Shown in pieces: positions 1-64,000 of a stretch of 64,000 bases of DNA; the stretch's first letter is position 1; each line of letters opens with the position of its first letter. Origin of the DNA: Deltaproteobacteria bacterium (lineage in GTDB: Bacteria; Desulfobacterota; Desulfobulbia; Desulfobulbales; Desulfurivibrionaceae). Made by a program: the position numbers and the translations under genes. The stretch is from the NCBI GenBank assembly GCA_021802775.1, contig JAJZRJ010000005.1, positions 1-64,000 on the forward strand, in the 5' to 3' direction. Below the pieces are notes generated by a model. That model saw only the letters and a list, made by a program, of their open reading frames with translations, was not told the origin of the DNA and made no database searches.

Positions 1-152
1 ATATCAACGAGTCGCCAACGCGGCAGATGCGCCGTTATCGGTCGCCCCGCAGGGCGGCGGGGTGAACCCGGACAAAGCGGTGGCAGTGACATTGAACAGC
101 GGCAACAGCCGGATATCACCTAATCAAGCGCGAAGCCGTCACGGATTCAGGA
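1..152 (+). repeat. 152-bp inverted repeat, left copy
   Basis: This stretch is the reverse complement of 3374-3525 with one mismatch that I can find (near base 89). The match stops abruptly at base 152; on the left it runs into the window edge, so the real repeat may be longer. It encodes no convincing protein, although a short open frame in each copy shares a peptide for that reason alone. The two copies bracket three genes. Confidence 0.9.
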
Positions 153-270
153 AGTCTGCACGGCTCAAGGGCAAGGGAAGCCCCCTCTTTCTCCCTGTGC
201 CGGAAGGCGGTATTCCCCTGCTGCCTTCCGGCATGCCCTTCCCGCCACCAGGGACGCCCCGGAAAAAACC

Positions 271-663
271 ATGACAATGCCGCGCATCCTCATTGCGGAA
301 GACGAAAGACACATCCGCCTCGCCCTCTCCCTCCTCCTCCGCCAGGAGGGGTACGAGGTAGAGATGGCCGCCGACGGCGATGAAGCGCTGCACAAACTGG
401 TTCACCCGGACGCCCCCCCTTTCCACCTCTTGATCACTGACATCCAGATGCCGGAACTCGACGGCCTGGAACTCATCGACCGGCTCCACGAGCGGCAAAT
501 CACGATCCCGGTCATCGTCATCACCGGCTACGGCAACCGCAAAGCGGCCGGCAAGGCACGACGCCGTCGCTGTGCCGCCTACCTCGACAAACCATTCCAG
601 CCGGAAGAGATCCTCCGCCGGGTGGCCGACGTACTCCACCGTCCCGCCCTGCTTCACGCCTGA
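271..663 (+). CDS. Single-domain response regulator (CheY-like receiver)
   Basis: The 130-residue product is a stand-alone receiver domain with no output domain. The acidic pair E10/D11, phospho-acceptor D57 in a TDIQMP context, T85 and K107 occupy the conserved active-site positions, so phosphorylation is likely. The partner kinase is not next to it. The start is the first of two in-frame ATGs (271 and 277) and neither has a strong Shine-Dalgarno. It lies 129 bases ahead of the aromatic amino acid gene. The stretch after helix 4 is rich in arginine, which is unusual for a receiver. Function beyond phospho-signalling cannot be read from the sequence. Confidence 0.85.
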   Translation: MTMPRILIAEDERHIRLALSLLLRQEGYEVEMAADGDEALHKLVHPDAPPFHLLITDIQMPELDGLELIDRLHERQITIPVIVITGYGNRKAAGKARRRRCAAYLDKPFQPEEILRRVADVLHRPALLHA

Positions 664-792
664 TTCCGGAACTCACTTTCCCGCTTTTCTCCCTGTCTCG
701 GCGTCCACCGCGACGCAGCCGCGTCCGTTCCGGCGCGAAAAACGGTTGACCGCCCGGCCGGAACACACTACATAAGAGAATAACCGTTCAAC

Positions 793-2496
793 ATGACTTG
801 CAAATCAGGAATCGCCGCGATGGGTTCAATCGCCACCATAGGGCCGGAAGGCTCCCACGCCTGGCAGGCGGCCCGGCAATACGATCCGCTGGCCACCATC
901 GTGGTCTGCCCGCACATGACCGCTGTTTTCGAGGCATTCCACCGGGGTGAGGCCGACCAGGCCCTGGTCCCGGTCTACAACACCCGAGAGGGACACAGCC
1001 GCGAGTTCTTCGAACACATGCGCGCGGCCAAAGGCCGCTGGATCGGCAACACCGTGCTGGCCATCCACCTCTCCCTCGGCGGCCTCGACCAGACAACGCC
1101 GGTGCGGACCATCATCGCCAAGTCCACCAGCCTGCGCCAGTGCCGGGATTATCTCGTCAGCCGATTTCCCGACGCCACCCTCATCGCGGTGAACGACCTG
1201 GAACAGGCGGTGCGGGAGATCATTGAACAGCGCCTTGCCGACCGTGCGGTAATCGACACCGAAGAGGTGCTCAAACGGTTCGGCCTCGTTCTTCGCGAAC
1301 GGGAGATCACCCCCTACAACAGCACGCGCTTTGCCGTTATCGGCCACGAATTGCCGCCGGCCACCGGCTACGACGCCACCGCAGTCACCACCGAACCCCT
1401 GAAAGACCGGGTCGGCATCCTCTACGAGCTGCTGGGCGAGTTCTCCAGCCGCGGCATCAACCTGCTCGACATGCAGACCGAGACCGACCCGGCCAGCCAG
1501 AAGCTGCGGTTTTTCTTCGAGATGGAAGGCCACGCCGCCGATCCGGCGGTGGCCGAGGCGTTAAGCCGCGTCGAGCGCCTGGTGGTGCAGGAGCGCGACG
1601 CGCTGCGGGTGCTCGGCAGCTACCCGCGGCTCGACATGCGGACCAAACGGATCAAAAACTTCGGCTTCATCGGCTCCGGCGACATGAGCCTCTGGTTTGC
1701 GCAACGACTGGCCAGCGAGGGATACGAAACCCTGGTCACCGGCCGCGCCACCGAACTGCGGCCCGAGCAGATGATCCCGCAGGTGGACGTGGTGGTGATC
1801 TGCGTGCCGATCAGCGCCACCGAGGCCACCATCCGCCGGTACGGCCCGCTGCTGCGGGATGACCAGGCTTTGATCCTGCTGGCCGGCGCCGCGGAAAACA
1901 TCCTCGAAACCGCGCTCGCCCATACCGCGGCGGGCGTCGAGGTGCTGCTGGTCCACAACCTCTGGGGGCCCAAGGCGGCGACCATGAAGGACAAGAACGC
2001 CTCGGTGGTGCGCACCCCCCGGAGCGGGGTACTGTGCAGCGAGTTCGAGTCCTTCCTCTACAAGCACGGCGCCCGCATCTGTATTGACAGCGCACCCCAG
2101 CACGACCTGATGATGGGGGTGAGCCAGAAACTGCCCACAGCCATATCCATCGCCCTGGCCATGACCCTCCAGGAAAAAGCGATCACGCCGGAGGCCATCG
2201 AAGGCCACTCGACGCTGACTTCGCTCTACTCGATCCTCTCCATGGCCCGGGTCCACATCCAGAACGCCCGCACCTACGGAGAGATCCTGGCCAGTCCCGG
2301 CGAGGGCCGCGCCATTGCCCACGCCTTTGCCGCCAACCTTCTGCGGGTGCTCGACCTCGCGGACAAAAGCGACATCGAAGGGCTCTGCTCCCTTATCGAA
2401 ACGAACCGCGGCTACCTCACCGACGACTTTCTGCGCAACCGCATGCGGCAAGCGTTGGAGGTCGATAAAACCCTTGGCCGGGTCATCAGCCGCTGA
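793..2496 (+). CDS. Fused prephenate dehydratase-ACT-prephenate dehydrogenase
   Basis: The 567-residue protein reads as three domains. Residues about 8-190 resemble prephenate dehydratase, with the GPEGS start motif and the late TRF motif. Residues about 200-280 resemble an ACT regulatory domain. Residues about 285-560 resemble TyrA dehydrogenase, with a GFIGSGDM dinucleotide-binding loop and an HNLWGP segment in the place of the family HPMFGP. It would convert prephenate to both phenylpyruvate and 4-hydroxyphenylpyruvate for Phe and Tyr synthesis. No chorismate mutase domain is visible, so that step must be encoded elsewhere. An alternative ATG lies at 823. The DUF445 gene follows after two bases, implying co-transcription. 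Confidence 0.85.
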   Translation: MTCKSGIAAMGSIATIGPEGSHAWQAARQYDPLATIVVCPHMTAVFEAFHRGEADQALVPVYNTREGHSREFFEHMRAAKGRWIGNTVLAIHLSLGGLDQTTPVRTIIAKSTSLRQCRDYLVSRFPDATLIAVNDLEQAVREIIEQRLADRAVIDTEEVLKRFGLVLREREITPYNSTRFAVIGHELPPATGYDATAVTTEPLKDRVGILYELLGEFSSRGINLLDMQTETDPASQKLRFFFEMEGHAADPAVAEALSRVERLVVQERDALRVLGSYPRLDMRTKRIKNFGFIGSGDMSLWFAQRLASEGYETLVTGRATELRPEQMIPQVDVVVICVPISATEATIRRYGPLLRDDQALILLAGAAENILETALAHTAAGVEVLLVHNLWGPKAATMKDKNASVVRTPRSGVLCSEFESFLYKHGARICIDSAPQHDLMMGVSQKLPTAISIALAMTLQEKAITPEAIEGHSTLTSLYSILSMARVHIQNARTYGEILASPGEGRAIAHAFAANLLRVLDLADKSDIEGLCSLIETNRGYLTDDFLRNRMRQALEVDKTLGRVISR

Positions 2497-2498
2497 CC

Positions 2499-3368
2499 AT
2501 GCTCGATCCGCAGCTCACCGCCAGCCTCGCTCCGCCGCTCGTCGGCGCCCTTGCCGGCTACGGTGCCGCCCGGCTGGCCATCTTCCTGCTCTTCAAGCCG
2601 CGCAAGCCCTGGCGCCTTTTGGGCCTCACCCTGCCGCTGACACCCGGCGCCTTTGCCGCCGGGCGCCACCACCTGGCTGCCGGCATCGGCGAGGTGGTGG
2701 GCAACCACCTGCTGCACCGCGCGGAAATCGAGCGGGCCATCGCTGACCCGCGCTTTGCCAACCACCTGCGCCACGCCATCGACACGCGCATCGCCGACCT
2801 GCTCGGCCACGACCTCGGTCCGGCCGCCAGCCTGGTACCGAGCCGCTTCCGCGGCTTTTACGAGATGGGCGGCAAGGTGCTGCGCCTCCGCTTCCAGCAA
2901 CTGCTCCACACCCATCTCGACAGCCCGGCCTTTGCCGAAACCCTCCGCCAGGAACTGAACCGCCACGGCATGACTGCCGGCCCGGAAACGGAAAACGTTC
3001 TTGCCCTGGTCCGTTCCCCGCGGTTCAAACGGCTGCTCGACGCCTTGCTTGCCAATCTCCTGGCCGAAAAGGTGCTGCCCCAGCCCATCGGCCCATTGGC
3101 AAAGCTGCTGCCGGATGAGGTGCGGGAAGGGATTGGCGATCTCCTGCTGCGGGAGATGGAAAGCCTGCTGCTCCGCGAGGTGCCCGAGCTGGCCACGGCA
3201 CTGAACCTCAAGGAAAGTACCGCCCGGCGGGTGGCAGATCTCGACCCGCGCCAGTACGAGGCCATGCTGCGCAAGGCCATGGCCCGGCGGGCCAATTTCA
3301 TTGCGCTCTTGGGCGCCCTCTTCGGCCTGGCCCTCGGCCTGGCCAATCTCCTACTGCTCAACTCCTGA
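2499..3368 (+). CDS. DUF445 family membrane protein
   Basis: The 289-residue product has a hydrophobic N-terminal segment (about residues 10-32) with the family-like LFKPRKPWRLLG stretch, a long helical middle rich in Leu, Glu and Arg, and a C-terminal hydrophobic helix (about 268-287). This arrangement matches DUF445 proteins, whose function is unknown. It begins two bases after the aromatic biosynthesis gene, which suggests translational coupling, although no functional link to aromatic amino acids is known. The inverted repeat starts five bases after its stop codon. Confidence 0.75.
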   Translation: MLDPQLTASLAPPLVGALAGYGAARLAIFLLFKPRKPWRLLGLTLPLTPGAFAAGRHHLAAGIGEVVGNHLLHRAEIERAIADPRFANHLRHAIDTRIADLLGHDLGPAASLVPSRFRGFYEMGGKVLRLRFQQLLHTHLDSPAFAETLRQELNRHGMTAGPETENVLALVRSPRFKRLLDALLANLLAEKVLPQPIGPLAKLLPDEVREGIGDLLLREMESLLLREVPELATALNLKESTARRVADLDPRQYEAMLRKAMARRANFIALLGALFGLALGLANLLLLNS

Positions 3369-3373
3369 CAGGA

Positions 3374-3525
3374 TCCTGAATCCGTGACGGCTTCGCGCTT
3401 GATTAGGTGATATCCGGCTGTTGCCGCTGTTCAATGTCAATGCCACCGCTTTGTCCGGGTTCACCCCGCCGCCCTGCGGGGCGACCGATAACGGCGCATC
3501 TGCCGCGTTGGCGACTCGTTGATAT
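3374..3525 (-). repeat. 152-bp inverted repeat, right copy
   Basis: This is the reverse complement of bases 1-152 with one mismatch. It begins five bases after the DUF445 stop codon. With the left copy it encloses about 3.2 kb and three genes. No transposase, terminal direct duplication or tRNA is visible next to it. Confidence 0.9.
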
Positions 3526-3593
3526 ACCAGGTGTATCATCAACATCGTCGCCGCCTTGCCTCTGCACCGTTCTCGAACGCTCACGGATTCAGG

Positions 3594-3658
3594 AGGATGT
3601 TGAAAAAGTCATCCGTGACCTTTTTCAACCACGAACTTGCCGAAGTGAATCCGGCAAG
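3594..3658 (+). repeat. 65-bp dispersed repeat, copy 1
   Basis: These 65 bases are identical, in reverse complement, to 44361-44425. The first half forms a hairpin with arms GTTGAAAAAG and CTTTTTCAAC. A third, shorter and diverged copy of the hairpin half lies at 19684-19715. The sequence is non-coding; open frames starting inside it, such as those reading MKKV, are artefacts of the repeat. Confidence 0.85.
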
Positions 3659-3888
3659 CCCGAAGAAATCATCCCGCCGGACGCCGAAGAATTCCAGAAT
3701 TTCGAAAGCGCGGACCAACCAGCCTGAACCGAAACATGAACCATCGGCAGAGGCCCTGCGGCTCCGCTGATTTTTTTTTTACAAAAAACCAGGAACCTTT
3801 TCCGAACGGCGCTGTCTTTATATTTAAACACAGACGAAAAAGGATCCCCCAATCCTCTTCTTTGTGTCCATTCCTCCTCTCCCCTAAA

Positions 3889-3936
3889 AGGCAAAAGGCC
3901 ATCCGGATGGATGGCCTTTTGCCTTACCTTCGCCTG
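3889..3936 (-). terminator. Terminator of the small-heat-shock operon
   Basis: A long perfect stem pairs AAGGCAAAAGGCCATC with GATGGCCTTTTGCCTT around a short loop. It lies about 30 bases past the stop of the downstream heat-shock gene on the minus strand. The T-rich arm makes it a plausible intrinsic terminator, possibly working in both directions. Confidence 0.75.
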
Positions 3937-3961
3937 CCGGCAGCTTCTTGTCTTATGGTAT

Positions 3962-4363
3962 TCAACCGCCCTGCACCACAATCTTGCGCGGCTTGGCCGG
4001 CTCCACCTTGGGCAATTTCAGGGTCAAGACACCGTCGACCATGGTGGCCTCGATCTTGGCCTGATCAATGATCTCGGCAATGGTGAAACGCCGCAGATAG
4101 TGGCCGCTCTCGAACTCGCGGAGCAATACCCGCTCGCCCTCGCCGCCGTTGCCGCCCTTGGTGCCTTTGATGGTCAGGGTGTCGTCCTCCAGGCGGACCT
4201 CCACCCCATCCTTGGCCACCCCCGGCATGTCGGCCAGCACGGTCACGTCCTCGTCGGTCTCGTATATATCCACCGGCGGCACGAAGTAACGTTCCGGCTT
4301 GGTCGGCTCGCCAGCCTGCTGGACCTCCTGTTTTTCCCGCACCTGTATCTCCTTCTCGGTCAT
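3962..4363 (-). CDS. Small heat shock protein (Hsp20), second of tandem pair
   Basis: The 133-residue product has an alpha-crystallin domain at about residues 30-125: a PPVDIYET entry strand, the DMPGV turn, and the closing VDGVLTLKLPK strand typical of Hsp20. The N-terminal arm is short, charged and Gln/Glu-rich. Such proteins form oligomers that hold unfolded proteins for refolding. It starts 18 bases after the stop of the paralogue at 4382-4840, behind a GGAGG ribosome-binding site, so the two are co-transcribed. The sequences differ enough that they are old paralogues and could form mixed oligomers. Confidence 0.92.
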   Translation of the reverse strand: MTEKEIQVREKQEVQQAGEPTKPERYFVPPVDIYETDEDVTVLADMPGVAKDGVEVRLEDDTLTIKGTKGGNGGEGERVLLREFESGHYLRRFTIAEIIDQAKIEATMVDGVLTLKLPKVEPAKPRKIVVQGG

Positions 4364-4381
4364 AGTCGTACCTCCTGCGCC

Positions 4382-4840
4382 TTACTGGGTCTTGATCTCG
4401 ATCTTGCGTGGCTTGGCCGTCTCCGCCTTGGGCAGGATGATGGTAAGCACACCGTTGACGAACCCGGCACCCACTTGATCGGGATTCACCCGGGTGGGCA
4501 GGGTGATCGCCCGGCTGAAGCGGCCACATTCGATCTCACGGCGATGGTAGGAAAACCTCTGCTCCGCCGGGCCGGTGGCGCGCTCACCACTGATGGTGAG
4601 GGTGTCGCCCTCCACGGAGATATCGAGGTCCGCGGCCTTCACCCCGGGAATCTCGGCCCGCACATAGAGATGATCGGCATCCTCGGAGATATTCAGGGCC
4701 GGATACACGGTCCCGCCGACCTGCCGGGGATATTCGCCGGTCAGTCCCTGGAAAAGGGCATCGAACTCGCGACGCATCCTCTCGAAATCCGCCCACGGAT
4801 TCCGGAAGAGCGGCCGATCGGTGAATCGGATGATTGCCAT
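4382..4840 (-). CDS. Small heat shock protein (Hsp20), first of tandem pair
   Basis: The 152-residue product has an N-terminal arm with an FERMRREFDALFQ helix, then an alpha-crystallin domain (about 45-150) with PALNISED, EIPGV and a closing GVLTIILPK strand. It is a holdase chaperone acting in the cytoplasm. The ATG is preceded by GGAGGT at good spacing. It heads a two-gene minus-strand operon with the other Hsp20 and has a candidate promoter at 4902-4930. Confidence 0.93.
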   Translation of the reverse strand: MAIIRFTDRPLFRNPWADFERMRREFDALFQGLTGEYPRQVGGTVYPALNISEDADHLYVRAEIPGVKAADLDISVEGDTLTISGERATGPAEQRFSYHRREIECGRFSRAITLPTRVNPDQVGAGFVNGVLTIILPKAETAKPRKIEIKTQ

Positions 4841-4901
4841 ACGCCACCTCCATTCTCTGTGTAATTGTTTGATTTAATTCCATAATACTCGCTGGTGCTA
4901 A

Positions 4902-4930
4902 TACAATAAGCGTATTGCCCGGCTTGTCAA
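4902..4930 (-). promoter_or_regulatory. Candidate promoter of the Hsp20 operon
   Basis: On the minus strand a perfect TTGACA (4925-4930) is followed after 17 bases by ATTGTA (4902-4907). It lies about 60 bases upstream of the first Hsp20 start. The -10 box is weak and no clear sigma32 or CIRCE element was seen, so heat control is assumed from the gene family only. Confidence 0.45.
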
Positions 4931-5076
4931 GGGGTGCCATGCCAGCTCACTATCACCCCGATTTTGCGGCGATAACCACACGACAGTTTTCCCTAGGTTC
5001 CGGAGACCAAATCGGGTATAGTGGCTCGCTCAAAGAACGACAAACACGCATCAAATCAACCAGCTGGAGGAATCAT

Positions 5077-5727
5077 ATGAAACTCATCCTGTTGGGCGCA
5101 CCTGGCGCCGGCAAAGGCACCGTGGCCAAAATGCTCACCGCCCTCGACGGCTCGGTGCAGATCTCCACCGGCGACATCCTGCGCGGCGCGGTCCAGGCCG
5201 GCACCGACCTCGGCAAGGAGGCCAAAGGCTACATGGACCGGGGCGACCTGGTGCCTGATTCCCTGATTATGGGCATCATGGAGAAACGACTTCAGGAGCC
5301 GGACTGCGCCAAGGGCTTCCTGCTCGACGGCTTTCCGCGCACCATCCCGCAAGCCGAGGCCCTCAAGGTGCTGCTGGCCAAGCTGAACATCAAGCTCGAC
5401 ATGGTGGTGAGCATCGACGTGCCGCGCGACGTGATCCTCGACCGCCTCACCACCCGCCGCACCTGCGAAAACGCCAAGTGCCAGGCGATCTACAACGTGA
5501 AGAGCAACCCGCCGAAGAAAGAGGGCGTCTGCGACAAGTGCGGCAGCCCGGTGATCCAGCGCGCCGACGAGACGGTGGAGGCGATCAGCCACCGGCTGGA
5601 AACCTACAACCAGAAGACCGCGCCGCTCATCGGCTTCTACGGGAAGGAGGGAATGCTGCACTCCATCACCGGCACCTCCAGCGACGCCGTGGTCAACGGC
5701 ATCAAGACCCATCTGAAGATCGCCTGA
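5077..5727 (+). CDS. adk: Adenylate kinase
   Basis: The 216-residue enzyme interconverts ATP + AMP and 2 ADP in the cytoplasm. Visible are the P-loop GAPGAGKGT (8-16), the TGDILR segment, the DGFPRT motif (84-89) and a LID with four cysteines (C130, C135, C152, C155) that could bind zinc. The frame is open further upstream to 4915, but the ATG at 5077 is chosen because TGGAGG precedes it and the P-loop falls at the usual place. It is followed by trmFO after 52 bases. Confidence 0.97.
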
Positions 5728-5779
5728 TCATGCCGGTGCCGTTGCGGCGGATCTTCCCCGCAACGGCGCTACCCATCCC

Positions 5780-7108
5780 ATGAGCGGACCGGCAATCACC
5801 ATCATCGGCGGCGGCCTGGCGGGCAGCGAGGCCGCCTGGCAGGCCGCCAACCGCGGCGCCACGGTCACGCTCCACGAGATGAAACCGGGCCGCTACAGCC
5901 CGGCCCACCACTCACCTCATCTGGCGGAACTGGTGTGCAGCAACTCGCTGCGCTCCGACGACCCCCATTCGGCGGTGGGGCTGCTCAAAGAGGAGATGCG
6001 GCGCCTGGGCTCGCTAATCATGAGCGCGGCGGCAGCCACCAGCGTGCCGGCCGGCCGGGCTCTGGCGGTGGATCGCGACCTCTTCGCCGCCTGGATCACC
6101 GGAAAGATCGCCGAACACCCCCGCATCACCGTGGTGCACGAGGAAATCGCCGAGCTGCCGCCGCCGGGCGAGGCGCCGGTCATCCTCGCCACCGGCCCGC
6201 TCACCACGCCGGAACTCGCAGCCGCCCTGGCCCGGCTTACCGGCGAAGAGCACCTGGCTTTCTACGACGCCATCGCGCCCATCGTCCATGCCGATTCCCT
6301 GGACCGCGCCATTGTTTACCAGGCCTCCCGCTACGACGACGGCCCTGGCGACTACCTCAACTGCCCGATGAGCGAGGCGGAGTATCTCGCCTTCACCACC
6401 GCGCTCAAGGCGGCGGACAAGGTAGCGCTCAAGGAATTCGAGGAACAAAAATACTTCGAGGGCTGTCTGCCCATCGAGGTGATGCTCGACCGCGGGGTGG
6501 AGACCCTGCGCTTCGGCCCGATGAAACCGGTGGGGTTGCCCGACCCGCGCACCGGCCGGGAGCCCTATGCGGTGGTGCAGTTGCGCAAGGAGAACCGCGA
6601 GGGTATTCTCTACAATATGGTGGGGTTCCAGACCAAGCTGACCTACCCGGAGCAGAAGCGCGTCTTCCGCCTGATTCCGGGCATGGCGCAGGCGGAATTC
6701 GCCCGGCTCGGCAGCATCCACCGCAACACCTTTGTCTGCGCGCCCAAGGTGCTGCGGCCCACCCTGCAACTCGTGAGCCGGCCCGACCTGCTGCTGGCCG
6801 GCCAGTTGAGCGGGGTGGAAGGCTACGTGGAATCGACCGCCATGGGGCTCATTGCCGGGATCAACGCGGCGCGGCTGGCCGCCGGCCGGGAGCCGGTGGT
6901 GCCGCCACCGGAGACGGCATTAGGCGCGCTCATCAGCCATCTCACCCGGACCGAGGCCAAGCACTTCCAGCCCTCCAACGTGAACTTCGGCCTCTTTCCG
7001 CCGATTACGGAAAAGGTCCGCAAAAAAGAGCGAGGAGAATACCGTGCGCACAAAGCTCTTGCCGCCCTGGCGGCCTGGCAAACCGAGGTTGGCCTCACGC
7101 TGCCGTAA
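5780..7108 (+). CDS. trmFO: Folate-dependent tRNA m5U54 methyltransferase TrmFO
   Basis: The 442-residue flavoprotein methylates U54 of tRNA using methylenetetrahydrofolate and a reduced flavin. The N-terminal [11 protein letters not shown] loop binds FAD. The [10 protein letters not shown] segment carries C53, the position of a catalytic cysteine in characterised TrmFO. The body is full length and ends normally. It sits between adk and the ChaN-domain gene, whose start codon lies 64 bases inside the trmFO frame. Confidence 0.95.
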
Positions 7109-9290
7109 GGGCTGGACGCTCGCCCTGTGTGCCCTGACGGCCCTGGTGCCGCTGACGGCCATGGCCGCGAAAAAGCCCGCCGCCCCGGCTCCGCCCTCCT
7201 CATCCCACGCTGTGCCCATGACGCCCCAAACCCCTGCCCAACGACCCGACCAAGCCGCCACCCGCCCAACCACCGCTGCCGAACGTAAAGCGCTGCTCAT
7301 CCGCCTCCAAAGCCTTCAGGAGAACACCAGCGAATCGGCCCGCCAGGAGAAGGAGGCAGTCAAGGCAACCATGCTCCTCCATATGCTGCGCCGCCAATTG
7401 GGCGATGAACGCTTCGACACCACGGTCAAGGAGCTCCGCCTTGGCAGCCCCGTGGATTGGCCAGCGATGCGGCAGACCTTTGTGGCGGCTGCGCCCGAAC
7501 TGGAGGCCTTCTTCCGCCAGTGGCTCGACCAGCCGGAGCTGCCGCGCCTCACCATCAAGGCGCCGGTCTCCCGGGAGGAAGGGGGCAAGATCAGCTTCTC
7601 TCTCGTCCTCGCCCAGGAGCAGGCTGTCCCTGCCACCCTCACGGTCCCGATGCGGATCACCACCCCTGGCGAGGTGGTCAACCGGGAGATTCCGGTGAGC
7701 GCGGCGGAGACCCCGGTTTCCTTCGCCCTTACGGAGTTGCCCACCGAACTGCTCATCGATCCGGAGTACCATCTGCCGCGGCCCCTGGTGCCGGATGAAT
7801 ACCCGCCGGTATGGGTCCGCTACCGCAACAGCGCCAAGCCGTTGGTCCTGGTGCCGGACGACTTGACCGCCTCGCCCTATGGACCACTGGTCGAGCGTCT
7901 CCGTTCGCTTGGCTGCGAGACCATTCCGGCGGCCACGGCAAAGGACAGCGACGTGGCCGGCCGCAATGCCCTCTTCCTCGGCCTGGACTCAACGCTGGCC
8001 CGCGCCCTCTTTGCCCGGCCCAACCATCCTGCCGCCGGCTTCACCCTGGACGTGCGCGCCAACCCCCTGGGGCCGGAGCGGGTGGCGGTGCTGATCTCCT
8101 CCAGCTCGGTCGCGGAAACCATCCAGGCCCTGCCCCGTCTCTTTGACGACCTCGACCTCGTCACCTTTGCCCATCTGGCCGGCGGCACCATCACGGAACA
8201 GCGCACCCGGGAAAGCGATATGGGCCTTGGCTGGTGGCTCGGCCTGCCGCCACCGGGCATCGCGCTGGCCGACCGGCTCGATTTCAACGCGATTATGGAA
8301 CGGCTGCGCAACACCCGGGTAATCTTTGTCGGCGAGACCCACGACAAGTTCGAGGACCACCGCCTCCAGCTCCGGGTCATCCGCGCCATGCACCGCCAGG
8401 GGAGCAAGCTCGCCATCGGCATGGAGATGTTCCCGCATTCGAGTCAGGCAGCGCTCGATGCCTTTGTGGCCGGCACCATCGACGAACCGGAGTTCCTCAA
8501 AAAATCAGGCTATTTCAAAAACTGGGGCTTCGACTACCGCTTTTACCGGGACATTCTCGACTACGCACGGGCCAACAAACTGCCGGTGGTGGGGCTCAAT
8601 CTCGACAAGGGGATTACCAACAAGGTCTTCCGCAACGGCGGGCTCGCGGCCCTGAGCCCGGAGGAGCGGGACACCATTCCGGCGGAGCGCGATCTCGCCC
8701 TGCCCGGCTACCGTAAGCGGATCACCGAGGCCTTCACCATGCACGGCCAGCACGCCACGCCGGAACAAATGAACAATTTCTTCCAGGCCCAGGCGCTGTG
8801 GGACGAGGCCATGGCCGAATCCGCGGCGGAGTTCCTCCGCAAGAATCCGGATTATCGGATGATGATGGTGGTAGGCCAGGGCCATGCCTTGAAGGATAAC
8901 GCGATTCCGCCGCGCCTGGCCCGGCGGATGCCGGTCTCCGTGGCCGTAATCCTGACGGCCGGGGAACACGAGGTGACGCCGAATGAGGCCGATTACCTGG
9001 TCAGCGTCGAACCGCTATCACTGCCGCCCCTGCCGGTACTGGGCGTGCAGCTTGCCGACAGCGCCAAGGGCGTGCAGGTGATGGGACTAAGCCCCGAAGG
9101 CAAGGCCGGCGAGGCGGGCATCGAGGAGGGGGACTACCTCCTTTCCCTCGATGGCGGCCCGATCGCCACGGTGGATGATCTGAAGCTCGCCCTGTTCTAC
9201 CGGAAAAAGGGCGAGACCGTCCGGGTGAAGGTGCTGCGGCCGCGTAAAATCTTGCCCGACAAAACGCTAATCATCGCCGTACCCTTATAG
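7044..9290 (+). CDS. Exported ChaN-domain protein with C-terminal PDZ domain
   Basis: The 748-residue product begins at a GTG behind AGGAG, inside the end of trmFO. Residues about 23-42 are a hydrophobic export signal preceded by a long basic n-region. About residues 50-410 are an alpha/beta part I do not recognise. Residues about 420-635 match the ChaN/Tiki-like fold, with FVGETHD, an EMFPH segment and a late GQGHAL motif, including His residues seen in haem-binding or metal-hydrolase relatives. Residues about 665-745 form a PDZ domain with [13 protein letters not shown] and a GDYLLSLDG strand. It probably acts in the periplasm. Family members have been tied to haem binding or proteolysis, and which applies here is open. 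Confidence 0.75.
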
Positions 9291-9365
9291 CCGGAATGCC
9301 GCCGCAGCCGCTGCCAAGCGGAACCTTTTGGGTTTTCCCAGGCCCGCCATGGGCACAATAACCCC

Positions 9366-10424
9366 TCACGCCGCGCAGATGCCGTACGTGGGCAGCAGAT
9401 CATGCACCACATAGAAGCGGTGCGCCTGAATGGCATCATGGAAGAGCTTCCAGTTGCTTTGCAGGAAATCGTCCTTATAGGTGTGAACGGCCAGGTCAAA
9501 ACTGGTCCCGAGCGCCTGGTGTTTCCATGAGTCTTTACCCCTGGGGGCATAGGGCACTTGCGCAGGCCCGAAACCGAACGAACCGTCGGCAATGGCTTGC
9601 AGCCATCTCTGGTGCCTTTTCTCGCCATTCTCCTCTTGCACGGTCAGGAAAAGCTTCCTGACCGCGGCCTTGTCGTGGTCGGCCAGGCCCGACACGGCTG
9701 CATCCGCGTCCTTGGCCAGGTAACGCTGCATGGCCTTGCACAATTCATCCGCTGCTTCACAAAAATCATCCGTATTATTCCGTCTAATTTCCTTCCCGGA
9801 ACCATTGTCGTATTTCCAGGACAAAAAAGGCATATCGGGGAGGACATATGCCCTGCCATGGCCGAGAGGCGGCGCCGCATCGTCAATAATATCCAACTTG
9901 ATTTTGTCGCCGGGGGTGGAAAACACTCCGGAGTCCCCGGTTTCCACAGGGTTCTCCACCTCATTGACCTCATGAAGCACCCCGGCAAAACCTTGGTGCG
10001 CCCAGGTATCGGCGTAGACATGCATGGCAACGCCGAGACGGTGCAGACCATAGGGACGGTCCTGATTTTCGATGACATTCCTGACCATCTCCTCGGCAAT
10101 GGGGCTCCTCGGGGTGCAGATGATTTTTTCGACAAAATCTTCCGGGTCCTCCTGGTCCGGGCGCAGGCCGGCATTTCCCGGCAGGAAATGAAAAGGAACC
10201 CAGACCAAATGGTTGGCGAGCTCCTGGGCATTCCTGGGGTCGATCATCTTGTGGGCCGAAGAGATGCGGCTATAGAGGGCCTTGTTCTCAAAATAGACCG
10301 TGCCGCTGCTGCTGGCGTCATCCACATACTGGGCGGCATAGGCGACGATCTCCGCCTTTTCATGTTCAAAGCCCGCCAGGCGAGCGGCGACGTAGGTGAC
10401 GGCGTGATGGAAATCGATCTGCAT
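9366..10424 (-). CDS. DUF6765 family protein
   Basis: The 352-residue protein starts at an ATG behind AGGAGGGAGC. The frame is open further upstream, overlapping the activase gene, but that extension is low-complexity shadow sequence. The N-terminus, beginning MQIDFHHAVTY and followed by AYAAQYVDDA, and the internal HVYADTWAHQGF segment with many His and Asp residues agree with DUF6765, a family without known function. The His/Asp pattern could bind metal, which is inference. No signal peptide is visible. The gene lies directly behind the glycyl radical activase and may belong to its operon, with a gap of 46 bases. Confidence 0.7.
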   Translation of the reverse strand: MQIDFHHAVTYVAARLAGFEHEKAEIVAYAAQYVDDASSSGTVYFENKALYSRISSAHKMIDPRNAQELANHLVWVPFHFLPGNAGLRPDQEDPEDFVEKIICTPRSPIAEEMVRNVIENQDRPYGLHRLGVAMHVYADTWAHQGFAGVLHEVNEVENPVETGDSGVFSTPGDKIKLDIIDDAAPPLGHGRAYVLPDMPFLSWKYDNGSGKEIRRNNTDDFCEAADELCKAMQRYLAKDADAAVSGLADHDKAAVRKLFLTVQEENGEKRHQRWLQAIADGSFGFGPAQVPYAPRGKDSWKHQALGTSFDLAVHTYKDDFLQSNWKLFHDAIQAHRFYVVHDLLPTYGICAA

Positions 10425-10470
10425 GACTGCTCCCTCCTCTTTTTGTTGTCGATATCCCGAGGCGATCGCC

Positions 10471-11373
10471 TCAGCAACCAAGCAACTCCGCCTGATCGAA
10501 ATACCGTTGCCAGACGGAGAGTTCCTCCAGCCGCATGGGTTTCCCGGGCAGGCCATTGCCGCTCTTTCGCCCGATCTTCCCGGCCTTGGAAAGCCCCCAC
10601 GGGTGATACGGCAAAAGGGCGACGCGGCGGACCCCCATGCTGCGCAACAGCTCGGCCAGGGCGGCGATGTTGTTCTCCACGGCGGTGTAGCCGGGGACGA
10701 GGGGGATTCTCGCCACCACCCCTTCGGGCCGCGCCCGGAGCAAACGTCGCAGGTTGCCAATGATCGTCGCGTTGCCATGTCCCAGCCAGCGCTCATGTGC
10801 CGCGGGGTCGAACAACTTCAGGTCGAAAAAGATCAGGTCGAGCGAAGCCAGGGCCTGCTCGGCAAAGGCCTCCCAGGAAAAGAGGCCGCAGGTCTGGATG
10901 GCAGTGTGCAGGCCATGGCCCTTGAGGCTCCGCAGGAGTTGGCCGGCAAAGCCCAATTGCTGCGTGGGCTCTCCGCCGGACAGGGTAACGCCGCCGCCGG
11001 AAGTTTCGTAAAAGAGCCGGTCGCGGAGGATGAGTTCCGTGAGGCTCTCCACCGTGTGCCACTGCCCGGTCCGCTTGAGGGCCAAGGCCGGGCAGGGTGC
11101 CGCGCAAAGGCCGCAGCCGGAACAACGGCTCCGCAATATCCGCGCCGCGCCGCCCTGCACGGTGATCGCGCCTTCCGGGCAGGCGGCCACGCAATCGCCA
11201 CAGCCGAGGCAGCGTTCCGGGTAGAAGGCGACCTCCGGCTTGCCGGCGATGAATTCGGGGTTATGGCACCAGGGACAATGGAGCGGGCAGCCTTTAAAAA
11301 AGACCGTGGTTCTGATCCCCGGCCCGTCATGGACGGCATAGCGACCGATGTCCCCCACCAAGCCCCTGTTCAT
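10471..11373 (-). CDS. Glycyl radical enzyme activase (radical SAM, two extra 4Fe-4S clusters)
   Basis: The 300-residue protein carries the radical SAM motif CPLHCPWC near residues 30-37, then a ferredoxin-like insert with CLGCGDCVAACP and CSGCGLCAAPCP, and a GGVTLSGGEP segment for SAM binding. It would abstract the hydrogen from the glycine of the neighbouring enzyme. Its ATG overlaps the stop of that enzyme in an ATGA arrangement, so translation is coupled. The longer open frame reaching 11754 is antisense-type extension and was not used. The insert places it with activases of the non-PFL class, such as those for lyases and dehydratases. Confidence 0.93.
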   Translation of the reverse strand: MNRGLVGDIGRYAVHDGPGIRTTVFFKGCPLHCPWCHNPEFIAGKPEVAFYPERCLGCGDCVAACPEGAITVQGGAARILRSRCSGCGLCAAPCPALALKRTGQWHTVESLTELILRDRLFYETSGGGVTLSGGEPTQQLGFAGQLLRSLKGHGLHTAIQTCGLFSWEAFAEQALASLDLIFFDLKLFDPAAHERWLGHGNATIIGNLRRLLRARPEGVVARIPLVPGYTAVENNIAALAELLRSMGVRRVALLPYHPWGLSKAGKIGRKSGNGLPGKPMRLEELSVWQRYFDQAELLGC

Positions 11374-14330
11374 ATTCTCGGCATCATCAGTTGGAGCTGC
11401 TTGGCCATGGCGCCGAACCTGTACAGATAGTTGAGGTTTCCTTCGGTTTTTACGTCCTGGCGCAGCATGGAACCTAAAATGTCCTGCCGGGGCGAGAGAA
11501 TGAGGTTGAGCAGGGTACGGCCGTTGCGGAAGGTGACGGTGATATCCGCGTTGTCGATGAGCGCTTCCCTGACCTCCATCGTGCCGTCTTTGAAAATCGC
11601 CGCCATGGTGACCTCCCCATCCGCGCTCTTGAACAGATAACGGCCAGCGAATCCTTCGATATTCTTCCTGAAGGCCGGGTTGACGGCGAAGGTCAACTCC
11701 ATCAGGCGCAGCAGCAGCTGCAGGAACTCCTCCGCCACTTCCGACTTGAGGCACTTATCGAAATCCCTCCAGGGCCGGTTGGCGGGGGTGAACAGGAGCA
11801 GGCGGCTCAATGCCTTTCGCAACCAGTCCCCAATCGTCTGCCCGCCAGGTTCCGCTTTCTTCCCATCGGCAGGCAGGCCCGGAAACGGGACAGCCGCGCC
11901 GGTGGAGAGGGTGTACTGGCTGCGGCTGATCAACTCGTTCCGCATCATTTCATTGAGATCCTTGAAATAGGCGGAATAACCGGAGACGCGCACCATCAAC
12001 TCCGGGTACTTGTCCGGATGCGCCTTGGCATCCAGCAACATCGCGTAGGTCATCAGGTTGAATTGCACCTGCTGGCCGCCAGCCCGAAAATAGGCAGCAA
12101 CGGTCTGGGCAAAGCGATCCCGCATGGCCTCCTGGTCGGCCTCGGGGGTGTATTTCATGTTAAAGGCCCAGCAGCCCGGCACCTCCCTGCCGCCCAGGTC
12201 GGCAACCGCATTGAGGCAGGCCGTCAGTTCCGGCGCCGCCCCCGAAACGGGGGTGATGCCGCTGGCCAGGAGTTCGCCGCTTTTGCGGCCATGGGGCATG
12301 GCCCCGGCCAACGCGCCCAGCCCGGCGTGGTTGGTCATGGTCCAGTAGGCGGGCCGGTATCTGCCGCCGCGGTAGTTGGTATGGCCCTGATAGACTTCGA
12401 AGAGGTGGCGGATAAGGTTCTTGGCGTTTTTCCTGGCAACCGGGTGTTCCGTGCCGTATCGGGGGGTATGGTTTTTCAGGAAGAGGCGCATCTTCTCGCC
12501 GGCATCGCCGGCGAAATCGTTGTCCAGTGCCTCGCGCAGCCCGGCAAAGGAAAACTTCCCCTCCGTCCAGACCAGCTGCTCGATGGCGTTCAGGGAATCG
12601 ACGACATCGGCAAAGCCGATATGGGTCGCGCCCGAAGAATTGTACCGAGCGCCGCCGCGGATCAGGTCGGCACCCTTTTGCATCGGTCCCTCGAAGAGGG
12701 CGGAGAGCAGGGGCGAGGGCATCATCTCCTGATGAACGGCCCCGAAGTGCTCGTTGAGGTCGATGGCCTGGCCGATCAGCCAATCGAGCTGGGTCTTGAA
12801 AACCTCCCAAAACTGTTCGAAACTCTTAAGTTGCGCCGGTTCCGGCGTCCGCGGCCCGATCTGATGGTCGCCGCTGATCAGCCTCCTGCCGCCGTGCAGG
12901 GCCATTTCCAGGGGGGCGACCAAATTGAGGATGATGGAACTCGAGGCCGGATAATCCCGGCCGTTGCTCGCCAGCTCCACGCAGCCGATCACCGCGTAAT
13001 CGCGGGCATGCTCCAGCGCTTCGCCCTGGCCGACCAAGGCATCGATATTGACGGCATCATTGAAAAAGGCGGGGACCGCCCTGGTGTTGATGATCACCTC
13101 GGCAACCCGTTGGCTGTATGCCGGGGGATTCTTCTCGTAATGGTAACGGGCATTGACATTGGGGTCGCGAATCTGCAGCAACTCGGTGGCTCGCAGCATG
13201 ACATAGGTGAGATCGTTCACCGCATCCTCGCCCTGCGTGTCGACGCCGCCGAGGGTGATGGCCGGCACCGTGCCGGCGCCGCCGAACAGCTCTTCCGAGG
13301 CCTCCGGCACCATGGCGACATTGTCGGCCAGCTTCAGCCACAGGCAGCCCACCAGTTCGAGCGCCGCGGCCACCGTCAGCTGCCCGGCCTCGATGTCGCG
13401 CCGATAGTAGGGATAAAGGAGCTGGTCCAGCCGCCCCGGGCTCATGGCCATGTTGATGTTCTCGGCATGGATGCCCACCTGGCAGAGCCAGATGGCATTG
13501 ATCGCCTCCCGAAAGGTTCGCGCCGGCTGGGCCGGTACCCGGCGGCAGACGGCGGCCAGCTCAGCCAGTTCGTTTTTCCGGGTTGGGTCGCCTGCCCGGG
13601 CCGCCAGTCTCTCCGCCTCGGCGGCAAGGTTGGCGGCATACGCCTTGACCCCTTCCAGGGCGATCCCCATGGCCTGGTAAAAATCCGCCTTGCGCCGCTC
13701 CTCATCGCCGGCCGCCTGGCGGCATTCTTTCTCATGGCCGGCCGCCTCGGCGATAATGCCGTCAAGGCCTTTCTCCAGCATCGCGACATAGGACGGCACG
13801 CAGTGGGAGATACAGCCCGCCTTGCCGGCGATGAAAAAGACCAGGCTTTCGAAAAGATTCAGGCCGGTGGGATCGCTGATCCGCTTACGTGCCTGTTCGA
13901 GAACATTCCTCTCCATCCAGAATGGAAAGATATCAAAATTGAGTTCGCGGGCATCTTCCAGGGAAAGTTTTTGAGGATTCTTCTTGCGCTCGCTGACCGT
14001 CAGCAGCTCCGGCCAGAGGGTCAGGGCAAAATATTCGGGAAAGAGCGGGGCCCCAAGCTCCTTGCTGGTCGTCGATCCGGCCAACAGATTGCGATCATGG
14101 AAGCAGGCGCTCTTCCGTTCGAGGAAATAACGCACTTTTTTGGCCTGCCGCACCTCCGGGGTGTCGGTCGCCTGGTCAACATCCTTGAGATACCTGGTTA
14201 CATGCCTGGCCCGTTCGATGCAGATCGCGGGCCGGCGGGCAAACGACAACTCCCGCAACTCCCTCAGCCTTGGCAGGCTTTCAAGGGTATGTTCCCGAAG
14301 CGCGATATCCGGCAAGGTTATCCGTGCCAT
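11370..14330 (-). CDS. Glycyl radical enzyme with C-terminal SCP2-like domain
   Basis: The 986-residue enzyme starts at an ATG behind AGGAGGG. Residues about 1-800 are a pyruvate formate-lyase-type barrel. The thiyl radical cysteine is C450 in the GCVE motif used by C-C, C-N or C-O cleaving family members rather than PFL itself. The glycyl radical residue is G784 in RVSGYSAYF. Known family members end soon after this loop, but here about 185 residues follow. Residues about 855-986 look like an SCP2/sterol-carrier domain, with alternating GEVTMAAIFKDG and ADITVTF strands and a closing DVKTEGNLNYLYRF helix. The substrate cannot be assigned. The extension suggests a hydrophobic ligand or lipid-linked substrate. 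Confidence 0.9.
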   Translation of the reverse strand: MARITLPDIALREHTLESLPRLRELRELSFARRPAICIERARHVTRYLKDVDQATDTPEVRQAKKVRYFLERKSACFHDRNLLAGSTTSKELGAPLFPEYFALTLWPELLTVSERKKNPQKLSLEDARELNFDIFPFWMERNVLEQARKRISDPTGLNLFESLVFFIAGKAGCISHCVPSYVAMLEKGLDGIIAEAAGHEKECRQAAGDEERRKADFYQAMGIALEGVKAYAANLAAEAERLAARAGDPTRKNELAELAAVCRRVPAQPARTFREAINAIWLCQVGIHAENINMAMSPGRLDQLLYPYYRRDIEAGQLTVAAALELVGCLWLKLADNVAMVPEASEELFGGAGTVPAITLGGVDTQGEDAVNDLTYVMLRATELLQIRDPNVNARYHYEKNPPAYSQRVAEVIINTRAVPAFFNDAVNIDALVGQGEALEHARDYAVIGCVELASNGRDYPASSSIILNLVAPLEMALHGGRRLISGDHQIGPRTPEPAQLKSFEQFWEVFKTQLDWLIGQAIDLNEHFGAVHQEMMPSPLLSALFEGPMQKGADLIRGGARYNSSGATHIGFADVVDSLNAIEQLVWTEGKFSFAGLREALDNDFAGDAGEKMRLFLKNHTPRYGTEHPVARKNAKNLIRHLFEVYQGHTNYRGGRYRPAYWTMTNHAGLGALAGAMPHGRKSGELLASGITPVSGAAPELTACLNAVADLGGREVPGCWAFNMKYTPEADQEAMRDRFAQTVAAYFRAGGQQVQFNLMTYAMLLDAKAHPDKYPELMVRVSGYSAYFKDLNEMMRNELISRSQYTLSTGAAVPFPGLPADGKKAEPGGQTIGDWLRKALSRLLLFTPANRPWRDFDKCLKSEVAEEFLQLLLRLMELTFAVNPAFRKNIEGFAGRYLFKSADGEVTMAAIFKDGTMEVREALIDNADITVTFRNGRTLLNLILSPRQDILGSMLRQDVKTEGNLNYLYRFGAMAKQLQLMMPRI

Positions 14331-14520
14331 CTTGCCCTCCTTTTTGGTTCCAATAGGTAGATGTTTTGGAGAAGCGGCGTTTGTCGTCAAAAACGAAAAA
14401 CAGAAGAGCGGTGACAACAACATCGCTTTCCCAGGGCTACCCCAAAATACGGGCTACCTCAAGCCTATCACCCACATGGACCTGCTGCAACTTTTTTCAA
14501 CAGCGGTGCCGCTCCAGCTT
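14331..14520. other. Upstream region of the glycyl radical enzyme gene
   Basis: No gene is visible. I searched by eye for a sigma54 -24/-12 pair or a good sigma70 promoter facing the enzyme and found none that was convincing. A CAACTTTTTTCAAC run near 14487 resembles half of the dispersed hairpin repeat. Confidence 0.4.
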
Positions 14521-14714
14521 TTATTCGAGTACACTGGCCCCGGCGTAACCGTGAGGGGGTGCTCACGTCCCCACCACGCCATCCCGGCTCGCAGGAGACT
14601 GCCCGCGGTTGGGGCAAACGAGCCTGATGCCCACCCCACCTCTGCGGTCTCGCGGGAATGCACATGAAAGCCGCGCCGGCAGCCACAAGTGGTGCAAACC
14701 CCGAACTCCGCCAT
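14521..14714 (-). pseudogene. Decayed copy of small zinc-ribbon protein gene
   Basis: Read on the minus strand, the first 30 residues (MAEFGVCTTCGCRRGFHVHS and on) and the last dozen (PLTVTPGPVY) match the intact protein at 16942-17142 in one frame. The middle shifts frame: the second CPNCG motif appears only in another frame as CPNRG, with one cysteine lost. At least one small deletion near the region coding for the RETAE segment and a later compensating change explain this. The gene is therefore not functional. Confidence 0.75.
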
Positions 14715-14962
14715 ACCGTCCTCCTCACGCAAAACCATCGCGAATCAGCGCCTCAATCTGTCCGCCTCGCGGCCACGCCGCCTTGACCGGCTGCCGATGG
14801 CAACAAATATGGCGAAGTCGTCAGCGTCCGTGTGTTGCGCCCCACAAGCTCTTTGCCGATGAAACGTTGACCATCCCGGTCTTGCGCCAGGAAAAAACGC
14901 CTCGGACATTATTTGAGGAAAAAGGAGCGGTTTTGTGTATAGTGCTTTTTTAATTTTATGCC
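14715..14962. other. Intergenic stretch ahead of the sulfatase gene
   Basis: No supported gene lies here. A short minus-strand frame ending near 14723 (reading QIEALIRDGFA before a stop) could be the tail of a lost gene. An AAGGAG run lies about 40 bases before the chosen sulfatase start, too far to act as its ribosome-binding site. Confidence 0.35.
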
Positions 14963-16774
14963 GTGCCGTTGATCGGTAACTTTCCCTTGTCCATGAACAG
15001 ACCGTCTCTCCGCATAGTTCATTCCTTGGCGCCTCTGCTGTTGAATCGCTACGCCGCTTTTTTCTGCTTTCTTGCCGGCTACACGATCATCATGGAGCAG
15101 CTCGGCGGGTTTCCCTCGCTGCTGCCGGCCTGGCGATTTGAGATCCCTCTGCTTTTCTACCTCTATTTTTTCGGCAACACGATCACCAGAAAATCGCGCT
15201 GGCAGGCGTTGATCGTCGCGGTGCCCATCGTGTTCGCTTACGCTATTTTCGATCTCTACCGCATCCAGCTCGGCCGGATGCCGCGCATCATCGAAATCGC
15301 GGAGCTGCCGGAACTGTTCGCCGTCATGCCGATCTGGCTCAGACTGGTGTTCGTCCTGTTCTATGGGCTTCCCCCCCTCGTCTTTCTCTGGAACGTGCGC
15401 TGGAACGCTGTCATGCCGATAGCCCTGGGGCTCCTGCCGCTCCTCGGTCTTTATGCGGCGGTGGAACGGTATCCCGCGGCATTCATGGCGACCTTTGAAA
15501 AAACCCAGGGAGAGATCGTCACCTATTCCGATGTAATGAGCGCCGCCAACAACGGTCGGATCGGCATGGCCCTTTACAGCGAGGCCGAGCGCCTAAACAT
15601 GCTGGAGAAGACCGCCCACTATCGGGACAATCCCTTCTATCTCCTGGACAAGGACAGGGTGGTCGCGAGGGTCAAGAAGCAGCGGAACAAGCGGAACGTG
15701 CACCTCATCGTGCTCGAAAGTTTTCTCGATCCGGAACTGCTTCTTGCCGCCAGGTACTCGCGCAAGCCCGCCCATCCCGACTTTGAGGAGATATTCAGGC
15801 ACAAGGGCGGCCTGTCCCACTCCCCGGTTTTCGGGGGTGGCACCGGACAGGCCGAGTTTGAACTGCTCTGCGGCGTGCCTGCCATGCGGGAACTCTCCGG
15901 CGTCGAGTTCAATGTCTTCACCGGCGCCAAAACCGCTTGCCTGCCAAGTCTTCTCGGCGAAGCCGGTTATCATACTATGGCCACCAACGGCTACCGGCCC
16001 GATTTTTTCAATTCCACCAATGCCTACGAAGGAATCGGCTTTGAAAATGCCTATTATCCCAGTGAATACGCCCCATCCAGGGAGTCCTATTTTTTCAGGG
16101 GAGAGGTCAGCGGCGAGGATTACATGTTCGATGGGGACCTGTTACGCCAGAATCTGAAATTCGTCACCCAGTGGCTCAAGGAGCATCCCCATACCCCCAT
16201 GTTCAACTATGTGTTGACCATGTATGGCCATACCCCCAACGACATCAATACGGAAAAACGTCCGAAAATCATAGAGGTTGCGGGTGGCCCCGAGGATGAA
16301 CAGCTGGAGCGCGCGGTCAACCAGTACTATTACCGCACCCAGGCCATTGCCGCCTTTGTGAAGGAACTGGTGCGCATCGACCCGAAAAGCCTGATCATCC
16401 TGGTGAGCGACCACCTGCCGCCACTGGTGTACGGACCGAATACCTACCGGGACTATGACTATCTCGGGAAGAGAGAAGAGTACCTCTATCTGAACCGGAT
16501 CTTTTTTGTGGAAAACGGGCGCAGCGTGGAATACAACACCATCCACCACTACGAGGTGCCCCGCATCATCCTCAACTATGTCACCCGTTCATCCAAAAGA
16601 CGTCTTGGCACCTTTGACTCCGCCGCCTACCACAAGGCCTACATGACCATAATGGCCCAGGCCATGAATATCAAAAAACTTCTGCCCGCTTCAAGCCCTG
16701 CGCCGGCCACCGGGGAGGCCCCTGCCGGGGCGGAGAAAAGCGAGAATACCCCGGCGCCCCCTCTCCCCCTCTGA
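14963..16774 (+). CDS. Membrane sulfatase / LTA-synthase-like phosphotransferase
   Basis: The 603-residue protein has four to five N-terminal membrane helices (about residues 25-190) and an extracytoplasmic sulfatase-fold domain (about 240-560). It keeps an ESF strand, a GGGTGQAEFE loop corresponding to the catalytic threonine loop of LtaS, and a late SDHLPPL metal motif. Such enzymes move phosphoglycerol or phosphoethanolamine groups onto lipids or glycans in the periplasm; the donor and acceptor here are unknown. The tail is rich in Ala and Pro. The start is uncertain: GTG at 14963 or ATG at 14993, neither with a strong Shine-Dalgarno. It is flanked by the two zinc-ribbon copies. Confidence 0.85.
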   Translation: MPLIGNFPLSMNRPSLRIVHSLAPLLLNRYAAFFCFLAGYTIIMEQLGGFPSLLPAWRFEIPLLFYLYFFGNTITRKSRWQALIVAVPIVFAYAIFDLYRIQLGRMPRIIEIAELPELFAVMPIWLRLVFVLFYGLPPLVFLWNVRWNAVMPIALGLLPLLGLYAAVERYPAAFMATFEKTQGEIVTYSDVMSAANNGRIGMALYSEAERLNMLEKTAHYRDNPFYLLDKDRVVARVKKQRNKRNVHLIVLESFLDPELLLAARYSRKPAHPDFEEIFRHKGGLSHSPVFGGGTGQAEFELLCGVPAMRELSGVEFNVFTGAKTACLPSLLGEAGYHTMATNGYRPDFFNSTNAYEGIGFENAYYPSEYAPSRESYFFRGEVSGEDYMFDGDLLRQNLKFVTQWLKEHPHTPMFNYVLTMYGHTPNDINTEKRPKIIEVAGGPEDEQLERAVNQYYYRTQAIAAFVKELVRIDPKSLIILVSDHLPPLVYGPNTYRDYDYLGKREEYLYLNRIFFVENGRSVEYNTIHHYEVPRIILNYVTRSSKRRLGTFDSAAYHKAYMTIMAQAMNIKKLLPASSPAPATGEAPAGAEKSENTPAPPLPL

Positions 16775-16941
16775 GCTGCAAGTCGCCGCTCCTTCCCCTC
16801 CGGCCCAGGGATCGTTTTCCCGCACCGGTCAGGGATTGCATCTCCCGCCTCCACGCATCCCGCACGCCTCTCGCCAGGGTGGTCTTGCCGGAAAGCCTTT
16901 TCCGTTCCTCGGTGAACCGGCAAGCAGAGCCCGGAGCCACT

Positions 16942-17142
16942 CTAACCCTTGTCCGGATAAACCGGCCCCGGCGTAACGGTGAGCGGGGTGGTGACATCCC
17001 CCTCACGCCAGCCCAGCTCGTAGGATTGCCCGCAGTTAGGGCAAATTAGCCCGATAACCACCCCGCTGTCCGCGGTCTCGCGGAAGTGCACATGAAAGCC
17101 GCGCCGGTAGCCGCAGGTGGTGCAGATTCGGAATTCCGCCAT
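16942..17142 (-). CDS. Small zinc-ribbon protein
   Basis: The 66-residue product has two knuckles, CTTCG near residue 7 and CPNCG near residue 34, spaced as in a zinc ribbon. The start sits behind GGAGG. A degenerate copy of the whole gene lies at 14521-14714 on the same strand, on the other side of the sulfatase gene. It is divergent from the uracil-DNA glycosylase gene. I do not recognise a named family, and nucleic acid binding is only a guess. Confidence 0.65.
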   Translation of the reverse strand: MAEFRICTTCGYRRGFHVHFRETADSGVVIGLICPNCGQSYELGWREGDVTTPLTVTPGPVYPDKG

Positions 17143-17231
17143 AATGTCTCCTCCTTACCAAGGAAAAAGGGCCACGCGCCAAAACCAGTGTAGACCAATC
17201 GGTCCCCATAGGCAACCAGGCGGATTGCACC

Positions 17232-17260
17232 TTGGTTTTCGCTACCGACCGGGGTATAAA
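17232..17260 (+). promoter_or_regulatory. Candidate promoter of uracil-DNA glycosylase gene, possibly leaderless
   Basis: TTGGTT (17232-17237) and TATAAA (17255-17260) are separated by 17 bases. The expected transcription start falls at or within a base or two of the ATG at 17267. There is no Shine-Dalgarno between them. If the promoter is real, the mRNA would be leaderless. Confidence 0.45.
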
Positions 17261-17266
17261 ACAGAG

Positions 17267-18061
17267 ATGGAACACGAGAAACCAACGATCCCGCCCGACC
17301 CGATGGCGCTGGCCGAACTGGCCCGCGACGCGCGGAATCTGCTGGCCTTCCAGCAGGCCATGGGCATCGACAGCTATCCGGCCACCCCGGAACTCAGGCG
17401 CTTTCTCCATCCCGACCCACCAACTGCCCCCAAAACGCAAACGCCGGCAGCAACCGAGAGCGGACGACCGCGTCGCGCCTCCACCACGCCACCTGCCAGC
17501 GCCATCAGCCTGGCCGATATCCGCGAGGAACTGGGCGAGTGCCGCCGCTGTGGCCGGCATGAGGGAAGGAAAAAGATTGTCTTCGGCGAGGGGGAGGTCG
17601 GGGCGAAGCTCTTTATAGTGGGCGAGCTGCCGGCCGGAGAGGATGACGCTGCCGGGCTGCCCTTCCAGGGCGAGGCAGGCAAGTTACTCATGAAAATGGT
17701 CGGCGCCATTGGCTTGAGCCGGGCGGACCTCTATCTGGCCACCCTGGTCAAGTGCCACCCGGCGGATGGCCATGAACCGCGGCCCGAAGAAATCGCCCTC
17801 TGCCACCCCTTTCTGCTTCAGCAAATCAACGCGGTGCGGCCCAAGATCATCTGCGCCATGGGCGGCCTCGCGGCCCAGGCTCTGCTGCACAGCAAGAAAA
17901 ACCTTCTGCAACTGCGCGGCGCCTGGCACAGCTGCCAGCAGATCCCGTTGATGCCCACCTTCTCGCCGGCCTTTCTTCTCCGCAATCCGGAGATGAAAAA
18001 GGCCGCCTGGGTCGATCTCCAGCTTATCCAGAAGCGGCTGGCTACCGCGGTGCTTCGCTAA
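17267..18061 (+). CDS. Uracil-DNA glycosylase, Fe-S family (family 4/5-like)
   Basis: The 264-residue enzyme removes uracil from DNA. The catalytic part starts near residue 85. A CRRC pair and later cysteines in the VKCHP and LCHPF segments are the expected 4Fe-4S ligands. Motif A reads GELPAGEDDAAGLPFQG, a variant of the usual GEGPG or GEAPG opening. The first 75 residues are a Pro/Thr/Ala-rich linker. The ATG at 17267 is chosen because the longer open frame (from 17117) overlaps the divergent zinc-ribbon gene. Confidence 0.88.
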   Translation: MEHEKPTIPPDPMALAELARDARNLLAFQQAMGIDSYPATPELRRFLHPDPPTAPKTQTPAATESGRPRRASTTPPASAISLADIREELGECRRCGRHEGRKKIVFGEGEVGAKLFIVGELPAGEDDAAGLPFQGEAGKLLMKMVGAIGLSRADLYLATLVKCHPADGHEPRPEEIALCHPFLLQQINAVRPKIICAMGGLAAQALLHSKKNLLQLRGAWHSCQQIPLMPTFSPAFLLRNPEMKKAAWVDLQLIQKRLATAVLR

Positions 18062-18065
18062 ACAA

Positions 18066-18136
18066 GTCGCGGCTGAAGCCGCTCCTGCCACAACCTTGCC
18101 CGCGGCTCGCACCCGCAGGAGCGGGTTTATCCGCGA
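18066..18136. repeat. Inverted REP-like pair
   Basis: Two about 22-base units face each other: 18066-18088, and 18115-18136 as the inverse. Both share GCAGGAGCGG at the outer or inner end and CCGCGA at the other, with a small dyad inside each. The pair lies between the convergent uracil-DNA glycosylase and epmA genes. The unit resembles the REP sequences known from pseudomonads, which often occur as such inverted pairs (REPINs). No other copy is visible in this window. Confidence 0.6.
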
Positions 18137-18162
18137 TCCTCGGCCCTCGGCATTCTCTTTAT

Positions 18163-19068
18163 CTACAGCTGCTCGGGGGTAAAGGCCACCACCTGATCGA
18201 TGGCCGTGGCGTCGGCGAACAGCATCACCAGCCGGTCGATGCCCAGGGCCATGCCAGCGGCCTCCGGCATGGCGGTCAATTCGTCCAGAAATTTCTCCGG
18301 CAGCGGGCCAGGGTCGCGGCCCTGGCTGCGGATCGCCTCCTGATCCGCCACAAAGCGGCGCCGCTGTTCGGCCGGATCGGTCAGTTCGGAAAAGCCGTTG
18401 GCCAGTTCGACGCCGGCCAGATAAAGCTCAAAGCGTTCGGCCACGCCCGGATCGCCGGGCTTGAGCCGCGCCAGCGAACCCAGGGCAGCCGGGTATTCAT
18501 ACAGGAAAGTGGGCTGCCCCACGCCAAGCCGGGGCTCGATGTGCTGCACCAACACCTCGTCGAAATCTCCGCGCGCCAAGGCCTCCTCTACCGAAACCGG
18601 GGCATGGCGGATAAAGGCCTCGGCCACGGTGAGCCGTTCCCAGGGTGGGGCAAGCGCGATCCGTTGCCCCCGATACACCAACTCCCCGCCTGATCCCAAC
18701 GCACCGGCCACCACCCCAAGCAACCGCTCGGTCTCGGCCATCAGGTCGTGGCAGTCGCTCGCGGCCCGGTACCATTCGAGCATGGTAAATTCCGGCAGGT
18801 GCTTGCGGCCGCGTTCGGCCTGGCGAAAACAATGGCAGAGCTGGAAGATTTTTGGATACCCGCGGGCCAGCAGCCGCTTCATGCAGAGTTCCGGCGAGGT
18901 CTGCAAAAACCAGGCGCCGGAGGCCTGCGGCACGATGTGGGGCTCGGGGGCAAGGGAAGGAAGGCGGAGCGGGGTATCGACCTCCAGATATCCCGCTCCT
19001 TCGAAAAAGGCGCGGACCGCGCGGATGACGGCGGCCCGCATCACCAGGCCGCCAGGGGCCTCAGACAC
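18163..19068 (-). CDS. epmA: EF-P lysyl-lysine ligase EpmA (GenX/PoxA)
   Basis: The 301-residue protein is a class II lysyl-tRNA synthetase core without the N-terminal anticodon-binding domain. Visible are motif 2 (FRQAERGRKHLPEFTMLEWY) and a C-terminal GMALGIDRLVML motif 3. It would attach beta-lysine to a lysine of elongation factor P. The start is a GTG whose GGAG ribosome-binding site lies in the last codons of efp, seven bases upstream of it. The aminomutase EpmB that supplies beta-lysine is not in this window. Confidence 0.92.
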   Translation of the reverse strand: MSEAPGGLVMRAAVIRAVRAFFEGAGYLEVDTPLRLPSLAPEPHIVPQASGAWFLQTSPELCMKRLLARGYPKIFQLCHCFRQAERGRKHLPEFTMLEWYRAASDCHDLMAETERLLGVVAGALGSGGELVYRGQRIALAPPWERLTVAEAFIRHAPVSVEEALARGDFDEVLVQHIEPRLGVGQPTFLYEYPAALGSLARLKPGDPGVAERFELYLAGVELANGFSELTDPAEQRRRFVADQEAIRSQGRDPGPLPEKFLDELTAMPEAAGMALGIDRLVMLFADATAIDQVVAFTPEQL

Positions 19069-19075
19069 TCGGAAC

Positions 19076-19639
19076 TTACTCCTTCACCCGGGTGACGTAC
19101 TGCCCGGTGCGGGTGTCGATCTGGAGCTTTTCGCCCTCCTCGATGAAGGGCGGCACCTGCACCACGTAGCCGGTCTCCACCGTCACCGGCTTGGTATCGG
19201 AACCGCTGGTGTCGCCCTTGACCCACGGATCGGCGCGGATGACGGTGAGGTTGACGAAGTTGGGCAGGGTCACGCCGATGGGCCGGTCATTGAAGAGAAG
19301 GACATCCACCTCCATGTTGTCGATCAGGAAGTTGGTGGCATCACCGAGTTGCTCCTTCATGATGACGATCTGCTCGTAGCTGCGGGTATCCATGAAGTGG
19401 AACTCATCGCCCTGGGCGTAGAGGAACTGCATGGTGCGCTCCGAAAGATCCGGCTTCTCGAACTTGTCGCTGGAGCGGAAGGTGCGGTCGAAGGCGTTGC
19501 CGGTGATCATGTTGCGGAGGCGGCACTTGTAGAGGGCCTGCCCCTTGCCGGGCTTGGAGAATTCGAAATCGGTGATGATATAAGGGTCGCCGTCGAGGCT
19601 GATCTTGAGGCCCTTGCGCAGATCCGAGGTGGTGTACAT
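19076..19639 (-). CDS. efp: Elongation factor P
   Basis: The 187-residue factor helps ribosomes pass polyproline stretches. The modification loop reads KPGKGQA with K32 as the target, equivalent to K34 of E. coli EF-P. Domain I is followed by two OB-fold-like domains. The start MYTTSDLRKG is chosen; the open frame runs 25 codons further upstream, but those codons come partly from the dispersed hairpin repeat at 19684-19715. The partner ligase gene epmA follows after seven bases. Confidence 0.95.
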   Translation of the reverse strand: MYTTSDLRKGLKISLDGDPYIITDFEFSKPGKGQALYKCRLRNMITGNAFDRTFRSSDKFEKPDLSERTMQFLYAQGDEFHFMDTRSYEQIVIMKEQLGDATNFLIDNMEVDVLLFNDRPIGVTLPNFVNLTVIRADPWVKGDTSGSDTKPVTVETGYVVQVPPFIEEGEKLQIDTRTGQYVTRVKE

Positions 19640-19683
19640 AAGCCGTTCTCCTGAAATGATTGGGGCCGGCGCGACCAACAGGG

Positions 19684-19715
19684 TGCTGAAAAAGTCATCC
19701 ATGACCTTTTTCAAC
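19684..19715 (+). repeat. Short copy of the dispersed hairpin repeat
   Basis: This 32-base stretch matches the hairpin half of the repeat at 3594 with two visible differences, with arms TGAAAAAG and CTTTTTCA. It lies about 45 bases upstream of the efp start and could affect efp transcription or mark a lost mobile element. Confidence 0.65.
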
Positions 19716-19803
19716 CGCCTGCTGAAGCCGGCCGCTGCGAAGGCTCTTTACTAACGGAAAATGCGTTGTTTTGCAAGCACAGAAAATCACCCGCTGCCGC
19801 GAA

Positions 19804-20169
19804 TCACGGCGAGCCGATCTCCTGCTTGCTGATCGCCTCGGCCTTGACCCGGTCGAGCAGGTCGGCCAGGGCCGGCTTGACGTTCTCCCGGATATCGCCG
19901 GCCACGATGAGGAAAAGCAGGTCGTCGCCGGGCTGGAAGCGGCCGCTTTTCGCCTCGATGGCGATGTCGAAGATGCCGGGCCGCGCAAGAAACTCCTGGC
20001 GGATCGCCTCGATCCTGGCCTGGTCCGGCGTCACCGAAAGCTCGGACACTCCGCTCTTGTCCTTGCGGCTCCAGGCGCGGACCACGCCGTTGTGCACCAG
20101 CACCATGCCGACGTTTTCGGCAAAACCGGGCCGCTTCTTCATCGCGGCAATGGTTTTCGAGATATCCAT
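19804..20169 (-). CDS. MoaE-like molybdopterin biosynthesis protein
   Basis: The 121-residue product starts at an ATG at 20169; the longer frame upstream overlaps the pepN side and lacks support. It has a GMVLVHNGVVRAWSR strand and a LLFLIVAGDIRENVKPALADLLDRVKAEA helix region, in the order of the MoaE fold. MoaE is the large subunit of molybdopterin synthase. It is shorter than classical MoaE (about 150 residues), and similar short proteins are common in sulfate-reducing and metal-reducing bacteria. It lies between efp and pepN. Confidence 0.7.
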   Translation of the reverse strand: MDISKTIAAMKKRPGFAENVGMVLVHNGVVRAWSRKDKSGVSELSVTPDQARIEAIRQEFLARPGIFDIAIEAKSGRFQPGDDLLFLIVAGDIRENVKPALADLLDRVKAEAISKQEIGSP

Positions 20170-20221
20170 GTCGTCTACTCCCGGGGTTGTTTTTTCTGTG
20201 AGAATGCCGTGCCCTGCCTGA

Positions 20222-22855
20222 CTAGGCAAGGCTTTTCTGCACCACCTCGTAAAGATCGCGGGAAAGCGGGGCGGCACGCAAACGTTCCAGCTGCGCCCGC
20301 AGGAGCGCCTGGCGCCCATGATCGTAGCGGCGCCAGCGGCTGAGGCGGGTAGCGAGCCGGGCCGCGATCTGCGGATTCAACGGATCCAGGGCCAGAATCT
20401 GCTCGGCGAGGAAACGATAACCGTCTCCGCTCGCCGCGTGGAAGCGGAGCTGGTTGGCGGCAAAGGCGCCGATCAGGGCGCGGACCCGGTTGGGATTCGA
20501 GAGCCGGAAGGCCGGATGAGTCATGAGCTTTTCAACCGCAGCCAGGGTGCCCGGCAGCGGGGCGGTGGCCTGGATGGTGAACCACTTGTCCATCACCAGC
20601 GGCTCATTCTGCCAGCGTTCGGCAAAACTGGCGAGCGCCGATGCCGCTTCCGGGGCGCCGGCATGGACGAGCAGGCGCAGGGCATGGCTGCTGTCGGTCA
20701 TATTGTCTGCCGCGGTGAACTGGGCGAAACACTGCTGGCGGATCCCCGACTCCTCAAGGGTCATGAGATAGCCCAAGGCCAGGTTCTTGAGCCGCCGTGC
20801 CCCGGCCAGGGCCGGATCGTAGCAATAGGGCCCCAAGGCCCGGTTCGCCTCCCAGATTCGTTCCCAGTGGGGCCGCAGCCGCTGGGCCAACTCCCGCCGC
20901 ACGAACTCGCGAGCCGCGTGAATCGCCTCCACATCCACGATCGGAAGCTGCTCGCCCAAATACTCCTCGGTGGGCAGCGTGAGGAGTTGGGCGACAAAGG
21001 TCTGGTCGGTAAAGGTGGTATCAGCGAGCACCGCGGCGATGGACTCGGTCAGGATTTCGGCCAGTACCAGGGGCTCTCCTGCCTGGTGGCACGCCACCAA
21101 ATCGAGCAGCACCCGGCAGGCCAGACGCTGCCCCGCTTCCCAGCGGTTGAAGGGATCGGAATCGCAGGCGAGCAGCACGGCCAGTTCGGCGTCGGAATAA
21201 TCGTAATCGAGCTTCACCGGCGCGGAAAAGCCGCGGAGCAGCGAGGGAACCGGCGGGGCGGCAATGTTGGCAAAGACAAAGGTCTCCTCTGCCGCGCGCA
21301 GTTCGAGAAGCACCGAAGTAGCCGCGGCTTCGGCCATGCCGCCTGCGAGCTGCAACGGCAGCGCCCGCCCCGCGCTGTCGAGCAGCCCCACGGCCACCGG
21401 GATGTGGAGCGGTTCCTTGGTCGGCTGGCCCGGCGTCGGCGGGCAGGATTGGGCCAGGGTGAGGGCATAGCGCCGGTTCGCCTCGTCGTACTCTGCCGTT
21501 GCCCGCACCGTCGGGGTGCCGGCCTGGGTGTACCAGCGCAGAAACTGCGTGAGATCGCGGTTGCCGGCCTCGGCCATGGCGCTGACAAAATCCTCCACCG
21601 TGGCAGCGGTGCCGTCGTGGCGGGCAAGATAGAGCCGCAAACCCGCGCGGAAGCGCTCCCGGCCCAGCAGGGTATGGAGCATGCGGATGAGTTCGGCGCC
21701 CTTTTCGTAGACCGTGACGGTGTAGAAGTTGTTGATCTCGATGTAGGCATCCGGCCGCACCGGGTGCGCCATGGGGCCGCCATCCTCGGGGAACTGGTGG
21801 TTGCGCAGGGTCTGGACGTCGTGCACCCGTTTGACCCCTTCGGAGATTGTCGCTTCGGAAAAGAGCTGATCGCGGAAGACGGTGAGCCCTTCCTTGAGGC
21901 TCAACTGGAACCAGTCGCGGCAGGTGACCCGGTTGCCGGTCCAGTTGTGCAGATATTCATGGGCGATCACCGCCTCGATCGCCTCGAAGTCGTCGTCGGT
22001 GGCGGTATCGGCCCGGGCGAGCACGTACTTGGAGTTGAAGATGTTGAGCCCCTTGTTCTCCATGGCCCCCATGTTGAAATCGTCGGTGGCCACGATCATG
22101 TACTGGTCCAGATCGTACTCCAGACCAAAGGTCTCCTCTTCCCAGCGCATGGCCCGCTTGAGCGAAGCCATGGCATGGTCGCACTTGTCACGGTTATGCC
22201 GCTCCACATAGATCTCCAACGCCACCTCGCGGCCCGAGGCGGTGGCGAAGGTATCGCCGATGCGAACCAGATCGCCCGCCACCATGGCGAAGAGATAGGA
22301 GGGCTTGGGGAAAGGGTCCTCCCACACCGCGTAGTGGCGGCCGTCTTCCAGTTCGCCGCTTTCGATCCGGTTGCCGTTGGCCAGCAGCACCGGGCAGTCG
22401 GCCTTGGTCGCCGTGATGGTGGTGGTGTAGCGGGCCAGCACGTCGGGCCGGTCGAGAAACCAGGTGATCCGGCGGAAGCCCTCGGCCTCGCACTGGGTGC
22501 AGAACATGGCGCCGGAACGATAGAGCCCTTCGAGCGCGGTATTTTTCGCGGGATAGATGCGGGTAACTACCTCCAACTGGAAGGTGTCCGGCACAGTGAG
22601 GATGGTCAGGGTCTCGCTGGTCAGGACATAGTCGCCGGCTGCGAGGATACGGTTATCCAATTTCAGGCCGACCAGTTCCAGCTCTTGGCCCATGAGGGTC
22701 AGCGGGTCGCTCCCGCCTGCCTGCCGGCGCCTTGCCTTCAGGGTTGAAGTCACGAGGGCGTGGTCGGCGGCGAGATCGATGCGAAGACGGACCGCCGGGA
22801 TGATAAAGGCCGGCGGCCGATAGTCGGAAAGATGGATAGTAGCGTGGGCGATCAT
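20222..22855 (-). CDS. pepN: Aminopeptidase N (M1 metallopeptidase)
   Basis: The 877-residue enzyme removes N-terminal residues from peptides. The substrate motif GAMEN lies at 263-267 and the zinc motif at H299, E300 and H303 with the distal E322, matching E. coli PepN positions closely. An N-terminal beta-domain, thermolysin-like domain and long C-terminal helical domain make up the full length. The ATG at 22855 is preceded by GGAGGA; an upstream ATG in the same frame has no such site. Confidence 0.96.
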   Translation of the reverse strand: MIAHATIHLSDYRPPAFIIPAVRLRIDLAADHALVTSTLKARRRQAGGSDPLTLMGQELELVGLKLDNRILAAGDYVLTSETLTILTVPDTFQLEVVTRIYPAKNTALEGLYRSGAMFCTQCEAEGFRRITWFLDRPDVLARYTTTITATKADCPVLLANGNRIESGELEDGRHYAVWEDPFPKPSYLFAMVAGDLVRIGDTFATASGREVALEIYVERHNRDKCDHAMASLKRAMRWEEETFGLEYDLDQYMIVATDDFNMGAMENKGLNIFNSKYVLARADTATDDDFEAIEAVIAHEYLHNWTGNRVTCRDWFQLSLKEGLTVFRDQLFSEATISEGVKRVHDVQTLRNHQFPEDGGPMAHPVRPDAYIEINNFYTVTVYEKGAELIRMLHTLLGRERFRAGLRLYLARHDGTAATVEDFVSAMAEAGNRDLTQFLRWYTQAGTPTVRATAEYDEANRRYALTLAQSCPPTPGQPTKEPLHIPVAVGLLDSAGRALPLQLAGGMAEAAATSVLLELRAAEETFVFANIAAPPVPSLLRGFSAPVKLDYDYSDAELAVLLACDSDPFNRWEAGQRLACRVLLDLVACHQAGEPLVLAEILTESIAAVLADTTFTDQTFVAQLLTLPTEEYLGEQLPIVDVEAIHAAREFVRRELAQRLRPHWERIWEANRALGPYCYDPALAGARRLKNLALGYLMTLEESGIRQQCFAQFTAADNMTDSSHALRLLVHAGAPEAASALASFAERWQNEPLVMDKWFTIQATAPLPGTLAAVEKLMTHPAFRLSNPNRVRALIGAFAANQLRFHAASGDGYRFLAEQILALDPLNPQIAARLATRLSRWRRYDHGRQALLRAQLERLRAAPLSRDLYEVVQKSLA

Positions 22856-22949
22856 GATTCCTCCAGGGGCTGCGCGTCTGAGCTGCAACCATACCCCAGA
22901 AGGAGCCGGAAGGAAATGATGAAGGGTGGCGGCACGAGGGACAGCAAGA

Positions 22950-22985
22950 AAAAAAACAGGGGGCGCCTGACGGCCCCCCCCTACG
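22950..22985 (-). terminator. Probable terminator of the mltD-like gene
   Basis: Read on the minus strand, a GC-only hairpin (GGGGGCC and GGCGCCCCC arms around GTCA) is followed by a run of eight T residues. It lies about 160 bases past the stop of the lytic transglycosylase gene and ahead of pepN. Confidence 0.55.
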
Positions 22986-23142
22986 GATGTTCAGCAGAAA
23001 GCCCCCCTTACGGGATAACACCACGGACCACAGCATGGCTGCGGCAGGAAACGGTAGACGCCCCTGCCCCGAAGAGGAAAGGGCCGGCCATGAAACAATG
23101 GGAGTTTATCAGGAAAAACCAATGATTCCGGCGCGGTCGGAA

Positions 23143-25254
23143 TCAGCCCTTCTTTTCCACCACCGGCACCAGGAGAAGGCTTCCGGGCTTGAGGTTGTTC
23201 AGGTCAAGATCGGTATTGTACTTGCGGACCAGCCAGAGAGGAACATCGAACTCCTGCTGGCAGAGACGCCAGATGTTGTCGCCGGTCCTCACCTGATAAC
23301 GGCGCACCCGGTCGACCCGGTAGGCGGCAAAGAAATCCTCTTCCATCTCGCGGTGAAACTCGAAACGCAGCTCTTCAAAGCGCTCCCGCCCCACGCCGGC
23401 AAGCGGAATGGTAACCCGCTGCCCGGTGCGAATCTCCCGGCCAGCCGGCAGCTTGTTGAGCCGGCGCAACTCCGGAATCGCCACCCCCAGCCACTCCGCG
23501 TAGTGGCCCAGAGTCTCCTCGGACGCCACCCGGATCTCGGCGTATTTCTTTCCCTTCTTGGCGAAAACGCGCTCGACGCTGAACTGCTCAACCACCACCG
23601 CCGGATTGGCCAGGGCGTCACGGGAGACCGGCGCTGCCGCGCCGTCGCCTTGCGCCGCCGGGAGGCTCCTTGAATCGACGCGGGCGACACGAGGCTTCTG
23701 CTCGGCCGCGCCGGCCCCGGCGATACGCACCGGCACCGCAGTGGTGGAGGTTGGGGCCGAATCCGGCCGACTCCCGCGCGGCACAATCGCCACTCTGATC
23801 CTCGACGCACCCGGGGCCGGCGGAGCTTCAACCACCGTATCCGTCGGCGGCACCCGCGGCACCAGACCGGCCAGACGCTTCTCCGGCCCGGGCTGTGGCC
23901 TGGCCTCGGCCGCCAACACCGGCTCGTCCTGTTGCGGAATCCGCAGGTTCTGCCCCAGGAAGATGGTTGCCCGCTTGCCCAGCCGGTTGGCGGCCAGCAA
24001 CTCCTGCACGCTCACCTGATGGCGCCTGGCAATGGAACTCACGGTATCGCCGCTGCGAACGCGGTAAATAATGCTCCGCTTCTGCCCCTTCCGGTACTGC
24101 TCCGCCGGCAGATGGCTGGCGAGCCTGGTGGCCGTCTCCCTGCCAAGCGGCAGCCGCACCCGATAGCCCTGGGGCACATATTTTTCGCCGAGATAGATCG
24201 GTTCGCGCAGGGCCGGGTTGAGCCTCTGGAACTCCTCTTTCCCCACCTTGAAGTGATCGAGCAGACGCGTGATCGGCACATGCCCCTGGAGGGCCACCTC
24301 GTGGCTCGCCACCGGCTGCAGCAGGGGAACGTCACCAAAGTAGGCCCGGTGGTTCTTCGCCACCTCGCAGGCGGCCAGGAACTCGGAGTAAAAATTGCGG
24401 GAGGCGAATTTGAAGAGCCCGCTCTCGTACTCCCGGAAGATCGCCTCATAATCGCCCTTTTCCGCCTTGGCCCGCCGCATGCCGTTGACGCCGTGGTTAT
24501 ACGCGGTGAGCGCCAGCGGCCAGCTGCCGAGCTTCTCGAAGTTCTCCCGCAACAACCGGGCAGCGGCATGGGTGGCGCGAATCGGATCGCGCCGCTCATC
24601 CACGGCGTAGTCGATGGTCAGGAACCGCTTGCCGGTTTCCTGGGTAAACTGCCAGATGCCCGCCGCGCCGAACTTGCTGTACGCCTTGTAATTGAAGGAG
24701 GATTCCACATGGGGCAGGTAGGCGAGGTCCTCGGGCAGGTCATAGCTGCGGATGATCTCCTTGATCTGCCCCAGATGGGAACCGGAGCGGATCACCCCCT
24801 CCAGAAAGCGGTCCTTCTGACCGAGCTGGAAACGGATGGATGCCGCGGCCTGCCGCAGACGGGCATGATCGAGTCGCGCCCCGAACAAGCCGAGTACCCG
24901 CCGCTCCTCGGCGTTTTCCGGCGGATTGCCGTCGGCTAAACGCAGCAGCATCTCCTCATAACGGGCCTTGGCAACCTTGATCCGGTTGTTGTTGCGCTCC
25001 CGGGCCGCGGAGCCGGATTCCGGCTCCAGATCGATCACCCCGTAGACTACGCCGAGATCGTCGGCATCATGGATCACCCCCTGACTGGAAGGGTATTTGG
25101 CATAAATATCCTTCCAAAAGGCCACGTTCGGCCTGATACAGTCATAAACCGGAAAGGGATCGGCCTGGGCCGGAGAAACACCAAGTGCCCCCAACAGCAC
25201 CGCGCACCACAGCGCAACCACCAGGGAACGGCAACCACGTCGGAGAAAGGGCAT
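23143..25254 (-). CDS. MltD-type membrane-bound lytic murein transglycosylase with LysM domains
   Basis: The 703-residue protein starts with a basic region and a hydrophobic signal segment (about residues 8-30) ending at PAQA. The SLT catalytic domain (about 175-300) has the catalytic glutamate in HVESSFN and the GAAGIWQFT motif. LysM repeats follow: one near 395-440 (YRVRSGDTVSSIA) and one at the C-terminus (YQVRTGDNIWRL), with a more diverged one between. It cleaves peptidoglycan glycan strands at the cell envelope. The ATG at 25254 was chosen over a frame open to 25377 because it fits the signal peptide and has GGAG nine bases upstream. Confidence 0.9.
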   Translation of the reverse strand: MPFLRRGCRSLVVALWCAVLLGALGVSPAQADPFPVYDCIRPNVAFWKDIYAKYPSSQGVIHDADDLGVVYGVIDLEPESGSAARERNNNRIKVAKARYEEMLLRLADGNPPENAEERRVLGLFGARLDHARLRQAAASIRFQLGQKDRFLEGVIRSGSHLGQIKEIIRSYDLPEDLAYLPHVESSFNYKAYSKFGAAGIWQFTQETGKRFLTIDYAVDERRDPIRATHAAARLLRENFEKLGSWPLALTAYNHGVNGMRRAKAEKGDYEAIFREYESGLFKFASRNFYSEFLAACEVAKNHRAYFGDVPLLQPVASHEVALQGHVPITRLLDHFKVGKEEFQRLNPALREPIYLGEKYVPQGYRVRLPLGRETATRLASHLPAEQYRKGQKRSIIYRVRSGDTVSSIARRHQVSVQELLAANRLGKRATIFLGQNLRIPQQDEPVLAAEARPQPGPEKRLAGLVPRVPPTDTVVEAPPAPGASRIRVAIVPRGSRPDSAPTSTTAVPVRIAGAGAAEQKPRVARVDSRSLPAAQGDGAAAPVSRDALANPAVVVEQFSVERVFAKKGKKYAEIRVASEETLGHYAEWLGVAIPELRRLNKLPAGREIRTGQRVTIPLAGVGRERFEELRFEFHREMEEDFFAAYRVDRVRRYQVRTGDNIWRLCQQEFDVPLWLVRKYNTDLDLNNLKPGSLLLVPVVEKKG

Positions 25255-25426
25255 TGCGAACGACTCCATCATGAAAACGCAATCAGGACCGCGACGGGCA
25301 CGGCCCAGGGAGAGGACTTTTTTCGGATTCGTGGTCATTATAGCAGCCCCGGGAGCAAATTTCCACGGCAACCGCACCGTAGCCCCAGGATATTTGCCGC
25401 CCGCCGGCCATGCCGGCCGCCGTGGC

Positions 25427-26152
25427 CTATTTTAGCAGGAGCGCCAGCCCGCTGCCCAGCAGAATCACGCAGATGAGCCGCATGAAGCTCTTGGGGCCGA
25501 TGGTCAGATGGATGCGGTTCCCGAAGCGAAGCCCTACCGCCACCAGCGGCAGGGCCGCCACGGCGGCCAGCAGGACGAAACGCTGGAACATGCCGGAAAG
25601 GGTAAAGCCGACAAGCCGGCAGCCGCCGTCGAAGAGGAAGATAGTCGCGGCGGTGGCGCGAAAGCCGAATTTATCCGCCTGCCGCAGGGTGAGATAGATG
25701 ACGTAAAAGGGACCGCCGGTGCCAAAAAGCGCGCCCACGGTGCCGCCAAAATAGCCGGCCGGCACGGCCCACCAGCGCGCCCCCGCAAGGCGGGGCAACG
25801 GCAGCAGGGCATAAATCGCGTAGCTGATGATGAAAATCCCCAGCCCCTTGGTCAGCAGGGCGGGGTTGACGATCCGGTGGAGCAGCAGGCCGGTGGCCAC
25901 CCCCAGGATAGTAAAGGGGAGCAGCGGCCAGATCTCCGGCCAGCGGATGTGGCTGCGATTCTGGATGCCCTGGATCAGCGAGGCAGTGTAGTCGAGCAAG
26001 GCGATGAGCGGCACCACTGTGGCCAGCGGCAACCGCAGAGCCAGTAAGGGCACGGCGATGAGCGCCGAACCGAAGCCGGCAATGCCGCGGATAAAATAGG
26101 AAAAAAGCAGCACCGCAGCCGCATAACTCAGGGTAAGAAGGGAAAAGTCCAT
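25427..26152 (-). CDS. TSUP/TauE-SafE family permease
   Basis: The 241-residue protein is almost wholly hydrophobic with about eight membrane helices. The repeated half-motifs FIRGIAGFGSALIAVP near the start and FGGTVGALFGTGGPFYVIY in the middle are the paired signature of the TSUP family, which exports small anions such as sulfite or sulfoacetate. The substrate is unknown. It lies between the lytic transglycosylase and the GGDEF regulator on the same strand, 43 bases after the latter. Confidence 0.85.
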   Translation of the reverse strand: MDFSLLTLSYAAAVLLFSYFIRGIAGFGSALIAVPLLALRLPLATVVPLIALLDYTASLIQGIQNRSHIRWPEIWPLLPFTILGVATGLLLHRIVNPALLTKGLGIFIISYAIYALLPLPRLAGARWWAVPAGYFGGTVGALFGTGGPFYVIYLTLRQADKFGFRATAATIFLFDGGCRLVGFTLSGMFQRFVLLAAVAALPLVAVGLRFGNRIHLTIGPKSFMRLICVILLGSGLALLLK

Positions 26153-26195
26153 AGGAAAGAGGGCGGCGCCGCGCTACCGCGCCGCGCCGATGTGC

Positions 26196-27182
26196 TCAGG
26201 CGCAGGAATCGTTGGCAATGCGGATACGATTGCGGCCCTCACTCTTGGCCACGTAAAGAGCGCTCTCCGCCGCCGCCACGATCTGGCGTTGGGCACCCCG
26301 CTGCTGCGGCACGCCCGCGGCAATGCCGATGCTCACGGTCAAGGTGTCGCCGATGGTGGCGTGCTCGTGCGGGATATTGAGGGCATCGATCGCCGACCGC
26401 AATTGCTCGGCCACGGCCATCGCGCCCTCCCTGTCGGTATTGGGCAGCACCACGGCGAACTCCTCGCCGCCATAACGCACGACCAGATCGCCGGCCCGCT
26501 TGATCGCCTCGTTCAGGGCCGTTGCCACCTGCCGCAGGCACTGGTCGCCCTTTGGATGGCCGTAAGTCTCGTTGTAGGCCTTGAAATCGTCGATGTCGAT
26601 GATGAGCAGGGCAAGCGAGTCGGAACGGCGGATGGCCCGCTGCCACTCGTTTTCCAGCAATCGGTCGAAATAACGGCGGTTGGACACCTCGGTGAGACTG
26701 TCGACGTTGATCAGGTTTTCCAGGGTCTTGCTGATCATCTCCAGCTGCTCGGTCATGCGGAGCAGCTCGGCCTCGCGAGCCTTGCGGCGATCGATCTCCC
26801 TTTTCAGCCGCATGACCGAACGGACGCGGGAAAGCAGCTCGGTTTCCTTGACCGGCTTGATGATGTAATCGTTGGCCCCGGCGGCAAAGGACTGCTGCAG
26901 CGCCTCGGCATCGTCCCGCACGGTGATCATCACCACCGGGATGTCCTTGAGCCGCTCCTGGTCCTTGAGCTGCCGGCACGCCTCGATGCCGTCCATCCCC
27001 GGCATCACCACATCCATCAGCACCAGATCGACGTCGGGCCCGGCCTGCCCGCCCCGTTCAAGAAAGGAAAAGGCCTCGCGGGCAGACCCCACGCAATGGA
27101 TGTCGGTGTAGCCCTCCTGCTTGAGGATATCCTCCAGCAAGACCAGGTTGACCGGCGTATCGTCCACTATCAATATCGACAT
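26196..27182 (-). CDS. Response regulator with GGDEF domain (diguanylate cyclase)
   Basis: The 328-residue protein has a receiver domain (1-122; D7/D8, phospho-acceptor D57, K109), a short coiled linker (125-160) and a GGDEF domain (165-325). The active site reads GGEEF (238-242) and an RAGD inhibitory-site motif (229-232) precedes it by five residues, so both catalysis to c-di-GMP and product inhibition are expected. This is the WspR/PleD-like layout with a single receiver. The ATG at 27182 has GAGGA upstream; the longer frame was rejected. Confidence 0.93.
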   Translation of the reverse strand: MSILIVDDTPVNLVLLEDILKQEGYTDIHCVGSAREAFSFLERGGQAGPDVDLVLMDVVMPGMDGIEACRQLKDQERLKDIPVVMITVRDDAEALQQSFAAGANDYIIKPVKETELLSRVRSVMRLKREIDRRKAREAELLRMTEQLEMISKTLENLINVDSLTEVSNRRYFDRLLENEWQRAIRRSDSLALLIIDIDDFKAYNETYGHPKGDQCLRQVATALNEAIKRAGDLVVRYGGEEFAVVLPNTDREGAMAVAEQLRSAIDALNIPHEHATIGDTLTVSIGIAAGVPQQRGAQRQIVAAAESALYVAKSEGRNRIRIANDSCA

Positions 27183-27391
27183 GACTGTTCCTCGACCCTG
27201 TCGTAAATTCCTGACTGGCGCCGCCACCGCGGCCAACCGTTTGGCGACATTATCTTGTAGCAGAATTTTCGCCTGCTTTCCAGGGAACATTTTCACGACG
27301 AGGGTGGCCTTTTGCGAGGAATTGCGGTACATCATGCGGCAAGGCAGCAGAACGGACGGACTCCGCCAGCCCACGCCCAGGAGGTTTCCTT

Positions 27392-27877
27392 ATGTACAGA
27401 CCCATCGTCGGCACCCTTGGCTACATCCTCTCGCCGGACCACGAACAAACGCTGCTGGTCCACCGGAATGCGCGGGCAGACGACGCCCATCTCGGCAAAT
27501 ACAACGGCTTGGGCGGCAAGATGCTGCCCGATGAAGACGTGCTCACCTGCCTCCGGCGGGAGATCCGGGAGGAGGCGGGGATCGAATGCGAGGAGATCGT
27601 GCCGCGGGGCACCATCAACTGGACAGGCTTCGGCCCCGACGGCGAGGATTGGCTGGGCTTCATCTTCCGCATCGACCGCTTCCGCGGCACCCCGTTCACC
27701 GAGAACAGCGAGGGGGTGCTCTCCTGGCAGCCGATCAGCCGGCTGCTCGAACTGCCCATGTGGGAGGGCGACCGCCACTTCCTGCCGCTGGTCTTTGACC
27801 ACGACCCCCGCGTTTTCTACGGCCACATGCCCTACCGGGACAATCGGCCCGTCGGCTGGAAGTACAGCCGGATCTGA
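27392..27877 (+). CDS. Nudix hydrolase (MutT/8-oxo-dGTPase type)
   Basis: The 161-residue enzyme contains a perfect Nudix box: G42, E48, then R56-E57 with E60-E61 and G63. The LVHRNARADD opening and WQP segment resemble the 8-oxo-dGTP diphosphatase group. It would hydrolyse oxidised nucleoside triphosphates. An AGGAGG site precedes the ATG. It is transcribed away from the GGDEF regulator. Confidence 0.9.
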   Translation: MYRPIVGTLGYILSPDHEQTLLVHRNARADDAHLGKYNGLGGKMLPDEDVLTCLRREIREEAGIECEEIVPRGTINWTGFGPDGEDWLGFIFRIDRFRGTPFTENSEGVLSWQPISRLLELPMWEGDRHFLPLVFDHDPRVFYGHMPYRDNRPVGWKYSRI

Positions 27878-28367
27878 TGGGGGCGTACCGCAGGTAAAAG
27901 AACCGGATCGTCCCGCCGAAGACGGCGCTCCTTCTTCCCCTTGCTTTTCCCATAATTTTATGGTTCACCATGGCTGTCAGTGTGCAGTATCGTATAATTC
28001 CGCATTCTTACTGCCGAATACCCCGCGTCATCGCGGCAGAAAAGGGAGCTGAACGCTTGGCAATCGACATCCCACCCGAGACGCCCCGCTGCCCGCCGTG
28101 CCTCGACAAGGCGCTGCTCCTGCCCCCGGGAGTCGCCGGCCTCGGCTTCCTCCCCCGCCTTTTTCCTCGCTTTTTCCGGCGGCCCCCTGCTCGACTGGCA
28201 CCTGCCCGGCGGCGACACCACGGAGCTTTTTCACGAAATCAAGGGTGGACATCCGAACCTTTCCGTGGTTATGATGGCGCCCATGGGTTTCGAGGCCTGC
28301 TCCGCGGCCGCGGCCGCGGAGCAGCGGCAGCGCTGACAATACGAACGAAAGCCGCCGATCCGGAACC
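27878..28367. other. Intergenic stretch without a supported gene
   Basis: No complete gene is visible in these 490 bases. A plus-strand frame near 28160-28336 reads LLDWHLPGG followed by LFHEIKGGHPNLSVVMM, which faintly resembles a receiver domain, but it lacks a start and the upstream part lies in another frame. It may be a decayed regulator or chance. Confidence 0.4.
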
Positions 28368-30062
28368 ATGACCCCCTACGCTCGCGCCGCCACCCTGAAC
28401 GACTTGCTCGATCGGAGTTGCGCCCGCTTCGGCCAAAAACCGGCCGTGGGCATCGCCTTTGATTTGCCGCTCTCCTATGCGGAGTTCCACCGGCGGGTGC
28501 TGTTGGTGGCGGCCATACTCAAGGATTCCGGGATCAAGCAGGGCGATCGGGTGGCCATTCTGGCCGAGAATTCGCCCCAGTGGGGGATTACCTACTTCGG
28601 CATCGTGCGGATTGGCGCCGTGGCGGTGCCGATTCTGCCCGATTTCCCGGAAAGCGATGTCAAACACATCCTGCTGGACGCCGAGGCCAAGCTCCTCTTC
28701 GCCACCCAACGGCAACTGGAAAAGCTCTACGAACTGGGCAATTATACTCCAAAGGCCGTCATCACCCTCGACGACGCCTGCGACAAAAACCGCCTGCTCC
28801 CCTGCGAGACCTTTACCGGCTTCCTGGCCAGGGCCGAGGAACTGCCAGCCAGGCAACATGCCGCCGTTACCGTGCCGCCGAGCGACGACGACCTTGCCTC
28901 CATCATCTACACCTCCGGCACTTCGGGCCATTCCAAGGCGGTGATGCTCTCCCACCGGAATTTCATCAGCAATGTCCACTCCACCAAGGCGATTCTCGAC
29001 ACCGCGAATATCGCGGACTGGACCTTCCTCTCCATTCTGCCGATGTCGCACGCCTATGAGTTCACCACCGGCTTCCTGCTGCCGCTGTTCGGAGGCGCCC
29101 GGATCGTCTATGCCGGCAAGACCCCCACCCCCTCGATCCTGGAAAAGATCTGCCGGGCGGAAAAGCCCACCATCATGTGCATGGTGCCGATGGTCATGGA
29201 CAAGATCTACAAAAAACGAATCCTGCCGGCCATCAGCGACAACCCCTTGCTGCGAACCGCCATCAAAGTGCCGTTCCTCGGCAAGGCGATCCAGCGGAAA
29301 ATCGGGCGTAAGCTTCACGAATTCTTCGGCGGTCATCTCAAATTCGTCGCCATCGGCGGTGCGGCCCTGAACCCGGAGGTGGAGAAATTCCTCGCCGCCT
29401 CAGGCTTTCCCTACCTCTGTGGCTATGGCCTCACCGAGGCTTCGCCGCTGGTAAGCGCCGGCCCGTGGGGCGACCCCACCGTGGCCATCGGCTCCTCCGG
29501 TAAACCGGTACGGGACGTGGAGGTGCGTATCACTCGTCTCAATCTCGAGACCGGCCTTGGCGAGATCGAGGTGCGCGGCCCCAACGTGATGCAGGGCTAC
29601 TACAAAAACGAGACCGCCACGCGCGAGGCCATCGACCCCGACGGCTGGCTCGCCACCGGCGACCTCGGCTATCTCGATGCGCAAAACAACCTGTTCATCG
29701 AAGGGCGTTCCAAAAGCGTCATCGTGCTCTCCCACGGCGAGAACATCTACCCCGAAACGATCGAGGAGAAGATCAACACCTATGCCATGGTGAGCGAATC
29801 GCTGGTGACCGAGGAGAACGACAGACTGGTGGCACGGGTCTATTTCGACTACGACCGGATCGACGAGGAGACCCGTGGCCAGAGCCAGCAACGCAAACTC
29901 GAACACATCGAAACGCTGCTCCGCCAGATCCAACGGGAGGTGAACAAGCAGCTGCCCCGCTATTCCCAGCTCCACCGGGTCATCGAACGGCAGGAACCCT
30001 TCATCAAGACCGCCACCCATAAAATCAAACGCTACATCTATACGACCGGCCAAAAGGATTAA
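28368..30062 (+). CDS. AMP-forming long-chain acyl-CoA synthetase
   Basis: The 564-residue enzyme would activate a fatty or other carboxylic acid with ATP and CoA. The AMP-binding signature YTSGTSGHSKAVMLSH lies near residue 185, GYGLTEASPLVS near 350, and the TGDLGYLD hinge near 425. The C-terminal catalytic lysine region (KTATHKIKRY) is present. The FadL-like porin gene follows 47 bases downstream, so the pair may import and activate hydrophobic acids. The exact chain length preference cannot be seen. Confidence 0.88.
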   Translation: MTPYARAATLNDLLDRSCARFGQKPAVGIAFDLPLSYAEFHRRVLLVAAILKDSGIKQGDRVAILAENSPQWGITYFGIVRIGAVAVPILPDFPESDVKHILLDAEAKLLFATQRQLEKLYELGNYTPKAVITLDDACDKNRLLPCETFTGFLARAEELPARQHAAVTVPPSDDDLASIIYTSGTSGHSKAVMLSHRNFISNVHSTKAILDTANIADWTFLSILPMSHAYEFTTGFLLPLFGGARIVYAGKTPTPSILEKICRAEKPTIMCMVPMVMDKIYKKRILPAISDNPLLRTAIKVPFLGKAIQRKIGRKLHEFFGGHLKFVAIGGAALNPEVEKFLAASGFPYLCGYGLTEASPLVSAGPWGDPTVAIGSSGKPVRDVEVRITRLNLETGLGEIEVRGPNVMQGYYKNETATREAIDPDGWLATGDLGYLDAQNNLFIEGRSKSVIVLSHGENIYPETIEEKINTYAMVSESLVTEENDRLVARVYFDYDRIDEETRGQSQQRKLEHIETLLRQIQREVNKQLPRYSQLHRVIERQEPFIKTATHKIKRYIYTTGQKD

Positions 30063-30109
30063 CTTTGCTTCCCTGTTACGCGAACATCACGGATCTAAGG
30101 AGAGAGAAG

Positions 30110-31345
30110 ATGAAGAAGACGGTATTGCTTGCGATGGCCCTCACCCTGACCGCCGGACCGGCCTTTGGCCAGGGCTACCGCATCCCGGAGCAGAGCATCA
30201 ACGCGGTGGCCCTGAGCAACGCTTACGCGGCCAACACCAACGGCGCCGACAGCAGCTACTACAACCCGGCCCGCATGAGCTGGCTCGACAACAAATGGCA
30301 GAGCGAGTTCAGCCTGCTCTACATCAACCTGCCGAGCATCGAATACACCCACAACGGTGATGCCGCCAAAAACAGCGGCTCGCGGGATGAAAACTTCCTG
30401 CTGCCCAATATCCACATGGTCTCGCCGGAGATGAACAACTTCCGCTTCGGCCTTTCGGTGGTCTATCCCTTTGGTCTCTCGAAACGGTGGGACAATGCAC
30501 TCCCAAGGACTTCCGCCGAGGAGTTCACCCTGAAGACATACGAATTCAACCCGACGGTTTCCTATCGGTTCAACGACAAACTCTCGGTGGGGGCAGGCGC
30601 CCGCATGATCTTCAGCGATGGCAAGGTGAAGAGCAATGGGCTCGTTTCCGGTGCCCAACTTGTCCGCGATTTGGAAGGCGATGCCATGAATTACGGTTAC
30701 AACCTCGGCATTTCCTATCTTCCTGCCAGCGGACTATCACTAGCCGCCACTTACCGTTCCAAGGTGAATCTTGAAATCGAAGGCAATGCTACTTTGTCCA
30801 ACATAACTACCAACAAGCATTACGCCGGCTACGCCGAAGTCATGGTGCCGGCCCCGGCGGTCCTCACGCTAGGCGCTGCTTACACCTGGGACAAGACTAC
30901 CGTTGAGTTCACCTACGACAAAACCTATTGGTCTGCTTACGACAAGCTCGATTTCAACTATGCCTATGCGCTCTCCTCGCTCGATGCGTTGTTATCCGGC
31001 GTTTTTGATGCACCAGGGGCCAAAAACTGGACCAACGCCGATTCCTTCCGCTTCGGCGTGACCCACCGCTGCACCAGGGAGTGGACCGCCATGGCCGGCT
31101 TTGCCATCGACAAGAACCCGGTGCCGGACAGCACCCTGGGCTTCGAGTTGCCTGATTCCGACGCCAAACTTTACTCCCTCGGCGCCAAATACCAGTACAA
31201 CGATCGCCTCACTTTCGGTGCCGCCTGTCTTTACAGCGACAAAGAAAGCAGGTCGGTAACGAATACTTCGGCCATCAAGCCCAACGGCACCTTTGACGAG
31301 GCAGCGGCCCATATGGTTTCCCTTGGCCTGCGCTACGACTTCTAA
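30110..31345 (+). CDS. FadL/TodX family outer membrane transporter
   Basis: The 411-residue protein has a cleavable signal (residues 1-20 ending AFG) and the family N-terminus, with GYRIPEQSINAVALSNAYAA and NPARMSWLD, which forms the hatch. The rest alternates as outer-membrane beta strands and ends in the aromatic residue of LRYDF. FadL proteins admit long-chain fatty acids or aromatic hydrocarbons. The ATG at 30110 follows AAGGAGA. The acyl-CoA synthetase gene lies immediately upstream. Confidence 0.92.
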   Translation: MKKTVLLAMALTLTAGPAFGQGYRIPEQSINAVALSNAYAANTNGADSSYYNPARMSWLDNKWQSEFSLLYINLPSIEYTHNGDAAKNSGSRDENFLLPNIHMVSPEMNNFRFGLSVVYPFGLSKRWDNALPRTSAEEFTLKTYEFNPTVSYRFNDKLSVGAGARMIFSDGKVKSNGLVSGAQLVRDLEGDAMNYGYNLGISYLPASGLSLAATYRSKVNLEIEGNATLSNITTNKHYAGYAEVMVPAPAVLTLGAAYTWDKTTVEFTYDKTYWSAYDKLDFNYAYALSSLDALLSGVFDAPGAKNWTNADSFRFGVTHRCTREWTAMAGFAIDKNPVPDSTLGFELPDSDAKLYSLGAKYQYNDRLTFGAACLYSDKESRSVTNTSAIKPNGTFDEAAAHMVSLGLRYDF

Positions 31346-31351
31346 TCGGCC

Positions 31352-32551
31352 ATGACCGCCACCACCCCAACCTGCGAGCAACACCCCTACTCCCCGGACG
31401 TCCACCGCATGGAGGTGGGCGGCCGGGAGATTCTCCTGGTGGGCACTGCCCACGTCTCCCGGGAATCGGCCGATCTGGTCCGCCAGGTCATTGAAAACGA
31501 ACGGCCCGACTGCGTCTGCATCGAACTCGACCAGAAGCGCTACGAGGCCCTGGCCAAGCGCAAGCGCTGGGAGATTCTCGACCTCAAGGAGATCATCCGC
31601 ACCCAGCAGCTCGCCACCCTGCTCATCAACATGGTGCTCGCCTCCTACCAGAAACGGCTGGGCGACCAGCTCGGCGTGCCGCCCGGCACCGAGCTGCTCG
31701 AAGCGGCCAGGGTGGCCGAGGCGCACCGGATTCCCATCGCCCTCTGCGACCGGGATGTGCGGATCACCATGCGCCGCGCCTGGCATTCCACCTCCTTCTT
31801 CCGCAAGAACTACCTGCTGGCGACCCTGATTGCCAGCATGTTCGAATCGACCGAGATCAGCGAGGAAGGGCTGCGCACCATGAAGGAGAGCGACGTGCTT
31901 TCCGAACTCATGCGCGAACTGGGCACCGCCCTGCCGGAGATCAAGCAGGTGCTCATCGACGAACGCGACACCTATCTCGCCGAGATGATCAAGGAGGCCA
32001 AGGGCGACCGCATCGTCGCGGTGGTGGGCGCCGGCCACGTGGCCGGGCTCAAGCGGGCGCTGCTCGAAGACCGGAGCGGCCAGCTGGCGGCCATCACCGC
32101 CATCCCGCCGGCCTCGCCGGTCTGGAAGATCGCGGGCTGGTCGATCCCGCTCGCGATTCTTGCCTCGCTGGGCTACATCGCCTGGGCCAAGGGACCGGCC
32201 GCGGCAGGCGACAATGCCCTCTTCTGGATTCTCGCCACCGGCACCCCCTGCGCCATCGGGGCCATGCTGGCCCTGGCCCACCCGCTCACCATCCTCGGCG
32301 CCTTTGTCGCCGCCCCCTTCACCACGCTTTCGCCGCTCATCGGCGTGGGGCACGTCACCGCCTTTTCCCAGGTGATGCTCCGGCCGCCGCTGGTGATGGA
32401 GCTCGAACGGGTGCTCGACGACATGGCCTCCTTCGGCGGCTGGTGGAAAAATCGCTTGCTCCGCGTCTTCCTCGCGTTTATGTTGCCAAGCTTCGGCGGC
32501 ATGATCGGCACCTGGATCGGCGGCGCCAGAATCCTTTCCAACCTCTTCTGA
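31352..32551 (+). CDS. TraB/PrgY family membrane protein
   Basis: The 399-residue protein has an N-terminal soluble domain (about 15-245) with VGTAHVSRESA, CIELDQKRYEAL and VVGAGHVAGL motifs of the TraB/PrgY family, then four C-terminal membrane helices. Relatives include the pheromone-shutdown protein PrgY, and the fold is related to ChaN/Tiki enzymes, with the conserved Glu and His residues suggesting metal-dependent hydrolysis. It starts six bases after the porin stop and is followed by yhbY after eight bases, so it is part of a longer plus-strand operon. Confidence 0.87.
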   Translation: MTATTPTCEQHPYSPDVHRMEVGGREILLVGTAHVSRESADLVRQVIENERPDCVCIELDQKRYEALAKRKRWEILDLKEIIRTQQLATLLINMVLASYQKRLGDQLGVPPGTELLEAARVAEAHRIPIALCDRDVRITMRRAWHSTSFFRKNYLLATLIASMFESTEISEEGLRTMKESDVLSELMRELGTALPEIKQVLIDERDTYLAEMIKEAKGDRIVAVVGAGHVAGLKRALLEDRSGQLAAITAIPPASPVWKIAGWSIPLAILASLGYIAWAKGPAAAGDNALFWILATGTPCAIGAMLALAHPLTILGAFVAAPFTTLSPLIGVGHVTAFSQVMLRPPLVMELERVLDDMASFGGWWKNRLLRVFLAFMLPSFGGMIGTWIGGARILSNLF

Positions 32552-32559
32552 CAGGCCTT

Positions 32560-32883
32560 ATGGACAACGCATCCCTCTACCTCACCGGCAAGGCGGCCCG
32601 CCATCTGCGGGGCCTGGGCCATCATCTTTCCCCCACCGCCATGATCGGCAAGGAAGGCGTCACCGAGGGGGTGATCAAATCGGCCGAGGCGGTGCTCGTG
32701 GCCCATGAGCTGATCAAGGTGAAAATCCAGGAGAACTGCCCCCTGGGCAAGGAAGAGGCCGCCGAACTCCTGGCCCGCAAGACCAAGGGCAGGATCGCCC
32801 AGATCATCGGCCGCACCTTCCTCCTCTACCGCGAAAACCAGGACAAGAATGAGGAGCAGAAGATCCACCTGCCCCGCAAGTGA
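32560..32883 (+). CDS. yhbY: YhbY-type CRM-domain RNA-binding protein
   Basis: The 107-residue protein is a single CRM domain. LTGKAARHLRGLGHHL, the IGKEGVTEGVI loop and the final IGRTFLLYR strand match YhbY, which associates with the precursor of the large ribosomal subunit. The ATG at 32560 follows TraB closely; the longer frame from 32443 runs inside TraB. Its stop overlaps the start region of cmoA. Confidence 0.9.
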   Translation: MDNASLYLTGKAARHLRGLGHHLSPTAMIGKEGVTEGVIKSAEAVLVAHELIKVKIQENCPLGKEEAAELLARKTKGRIAQIIGRTFLLYRENQDKNEEQKIHLPRK

Positions 32884-33608
32884 TCATGAGCAAGGACGAC
32901 CTCTTCCGGCACGGCGGGGTGGACGCCGACTTCCAGTTCAGCGAGCAGGTGGCCGAGGTCTTCGACGACATGCTCGCCCGGTCGGTGCCCAATTACGGCC
33001 AGGTCATCGAGATGATCGCCCAACTGCTGGGCAGATTCCTGGCTCCTGGCGACCGGGTGTACGATCTCGGCTGCTCCACCGGCAACACCCTCTTGCAGCT
33101 CGCCCGTCGGCTGGAATCCCTCGACCTCCGCTTCATCGGCCTCGACAGTTCGCCGGCCATGGTGCACAAGGCCAGCCTCAAAGCGGAGATGTACAGCAAG
33201 AAGGAACGCCTCGCCTTTCAGCAGGGCGACATCACCGCCACCCCTCTGGAACCGGCCGGGGCAATCATCTGCAATTACACCCTCCAGTTCATCCGGCCGT
33301 TGCGGCGCCCGGAGTTCCTCGCCAGGGTGGCCGGCAGCCTTAAGCCCGGCGGGGTGCTGATCCTGAGCGAGAAGAGCATCTCCCACGATCCGGTATTGAA
33401 CCGCGCCTACATCGACTTCTACCTCGATTTCAAGCGGGCTCAGGGCTATTCGGAGCTCGAAATCGCGGCCAAGCGCGAGGCCCTGGAAAACGTGCTGATC
33501 CCCTTTTCCATCGAGGAAAACCGCCGGCTGCTCTCTGACGCGGGCTTTGCCAGCGTGGAGACCTTTTTCCAGTGGTTCAACTTCGTCTCTTTCGTGGCGG
33601 TGAAGTAG
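32880..33608 (+). CDS. cmoA: Carboxy-SAM synthase CmoA
   Basis: The protein makes carboxy-SAM from SAM and prephenate for tRNA wobble uridine modification. The Rossmann motif VYDLGCSTGNT, FIGLDSSPAMV and NYTLQFI segments are typical. Translation may start at GTG 32880 (overlapping the yhbY stop) or more likely ATG 32886, giving 240-242 residues. The partner cmoB follows on the same strand after 180 bases. The prephenate it needs ties it to the aromatic pathway. Confidence 0.93.
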   Translation: MIMSKDDLFRHGGVDADFQFSEQVAEVFDDMLARSVPNYGQVIEMIAQLLGRFLAPGDRVYDLGCSTGNTLLQLARRLESLDLRFIGLDSSPAMVHKASLKAEMYSKKERLAFQQGDITATPLEPAGAIICNYTLQFIRPLRRPEFLARVAGSLKPGGVLILSEKSISHDPVLNRAYIDFYLDFKRAQGYSELEIAAKREALENVLIPFSIEENRRLLSDAGFASVETFFQWFNFVSFVAVK

Positions 33609-33788
33609 TGCCCATCCGGAAACAGCCCCTTCGCCCGATCGGAGTCTCCCGCTGGTCGCTTACCTGCTGCGTTGCTCGGTCGCCGGAAAATGGTCACGTA
33701 AGGATGTACGCTCCGCTTTTTCGCCTCCATCGCGCCTTGCACTCGAACCAAATTGCTCGTTCCGGAACGGACACGAAATAATCGCGCC

Positions 33789-34760
33789 ATGACCCGCGAC
33801 TACCTCAAGCTGCTCCCGATGAGTGCCCGGCAGGACGTGATCCGGCAGCTGCGCGCCGACCACGATACCCGGCTGCGCCAGGACAAGAAGGGGTTCCAGC
33901 GCTTCCGCGATCCCTATGCAGCGGTGCTCACCCTGCCGCAGGCGCGGTTCATCGATCTTGCCGGCGACACGGTGCGGATCGGCGAACGGCACGAGCTGGA
34001 CGATGCGCAATACCAGCGCCTCACCGACGCCATGCGCGCCTTCATGCCGTGGCGCAAGGGGCCGTTCGACCTCTTTGGTCTCCACATCGACGCGGAGTGG
34101 CGGAGCTGCCGCAAGTGGAACCGGCTGCTGCCCGCGCTGCCCGACCTCAGAAACAAGATCGTGGCGGACATCGGCTGCAACAACGGCTACTACCTGTTCC
34201 GCATGGCGCCGCATGCACCGCGCTGCGTGGTCGGCTTCGAGCCCATGCTCCAGCATTACTACTGTTTCAAGGCATTGAACCATCTGGCCGGCCAGCCGCA
34301 GCTCTGTATCGAACCCTTCGGGGTGGAGCAGCTCATCCACTACCCCCGCACCTTCGACGTGATCTTCCTGATGGGCATCATCTACCATCGCAGCTCGCCG
34401 ATCACCATGCTGCGCGAGATCCGCGAGGCCATGCAGCCGGGCGGCACGCTCATCGTCGAGTCCCAGGCCATCCCCGGCGACGAGCCGGTGGCCCTCTTCC
34501 CGGCGGAACGCTACGCCAAGGTGCCGGGCACCTATTTCGTGCCCACGGCAAGTTGCTTGGTAAACTGGTTGACCAGGGTGGGGTTTGCCGGGGTGGAATG
34601 CTTCGGCGCGCATCCCATGAGCAGCGAGGAGCAGCGCAAGACCGAGTGGATGACCTTCGAGTCCTACAGCGACTTCATCGACCCGGCAGACCCGAGCCGC
34701 ACGGTGGAAGGATACCCGGCGCCGCTCCGGGTCTTTGCCAAGGCGCGGAACCCTGGCTGA
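33789..34760 (+). CDS. cmoB: tRNA U34 carboxymethyltransferase CmoB
   Basis: The 323-residue protein transfers the carboxymethyl group from carboxy-SAM to 5-hydroxyuridine at tRNA position 34. The VADIGCNNGYYLFRM motif, GFEPMLQH and MGIIYHR segments are characteristic. The ATG at 33789 was chosen; the open frame begins earlier in non-coding sequence. The 180-base gap before it, unlike the tight spacing upstream, suggests a separate promoter or an inserted repeat. Confidence 0.94.
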   Translation: MTRDYLKLLPMSARQDVIRQLRADHDTRLRQDKKGFQRFRDPYAAVLTLPQARFIDLAGDTVRIGERHELDDAQYQRLTDAMRAFMPWRKGPFDLFGLHIDAEWRSCRKWNRLLPALPDLRNKIVADIGCNNGYYLFRMAPHAPRCVVGFEPMLQHYYCFKALNHLAGQPQLCIEPFGVEQLIHYPRTFDVIFLMGIIYHRSSPITMLREIREAMQPGGTLIVESQAIPGDEPVALFPAERYAKVPGTYFVPTASCLVNWLTRVGFAGVECFGAHPMSSEEQRKTEWMTFESYSDFIDPADPSRTVEGYPAPLRVFAKARNPG

Positions 34761-34789
34761 GTCCCGGGGGCACCTGGCCCAGAGCCCCT

Positions 34790-34966
34790 TTATCGCCTGG
34801 CGGCATGCGGCAGCGGAGCGATCGATTGGTGTTCCAGCACGACCACGACCTCGCGGTTCCGGGTGCGGTAGTACTGCTTTGCCTGGCCCAAAAGGGCGAT
34901 CATCTGCGCCAGTTCCTTATCATTCCACCCTTGGGTTCCGTCCTGAAAATCCTCGAACACCCCCAT
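34790..34966 (-). CDS. Small hypothetical protein behind the chemoreceptor gene
   Basis: A 58-residue frame starts 20 bases past the chemoreceptor stop and reads MGVFEDFQDG through KELAQMIALLGQAKQYYRTRNREVVVVLEH. It is amphipathic in the middle and soluble. There is no clear Shine-Dalgarno, so translation would depend on the upstream gene. I do not recognise it; it may be a small accessory protein or chance. Confidence 0.35.
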   Translation of the reverse strand: MGVFEDFQDGTQGWNDKELAQMIALLGQAKQYYRTRNREVVVVLEHQSIAPLPHAARR

Positions 34967-34985
34967 CAGACGGATGATGTTATTT

Positions 34986-36521
34986 TCAGCCCTCCCCCCC
35001 ATTACCGCGGGCCAGACCCTTTTTCGGGGCGGCGAGAAGGGCCTTGCCGGCCAGGGCCGGGATGACAAAGGGGCGTTTCAATTCCCTCGCCTCGGGCCGT
35101 GGTTTTCCCGCGCCGTCCGCGCCATCGACCATTTTGAGCAGATCGGACACCGAATGCTTCATCATCTCGGACTGGGCGGAGAGCTCTTCGGACGCGGCAG
35201 CGGATTCCTCGGACGCGGCGGCGTTGCCCTGGGTCACCCGGTCGATCTCGTGAATGGCCCTGGTGACCTGGCTGATGGCCTCGGCCTGCTGGCTTGCCGC
35301 GCTGGCAATCTCGGTGATGATGGTGCCGATGCGGGTGGTGGATTCCGCGGCGACGTTGAAGGATTCGCTGGTTTCCCTGACCAGGGCGCTGCCGGTGTTG
35401 ACCTTGTGCACCGTGCCCTCGATGAGCTGCGAGGTGTTCTTGGCCGCCTCCGCTGCCCGCATGGCGAGGTTCCGCACCTCGTCGGCCACCACCGCGAAAC
35501 CGGCCCCGGCCTCCCCGGCCCTGGCCGCCTCCACCGCGGCATTGAGCGCCAGCAGATTGGTCTGGAAGGCGATCTCGTCGATGGTTTTCACGATCTTCTG
35601 GGTCTCGGCGCTGGCCGCCGAGATCTCCTCCATGGAGGTGGTGAGCCTCTTCATCGACTCGTCCGCGCTCAGGATCACGGTGTTGGCCTCCTGCATCAGG
35701 GCATCGGCCCGCCGGGCATTCTCCGCGTCCTGCATGATCATGGCGCCCACCTCTTCCAGGGAGGCCGAGGTTTCCTCCACGGCGGCGGCCTGCTGGGAGG
35801 CGCCTTCGGCCAATGACTGGCTGGAGGAAGAGACCTCGCCGGCCGCAGCCGACACCTGATCCGCTCCCTCGCCCATCTCCTGCGAAACGCTCCGCAGCGG
35901 GGTCACAATCCCCCTGACGATGAAAAAGGCGATCACCACGCCACAGATAATGGCGACAAAGGCAATAATGCTGGCCGATACCTTGATCCCCATGGCCGTC
36001 GCCAGCATGTGCTCGTCGGTCATGATATTCTGCTGGCGGGCCTCGCGAATCTTGGCCAGCAACGCCTGAACATCATGCAGGGCGGGGATGGTCTGGCTCA
36101 GATAGATGGTCCTGGCCTGTTCCTTTTCCTGGCCCTTGATGGCCACGGCCGATTCATGCAGCTTCTTATGGGGCTCCTCGATTTGCGCGAGCAACGGCTT
36201 GATTGCCGGGATCAATGCCTCGGCATGGCTGCGCCCCTTGCCGTAATACCATTTGCCAAAGCCGCACTTGTGGTAGTCGGTTTCTACCTCCAGTTCATGG
36301 ACCTGATCGTCCACCAGGAAACCACTCACCTTGGCGGCCCAGTTGAGATGATCCACCTCGCGCTGGGCGAGTTCGGCATTGAGCTTGTTCCCCTCGATCA
36401 CCTTGTCGGCGTCGCCAACGATCCTGCCGACGCCGATGAAATTGAGCAGCGCCAAAAGAGAGAGCAACCCCAACACCACCCCGAAACCCGCGGCAATCTT
36501 GTTACCAATCGTTCGAAACAT
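34986..36521 (-). CDS. Methyl-accepting chemotaxis protein with CZB-like sensor
   Basis: The 511-residue receptor has a membrane helix at about 10-32, a periplasmic region to about 185, a second helix (about 188-210), and a cytoplasmic signalling domain whose hairpin tip carries [20 protein letters not shown]. The sensor contains H58, C86 (in [11 protein letters not shown]), H118 and H122, the pattern of the chemoreceptor zinc-binding domain, which binds zinc and can sense oxidants. The start follows GGAGGGG. No other chemotaxis gene is nearby. Confidence 0.92.
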
Positions 36522-36530
36522 TGCCCCTCC

Positions 36531-36559
36531 AAAGTATCAACTCTAAAAGTATGAACTCT
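36531..36559. repeat. Tandem 14-15-bp direct repeat ahead of the chemoreceptor gene
   Basis: Two units, AAAGTATCAACTCT and AAAAGTATGAACTCT, lie head to tail just upstream of the chemoreceptor ribosome-binding site. They could be a regulator site or a product of slippage. Confidence 0.5.
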
Positions 36560-36678
36560 ATCTGTCTGTTTATAAAAAAACAAAGGCAGCGTACGATCCT
36601 ACGCCGGCCCGCCGGGGCGGCTTTACTGCCGCGGTTCCTTCTTCTATCATCATCGCCTGGCGGCAGCAATAAAAAAAC

Positions 36679-36870
36679 TCATGGCGTTGCGTCGAGCACC
36701 TCCCCGTACGGCCCGCCCGGGCCAACTCACTGTAGACGGCGACATGCCCGCCAAGCCCTTGGACGATACCATGCACCACGGACAATCCCGGGCCGGTGCC
36801 TTCCCCTTTTGCCTTGGTGGTGAAACAGAGGAGCGAGAAATTCCGGGGCAATGCCGTTGCCGGTGTCGCT
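36679..36870 (-). pseudogene. Remnant of a histidine kinase ATPase domain
   Basis: On the minus strand the N box-type motif [11 protein letters not shown] is followed, one frame over, by [20 protein letters not shown] and then GGHVAVYSE. This is the order of the G1, F and G2 boxes of a HATPase_c domain, but a one-base shift separates them and residues of the F box are missing. Nothing upstream forms a dimerisation domain. It is clearly a dead fragment. Confidence 0.8.
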
Positions 36871-36890
36871 GCCGGCAAGATCTTGCCGGC
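36871..36890. repeat. Perfect 20-base palindrome
   Basis: GCCGGCAAGATCTTGCCGGC reads the same on both strands. It abuts the kinase remnant and is followed by TACTAAAAAA. It could be a regulator site or part of a terminator. Confidence 0.6.
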
Positions 36891-37295
36891 TACTAAAAAA
36901 CCACCGATGCAAAGCAGATCCGGGCTTTTCCGCGGCGCCTCCCGGAGCTTTCCTGACAAGTAATGCCCCTGAAGAACTGGAGCAAACGGGCAGATGCCCT
37001 GCCCCTTCGTCGCTGAACAGCTCTTCGAGTTGCCGGATCTCCTTCTTCGCCTCGATCTCCGGCGGCAGCCGCCCGGCAGGCAACAGGATGGCGAGTCTGG
37101 TCTTGGGGGTGATCGGTTCAGTCATTTTTCCCTCTTCACGCAGTGCAGGGAAGCGGGACACCACCGCGCAAGCCGCGTGACAGACCAAAAAAATGCGCGG
37201 CCTGCGGTTCTTTTCCCTTTTGTTTTCCAATTTTTTCCTGTATCAATCTTCACAGGAACGACGGGAACAGCGAGGAGACAGGCAAGGAGATCAGC

Positions 37296-37715
37296 ATGGG
37301 AAGCCACACCAGACCGTACAACGACAAAAACGCCGGCGCCATCGACCGCAAGCGCCAACGCGAACGGCAGATGATGCTCCAGGCGCTTTACAAAAATACC
37401 CAGGAACTGGCCACCAAGCTGGTACAGCGGCTCATGGACAAACACATCATCGAGACCACCTCCAGCGATGCCATCCGCGAGGCGTTCATCACCCTCTTCC
37501 AGAAGCTGCCCGAGATGGACGAATTCGACATGCAGTACAAGACCGCTCCCCTGCGGAGCCTGGTGGTGGACCCCAATTTCGTCAGCATCTATGTCACCCA
37601 GTACATCGCCGAGGACCTCATCGAGCACGACAAGATCCAGGATGTTTTCGGCGACGATCTGGAGATTTACCGCGCCGTGGATTCGGTGCTCGGCGCCATC
37701 CGCCCGCCTCAGTAA
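37296..37715 (+). CDS. Conserved hypothetical protein
   Basis: The 139-residue product starts at an ATG behind AAGGAG. It is highly charged and mostly helical, with a basic start (KNAGAIDRKRQRERQMM), an IREAFITLFQKLP segment and a VTQYIAEDLIEHDKIQDVFGDDLEIYRAVD region. It has no membrane segment, cysteine or catalytic motif that I recognise. It is convergent with speA. Function unknown; the clean start and even composition support a real gene. Confidence 0.7.
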   Translation: MGSHTRPYNDKNAGAIDRKRQRERQMMLQALYKNTQELATKLVQRLMDKHIIETTSSDAIREAFITLFQKLPEMDEFDMQYKTAPLRSLVVDPNFVSIYVTQYIAEDLIEHDKIQDVFGDDLEIYRAVDSVLGAIRPPQ

Positions 37716-37721
37716 CTGCCG

Positions 37722-37754
37722 GGCCCGATCCGTTGCCTCCTGTCTGATCGGGCC
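37722..37754. terminator. Candidate bidirectional terminator between convergent genes
   Basis: GGCCCGATC (37722-37730) pairs perfectly with GATCGGGCC (37746-37754) across a 15-base loop, between the stops of the hypothetical gene and speA. There is no long T run, so termination strength is uncertain. Confidence 0.4.
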
Positions 37755-37762
37755 GAAACCCC

Positions 37763-39682
37763 TTACAAATCCAGATAGGTATACCGCTTCAGCCCCTTGG
37801 TATACTCGCTGAGAAGCCGCATGCCCTCGTTGGGCCGCAGCCGGTCTTCCTTGATCGCCTGATCGAACTGCCGCTTCATCTTGCGGGCCAGGTCGTGCTC
37901 GCTGTACTGCACCAGAGCCAGCACCTTCTCCATGGTGGTACCCTCGATGGTCTCCTCGATGTAGTAGCCCGAATCCTCGTCCTCGTCGAGGAACACGTGC
38001 GCCTCGTTCACCCGGCCGAAGAGGTTGTGGATGTCGCCCATGATGTCCTGATAGGCACCGGTGAGGAAGACCCCCAGATAGTACGGCTTGCCATTGAGGT
38101 CGTGCAGCGGCAGGGTGTCCACCCCCTCCTCGTAGAGGTTGATGAACTTGGAGACCACGCCGTCGGAATCGCAGGTGATGTCGGCGAGCGTGCCGCGCCG
38201 CTTGGGCTCCTCGTGCAGCCGGTGGAGCGGCATGATCGGGAAGAGCTGGCCAAAGCCCCAATGGTCGAGCAATGACTGGAAAACACTGAAGTTGCAGAGG
38301 TACTGGTCGGAGAACTTGCTCTGCAATTCGATGATCTCGTCCGGGATGTACTCGGCGTCCTGATAGGCCTGGAGCACCTTTTCGCTAATGAGCCAGAAAA
38401 GCCGCTCCACCTCGGCCTTGACATCAAGGTCGATCAGCCCCAGCTCGAAGCGGGTCTGCGCCTCGGTCTTGTACTGCTGGGCGTCGTGCAGCGCCTCGAG
38501 CGGGTTATCCGGATTGATGTGTTTGTAGCTGTACCACGCCTCGTCCACCAGCTTGTGCTTGAGCACCGGTTTTTTCGGCTTCTCCTCCAGCACCGCCTTC
38601 TTGACGTTGCCGAAGGTCTCCACCACCAGCACCGAGTGGTGGGCCACCAGGGCGCGGCCAGATTCGGTCACCACCACCGGATGCGCCACCCCCTGGGAAT
38701 CGCAGACATCCATGACGTTATAGATGATGTCGCGGGCGTACTCGTTGAGCGAGTAGTTGATCGAGGAGTGGAAGGTGGTGCGGCTGCCGTCGTAGTCCAC
38801 GCCCAGGCCGCCACCCACGTCGAGATATCCCAGCTCGTGGCCCAGCTTCTGAAGCTTGGCGTAGAACATGGCGCCTTCGCGCACTGCCTTCTTGATCGTC
38901 TGGATGTCGGGGATCTGCGAGCCCACGTGGAAGTGGACCAGTTTCAGGGCATGGGGCAACTCTGCTTCCATAAGCAGCCGCGAGGCTTCGAGCAGATCGC
39001 GGGTGTTCAGACCAAACTTGGCGTCTTCGCCACCGCTCTTCTCCCACTTGCCCTTGCCGCCCGAGACGAGCCGCACCCGCAGCCCGATGTAGGGCTCCAC
39101 CTTCATCTTCTTGGCCGTCGCGACGATCTGGACGATCTCCTCGACCTTTTCCGCCACCAGGATGATCTTCTTGCCGAGCTTGCGGCCGATGAGCGCCGTC
39201 TTGATGAAGTGGTGATCCTTATAGCCGTTGCAGATGATCAGGCTCTCCGGGTCTTCATGGAAGGCGAGCGCGGCATGGAGTTCCGATTTGGAACCAACCT
39301 CCAGGCCGTGATGATAGGGACGGCCGGCATCGAGAATCTCCTCCACCACCTCGCGGAGTTGATTCACCTTGACCGGATAGACGCCACGATAGGTGTTTTT
39401 GTAGTCCGCCTCGGCCATGGCCTCGTGAAAGGCCCGGTTGATGCGCTCCACCCGGTTGCGCAGCAGGTCCTGGAAGCGGATGAGCATGGGAAAATGCAAT
39501 CCCTGATCCAGGGCCTCGTTGATCACATCGACAATGGCGATGGCCCCGCCCTCTTCCTTGAGAGGAGAAACGGTCACCTCGCCCTTGCCGCTGATGTCGA
39601 AATAGCGCAGCCCCCAGCGGGTAATTCCGTAAAGCTCCTTGGCCTGTTCGATGTCCCAGGCAGTCTTTTCCGGCTTCTCCAC
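37763..39682 (-). CDS. speA: Biosynthetic arginine decarboxylase
   Basis: The 639-residue PLP enzyme converts arginine to agmatine, the first step of one route to putrescine. The PVKVNQ segment near residue 100 carries the PLP lysine, DVGGGLGVDYDGS is the phosphate-binding loop, and the C-terminal CDSDG segment lies at the active site. The length equals that of SpeA. The start is a GTG behind GGGAG. No other polyamine gene is adjacent. Confidence 0.95.
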   Translation of the reverse strand: MEKPEKTAWDIEQAKELYGITRWGLRYFDISGKGEVTVSPLKEEGGAIAIVDVINEALDQGLHFPMLIRFQDLLRNRVERINRAFHEAMAEADYKNTYRGVYPVKVNQLREVVEEILDAGRPYHHGLEVGSKSELHAALAFHEDPESLIICNGYKDHHFIKTALIGRKLGKKIILVAEKVEEIVQIVATAKKMKVEPYIGLRVRLVSGGKGKWEKSGGEDAKFGLNTRDLLEASRLLMEAELPHALKLVHFHVGSQIPDIQTIKKAVREGAMFYAKLQKLGHELGYLDVGGGLGVDYDGSRTTFHSSINYSLNEYARDIIYNVMDVCDSQGVAHPVVVTESGRALVAHHSVLVVETFGNVKKAVLEEKPKKPVLKHKLVDEAWYSYKHINPDNPLEALHDAQQYKTEAQTRFELGLIDLDVKAEVERLFWLISEKVLQAYQDAEYIPDEIIELQSKFSDQYLCNFSVFQSLLDHWGFGQLFPIMPLHRLHEEPKRRGTLADITCDSDGVVSKFINLYEEGVDTLPLHDLNGKPYYLGVFLTGAYQDIMGDIHNLFGRVNEAHVFLDEDEDSGYYIEETIEGTTMEKVLALVQYSEHDLARKMKRQFDQAIKEDRLRPNEGMRLLSEYTKGLKRYTYLDL

Positions 39683-39867
39683 GCGGCACTCTCCCTATCC
39701 AAGGTGGTGAAAAGAAGAGGGCAACATACAAAATTCCCCCAGAAATTCAACCCTTCTTTTTCGACGTGCTTTCATTAGGTTATAACAGATTTTCCAGGCC
39801 AACCGGAAAAAGTGCCGCCGCCATCCCCTGGCTTGACCAGCGCCAATGGCTCTGCTAAACAGAAGCG

Positions 39868-41193
39868 ATGCAATCGCGCCATCCGAAACATACCCCCTGC
39901 CTGGTCTACGCCAACCATCAGGGCGAGATCAAGGAGTTCCCCGAACTCCTGCTGGCCGGCCGCAGCGGCCATGGTTTCTACCGACCGGAACTCGCCGACT
40001 GCATCCCGCTGCCCGAGGGCAGCGATCTTTTTGTCCTGCCCCAACGGCTGCCGGTGGGCATCCATCCCGTGACCAACGAGGCGATGCTCCTCGATCAGAG
40101 TCCGGACGACCCGGACGGCGGCATCCAGGCGGTGGCCGCCTTCCTGGCGCCGGCCCACACCGCCACCTTCTGGGCCGCCTACGAAAAGGCGCACGACGAG
40201 GCCCCGGCCCTGTCGCTTTTTGCCTATGCGGCAGTGGGCTGGCACGACGGCCGGTTCTGGGCCTGCGGCTTCCGCAGCGACAAGGACCCCCGTCAGGAGG
40301 CCAACCGCTACGCCCCGCAGAGCATCACCAGCCGCACCAACAAGCAGCTGAAAACCCATCCCGCCAACCGGCTGATCCAGCACCTCGGCCACTGCTGTCT
40401 TACCTACCGCTGCCCGGCCGCGGTCAACTACTTCATGGGCAAGTGGGAGGCGCCGCTGCCCACCTCGCCGGTCTGCAACGCCCAGTGCGTCGGCTGCATC
40501 TCGCTTCAACCCTCGGGCTGCTGCGCCTCACCGCAGGAACGCATCGCTTTCGTGCCCACTCCGGCGGAAATCGCCGAAATCGCCGTGCCCCACCTCGAAA
40601 AAACCGGCCATGTGGCAAGCTTCGGTCAGGGCTGCGAGGGCGAGCCGCTCCTGCAAGCCAGGACCCTCGAGGCGGCCATCCGCCTGATCCGCAAGGAAAC
40701 GGGCATGGGCACGGTCAATCTCAACTCCAACGCCAGCCTGCCCGAGGCGGTGGAACGTCTTGCCCACGCCGGGCTTGATTCCATGCGGGTCAGCATGAAC
40801 AGCGCCCGGCCGGATTACCACACCCGTTACTACCGGCCCAAAGGCTTTGATTTCGCCAGCGTCAAGGAATCGATCCGGGTGATGAAACGCCACCGCCGCT
40901 TTGTCTCCCTCAACTACTTCATCCTGCCGGGCTTCACCGACGACCAGGCCGAGTTTGCCGCGCTCTGCGCCCTGATCGACGATTGCCGGCCCGACTTCAT
41001 CCAGCTCCGCAACCTCAACATGGACGTGGACTGGTATCTGGCGGCGCTCGGCTTCCAGCCGGCCGGCGAGCCGCTGGGGCTCCGTGCCTGGCTCGCCACC
41101 CTCAAAAAACGCTTCCCGCAACTCCGATTCGGCTACTACAACCCGCCGTTGCGGCCGCCCACTCCCGCCAGGCCCACCCGCAGGCGCCGATGA
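39868..41193 (+). CDS. Radical SAM protein, coupled to CarS-like/phosphoesterase gene
   Basis: The 441-residue protein carries the radical SAM cysteines C203, C207 and C210 in a CNAQCVGC motif, then GQGCEGEPLL and LNSNASLPEAV segments of the SAM-binding barrel. The first 190 residues are a separate domain with several Cys and Trp residues that I do not recognise, including a CCLTYRC cluster just ahead. There is no SPASM-like cluster at the C-terminus, which is instead basic. Its stop overlaps the ATG of the next gene (ATGA), so the two proteins are probably made together. The substrate is unknown. Confidence 0.85.
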   Translation: MQSRHPKHTPCLVYANHQGEIKEFPELLLAGRSGHGFYRPELADCIPLPEGSDLFVLPQRLPVGIHPVTNEAMLLDQSPDDPDGGIQAVAAFLAPAHTATFWAAYEKAHDEAPALSLFAYAAVGWHDGRFWACGFRSDKDPRQEANRYAPQSITSRTNKQLKTHPANRLIQHLGHCCLTYRCPAAVNYFMGKWEAPLPTSPVCNAQCVGCISLQPSGCCASPQERIAFVPTPAEIAEIAVPHLEKTGHVASFGQGCEGEPLLQARTLEAAIRLIRKETGMGTVNLNSNASLPEAVERLAHAGLDSMRVSMNSARPDYHTRYYRPKGFDFASVKESIRVMKRHRRFVSLNYFILPGFTDDQAEFAALCALIDDCRPDFIQLRNLNMDVDWYLAALGFQPAGEPLGLRAWLATLKKRFPQLRFGYYNPPLRPPTPARPTRRRR

Positions 41194-42623
41194 TCGCCGG
41201 CCTCACCCTCTTCCTCTTCCTGCTCTGGGTCAACCTGCTGCCGCCTTTGGCCAGCCTGACCTTGGCCGACCGCTGGAACCAGCCGCTTGACTTCGGGCTG
41301 CGCCTGCCCGACGGCCAACGGCTCTTCGGCCCGCACAAAACGATACGCGGTGTGCTGGCGGCCCTCCTCGGCGGTACCCTGCTTTTTCCTCTGCTCGGCG
41401 TCACCTGGCCGGTGGCCGCCATGGCCAGTCTGCTGGTGGTGGCCGGCGACCTCATCTCAAGCTGTATCAAGCGACGGCTCCGCCAGCCGAGCGGTACCGC
41501 CCTCTTTGGTCTTGATCAATGCTTCGAGGCGCTGTTGCCCGCCCTCTACCTCGGCAGCCACCTCGGTCTGCCGGTCTGGGTGCGGATTATCATCGGCGTC
41601 CTCTTCATACCACTGGCCCACGCAGGCGCCCTCTTCTGGAAGAAACTGCTCTTCCGGCCCGACATGCGCAACTACCCGCGCATCATCCGCTCCACCGTCC
41701 GCCTCCACGAATGGCGCGCCTGCCACCAGCCGTTGGCCCGCTGGCATACCTGGTTCAATCTCTCTAATCTGCTCTACAACGAGGTCTTTCTCACCTTCTT
41801 CTTCAAGACCATCGGCCGCTATGAGCAAGGGATGGCCAATGCCCGCGAACTACGGCTGGAAAAAGTGACGTTTGACCTTACCGGTCTGCCGCCCGCCTTT
41901 GACGGCTTCCGCATCCTGCTGCTCACCGACCTCCACCTCGACGGGGTGCACGGCCTCACCGACGCCCTGATCGCCCAGGTCAAGGAACTTGAGGCAGACC
42001 TCTGCCTCTTTGGCGGCGACCTGCGGATGAAGCACTATGGCCCTTTCGCCCCCTCGCTGCGGCGGCTCAAACGAGTGCTGCCCCACATCCGCAGCGACTA
42101 TGGCATCTTCGGGATACTCGGCAACCACGATTGCATCGAGATGGTGCCGGACCTTGAGGAGGCCGGCATTCGCATGCTGATTAACGACAGCCAGCCCTTG
42201 AAAAAAGAGGGGCAGACTCTCTGGCTCATTGGTCTCGATGACCCGCATTACTATCGGACCAACGACGAGGCCGCCGCCTTCCGCGCCGTGCCGGCGGGGG
42301 CCTTCACCATCCTGCTCGCCCATTCGCCCGAGGCATACCGGCAGGCAGCAAGCCATGGCGCCAGGCTCTACCTCTGCGGCCATACCCATGCCGGCCAGAT
42401 CCGGCGGCCCGGCCACGGCCCGATCTACACCAACAGCCGCGCCCCGCGTTGCACCGCCGAAGGGCAATGGCAATGGCAGGGGATGGTCGGCTATACCAGC
42501 CGGGGGGTCGGCGCCTCCAGCGTGCCCCTGCGCTTCAACTGCCCCGGCGAAATCACCCTGATCACCCTGCGCAAAAACGAAAAGTGCCGGCCGCCCACGG
42601 CCTCCGGCACGATATCCGCGTGA
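41190..42623 (+). CDS. Fusion of CarS-like membrane domain and metallophosphoesterase
   Basis: The 477-residue protein has a membrane part (about 1-165) with RLFGPHKTIRG, GDLISSCIKRRL and FGLDQ motifs, resembling CDP-archaeol synthase and related CTP:lipid cytidylyltransferases. A calcineurin-like phosphoesterase domain follows (about 225-460) with all metal motifs: D247/H249 in TDLHLDG, D277 in GGD, N312-H313-D314, H378 and GHTH at 397-400, close to YaeI, which acts on lipid A-related UDP-diacylglucosamine. I infer work on a nucleotide-linked lipid at the membrane. It is translationally coupled to the radical SAM gene. Confidence 0.8.
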   Translation: MIAGLTLFLFLLWVNLLPPLASLTLADRWNQPLDFGLRLPDGQRLFGPHKTIRGVLAALLGGTLLFPLLGVTWPVAAMASLLVVAGDLISSCIKRRLRQPSGTALFGLDQCFEALLPALYLGSHLGLPVWVRIIIGVLFIPLAHAGALFWKKLLFRPDMRNYPRIIRSTVRLHEWRACHQPLARWHTWFNLSNLLYNEVFLTFFFKTIGRYEQGMANARELRLEKVTFDLTGLPPAFDGFRILLLTDLHLDGVHGLTDALIAQVKELEADLCLFGGDLRMKHYGPFAPSLRRLKRVLPHIRSDYGIFGILGNHDCIEMVPDLEEAGIRMLINDSQPLKKEGQTLWLIGLDDPHYYRTNDEAAAFRAVPAGAFTILLAHSPEAYRQAASHGARLYLCGHTHAGQIRRPGHGPIYTNSRAPRCTAEGQWQWQGMVGYTSRGVGASSVPLRFNCPGEITLITLRKNEKCRPPTASGTISA

Positions 42624-42823
42624 ATCGAACCACCCGGTTCTCCTTGGTCGCCAAGCTACCGGGAGGATGGGCGCTCCTTGAAACTGCTGGGGAAGTGCTG
42701 CGTGATATACGTCTTTGACAGGAAAGAGGATCGTGCCCCTGAAATTCCCTTGACCCTGGCCAGGGCGGGCGCGCCGTCCCTTTCGGCCGGCTGGCCGAAG
42801 GGGAATGACACGCCCTGCATCTC

Positions 42824-43717
42824 TTATTTTGTCACCTTGAGACCGAACATTCCCTGGAGCGCCGCCGGCAGGTCCGCCGGCAGGACCACGGTCTTGGCAT
42901 TGCCGGAAAGGCCCAGCTCCTGCAACGCGGCAATATACTTCTCGCCCAGCAGGTAGAGGGCGGGCAACTGCTCGCTGCCAATCCCCTGCTGCACCAGGGC
43001 CAGGGCATCCTTGGTGGCCTGCGCCAGGACGATCCGGGCCTCGGCCTCCCTGCGCGAGGCCTCCAGGCTGCCCTCTGCCTGCAGGATGGCCTTCTGCTTC
43101 TGGCCTTCCGCCGTCAGGATCGCGGCCTGTTTCTCGCCCTCGGCCTCGGTGATGGCCGCCCTGCGAATCCGCTCGGCCGCGGCCTGGCGCTCCATGGAGG
43201 CCTGCATGGTGCTCGATGGCTTGATATCCTGAATCTCGATGCTCTTGACCGTCAACCCCCAATCCTCGAGGTCGTTGGCAATGGCCTGGATCAGCTTGAT
43301 CTTGATCTGTTCCCGGGAGCTTAAGGCATCATCCAGATCCATCTGGCCGATGATGGCCCGCAGGTTGGTCATGATCAGATTGCGGGTGGCATGTTCGTAA
43401 AAATCGATGCCGAAAATGGCCTTGTGCGGGGTGTGAATGTTGATGAAGGCAATGGCATTGGTGATGATCACCGCATTGTCGCGGGTAATGACCTCCTGAC
43501 TCGGAATATCCAGAGAGATATCCTTTCTGGTCACCCTGGCGGCAATGGTGTCGATATACGGAATGATCAGGTTCAGGCCCGGCGTCAGGGTTGTATGGTA
43601 TTTGCCCAGCCGCATGATGACATACTCATACCCCTGCGGCACAATCTTGACCCCGTTGGCAATGGTCACAAACACCAGAACCAGAATAGCCGAAACAATA
43701 ATGAGACCCACATCCAT
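42824..43717 (-). CDS. SPFH/stomatin-like membrane protein (QmcA-like)
   Basis: The 297-residue protein has one N-terminal membrane helix (3-22), then a band 7 domain (IVPQGYEYVIMRLGKYHTTL onward, about 28-190) and an Ala/Glu-rich coiled coil (about 195-250). Such proteins form large rings at the membrane and work with NfeD partners and proteases. The ATG at 43717 follows GGAGG. The NfeD gene lies 31 bases upstream, and the pairing of the two families is standard. Confidence 0.92.
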   Translation of the reverse strand: MDVGLIIVSAILVLVFVTIANGVKIVPQGYEYVIMRLGKYHTTLTPGLNLIIPYIDTIAARVTRKDISLDIPSQEVITRDNAVIITNAIAFINIHTPHKAIFGIDFYEHATRNLIMTNLRAIIGQMDLDDALSSREQIKIKLIQAIANDLEDWGLTVKSIEIQDIKPSSTMQASMERQAAAERIRRAAITEAEGEKQAAILTAEGQKQKAILQAEGSLEASRREAEARIVLAQATKDALALVQQGIGSEQLPALYLLGEKYIAALQELGLSGNAKTVVLPADLPAALQGMFGLKVTK

Positions 43718-43748
43718 GGTTTTTTCCCTCCGCAAAGATTGAACAGCG

Positions 43749-44213
43749 TTACCGCACTTTTTTCACTTTGTGCATCCGCTCTTCATGGTCTGAAGAGAGC
43801 ACCGCCACCACCCGGACCCGGTTGCCCGTTTCGATCGGTTCATCGGCCAGATACATCCAGGATTCATCGCCCAGCACCGGAACGGAAAAAACCACCCGGC
43901 CATGCTCTCCGGGAATCAATGCCTGGGTGGCGGCAATCCCGGTCTGGCCAATGGCTGCCTCTTCGTCTGCCTGCCGGGATTTTTTCCTCCGCGGCGCAAA
44001 AAAACGAAACCAGAAAAAGGTAAAGCCGATACTGGACACCGAAAAGACCAGCAATTGCCATTTGAGCGAAATTTCCGGGATCATGGCCAGCAGCAGGCCG
44101 GTCACCACGGCCCCCAGGCCGAACCAGAAAATAGTGAACGACGGCACCACCATTTCCATCAGCATCAGGAAAATTCCCAGAACAATCCAATGCCACCAGA
44201 GGATACTTTCCAT
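43749..44213 (-). CDS. NfeD-like membrane protein
   Basis: The 154-residue protein has three membrane helices (about residues 5-70) with the EMVVPSFTIFWFGLGAVVTGLL segment of NfeD1b proteins, then a small OB-fold (about 85-150) with GQTGIAATQALIPGEHGRV. It should be the partner of the stomatin-like protein encoded directly downstream. The ATG at 44213 follows AAGGAAGGG; upstream codons in the same frame lie in repeat sequence. Confidence 0.9.
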   Translation of the reverse strand: MESILWWHWIVLGIFLMLMEMVVPSFTIFWFGLGAVVTGLLLAMIPEISLKWQLLVFSVSSIGFTFFWFRFFAPRRKKSRQADEEAAIGQTGIAATQALIPGEHGRVVFSVPVLGDESWMYLADEPIETGNRVRVVAVLSSDHEERMHKVKKVR

Positions 44214-44322
44214 TGCCCTTCCTTCTCTTGAATCGTGGGGATTTTGAGCCGTTTGCGGTTTTAAGAGGCCGTTGAAAAACTCGTTTTTCGGCGGCCTGCG
44301 TCCGGCCCAGGGAGGGGCCGGC

Positions 44323-44353
44323 AATTCCAGCACGTCGGCAACGTGCTGGAATT
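44323..44353. repeat. Perfect 13-base stem hairpin inside the MITE-like element
   Basis: AATTCCAGCACGT and ACGTGCTGGAATT pair exactly around the loop CGGCA. There is no T run after it. Confidence 0.8.
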
Positions 44354-44360
44354 GTGAGAA

Positions 44361-44425
44361 CTTGCCGGATTCACTTCGGCAAGTTCGTGGTTGAAAAAGG
44401 TCACGGATGACTTTTTCAACATCCT
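44361..44425 (-). repeat. 65-bp dispersed repeat, copy 2
   Basis: The sequence is identical to the reverse complement of 3594-3658. It forms the right part of the MITE-like element at 44266-44426. Confidence 0.9.
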
Positions 44426-44456
44426 GTTAAGTGACGCAAGCCCTTATCTGTACTGT

Positions 44457-44715
44457 CTACCATGGCGGGATGGCCCATGGCAATCGGTATACCCTGCCGG
44501 GCGCCGGCAGCACGCTCAGGGCCTCTCCGCGACTACGGCCGACGGTTTCATCGAGCCGCTACGGAAGCCGGTCACCTGTTCCCGGCCCTGGGTGATCACC
44601 GGCCAGCCGTAATTGCGGCCGGGCAGGAGATAATATTGGCCGCGACGCCGCCCTGGGGGCCGTGCTCATGAGCCCAGAACCGGCCGGTTTCCGGGTGGCC
44701 TCCCGCAACCGCGGC
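44457..44715 (-). pseudogene. Remnant of a PQQ-dependent aldose sugar dehydrogenase gene
   Basis: Read on the minus strand, HPETGRFWAHEHGPQGG is followed one frame over by LLPGRNYGWPVITQGRE and QVTG, the adjacent segments of YliI-type soluble aldose dehydrogenases. A frameshift lies in the INLL strand, stops follow, and a GRVYRLPW tail resembles the usual C-terminus, implying a large internal deletion. No start codon or N-terminal half is present. The gene is dead. Confidence 0.75.
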
Positions 44716-44749
44716 CGGCCGCGACGCCGAAGACCCCGCGCACTCCTCC

Positions 44750-46177
44750 CTATTCCCCGGAGTGGCGGTAACTGCTCGCCTTGATGGCGGAACGGCGCAT
44801 GATCTTCTGCAAGGCTGCCCTGGTCAGCCCGGAGAGTTCCGCCGCCCGGCTCACGTTGCCCTCGGTGTACTGAAGGAGGTTGGTCACATACTGGCTGGTG
44901 AACCGGCCCAGCAACTGTTCTTTCACCTCTTTATAACAGGGGCAAGCACCGCTCCCTTCGGAAAGCCAGATGGGCGGGGTGGGGATCAGCCCGTTGTCGG
45001 CGGGGACAATGATCTGAATGTCCGCCGCGGTGACGGTGTCACCACTACTGAACAACACGGCCTGCCGGACCACGTTCTGCAGTTCCCGGACATTGCCGGG
45101 CCAGGCCCGATTCACGAGCAAGGCAACGGCATCGGGAGCAAAATGCTTTTCGCCAACGCCCTGCTCGCAACAAACCTGCCGGCTGAAATAATCGACCAGC
45201 AGTGGGATATCGCTGCGGATCCGGGCCAGGGACGGAGTGATCAGGGTGACGACGTTCAGGCGGTAGAAGAGGTCCTCCCGGAAGGTGCGGTCCGCGATCT
45301 TTTTTTCAAGGTCCTGGTTGGTGATGGCGATGATGCGCACATCGATCTTCCTGGTCTTGGTGTCACCCAGGTGGCGGATCTCCTGTTCCTGCAGGACCCG
45401 GAGCAGCTTGGTCTGCACTCCCACCGGGATATCGCCGATCTCATCGAGACAGAGGCTGCCGCCGTCGGCCTCCACGAAGAGGCCGGGGTGGTCGCGATCC
45501 GCGCCGGTAAAGGCGCCCCGTTTGTGGCCGAAGAGTTCGCTCTCCAGCAGGTGCTCGGGAATCGCCGGGCAATTCACCATGACCAAGGGGTGGTTGCGCC
45601 GCTTGCTCAGGCTGTGGAGCGCTCTGGCGGCCAGTTCCTTGCCGGTGCCGGACTCCCCCCGGACCAGCACCGTGTAATCCGACAGGGCAATGGTCTGTAG
45701 CCGCTCCTGGAATTGGACCATGGCGGCTGATTGCCCAACGAACGAGGCAAAGGCCTTCTGCCGGCAGACCTGTTCCTTGAGTGTGGTATTCTCCCGGACC
45801 AGGCGGTTCCGCTCCAGCCCCTTGGCAATGACCCGGATCAGCACATCCTTGTCAAAGGGCTTGGTGATGAAATCGTAGGCGCCCTTGGTGATCGCCTCCA
45901 CCGCGAGTTCGACGCTGGCAAAGGCAGTCATCATGACCACCGAAAGCTGGGGGTCGTGCTCCTTGAGCCTTTCCAACAAGGCGATGCCATTCATCTCGGG
46001 CATCATCACGTCGAGCAGCGCCAGCTCGAAGGACTGCCTGGCCGCCAGCGCAATGGCCTCGCCCGGCCGGGTGGCAGTCACCACCTCCACACCGGGGAAG
46101 CCGCGCTCTATGGTCCTCTTGAGCCCGCGGAGCAGGTCTTCTTCATCGTCAACAAGCAGAATCCGTTCGGTGGTCAT
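44750..46177 (-). CDS. Sigma54-dependent response regulator (NtrC family)
   Basis: The 475-residue protein has a receiver (D10/D11, phospho-acceptor D56, about 1-122), an AAA+ domain (about 140-375) with GESGTGKE, GAFTGA for sigma54 contact and a DEIGD Walker B, and a Fis-type helix-turn-helix at the C-terminus (GNVSRAAELSGLTRAALQKIM). It activates sigma54 promoters when phosphorylated. Its ATG overlaps the stop of the kinase gene, so the two form one operon. A likely target is the sigma54 element at 48965-48980. Confidence 0.95.
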   Translation of the reverse strand: MTTERILLVDDEEDLLRGLKRTIERGFPGVEVVTATRPGEAIALAARQSFELALLDVMMPEMNGIALLERLKEHDPQLSVVMMTAFASVELAVEAITKGAYDFITKPFDKDVLIRVIAKGLERNRLVRENTTLKEQVCRQKAFASFVGQSAAMVQFQERLQTIALSDYTVLVRGESGTGKELAARALHSLSKRRNHPLVMVNCPAIPEHLLESELFGHKRGAFTGADRDHPGLFVEADGGSLCLDEIGDIPVGVQTKLLRVLQEQEIRHLGDTKTRKIDVRIIAITNQDLEKKIADRTFREDLFYRLNVVTLITPSLARIRSDIPLLVDYFSRQVCCEQGVGEKHFAPDAVALLVNRAWPGNVRELQNVVRQAVLFSSGDTVTAADIQIIVPADNGLIPTPPIWLSEGSGACPCYKEVKEQLLGRFTSQYVTNLLQYTEGNVSRAAELSGLTRAALQKIMRRSAIKASSYRHSGE

Positions 46178-48738
46178 ACGTCTTCTCCAGAGGCAGACGG
46201 GGCAGGCAGCAGGATGGTAAAGGTGGCGCCCTCGTTGGGCACGCTCGCCACCGAGATCTCGCCGCCATGGTCGTGGACAATGCCGTAGCTCACGGAAAGA
46301 CCGAGGCCGGTGCCCTCCTGCGGCCTCTTGGTGGTGAAGAACGGCTCGAAAATCTTGTCGCGCACCTCCGGGGCGATGCCGCAGCCGGTGTCCCGGATCA
46401 GGATCCGCGCCTGGCCGTGGGCTGGCAGATATTCGGTGGTGATGCGGATGACGCCCTCTTTTTCAATGGCCTGGGCCGCGTTCATAATCATGTTCAGCAA
46501 CACCTGCTTCATCTTGTCCGTATCCATGTCGAGCACCGGCATTCCTTCATCCAGCGCCAGCTCGACGGTGATCTGCTCCTTGCCAAGCTGGTGGGCCACC
46601 ATGGTGGTCACCTCCAGGATGGCCTGATTGATCGAGCCGGGCGCCCGGCTGGTCTGCTGATCCCGGGCAAAGCTCAGCAGATCCTGAACGATGCGCCGGC
46701 AGTTCTTCACATGCTTTTCAATGATCGCCAGGTCCTCCACCTTTTCCGGCAACCCGCTCAGGTCCTCCTTGAGCAGATCGGTGTGACAGAGGATGATGCC
46801 GAGGGGATTGTTGATCTCGTGGGCCACCCCGGCGGCCAACTGGCCCAGGGCGACCAGCTTCTCGGTCTGCTGCATGCGGTGCTCCACCTGCTTCTGCTGG
46901 GTGACGTCCTTGGCATAGCAGACGATGTTCTTGAGCGCCCCCTGGTCATCCAGGGCCGGGTAAAAATGGGTCTCGAAAACCTGGCCGTTGGGCAGTTGGC
47001 CGAAATCAGAGACCGGCTCCCGGAGGCGGATGTGGGCAATCTGCCGGAAAAGCTCGAAGGGCACGGGCTGCTGGCCGGCCAACTCCTCCACATGGCGGTT
47101 GAGAATGGTCTCCGGCTTGAAATCGTACCGGGTCAGGAAGGCCTGGTTCACCATGCGCAGCAGGCCATCCGGCGAGACGAGCGCCACCAGGTCGGCAATG
47201 GCGTCGAAGACCGATTGGAGCAGCTCCTTGCCCTGGCGAAGACTGGCCATGTTCTGGAGGCTTTCCATGGTGATGCCGACCTGGCGGCCGATGGAAAGCA
47301 GCAATTCCCGGTGCCGCGGATCGATCTCGCCGACATCGTAGCCGGTGAAGGTCATGATGCCGAGAATCTTGCTCCGGCAGCAGAGCGGAATATTGAGACA
47401 GGGCATACCGGCCGGGCCAGTGGTGAAAAAATTGAGTTCGCCGCAGACGGTCTCGCAGATCGTCGAGGCCGCCGGATCGTTCCCGGCGGTCTCCGCAATC
47501 TTCTGGGAGATCAGCTCGCAGGAGAGATGTTCGGCCAACTCTGGGGCCTTCTCCTGGCATTGCAGGAAAAGCCCGCGCCGATCCGGGCGGAAGAGGTAGA
47601 TGCCCGCGCCACTGGCCGGGATCACCGCCAGGGTCTGCCGCAGGACCTTGGGCAGAATCCCGCGGAGTTCCACGGACTGGGTAATGAGTTCGGCAATGGT
47701 GTTCAGGGTCTGGAGTTCGCGGTTGCGTTCCTGCATCCGCCGGTGCAACTGCGCCTGGGACTCCTGCAGCGCCTTGGTCCGCTCCTCGACCTTGCCCTCC
47801 AGGTTCTCAGCGTAGTCGGTGAGTTGGCGGCGGTTCTCCTCCAGGTGCCGGGCAATGAGGGTGGCGGTCGCATTGAGTTCCCCGATCTCATCGAGGCTCC
47901 GGGCCTGCAGGTAGAGCTGTTCGCCCTTCTGGTCGGTGAGGTTGAGGCGGAAGATTTCGAGCAGGGAGCGGATGTTCTGGATGATGAGCCGGTTGAAGAA
48001 TAAGGCGATGATGGCATAGAGAAAGAAAAAGGAGAGAAACACGGTGCTGAACACGGAAAGGGAGAACTCCATGATGCGGCGCAGCCCTTCTCCCACGGGA
48101 ATGCCGACACTGACCACGCTGCTGACCTGATCCGTTTTGTTGAAGAATCCCCGGCTGTTGCCGTATAATTTAATGATATACGCCGGTGCGTCCTCCGGAT
48201 TGCCGTGGCAGCGGAAGCAGGAGGCGTCAAAGTGGACCGGATTGAAACGCACGAAATACTGTTCTCCGTCCACCGTGCTGATCCCCTGCCAGGACTTGAC
48301 CTCGGGATGATCGTTGAAGTAGCGGATCATCTCCCGTTCCCGCTGGTCCGCCTCGAACTCCGGATTCTTGGCATTGATGGCGACCCGCCGATAAAAGATA
48401 TCCGGCAGATCCTGCTTGAACTTCTCCATGACCACCCGGCTTACGTAGGAGGTGGACATCGCCTCGAGGACAAAACTCTCCGGGCCGAGCACTTCATACA
48501 TCCTTGGCCGCAACACCCCCTGGACATAGGCGCGATTGGCGTCTACCGCCGCCATGATCAACTCGGTCCTGTTCAGGGCCTCTTCCTGCAAACGTTTTTT
48601 CTGCTGAGAATAAATAATGGCGGACCAGAACAGGCAAAAAAGAAAAAGAATGCACGCAAGGCCGATCAGAAATTTCTTCTGCGCGCCTGGCGGTTTGATG
48701 TGAGACAGCAGTTCCCTCGATTTCGTGCCCAGCGCCAT
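46174..48738 (-). CDS. Membrane histidine kinase with heme-c (DUF3365/Tll0287-like) sensor
   Basis: The 854-residue kinase has membrane helices at about 24-43 and 245-270. The periplasmic part between them contains C174-F-R-C177-H178, a c-type heme motif, in a DUF3365-like domain. HAMP, a coiled coil, a GAF-like domain (about 370-520), a PAS domain (about 535-640), HisKA ([10 protein letters not shown], His about residue 640) and HATPase_c ([21 protein letters not shown]) follow. A redox or gaseous ligand signal is inferred from the heme motif. The start at 48738 has a G-rich Shine-Dalgarno. The regulator gene overlaps by four bases. Confidence 0.9.
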
Positions 48739-49318
48739 TTCCCCCCCCCTGTAATGACTCGAAAAGGTTTGCGACAACCCCGGCGGCATGACTTCACGTA
48801 ACCATGAAATCATGCCTGGTGTCAACTAAAGGCGTCACTGGATACCAGAAAATGCACCTTGCTGGCTTACCCCCTGCGTTTTCGGCAACGCCCCAATGTC
48901 CGTCGCCCTGACAACATATTGTTTTTTATAGTTATTTTATTAAGGCCTGGTTCTCCGGGCAACGCGGCACCCCCTTTGCATAACACACCACCAGACATCC
49001 ACATTGCCACAACAACCACATTCACGCCGGAGGAGGAAAAGAGCACCCAAGAGGAAACGGAATATCAGGCTTACGTATCGGAGAGTGTGGCCATCCTGTG
49101 CTCGGCGAGAAGGGACTGCTTCCCGCTTTCACCGGTCACATCGTAGATGGCCCCAAAAGGGGGAAATATGCACGAGACAAAGAGTGACTGGTTCGCTGTG
49201 AGATCGCCAAAGTACGGTGAGACGTTTTCCCGGGCCGTGCCGGAATCGCCCCGCAAGCGATTGCCTGCCACCCAACCGCGCCGGCGATAATTTCAATCAC
49301 GAAAGAGGAGGTGTTGCA
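48739..49318. other. Divergent control region between kinase and UspA genes
   Basis: No gene is supported. The stretch holds an AT-rich run (48912-48956) with a small dyad AACATATTGTT (48913-48923), and the sigma54-type element at 48965-48980. A minus-strand TTGACA at 48820-48825 might serve the kinase operon, but its -10 region is poor. The leader from the inferred sigma54 start to UspA would be about 330 bases. Confidence 0.5.
48965..48980 (+). promoter_or_regulatory. Sigma54 -24/-12 promoter element
   Basis: CGGCAC, five bases, then TTGCA matches the consensus TGGCAC-N5-TTGCA at ten of eleven fixed positions, and the invariant GG and GC doublets are separated by exactly ten bases. It faces the UspA/YeiH gene row and lies 227 bases from the start of a gene pair encoding a sigma54-dependent two-component system. 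Confidence 0.7.
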
Positions 49319-49735
49319 ATGAAAATTCTGGTTGCTCATGACGGGTCTGCTCACGCGGACAAAGCGTTGCGGAAAGCAAGTGAACTAGCGGAAAAAATAG
49401 GAGCGGAGGTCACGGTTACAACTGTTGCTCCGGATCTGTGTCTTACCGAAGTCTCCGACAGCGAATGCAAACTGATAACAGATTCGCTTTTTTCCGAAGC
49501 GGCAATTTCAATGAGGAAAGTGACTGACGAACTGAAGGCAAAAGGGATCAAGGCCGAGATTGTTATCAAGGACGGCCATCCGGCGGAACAGATTATTGAT
49601 ACGGCAAAGGAAATCGGGGCCGATCTCATCGTGGTCGGCTCGCACGGAAGGCACGGTGCCGGCAGGTTTTTTCTTGGCAGCGTATCGGCAAAAATTGTGG
49701 AGCATGCCCCTTGTCATGTTCTCGTCATAAAATAA
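49319..49735 (+). CDS. UspA-family universal stress protein (ATP-binding type)
   Basis: The 138-residue protein is a single USP domain. The phosphate-binding motif G107-x2-G110-x9-G120-S121 is intact, so ATP binding is likely. It starts at an ATG behind GAGGAGG. The YeiH-family gene follows after 15 bases and a second USP-like gene lies in the same row. USPs near transporters often modulate them; this is inference here. The codon choice is more AT-rich than in the flanking genes. Confidence 0.93.
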   Translation: MKILVAHDGSAHADKALRKASELAEKIGAEVTVTTVAPDLCLTEVSDSECKLITDSLFSEAAISMRKVTDELKAKGIKAEIVIKDGHPAEQIIDTAKEIGADLIVVGSHGRHGAGRFFLGSVSAKIVEHAPCHVLVIK

Positions 49736-49750
49736 AGGAGGGTTTTATTT

Positions 49751-50860
49751 ATGGAAGAAAAACATGGTATGGCCAAGGTAATGGCCATCATCCCCGGTCT
49801 CGCGTTTATGGTATTTACCCTCTACATCCTGCGCACATATGTGGAACCATGGATGGCACATGCTGTTGTCCTTGGCCAGAAAGGATGGTTTGTCAAGGTT
49901 CTGCACCTCAATTATATTCTTTTGGCCATCATCGCCGGCATGCTGTACCGTAATCTCATGTGGGGCGGTAAGATTCCCGGTTGGGCTGAAGAAGGCTTCC
50001 GCACTACGCGCCTGTTCATAAAATCAGGTGTCATGATGCTGGGCTCACTGTACACCATCCAGAGTCTGGCCAAGGTTGGCGGCGTGGCCATAACCCTGAT
50101 CATGGCCTTTGTTTTCGGCACCATCTTTTTTATCATGTACTACGGACGCGTCCAGAAAATGGATCGCTCCCTGATCGGCGTCATGGCGGCGGCCTGTGGC
50201 GTGTGCGGCGTTTCCGCGGCCATTGCCACTGCTCCGGCCGTGCGTGCCAAGTCGGCAGATGTGGCTCTTGCCATTGCCACAGTGCTTGGCTTTGGTATCG
50301 CGAGTATGTTTGTCTCCCCCTTTATTGGCCATATGTTGCACCTCACCGATTACCAGTATGGCGCCTGGGTTGGCACCGGTATTCTCAACTCCGGGCAGGT
50401 ACTGGCCACCTGTCTGGCCTACAATCCCACCATCGCTCCGGGTACCGCCGTTGCCTATGGAGAGATCTGGAACGTGGTTCGAGTCATCTCCATTCCTTTT
50501 GTCGTCTTCTTTGTTACCATGTGGTACTGGCGCGCCGAGGCCCAGACCGAGCACATTACCCTGGGCGGCATTATCAAGGACAAATTTCCTATCTTCATTC
50601 TGGGATTCTTTACCATGACCGCTCTCTCATCTCTGGAAATGCTGGGCGCGGAAGGCTCATCCACGATTCATCTCATGCGTACGGTCATGAGTTGGATTTT
50701 CGGATTGGGCCTTGTTGGTCAGGGCGCCTATATTGATGTTCGCGAACTCCGGGCCGCGGGCGGCGCGCCACTCAAGGTTGGTTTTGCCGCCGGCCTCTTC
50801 AAATATGCCCTGGCCCTGGTGATAGTCTTACTTTTTGTATCCAAAGAAGCCAATTTTTAG
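49751..50860 (+). CDS. YeiH-family (Cons_hypoth698) putative anion exporter, short form
   Basis: The 369-residue protein has about ten membrane helices. CGVSAAIATAP (from C152) is the conserved signature of the YeiH family, and a matching second-half motif GTGILNSGQVLAT lies near 218. Family members are annotated as putative sulfate or sulfonate exporters without firm proof. GGAGGG precedes the ATG. Its paralogue at 52029-53843 shares CGVSAAIAT but has large extra loops. Confidence 0.88.
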   Translation: MEEKHGMAKVMAIIPGLAFMVFTLYILRTYVEPWMAHAVVLGQKGWFVKVLHLNYILLAIIAGMLYRNLMWGGKIPGWAEEGFRTTRLFIKSGVMMLGSLYTIQSLAKVGGVAITLIMAFVFGTIFFIMYYGRVQKMDRSLIGVMAAACGVCGVSAAIATAPAVRAKSADVALAIATVLGFGIASMFVSPFIGHMLHLTDYQYGAWVGTGILNSGQVLATCLAYNPTIAPGTAVAYGEIWNVVRVISIPFVVFFVTMWYWRAEAQTEHITLGGIIKDKFPIFILGFFTMTALSSLEMLGAEGSSTIHLMRTVMSWIFGLGLVGQGAYIDVRELRAAGGAPLKVGFAAGLFKYALALVIVLLFVSKEANF

Positions 50861-50974
50861 GAATCGTTATGAAATAACCTGACCCAGGATGGGTATTTCG
50901 TTGCAGTTCCTTATGCCGGTTTGGCTATTCAAAATAACCATGTTATCCTTTATAGTGGTTTAAGGAGGTATTTT

Positions 50975-51376
50975 ATGTCTGAACCAAAGAAAAACACCAA
51001 GATGACCGTCTTTAAAACCGATCGTCACGAAGACCTGGCAGCCATGTTTTTTGTGACCATTGCCGTGGTTTCGGTACTTGTCTATATGGCCTACATCGTC
51101 CCCAGCATTACCCTTAAAGCTCCAATGGATGGGAAGGTCGTCGCCATTTCGGTCCAACCGGAGGCCCAGGTGAAAAAAGGTGATCTGCTTTATTCAATGG
51201 AAATAAAACAAAAAAAATACGTTCATGATACACTTGAAGAAAAAATCGTCACCAAAGATTTCCATGCAAAAACCAGTGGAAAAATCCTGTCCATAAGCGC
51301 CAAACCAGGAGATGTTGTGAAAAAAGACAAGAACGAGATCCTGGTGTTGGAACATGAAAAAGGAGTCCTTCCATAA
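50975..51376 (+). CDS. Membrane-anchored lipoyl/biotinyl-like barrel protein
   Basis: The 133-residue protein has a charged cytoplasmic start, one membrane helix (about 22-45) and two hairpins of a barrel: KAPMDGKVVAISVQPEAQVKKGD and KTSGKILSISAKPGDVVKKD. These resemble a biotinyl/lipoyl domain or the HlyD-type hybrid barrel. The expected attachment motif is replaced by LYSMEIKQKK, where the modified lysine place is Glu, so covalent modification is doubtful. The ATG at 50975 follows AAGGAGG. The next gene's ATG directly follows its stop codon. Confidence 0.75.
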   Translation: MSEPKKNTKMTVFKTDRHEDLAAMFFVTIAVVSVLVYMAYIVPSITLKAPMDGKVVAISVQPEAQVKKGDLLYSMEIKQKKYVHDTLEEKIVTKDFHAKTSGKILSISAKPGDVVKKDKNEILVLEHEKGVLP

Positions 51377-51862
51377 ATGAAGATACTGCTGGCGTTAGAT
51401 CCATCGACACGAACCATGGACGAAGCGATCAAGTTCGCCGCCGAAAAACAGGCGAGTCTTACGGCCCTGTTCGTCCTGGATACCACCTGGAATGACTACA
51501 CCGGTCATGACTGGTTGTCCGGAAGCGGATCGCGCGCGGATTTCCTGGAGTATGCCAGGGACGATGAACTGGCCAGCGAAGTTGACGTCCTGGCCACGTT
51601 TCGCGGGCGTTGCCCTCCGGACTGCGAAATCAGGTCCGCCACCGGGCGAGTGACCGATGAGATATTGAACGAACTTGCCAGGGGAGATTACGATCTGCTG
51701 GTCATGAGCCAACCCTTCCGGCGGGGGTTGGAAATTGTCCGCGACACCGCGGGGATGATCTTGAAAGGAGCAACCTGCTCCGTGTATCTGGTTCGAGAGG
51801 ATGAAGTTCGCTGTTCCTCGAGGAGCGGAATTGAGTCGTCTCTCGGTGTTCCGGCAAGTTAA
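51377..51862 (+). CDS. USP-like protein without the ATP motif
   Basis: The 161-residue protein begins as a USP fold (ILLALDPSTRTMDEAIKFAAEK) and continues with a DLLVMSQPFRRGLEIVRDTAGMIL segment where UspA-type proteins have their glycine-rich ATP loop; that loop is absent. The ATG directly abuts the stop of the barrel-protein gene with AAGGAG inside its end, so they are coupled. The Ser-rich tail is disordered-looking. Confidence 0.8.
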   Translation: MKILLALDPSTRTMDEAIKFAAEKQASLTALFVLDTTWNDYTGHDWLSGSGSRADFLEYARDDELASEVDVLATFRGRCPPDCEIRSATGRVTDEILNELARGDYDLLVMSQPFRRGLEIVRDTAGMILKGATCSVYLVREDEVRCSSRSGIESSLGVPAS

Positions 51863-52028
51863 CAGGGCAACAGGGGGGGTATTCCGGGTCCGGCTTAAGC
51901 GGAATCCCCTTCTGCGCCTTTTTCTCATATTTGCAGTGGCTAACCACTTGTCAGAATTGGCGATCCATCCCTGATTACACAGGGGCTGTCGAAAAACGAA
52001 CTTTCACAGTCAGCTTGGGAGGAAAACT

Positions 52029-53843
52029 ATGGACCAAAAGAAAATCAATGAAGACAAACTGGCAGAAGGACACTGCGATTCGGAAAAAACCTGCGCCGTG
52101 GAGGAGAAAAAAGGCTGGCTGAGCGAGGACTGGCTCTCGCTCTGGCTGGGGCTCTTCATTTTCCTGCTTTCCCTTGGCGCGTTCCAGGGGGCCAACATCC
52201 TGGGCTGGGGCGCGACAACAAGCGTATGGACCGAGGTCGCCAAATCCACCAAGGCGGTCTCCATCGACTACCAGACGGTCAAGGGCGAGATCACCAAGAT
52301 CGACGGCAACAAGGTCACCCTCAAAAAGAGTGACGGCAAGGAGGCCACCATCACCGTCAAGACCGACCCGTCGCTGCTGGCGGTCGGGCAATCTTACGAG
52401 CAGAAAGGGCTCTCGCCCCTGGCCTCGCTCTTCATTACCTATCTGGTGATGCTGGCAATCATGGGGCTGGGCTCGATGCTCATCGGGGCGGACCTCAAAA
52501 AATTCGCCGTCGGCTTCACCCTGGTCTTCTGGATCAGCTACCTCTGCTGGCTCATGGGGCACTATGCCTACATCGCCGCCACCAAGAACGATCAGGCGAA
52601 ATTCGGCATCGACTGGTCAATGAGCATGACCGGCGAGTTCGGCTTCATCATCGCCCTGGTGGCGGGGCTCATGGTCGGCAACCTCTTCCCCCGGCTGGCG
52701 GAGATGATGAAAGAGGCGGCCCGGCCGGAACTCTATATCAAGACCGCCATCGTCATCATGGGCGCCGGGCTTGGCCTGAAGGCGGCCCAGTCGTTCGGCC
52801 TGGCCAGCAACATCATGTTCCGGGGCTTCTGCGCCATTGTCGAGGCGTACCTGATCTACTGGGCGGTGGTCTACTATATCTCGCGGAAGTACTTCAAATT
52901 CAGCCGTGAATGGTCGGCGCCCCTTGCCTCCGGCATCTCCATCTGCGGCGTGTCCGCCGCCATCGCCACCGGCGGGGCCATCCGCGCCCGTCCGGTGATC
53001 CCGATCATGGTCTCCTCGCTGGTCGTGATCTTCGTGGCGGTGGAAATGGTGCTGCTGCCCTTTGCCGCCAAGCTCTTCCTCTGGCAGGAACCATTGGTGG
53101 CCGGCGCCTGGATGGGGCTCGCGGTCAAGTCCGACGGCGGGGCCATCGCCAGCGGCGCGGTGACCGATGCCCTGATCCGGGCCCAGGCCATGGATATGGA
53201 GGGCATCAACTACGCCGAGGGGTGGATCACCATGACCGCCACCACGGTGAAGATGTTCATCGATATCTTCATCGGCGTCTGGGCCGTACTCCTTGCCTAT
53301 ATCTGGTGTGCCAAGATCGAGTGCAAGCCCGGCCAGAAGGTGCGGCTCATCGAGATCTGGAACCGTTTCCCCAAATTCGTGCTCGGCTACATCGCCACCT
53401 TCATTATCCTGCTGACCATCTGCTGGCCGGCGGTCAAGGCGATTGCCCCGGCGGAACATGCCCTGAGCGGATTGAAGGTGCAGATCGCCTCTCTGGAAAA
53501 GCAGATCAGCGCCAGCAAGGACCCGGCCGCCACCACCACGTTGCAGGCAACGCTCAAGGAGGCCAAGGCCAAGGAAAAGGAGTGGAAGGACTCGACCAAG
53601 GAGCCCAACAAACTGATCGGGAAGGCCAAGGCGGCCACCTCGCAGGGCGACGTCTTCCGGAAGATATTCTTCCTGCTCTGCTTCTTCACCATCGGCGTGG
53701 TCTCGAACTTCAAGAAGCTGGCACAGGAGGGGATCGGCAAACTCGCCGCCGTGTACGGCATTTCCCTGTTCGGCTTCATCATCTGGGTAGGACTCGCCAT
53801 CTCATGGCTCTTTTTCCACGGCGTCAAACCGCCAATACTCTAA
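52029..53843 (+). CDS. YeiH-family putative anion exporter, long form with inserted loops
   Basis: The 604-residue protein has the YeiH core (CGVSAAIATGGAIRAR near residue 307; GLAVKSDGGAIASGAV near 360), plus two extra parts. A beta-rich loop (about 84-112, GEITKIDGNKVTLKK) follows the first helix, and a Lys/Ala/Glu coiled coil (about 475-540) precedes the last helices. Both probably lie outside the membrane. The gene has a GGAGG site, and follows the USP-like gene after 166 bases. A 53-residue membrane protein gene follows after 13 bases. Confidence 0.88.
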   Translation: MDQKKINEDKLAEGHCDSEKTCAVEEKKGWLSEDWLSLWLGLFIFLLSLGAFQGANILGWGATTSVWTEVAKSTKAVSIDYQTVKGEITKIDGNKVTLKKSDGKEATITVKTDPSLLAVGQSYEQKGLSPLASLFITYLVMLAIMGLGSMLIGADLKKFAVGFTLVFWISYLCWLMGHYAYIAATKNDQAKFGIDWSMSMTGEFGFIIALVAGLMVGNLFPRLAEMMKEAARPELYIKTAIVIMGAGLGLKAAQSFGLASNIMFRGFCAIVEAYLIYWAVVYYISRKYFKFSREWSAPLASGISICGVSAAIATGGAIRARPVIPIMVSSLVVIFVAVEMVLLPFAAKLFLWQEPLVAGAWMGLAVKSDGGAIASGAVTDALIRAQAMDMEGINYAEGWITMTATTVKMFIDIFIGVWAVLLAYIWCAKIECKPGQKVRLIEIWNRFPKFVLGYIATFIILLTICWPAVKAIAPAEHALSGLKVQIASLEKQISASKDPAATTTLQATLKEAKAKEKEWKDSTKEPNKLIGKAKAATSQGDVFRKIFFLLCFFTIGVVSNFKKLAQEGIGKLAAVYGISLFGFIIWVGLAISWLFFHGVKPPIL

Positions 53844-53856
53844 AAGGAGAACAGAC

Positions 53857-54018
53857 ATGACGGATAAATCACAGATTGCCGATGAGATGAAAAAAATGGA
53901 CTACGAACCGCTCCTGCCCGCGGAACTGTCGCTCATCAGATGGAGTATTTCCCTCGGCGTGGGGTTGCTGGTCGTCTTCTACTTCCTGAGCCAGTGGCTC
54001 TTCCCTGGCGGCCACTGA
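53857..54018 (+). CDS. Small single-pass membrane protein (53 residues)
   Basis: The frame starts at an ATG behind AAAGGAGA and reads MTDKSQIADEMKKMDYEP, then one membrane helix (about 30-48, SISLGVGLLVVFYFL) and ends FPGGH. It starts 13 bases after the long YeiH gene and ends before the operon terminators. I infer a small accessory subunit of the YeiH transporter. I do not recognise the family. Confidence 0.75.
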   Translation: MTDKSQIADEMKKMDYEPLLPAELSLIRWSISLGVGLLVVFYFLSQWLFPGGH

Positions 54019-54027
54019 AAACCAAGG

Positions 54028-54061
54028 AGGGCGGCTTCCCCCGGCAAGAGGAAGCCGCCCT
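54028..54061 (+). terminator. Intergenic hairpin at operon end
   Basis: AGGGCGGCTTCC pairs with GGAAGCCGCCCT across a ten-base loop, just after the small membrane protein gene. The T run is missing, so it may only protect the mRNA end, with the stronger terminator next to it. Confidence 0.55.
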
Positions 54062-54082
54062 ACCCCGAACCCATATCAGGCC

Positions 54083-54114
54083 AAACGCCGTCCCCGGTCG
54101 GGGACGGCGTTTTT
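54083..54114 (+). terminator. Intrinsic terminator of the YeiH operon
   Basis: AAACGCCGTCCCC, a GGTC loop and GGGGACGGCGTTTTT form a perfect GC-rich stem with a T tail, as expected of a rho-independent terminator. Confidence 0.9.
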
Positions 54115-54136
54115 ATGCAACCACACTCAGTTTCAT

Positions 54137-54409
54137 TCAGCGCCGCAAGGCCGCGTACGCCTCTTCGTACTCCCGTAACCGCTGCCGCCAGGCGAGTAGT
54201 CCGTGATGTCCGTTGCGCCATGCCTCCAGTGCCTGCCCATCAATCATGCCTTGGGGCACCTCGCCGGCAAGCGCTTGCACGGTGGTGAGGCCATACCGCT
54301 TCTCAAGCCGGGCGAGTTCTTCCTTCTGCCGGGCAACCATATTTTTGCACACCTGAATCTCCCGTGAAATGGATATCATGTACTCGTCGGTCTGCAAATC
54401 CGCATGCAT
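54137..54409 (-). CDS. Small coiled-coil hypothetical protein
   Basis: The 90-residue product starts MHADLQTDEYM behind GGTGA. It is a helical protein with a charged coiled-coil run (QKEELARLEKRYG) and a Trp-rich end (EAWRNGHHGLLAWRQRL). The longer frame to 54469 is less likely. It has the size and context of an antitoxin-like or regulatory protein, but I do not recognise the family and no partner gene is visible. Confidence 0.6.
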   Translation of the reverse strand: MHADLQTDEYMISISREIQVCKNMVARQKEELARLEKRYGLTTVQALAGEVPQGMIDGQALEAWRNGHHGLLAWRQRLREYEEAYAALRR

Positions 54410-54693
54410 GTGTTCACCTGTTGTGAAGGCTTGATTTCTCCTGCCGAAAAAGCCGCTTCTTCTCGCCATCCCCTTTCACCACTTTATAATCTATACGAGA
54501 ATACGCTATGACAGCAACGAATTCAGGAGGATCGGCAAAGGCTCGTTTTTTTGTTGCGCTTTTGCCGGCAATCACCGATATTCCAGCAGACCGACAGCCA
54601 CTATCCCGGCCCGGCCTGGCGCCATAACCGGCGAAAAAACCAGGAGTTCAAACCTGTCCCTGCCGATTGCAACGCCAGCCGAAAAAGGAAGCC

Positions 54694-56580
54694 ATGAGCA
54701 CGACAACGGACCCCATGGGCACCAAAAAACTCGCCGGCCTCTCCCTGGCCGCCCTCGGCGTGGTGTTCGGCGACATCGGCACCAGTCCGCTGTACGCGCT
54801 GCGCGAATGCTTCCATGGCGAGTTCGGCATCGAGGTGACCCGCGCCAACGTGCTCGGCGTCGTCTCCCTCATCGTCTGGGCCATGCTGCTCATTGTTACC
54901 ATCAAATACCTCTCCTTCATCCTGCGGGCCGACAACGAGGGTGAGGGCGGAGTGCTTGCCCTCACCGCCCTGATCAAACCCAAAAACGTCAAACCCCGCA
55001 CCCTGCAATGGACCATGGTGGGCATGGGTTTGTTTGCCGCCTGCCTGCTTTACGGCGACGGGATCATCACCCCGGCCATCTCGGTCTTGAGCGCGGTGGA
55101 AGGAATCAAGAACATCACCCCGGTCTTCGAATCCTCGGTCATCCCGCTGACCATCGTCATTCTGGCCGGCCTCTTTCTGATCCAGCGCCGCGGCACCGCC
55201 AAGGTGGGCATTCTCTTCGGGCCGATCATGCTGCTCTGGTTCACGGTGCTCGCCGCCCTCGGCGTCATCCAGATCATGCGGGTACCGCAGATCCTGGCCG
55301 CCCTCGCCCCCTGGTACGGCCTCGCCTTTCTCGTTACCAACAAAATCCACGGCTTCATTGTCCTCGGTGCCGTCTTCCTGGCAGTGACCGGCGCCGAGGC
55401 GATCTACGCCGACATGGGCCACTTCGGCCGCCGGCCTATCCGACTCACCTGGCTTTTCGTCGCCTTCCCGGCCCTGGCCCTCAACTACCTCGGCCAGGGC
55501 GCCCTGCTGCTGGTCAGACCCGAGGAATCGCACCACCCCTTCTACGCCCTGGTACCGGACTGGGCCATGGTGCCCATGGTCCTCCTCGCCACCATGGCCA
55601 CCATCATCGCGTCCCAGGCGGTAATCACCGGTTCGTTTTCCCTGACCCGCCAGGCGATCCAGCTCGGTTACCTGCCCCGGTTGCGGATTACCCACACCTC
55701 CTCGCAACAGATGGGCCAAATCTACGTGGCGCCGGTCAACTGGCTGCTGATGCTGTGCACCATCGGCCTGGTGGTCGGCTTCCAATCGTCGAGCAAGCTG
55801 GCTGCGGCCTACGGTATTGCCGTGACCACCACCATGCTCATCACCACCCTGCTCTTTTACGTGGTGGCGCGCAAACGCTGGGGTTGGAATCGCTTCACCG
55901 CCGGCCTCGTCACCGCCCTCTTCTTTGCCGTGGACCTGCCCTTCTTCGCCGCCAACATGACCAAAATCCTCCACGGTGCCTGGTTCCCCCTGGCCCTAGG
56001 CGCTTTCTCCTTCCTGGTGATGATCACCTGGGAACAGGGCCGGGAAATTCTCGGTACCCAGATGGCAGCCATCACCACCCGGCTCGACGTCTTCAAGGCC
56101 ATGCTGGCCAAGACGCCGCCCCAGCGGATCAACGGCCAGGCCGTCTTCCTGACCCGCAACCACGATACCGTGCCGGCGGCGCTGATGCACAACCTCAAGC
56201 ACAACAAGATCCTCCACTCCGAGGTGGTCTTTCTGAACATCCGCACCGAGGAGATCCCGCGGGTGCCGAACTTCGAGAAGATCGAGGCGGAAAAACTGGG
56301 CAGCGGCCTCTACCGGATCATCGCCCACTACGGCTTCATGGAAGAGCCGCAGATCGGCACCATCTTCGCCCTGGCCCGCGACAAGGGGATCAATCTGGAC
56401 CTGCAGAACGCCAGTTTCTTCCTCGGCCGCGAGAAACTCTCCATCGGCGACCGCCCGCGCATGAGCCGCTGGCGCTCCAACCTCTTCCTGTTCATGACCC
56501 GCAACGCCATGGACGCCGCCGCCTTCTTCGACATCCCGCCGGACCAGGTCATCGAGGTGGGGGTCCAGCTCGAACTGTAG
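54694..56580 (+). CDS. kup: Kup potassium uptake protein
   Basis: The 628-residue transporter has about twelve membrane helices and the GVVFGDIGTSPLYAL signature near residue 20, the GDGIITPAISVLSAVEG motif near 120 and a C-terminal cytoplasmic domain. It imports K+ with protons. The ATG at 54694 follows AAGGAA. The 225 bases upstream are free of genes; no recognisable c-di-AMP riboswitch was seen there. A TerC-family gene follows after 45 bases. Confidence 0.95.
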   Translation: MSTTTDPMGTKKLAGLSLAALGVVFGDIGTSPLYALRECFHGEFGIEVTRANVLGVVSLIVWAMLLIVTIKYLSFILRADNEGEGGVLALTALIKPKNVKPRTLQWTMVGMGLFAACLLYGDGIITPAISVLSAVEGIKNITPVFESSVIPLTIVILAGLFLIQRRGTAKVGILFGPIMLLWFTVLAALGVIQIMRVPQILAALAPWYGLAFLVTNKIHGFIVLGAVFLAVTGAEAIYADMGHFGRRPIRLTWLFVAFPALALNYLGQGALLLVRPEESHHPFYALVPDWAMVPMVLLATMATIIASQAVITGSFSLTRQAIQLGYLPRLRITHTSSQQMGQIYVAPVNWLLMLCTIGLVVGFQSSSKLAAAYGIAVTTTMLITTLLFYVVARKRWGWNRFTAGLVTALFFAVDLPFFAANMTKILHGAWFPLALGAFSFLVMITWEQGREILGTQMAAITTRLDVFKAMLAKTPPQRINGQAVFLTRNHDTVPAALMHNLKHNKILHSEVVFLNIRTEEIPRVPNFEKIEAEKLGSGLYRIIAHYGFMEEPQIGTIFALARDKGINLDLQNASFFLGREKLSIGDRPRMSRWRSNLFLFMTRNAMDAAAFFDIPPDQVIEVGVQLEL

Positions 56581-56625
56581 CCCCCATCCGGCACCTTTTT
56601 ACAGAACCACGAGGGAAACACCATC

Positions 56626-57348
56626 ATGACAGACGCACTCGCCCTGCTTGCCCTCCTTGTTGGCCTCGAACTGGTGCTGGGGGTCGACAACATCCTGGTC
56701 ATCTCGATCTTTGTCGGCCGGCTGCCGGCCGAACAGCGCAAAGCCGCGCGGCTGGCCGGTCTCGCCTGCGCGCTCGGCGCCCGCATCGTCATGCTGGTCG
56801 TCCTGCTGGCCCTTGCCGGGCTGACCAGCAACGTCTTCCTCCACTTCTCCATCCGCGACCTGATCCTCATCGCCGGCGGGCTCTTCCTGCTCTGGAAGGC
56901 GGTGCGCGAAATCCACCATACCGTGGAATTGAAGGACGAACAGGGGGCGACAACCGGGGCGGTGCTGAGCAGCTTTGCCACCATCATCACCCAGATCGTG
57001 CTGCTGGACATCGTCTTCTCCATCGATTCGGTCATTACCGCCATCGGGCTTACCGACCAGATCTGGATCATCATCGGCTCGGTGATGATCTCCTTCGTGG
57101 CCATCCTCTTCTTTGCCGGACCCATCGGCGAGTTCATCCTGCATCACCCCGCCCTCAAGATCCTGGCGCTCTCCTTCCTGATCACCATCGGCGTCACCAT
57201 CTTCATGGAGGGGCTGCACAAACATGTGCCCAAGGCGTACATCTACCTGCCCATGGGCTTCGCCCTGCTGGTCGAACTGCTCCAGATGCGCTACGAGCAC
57301 AACCAGCGCACCACCCTGGCCACGGCCCGAACTCCCGGCAACGAATAA
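56626..57348 (+). CDS. TerC/YkoY-family membrane protein
   Basis: The 240-residue protein has seven to eight membrane helices and the two TerC Asp motifs: GVDNILVISI near residue 20 and DIVFSIDSVITAIG near 128. Members export manganese, calcium or other metal ions. It starts with its own ATG after AACACCATC and follows kup closely, suggesting an ion-transport operon. The short spacing leaves no room for a yybP-ykoY riboswitch. Confidence 0.88.
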   Translation: MTDALALLALLVGLELVLGVDNILVISIFVGRLPAEQRKAARLAGLACALGARIVMLVVLLALAGLTSNVFLHFSIRDLILIAGGLFLLWKAVREIHHTVELKDEQGATTGAVLSSFATIITQIVLLDIVFSIDSVITAIGLTDQIWIIIGSVMISFVAILFFAGPIGEFILHHPALKILALSFLITIGVTIFMEGLHKHVPKAYIYLPMGFALLVELLQMRYEHNQRTTLATARTPGNE

Positions 57349-57534
57349 AGCACTTCCCCGCGTACCGCCCGACCAGCGCGAAAAATTCCCTTTTGTTCTG
57401 TAAAACGGTGTGGTAATAAAATTTTGTGAACTATTAAACCGTGCTAAGCGGCCTTCTTCCACCTGTCACACCGTCATCCACGAACCGGCTGGACATGGCA
57501 AAGAACCTTGGCACCCAAAGGAGGACTCAGTGCC

Positions 57535-57816
57535 ATGAATCTCTACGTTGGAAACCTGCCCTACAAGCTCAGCGAATCGCAACTCACCGATCTCTTCAGC
57601 CAATTCGGCGAAGTGAAGAGCGCCAAGATCATCAAGGATCAGGCCACCGGCCAGTCCAAGGGGTTTGGTTTCGTGGAGATGTCCAGTGGCGATGGCGGTC
57701 AGCAGGCCATGCAGGCACTGAACGGCAAGGAAGTTGAAGGCCGCAAGATCATTGTCAACGAGGCCCGGCCGCCGCAGAAAAAAGCAGGCCATGGCGGCGG
57801 CCCGCGCCGCTATTAA
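57535..57816 (+). CDS. RRM-type RNA-binding protein
   Basis: The 93-residue protein is one RNA recognition motif. RNP2 reads LYVGNL at residue 3 and RNP1 reads KGFGFVEM near residue 41, with the aromatic residues in place. A short basic-Gly tail follows. Such single-RRM proteins are often cold-induced. AAAGGAGGA precedes the ATG at 57535. Confidence 0.94.
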   Translation: MNLYVGNLPYKLSESQLTDLFSQFGEVKSAKIIKDQATGQSKGFGFVEMSSGDGGQQAMQALNGKEVEGRKIIVNEARPPQKKAGHGGGPRRY

Positions 57817-57984
57817 CGGTTACTCTTACAACCGCTTACGGATACTGACGGCATACCGCGCCGTGCGCGCTGAGGAAACCATCACCACCAGTGCCGGCCA
57901 TGAACCACTGGTCTACGACCACGGCAAACGCGAGATCATCCTGTCTCATTCTTTCCGCTGCTTGAGTGCGGGGGAGCACGCACC

Positions 57985-58347
57985 ATGAGCAAAGCAAGCG
58001 GCAACGGTCTGCGCCGACTCCGGAACGCATGGGGATGGTCGATCAAAGGGCTCCGGGCGGCCTTCCGTCATGAGGCCGCCTTCCGGCAGGAGGTGATGGC
58101 GGTGGCGGTGCTGGCGCCGGCCGGCCTCTGGCTGGGCAGAAACAGCAGCGATCAGGTTTTGCTGGTCGGCAGCCTCTTGCTGGTGCTCATCGTCGAGCTG
58201 CTTAACAGCGCGGTCGAGGCGGTGGTTGACCGCGTTGGACCGGAGCACCACGAACTCGCCGGCCGCGCCAAGGATCTCGGTTCCGCCGCCGTCCTGCTTG
58301 CCATCGCCACCGCGCTGCTGACCTGGTTGCTGATTCTGCGCAACTGA
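57985..58347 (+). CDS. dgkA: Diacylglycerol kinase
   Basis: The 120-residue protein has three membrane helices and the DgkA signature VELLNSAVEAVVDRVG, with the EHHELAGRAKDLGSAAV segment in the active site. It phosphorylates diacylglycerol (or undecaprenol) for lipid turnover. It follows the RRM gene after 168 bases without an obvious promoter. Confidence 0.93.
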   Translation: MSKASGNGLRRLRNAWGWSIKGLRAAFRHEAAFRQEVMAVAVLAPAGLWLGRNSSDQVLLVGSLLLVLIVELLNSAVEAVVDRVGPEHHELAGRAKDLGSAAVLLAIATALLTWLLILRN

Positions 58348-58353
58348 CCGCTA

Positions 58354-58370
58354 CTGCCACATTGTGGCAG
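58354..58370. promoter_or_regulatory. Dyad next to the YcaO promoter
   Basis: CTGCCACATTGTGGCAG is a perfect 17-base dyad with a one-base centre, five bases upstream of the -35 box. It could be an operator or the tail hairpin of dgkA; no T run follows. Confidence 0.5.
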
Positions 58371-58375
58371 ATCGC

Positions 58376-58404
58376 TTGACAACCATCTCCCCATCGGGCA
58401 TAAT
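58376..58404 (+). promoter_or_regulatory. Sigma70-type promoter of the YcaO-TPR gene
   Basis: TTGACA (58376-58381) and CATAAT (58399-58404) are separated by exactly 17 bases. The start of the YcaO gene lies 62 bases downstream. This is among the best sigma70 matches in the window. Confidence 0.75.
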
Positions 58405-58466
58405 CGGTCATTCGTTCGCATCGGCCTACCAGCCGCGCTCCGAACCACAACCCGGATTGTGCCGCC

Positions 58467-60224
58467 ATGAAACCACAGCCCATCCGCCCGCAGGATTGCT
58501 TCAAGTCCTATACCTTCGACCAGGACAAGGTGTGCAGCCCCATCGACACCGTCAACCGCTTCAAGCAGCGGCTTGCCGAGGTCGATCTCGACATCCTGCA
58601 GGAGGTCCGCCGCATCGACACCGGCCGTCTCGACATCCCGGTCTACTTCAGCGTCTGCGGCAAGGATGCCGTGGAAACCATCGGCAACAAGAAGCAGATG
58701 GGCAAGGGCAGCACGCCGGAACAATCCCAGGCCAGCGCCTGCATGGAACTGGCCGAACGGTTCAGCTTCTTCAGCTTCAAAAAGAACCCGGCCAACTTCA
58801 TCCGCGATACCTACGCCCGGCTCAAGGCCAAGGGCGAACCGGTGCTCGGCCTTAATTACCTGCTCCAATCGGTCCACGACGAGGCCACCGATCTCGCGAC
58901 GCTGGAGCAGCTCATCGCCGACCTGCCGATGCAATGGGTCTGGGCCAGCAACCTCACCCGCGGCGAAGAGGTGCTGGTGCCCTTCAGCTGGTTCTATGCG
59001 ATCAACGAGTTCAACGGCCCCTCGGCGGGCAACACCCATGAAGAAGCGATTCTGCAGGGGGTGAGCGAGATCGTCGAGCGCCACGTCTGCGCGGTGGTGA
59101 CCCGCGACCGGGTGCCGGCTCCGCGCATCGACCCGGCCTCGGCCCAGGACCCGGTGGCCCGTGAACTGATCGATAAATTCAGCCGCCACAACATCGAACT
59201 CCACCTCAACGACTTCACCCTCGACACCGGCATCCCGACGGTGGCGGCCCTGGCCATCGACCGCTCCACCTTCCCGGCAATGAGCGAGATCGTTTACACC
59301 GCCGGTACCACGCCGGACCCGGAAAAGGCGCTGATCCGCGCCATTACCGAGGTGGCCCAACTGGCCGGCGATTTCGAGAGCAAGTCGAACTACGTGGCCA
59401 GCGGCCTGCCGAAACCGCTGACCATGGAGGAGATGGACTACCTCACCACGCCGAGCCGCACCGTGGCGATCAGTGAGTTGCCCAACCTAAGCGACAACAA
59501 CATGCGGGTGGAGATCGAACGCTACCTCGCCGCACTTGGCCGCCTCGGCATGGAGGTGCTGGTGGTCAACACCATGCACCCGGCGCTCCAGGTGCCGGCC
59601 ATCTATACCATCGTGCCGGGTGCCCACTTCCGCGAGCGGTCGATGGTGCAGAATGTCGGCCTCTTTGTCGCCAAGCTCATCCACGAGCAGATCGACGACC
59701 TGGTGGAACAGAGCCGCCAGCTCATCCGGCTGCGCGAATTCCTGCCCGAGGCCTACTATCTCGAATTCTACCTCGGCAAAAACCTCATGGCCATGGGCCA
59801 GCACGAACAGGCGCTCAAGCACTTCGAACTGGCGCTGGCCCTCAATCCGGAGGCCGAGGATCGGCCCTATCTTTATTCCTTCATGGGAGACTGTCTCAAG
59901 GAAATGGGCCGCTACGAAAAGGCGCTGGCCGCGCTTTACGAAGGGCTCACGCATGATGAGGAACGGCCCGATCTCCACAACCTGCTGGGCTTCTGCCACT
60001 TCAAGCTCGCAGACCATGAAACCGCGGTGCTGCATTTTGCCCGGGCCGTGGAGCTGAACCCCGCCTCGGCCATCGATTACGCCAATCTGGGGGTCAACCT
60101 GCGCAAACTCGAACGCTTCGACGAGGCCGTGGCCCATCTCACCATCGCCCTGGAACTCGACCCCGCCCTCGACTTCGCCCGCGCCCATCTGGCGGAACTG
60201 ATGACCGACCAGGCAGCCTCCTGA
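58467..60224 (+). CDS. YcaO-domain protein with C-terminal TPR repeats
   Basis: The 585-residue protein has a YcaO ATP-binding domain (about 60-410) with SACMELAERFSFF, LQGVSEIVERH and LIRAITEVAQ carrying the ATP/Mg glutamates, then at least four TPR-like repeats (about 430-575). YcaO enzymes activate amide backbones with ATP; stand-alone members with TPRs have been tied to RimO-linked ribosomal protein S12 methylthiolation. No precursor peptide gene or azoline oxidase is nearby, which argues against a RiPP cluster. Confidence 0.85.
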   Translation: MKPQPIRPQDCFKSYTFDQDKVCSPIDTVNRFKQRLAEVDLDILQEVRRIDTGRLDIPVYFSVCGKDAVETIGNKKQMGKGSTPEQSQASACMELAERFSFFSFKKNPANFIRDTYARLKAKGEPVLGLNYLLQSVHDEATDLATLEQLIADLPMQWVWASNLTRGEEVLVPFSWFYAINEFNGPSAGNTHEEAILQGVSEIVERHVCAVVTRDRVPAPRIDPASAQDPVARELIDKFSRHNIELHLNDFTLDTGIPTVAALAIDRSTFPAMSEIVYTAGTTPDPEKALIRAITEVAQLAGDFESKSNYVASGLPKPLTMEEMDYLTTPSRTVAISELPNLSDNNMRVEIERYLAALGRLGMEVLVVNTMHPALQVPAIYTIVPGAHFRERSMVQNVGLFVAKLIHEQIDDLVEQSRQLIRLREFLPEAYYLEFYLGKNLMAMGQHEQALKHFELALALNPEAEDRPYLYSFMGDCLKEMGRYEKALAALYEGLTHDEERPDLHNLLGFCHFKLADHETAVLHFARAVELNPASAIDYANLGVNLRKLERFDEAVAHLTIALELDPALDFARAHLAELMTDQAAS

Positions 60225-60234
60225 CCGCGCCCCT

Positions 60235-61035
60235 TTACCGCACTCCCGCCACATCGCGGGATTCCGGCGTTATGTGGCGTTGTTTTTTCAGATTTTCCCG
60301 ACATGGGGCATAGAGGAGAGCCATTTCCTCGCTGTGCGGCCCGCCCGGTGTCTGATAAATAAAGAACGGCGGCAGCACGGCAAGCTCCTCGCCGCCGTTC
60401 TTCACCGCCTCGACCAGCACCAGCCGGCCGGTGTCGCCGGGGTAACTGTACACCACCTGCAACCGTTTCGGCTCCAGCCGCCGGGCCTTCATGGCCGCGA
60501 CCAGCGTGGCCAGCCGCTCGGCCGGATAGACCACCACGCCGCGCCCCCGGTTCTTGAGGGCAAAGGCCATGGCCGCCACCGCCTCGTCCAGGGTCAGGGT
60601 CAGCTCATGGCGGGCCTGGGCCGCTTCATCGCCGGGATTCTGCCGGCCGCTGTCGATCTTGCGGTAGGGCGGGTTCATCACCACCCGATCGAAGGCGCCG
60701 GCCGGCACCTGGTCGGCCAGAAAACGGCAGTCACCCTCCACCACCGTAATCCGTTCCTCGTAATGGTTCAGGGCCACATTGCTGCGCATGAGCCCCACGA
60801 GTTGGGGTTGCAGTTCCAGGGCGGTAATAGCGAACTGCGGCTGCCGGTAGGCCATGATGAGCGAGACCACGCCGTTGCCGGCGCCCAGCTCCAGCACCAT
60901 TTCGCCCGGCCGGGGCGCGGCGAAATGGGCGAGCAGCACCGCATCGATGGCGAAGCGGTACCCATCCCGGTGTTGCAGGCAGGTGAGCTGGCCGGCAAAG
61001 AGGGTGTCGTGAGTTACCGCGGGCGCGCTTGCCAT
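60235..61035 (-). CDS. tRNA1(Val) A37 N6-methyltransferase-like (TrmN6/YfiC)
   Basis: The 266-residue methyltransferase has a GAGNGVVSL SAM loop and the NPPY motif near residue 124, the N6-adenine methyltransferase hallmark. The early HRDGYRFAIDAVLLAHFA segment matches the TrmN6 group. It may modify A37 of a tRNA. The start could be slightly later, but GTG/ATG choice is not critical. It is convergent with the YcaO gene, and a short dyad lies at its end. Confidence 0.85.
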   Translation of the reverse strand: MASAPAVTHDTLFAGQLTCLQHRDGYRFAIDAVLLAHFAAPRPGEMVLELGAGNGVVSLIMAYRQPQFAITALELQPQLVGLMRSNVALNHYEERITVVEGDCRFLADQVPAGAFDRVVMNPPYRKIDSGRQNPGDEAAQARHELTLTLDEAVAAMAFALKNRGRGVVVYPAERLATLVAAMKARRLEPKRLQVVYSYPGDTGRLVLVEAVKNGGEELAVLPPFFIYQTPGGPHSEEMALLYAPCRENLKKQRHITPESRDVAGVR

Positions 61036-61039
61036 GCCT

Positions 61040-62398
61040 TCAGCGGAGTGCTTCGTCGGGCACGATCTTGTTGAGCAGCAGGCCGGTCAATATCTTGGGG
61101 TAGAAGAAGGTGGACTTGTGCGGCATCACCAGCCCCTCGTCCGCCACCCGCCGGACCTGGGAGACCAGGGTGGCGTTCATCAGGAAGAGCAGCGGAGTAT
61201 GCTCCCCTGCCCGCTCCGCCTCCTTGACCGCCACATCAAGGGCCTCGTCCGCATCGCTGTAGTAGTCGATGAGGTCGCCCTGCACGCAGCGGGACTTATC
61301 GAGGGCCAGGAACTTGTCGAGCAGCAGGTCGGAAAGGATCACCACGTCGAGGTCGCGCAGGGCGGCCGGATGATGGCCGGCAAGGCGCTCCATGGCGCCC
61401 TCCTTCATGGTCAGCAGAAAGGAACGGTCGGCAGCCGCATGGTAGAAGCCAAACCGGGTCTGGCTGGCCGGGGTGTCCGCCATCTTGTCGAACAGTTCGG
61501 CGATGAGCATTTCCCGGCCGCCGTCCGTGATCTCCTCCACGGCAAAGGCCTCGGCAAAGCGGGCCAGCAATTCCTCGGCCGTGACCTGGCCCGGCACCCG
61601 CACCAGCCGATGGGTGGGCAGGATGGCCAGCCCCGGTTCCTCCATGGGACAGAGGTACATCATGGTGTGGTTGTAAGGGCTCTCCAGCGGCACGCCGCCG
61701 AGCCGCTCCCGCATCAGCGCCCGGAACTGGAGGGCGGTGGTGTAGCGATGGTGGCCATCGGCGATATAGAGCGCCTTGGCCTGAAACAGCGCCTGCACCG
61801 CGGCCAGGGCCGCAGGGTCGGTCACGGCCCACAAGCGGTGAATGCAGCCGTCGTGGTCGGTGGCGCTGCACAGCGGCTCTGCCGGTTGGGCCGCCGCGAG
61901 GCGCGCCATCACCGCGCCCTGTTCGTCGGAATAGAGCGAAAAGATCGGGCTGAACTGGGCGTGGCAGGTGTCGAGCAGGCGCAAGCGGTCGCTGGTGACA
62001 TTGGCAAAGGTCTTCTCGTGCGGCTTGACAATGCCCTCGGAAAACTCGGCAAGCCGCACCTGGGCCAGCAGCCCCTTCCGGGTGCGCCGCTCGCCCGACG
62101 GCAGACCGTACTCGACGTGGTAGATGTAGATCGCCGGCGCCTCGTCGCGCGCCAGCACCCCCTCGGCCTGCCAGGTCTCAAACAGGCGGCGTGCCTGGCC
62201 ATAGCGTTCGTCGGTCAACTCGCCCGCCTTGACGTTCTTGCTCAGATCGAGGTGGATCATGTTGTAGGGGTTCTTGCCCATGAAGGCGGACTGGGCCTCG
62301 GCATCGATCACGTCGTAAGGCGGGGTGACCACTGCCTCCATGTTGGGGATCTTCGCCAGATTGTACCGCAGGCCACGAAACGGCGCGATGACTGCCAT
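61040..62398 (-). CDS. DUF1015 family protein
   Basis: The 452-residue protein shows the DUF1015 opening VIAPFRGLRYN and TPPYDVID, then a central KPHEKTF and a DGHHRYTTAL segment with conserved His. Members are annotated as possible HTH/ParB-like or serine kinase-related proteins without firm function. It starts at ATG 62398 behind AAGGAGA and precedes the methyltransferase by four bases, so the two are co-transcribed. Confidence 0.88.
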   Translation of the reverse strand: MAVIAPFRGLRYNLAKIPNMEAVVTPPYDVIDAEAQSAFMGKNPYNMIHLDLSKNVKAGELTDERYGQARRLFETWQAEGVLARDEAPAIYIYHVEYGLPSGERRTRKGLLAQVRLAEFSEGIVKPHEKTFANVTSDRLRLLDTCHAQFSPIFSLYSDEQGAVMARLAAAQPAEPLCSATDHDGCIHRLWAVTDPAALAAVQALFQAKALYIADGHHRYTTALQFRALMRERLGGVPLESPYNHTMMYLCPMEEPGLAILPTHRLVRVPGQVTAEELLARFAEAFAVEEITDGGREMLIAELFDKMADTPASQTRFGFYHAAADRSFLLTMKEGAMERLAGHHPAALRDLDVVILSDLLLDKFLALDKSRCVQGDLIDYYSDADEALDVAVKEAERAGEHTPLLFLMNATLVSQVRRVADEGLVMPHKSTFFYPKILTGLLLNKIVPDEALR

Positions 62399-62627
62399 AA
62401 CACTTTTCTCCTTACTGACCGGGCTGGCCGGGTGTATTCGCTGCTCTTTCCCCTGTCTATTTTCACCGACATCAGGTAAAAACAGGGGGTATTATCAGCC
62501 GGGCGCACCCGATTTCGGGGCGACCGTAACTGTCAGTCCTTCATATTAAAAAACAGAGCGCTTTTCAAGTGAACTTTGCCGTTGCCGGCGCAAGCGGCCT
62601 GCAACGTCGGAAGGGAGGAAAGACCCC

Positions 62628-62999
62628 ATGTTCGACATCTTTATCGACACCCATTTCTCTTCGGGCCATCACCTGCGCAACTACCCCGGCAACTGCGAAC
62701 GGCCCCACGGCCACAACTGGAAGGTGACGGTAACAGTGCGCGCCACCCAATTGGATGAACTCGGCATGGGCATCGATTTCCGGGCGCTCAAGAACGCGAC
62801 CAAGGAGATCATCGATACCCTTGACCATACCGATCTCAACGAGCACCCGGCCTTCCGTGAGCGGAATCCCTCCTCGGAAAATCTCGCCCGTTATATCTTT
62901 ACGGAACTCAAGAAGACCCTCACCACGGACCGCTACCGCCCCTACAGCGTCACGGTGCGGGAAACCGACACCTCCGGCGTGACCTATTGTGAAGAGTGA
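62628..62999 (+). CDS. queD: 6-carboxytetrahydropterin synthase QueD
   Basis: The 123-residue enzyme makes 6-carboxytetrahydropterin from dihydroneopterin triphosphate for queuosine. Zinc ligands appear in HFSSGHH and GHNW, and catalytic Cys in NCERPHGH. GGGAGG precedes the ATG. Its stop overlaps the queE start. No preQ1 riboswitch motif is recognisable upstream. Confidence 0.94.
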   Translation: MFDIFIDTHFSSGHHLRNYPGNCERPHGHNWKVTVTVRATQLDELGMGIDFRALKNATKEIIDTLDHTDLNEHPAFRERNPSSENLARYIFTELKKTLTTDRYRPYSVTVRETDTSGVTYCEE

Positions 63000-63664
63000 T
63001 GGCGTCGCAAACTGAATCGACACTTCTTCTCTCGGAAATCTTCTACAGCATCCAGGGGGAGTCCTCCTACGCCGGCTACCCTTGCGTTTTTGTGCGGCTG
63101 GCCGGCTGCAACCTGCGCTGCCGCTGGTGCGACGCCTGCTACACCTACGAGGAGCCTGGGACGGCTTGGGAACTGCCGGCGATTCTCCGGGAGCTCGACC
63201 GCTATCCGGCCGCGGCCCTGGTGGAGATCACCGGCGGCGAGCCGCTGCTCCAGGCAGGAGTCTATCCACTCATGGAGCACTTGCTGGCTGCCGGCCGCAC
63301 CGTGCTGCTGGAGACCAACGGCTCCCTGGCGCTGGAGCTGGTGCCTGCCGGCGTGGTCGTTATCATGGATGTCAAATGTCCTGGCAGCGGCATGGCCGAC
63401 CAGTTCGATCCCGCCAACCTCAGGCGCTTGCGGCCTGGGGACGAGCTGAAATTCGTCCTCGCCTCCCGGGCCGATTACGACTGGGCCGCCGACTTCGTAC
63501 GTGACCACGGCCTCATCGGCCGCCATCCCATCCATTTTTCGCCGGTGGTGCAAGAACTTACGCCAGCGGATTTGGCCCAGTGGCTGCTTGCCGACGGACT
63601 GGCCGTCCAGCTCCAGCTCCAACTCCACACCCTGCTCTGGCCGGAAATAAAACGGGGCATGTGA
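62999..63664 (+). CDS. queE: 7-carboxy-7-deazaguanine synthase QueE
   Basis: The 221-residue radical SAM enzyme converts 6-carboxytetrahydropterin to 7-carboxy-7-deazaguanine. The cluster motif CNLRCRWCD near residue 38 and the GGEPLLQ segment near 77 are clear. The ATG at 62999 shares bases with the queD stop codon (TGATG), and a GTG one codon earlier is possible. The rest of the queuosine pathway is not in the window. Confidence 0.94.
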   Translation: MASQTESTLLLSEIFYSIQGESSYAGYPCVFVRLAGCNLRCRWCDACYTYEEPGTAWELPAILRELDRYPAAALVEITGGEPLLQAGVYPLMEHLLAAGRTVLLETNGSLALELVPAGVVVIMDVKCPGSGMADQFDPANLRRLRPGDELKFVLASRADYDWAADFVRDHGLIGRHPIHFSPVVQELTPADLAQWLLADGLAVQLQLQLHTLLWPEIKRGM

Positions 63665-63677
63665 AAAAACGCCAAAC

Positions 63678-63706
63678 TTGACAAAGATTGCCAAAAGAAC
63701 CATTAT
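63678..63706 (+). promoter_or_regulatory. Promoter of the parDE locus
   Basis: TTGACA (63678-63683) and CATTAT (63701-63706) lie 17 bases apart, 19 bases before the antitoxin start. GCCAAA occurs twice around the -35 box and may be part of the antitoxin's operator. Confidence 0.6.
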
Positions 63707-63724
63707 TGGACAGGAGGTTCCGCC

Positions 63725-63970
63725 ATGGCAACCATGAATGTTTCCCTTCCCGACCCCATGAAGGCGTGGGTTGAAAGCCAGGTAAAAACAGGCCATTACA
63801 GTAACGCCAGCGATTATGTGCGCGATCTGATCCGGCGTGAGCAGGAATATCAGGACAAACGCAAAACCCTGATCAAGGCCCTCATTGCCGGAGAAAAGAG
63901 CGGCGTTTCCGAACGCACGGCCGGGGATGTCTGGCAACACGTCAAAACACGGCACGGGCTTGATGTATAG
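63725..63970 (+). CDS. parD: ParD-type antitoxin
   Basis: The 81-residue protein has a ribbon-helix-helix start (MATMNVSLPDPMKAWVESQV, then SNASDYVRDLIRREQ) typical of ParD/CopG antitoxins, and a C-terminal tail that would bind the toxin. AGGAGG precedes the ATG. The toxin start codon at 63963 overlaps its last codons. Confidence 0.9.
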   Translation: MATMNVSLPDPMKAWVESQVKTGHYSNASDYVRDLIRREQEYQDKRKTLIKALIAGEKSGVSERTAGDVWQHVKTRHGLDV

Positions 63971-64000
63971 GCTTTCCAATGCTGCGACCCAGGATCTCGA
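63963..64000 (+). CDS. parE: ParE-type toxin, truncated by window end
   Basis: Only the first 12 codons are present, reading MYRLSNAATQDL, the usual opening of ParE/RelE toxins. The ATG overlaps the antitoxin stop in the typical TA arrangement. The rest lies beyond the window. Confidence 0.75.
   Translation, partial: MYRLSNAATQDL

Follow-up and report, generated by a model that had tools for sequence, protein, structure and literature searches.

A conserved CarS-like/metallophosphoesterase fusion of Desulfobacterota, a candidate enzyme of an accessory CDP-lipid pathway, and its radical SAM neighbor

Introduction

Which reaction would unite a CarS-like membrane domain and a phosphoesterase in a single polypeptide, and does the radical SAM enzyme encoded immediately upstream take part in it? 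This question is raised by a gene pair in a 64,000-nucleotide stretch of a Desulfurivibrionaceae genome (GenBank assembly GCA_021802775.1, contig JAJZRJ010000005.1, positions 1 to 64,000), referred to here as the window. CarS is considered the archaeal equivalent of CdsA and counts among the enzymes upholding the lipid divide (PMC9385802). In the collection of papers searched, none mentions CDP-archaeol synthase along with a metallophosphoesterase. The initial annotation of the locus described both domains in one chain, coupled to a radical SAM gene, and guessed at a nucleotide-lipid modification pathway. We followed up these claims by profile, structure and genome-neighborhood comparison.

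Results

Both open reading frames, including their ATGA overlap, lie where they were originally annotated (Table 1). The four-base overlap is peculiar to the window; in its relatives within the family, a gap of about 0 to 190 bp separates the two genes. A sigma-70 scan found no promoter-like site. The fusion occurs in 82 of the 258 genomes of the window's class and is full length in most of them, so the single chain does not stem from an error of assembly or reading frame. It is a conserved family that extends to other families of Desulfobacterota (L217 to L222).

Table 1. Features of the radical SAM/fusion locus (positions in the window)
Feature	Position	Strand	Support or remark
Small conserved protein, ~140 aa	37296..37715	+	Precedes the radical SAM gene as its neighbor at 37 loci (neighborhood clusters)
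speA	37763..39682	-	Between the ~140-aa protein gene and the radical SAM gene
Radical SAM protein	39868..41193	+	441 aa; PF04055 E 2.7e-15; 61-member alignment; model pLDDT 93, pTM 0.90
N-terminal beta-strand domain, aa 1-145	39868..40302	+	Strands in model; no recognized family
CX3CX2C cluster motif, C203/C207/C210	40474..40497	+	Invariant in 61-member alignment
GCEGEP motif, aa 255-260	40630..40647	+	Invariant in 61-member alignment
ATGA overlap	41190..41193	+	Sequence; fusion start ATG at 41190, radical SAM stop TGA at 41191-41193
CarS-like/metallophosphoesterase fusion	41190..42623	+	477 aa; Pfam and NCBIfam; 32-member alignment; 82/258 class genomes
CarS-like CTP-transferase domain, aa 1-154	41190..41651	+	Five membrane helices; 5guf E 7e-16; TM 0.68 on target
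KTIRG motif	41337..41351	+	K50, T51, G54 invariant (32-member alignment)
GDLISSCIKRR motif	41445..41477	+	G86, D87, S91, K94, R95, R96 invariant (32-member alignment)
LDQxxE motif	41511..41528	+	D109, Q110, E113 invariant; archaeal CarS 5guf has LDQLD here
Positively charged linker after TM5, and helix 191-207	41652..41849	+	+7/-2 over aa 155-190
Calcineurin-like metallophosphoesterase domain, aa 221-462	41850..42575	+	Metallophos E 1.9e-8; Mre11-type fold matches (Foldseek)
Metal-site motifs D247xH249, GD277, GNHD 311-314, H378, GHTH 397-400	41928..42389	+	Invariant in 32 sequences

The membrane part of the fusion has the CarS fold. Residues 1-227 scanned alone exceed the cut-off of the Pfam CarS-like family (PF01864, E 1.3e-10), a profile of 32 fusions matches the solved CarS of A. 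pernix (PDB 5guf), and the AlphaFold model, with helices at residues 2-25, 52-69, 73-96, 108-124 and 129-154, aligns with that structure in Foldseek at 28% identity. Like archaeal CarS, it combines five membrane helices with the KTxxG, GDxxxSxxKRR and LDQ motifs that define membership. It differs from archaeal CarS in its fused phosphoesterase, in the lack of GGGP synthase from the genomes, in a score of 54.5 bits against the NCBIfam CDP-archaeol synthase equivalog (cut-off 148) and in the end of the third motif, which reads DQxxE in 32/32 fusions, the archaeal comparison being the one sequence of 5guf. DQxxE is also found in solo proteins of Methylobacterium and Bosea and in those of loci L211 to L216, but not in L209 and L210. 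On the basis of this motif, we take the LDQxxE-type proteins as a putative bacterial branch of the CarS family. In a CarS-domain tree, the fusions form a cluster (99/99) that leaves the solo proteins outside; the long branch of archaeal CarS falls within the tree at an unreliable position. Bacterial CdsA belongs to the same CTP-transferase superfamily, and its type of reaction is probably alike; however, the fusion reaches only 12.6 bits (E 0.12) against PF01148 (CTP_transf_1), whose cut-off is 24. In L209 (5458-7204, reverse strand), a CarS-like gene whose product keeps the archaeal motif LDQLD overlaps an upstream SPASM-like radical SAM gene.

A linker that is weakly modeled by AlphaFold separates the five helices from the phosphoesterase domain. 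Its positive charge, together with the known membrane topology of CarS (PMC9385802), would orient the phosphoesterase toward the cytoplasm, the side on which CTP binds. The domain exceeds the PF00149 cut-off and has the complete DxH, GD, GNHD, H and GHTH ligand set of calcineurin-like metallophosphoesterases, with D247, H249, D277, N312, H313, H378, H398 and H400 invariant across 32 sequences. The "complete YaeI-like phosphoesterase" of the initial annotation is complete in every metal ligand; its likeness to YaeI holds at the superfamily level only. The top NCBIfam models for the fusion are the YaeI phosphodiesterase (88 bits versus a cut-off of 188), the LpxG UDP-2,3-diacylglucosamine diphosphatase (76 versus 350) and CDP-archaeol synthase. 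YaeI and LpxG share the calcineurin-like fold and the full metal site with the fusion, but since all three scores fall below the curated cut-offs, it is not a member of any of the three equivalogs.

Both halves of the fusion exist in Alphaproteobacteria as adjacent separate genes, on pMNOD02 of Methylobacterium nodulans and pB32-1 of Bosea sp. F3-2, with identities of about 38% and 40% to the respective halves and a range of 37-42%. The Methylobacterium halves are 39% and 42% identical to those of the fusion, and the phosphoesterase match starts within the linker, at residue 188. Unlike the fusion, these genes, titled "CDP-archaeol synthase" and "metallophosphoesterase", are two and convergent. 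In other Desulfobacterota, solo CarS-like genes (L211 to L216) adjoin a PHP-type (CehA/McbA-like) phosphoesterase gene in 6/6 loci, immediately in five and with intervening small ORFs in L214. The PHP-type fold is unrelated to that of the fused metallophosphoesterase, which makes it an independent phosphoesterase partner. These separate neighboring genes support the CarS-like and phosphoesterase domains as a module.

Outside the window's family (f1), the fusion is linked to a CDP-alcohol phosphatidyltransferase gene, with 43 genomes having both, 19 the fusion only, 15 the transferase only and 154 neither (odds ratio 23, uncorrected for phylogeny). In 25 of these 43 genomes, the transferase gene shares the strand of the fusion and lies within 1 kb of it, preceding it in some genera and following it in others. 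The product carries the full DxxDGxxAR-GxxxDxxxD motif and PF01066. This linkage supports the earlier guess of a nucleotide-activated lipid pathway. The dedicated transferase is absent from the window's own family. Sequence and structure comparison establish the domain identities, the intact motifs, the fusion itself, the adjacency of split homologues and the phosphatidyltransferase linkage. In several genera of the window's family (L143, L145, L146, L224 and L225), a 2Fe-2S ferredoxin gene lies just 3' of the fusion; the window locus is without it. In L217, L218, L221 and L222, the fusion adjoins a divergent TIGR04013 B12-binding radical SAM gene, with a flavodoxin-like gene nearby that directly adjoins the radical SAM gene in three of these loci.

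The complement of other lipid enzymes was charted in 58 genomes of relatives. GGGP synthase is found in none, LpxI in 55 (the window's own included), an ordinary, separate CdsA in 56 and PgpA in 53. The window's own genome encodes three CDP-alcohol phosphatidyltransferases; two PgsA-like proteins are present. The fusion was considered as a substitute for CdsA or for PgpA, and both roles are ruled out by the near-universal presence of these enzymes; an apparent anticorrelation with CdsA was an artifact of weak cross-hits. CdsA, PgpA and the three phosphatidyltransferases being present, the fusion is an addition to the standard enzymes.

The protein encoded upstream belongs to the radical SAM superfamily, with both PF04055 (Pfam Radical_SAM) and the CX3CX2C motif, and two further cysteines, C176 and C182, are invariant in its family. 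It falls outside the named NCBIfam radical SAM families (MoaA, BlsE, NifB, Tes and others); the best score is 30.7 bits against 284 for MoaA, and Tes gives no match at E 1. MoaA (GTP 3',8-cyclase) and BlsE (cytosylglucuronate decarboxylase), among the best weak matches, share the radical SAM barrel, but the protein scores far below both family cut-offs and carries a 145-aa N-terminal beta domain without counterpart in them. This domain had been called unfamiliar, and it stays so: no Pfam match recurs there among the 61 members, and every one of the leading fold matches in the PDB is itself a radical SAM protein, none giving a relative for aa 1-145. The search for a named family for the whole protein or for its N-terminal domain by Pfam, NCBIfam, PDB sequence or fold yielded none. 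Relatives number more than 560 in the genome collection, those from Bacteroidota, Gemmatimonadota, KSB1 and Calditrichaeota (names per the records) being 45-50% identical. A single copy of the gene occurs in 111/247 genomes of the phylum, and it is present in 39/39 near-complete relatives of the order, whether or not these have the fusion. Three contigs labeled Comamonas or Nitrospirae (L131, L079 and L130) carry radical SAM genes or neighborhoods like those of Bacteroidota or Desulfobulbales; the labels may be wrong or the contigs mis-binned.

Conservation of the gene pair is confined to the window's family, where the radical SAM gene adjoins the fusion, with order and strand preserved, in 20/20 fusion-bearing genomes; outside the family, none of the 10 genomes in which both genes were located has them on a common contig. 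Most genomes with the radical SAM gene are without the fusion. Within the family, the block also keeps the small upstream gene, a neighbor of the radical SAM gene in many Desulfobulbales whose product has no Pfam or NCBIfam match, and speA, an unrelated arginine decarboxylase gene on the opposite strand, so that adjacency alone is weak evidence of a radical SAM-fusion link. Genes for OmpA, OmpH, Fur, TyrRS, a FolC-like protein and TonB are likewise conserved around the radical SAM gene and look like housekeeping synteny.

Discussion

We propose that the fusion acts in the inner membrane as a bifunctional enzyme, serving an accessory bacterial CDP-lipid (phospholipid) pathway; we consider this reading evenly poised between right and wrong. 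Judging from homology and its intact residues, the CarS-type domain would transfer CMP from CTP onto a membrane lipid phosphate, yielding a CDP-lipid. A CDP-alcohol phosphatidyltransferase, suggested by the gene linkage, would then move the lipid phosphate onto a phosphorylated alcohol; in many relatives this could be the product of the dedicated neighboring gene, and in the window's genome probably that of a PgsA-type gene elsewhere. In phosphatidylglycerol synthesis, PGP phosphatase removes the terminal phosphate. By analogy, the fused metallophosphoesterase, predicted to lie on the same cytoplasmic face, may carry out such a step. For this pathway we infer which substrates are used, in which order the steps follow and that a phosphatase step is among them. 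In the window's family, which lacks the dedicated transferase, a PgsA-type enzyme would have to act as the partner, and this is the main weakness of the proposal. Nor does the proposal explain why a second route would be needed beside the existing CdsA, two PgsA-like proteins and PgpA. A role of the phosphoesterase domain as a CDP-lipid hydrolase or in regulation would fit its sequence equally well.

One such alternative has the phosphoesterase domain cleave the pyrophosphate of the CDP-lipid made by the CarS domain, or of a related nucleotide-lipid, in a cycle of salvage or control rather than synthesis. LpxG cleaves a nucleotide-diphosphate lipid and is among the nearest named models of the domain; both active sites of the fusion are predicted on the same membrane face, and the swap of phosphoesterase type from metallophosphoesterase to PHP would preserve a hydrolase function. 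However, a futile cycle fused into one chain is hard to justify, and the phosphatidyltransferase linkage points to the CDP-lipid being used. We regard this cycle as unlikely, and favor the accessory synthetic pathway.

Does the radical SAM enzyme belong to this pathway? The initial annotation guessed so, and the enzyme could be envisaged to alter what the fusion activates, be it a lipid or a head group. Besides the invariant adjacency within the family, the gene is commoner in genomes of the phylum with a bacterial-type CarS (12/13 versus 99/234; by family, 8/9 versus 35/79, p 0.012), a weak positive sign that phylogeny may explain, and other radical SAM genes adjoin CarS-like genes elsewhere (TIGR04013 in four loci, SPASM-like in L209). 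Against a shared pathway stand the separate contigs outside the family, the universality of the gene in near-complete genomes of the order irrespective of the fusion, and a family block that holds speA and the small gene in place as well. With adjacency limited to one family and the gene present without the fusion in most genomes, we give a common pathway roughly one chance in a handful. The best explanation is that the radical SAM protein is a widespread enzyme of the core type, separate from the fusion, whose gene came to lie upstream of the fusion gene in the ancestor of a single family; there, the two genes are likely coexpressed.

A role in lipid A synthesis, with the phosphoesterase as an LpxG/YaeI-like UDP-2,3-diacylglucosamine hydrolase and the CarS part as its membrane anchor, is very unlikely. 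YaeI and LpxG are the top NCBIfam models, but their scores are far below the cut-offs, LpxI is already encoded in nearly all genomes, so the fusion is not needed for lipid A, and the invariant catalytic residues of the CarS part argue that it is not a mere anchor. Synthesis of archaeal-type (G1P isoprenoid ether) lipids by the fusion is barely credible, for although the solved structure nearest to its CarS part is a CDP-archaeol synthase, GGGP synthase is absent, LDQxxE stands in place of the archaeal LDQLD and the equivalog score is about a third of its cut-off.

To conclude, the fusion enzyme is real, conserved and apparently undescribed, and its coupling to a radical SAM gene is a lineage-specific arrangement. 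A CarS-type enzyme conserved in bacteria without GGGP synthase, with a phosphoesterase as its regular partner and in many cases a CDP-alcohol phosphatidyltransferase too, speaks for a lipid route that is so far undescribed in bacteria. Tentatively, and with somewhat less than even confidence, we suggest that many Desulfobacterota and some Alphaproteobacteria possess a second phospholipid route, in which an LDQxxE-type CarS and a phosphoesterase (fused metallophosphoesterase, split metallophosphoesterase or PHP), often together with a dedicated phosphatidyltransferase, would produce a head group of its own or act on a separate type of lipid core, in parallel with the CdsA-PgsA-PgpA pathway, and which in one family may be coexpressed with a radical SAM enzyme.
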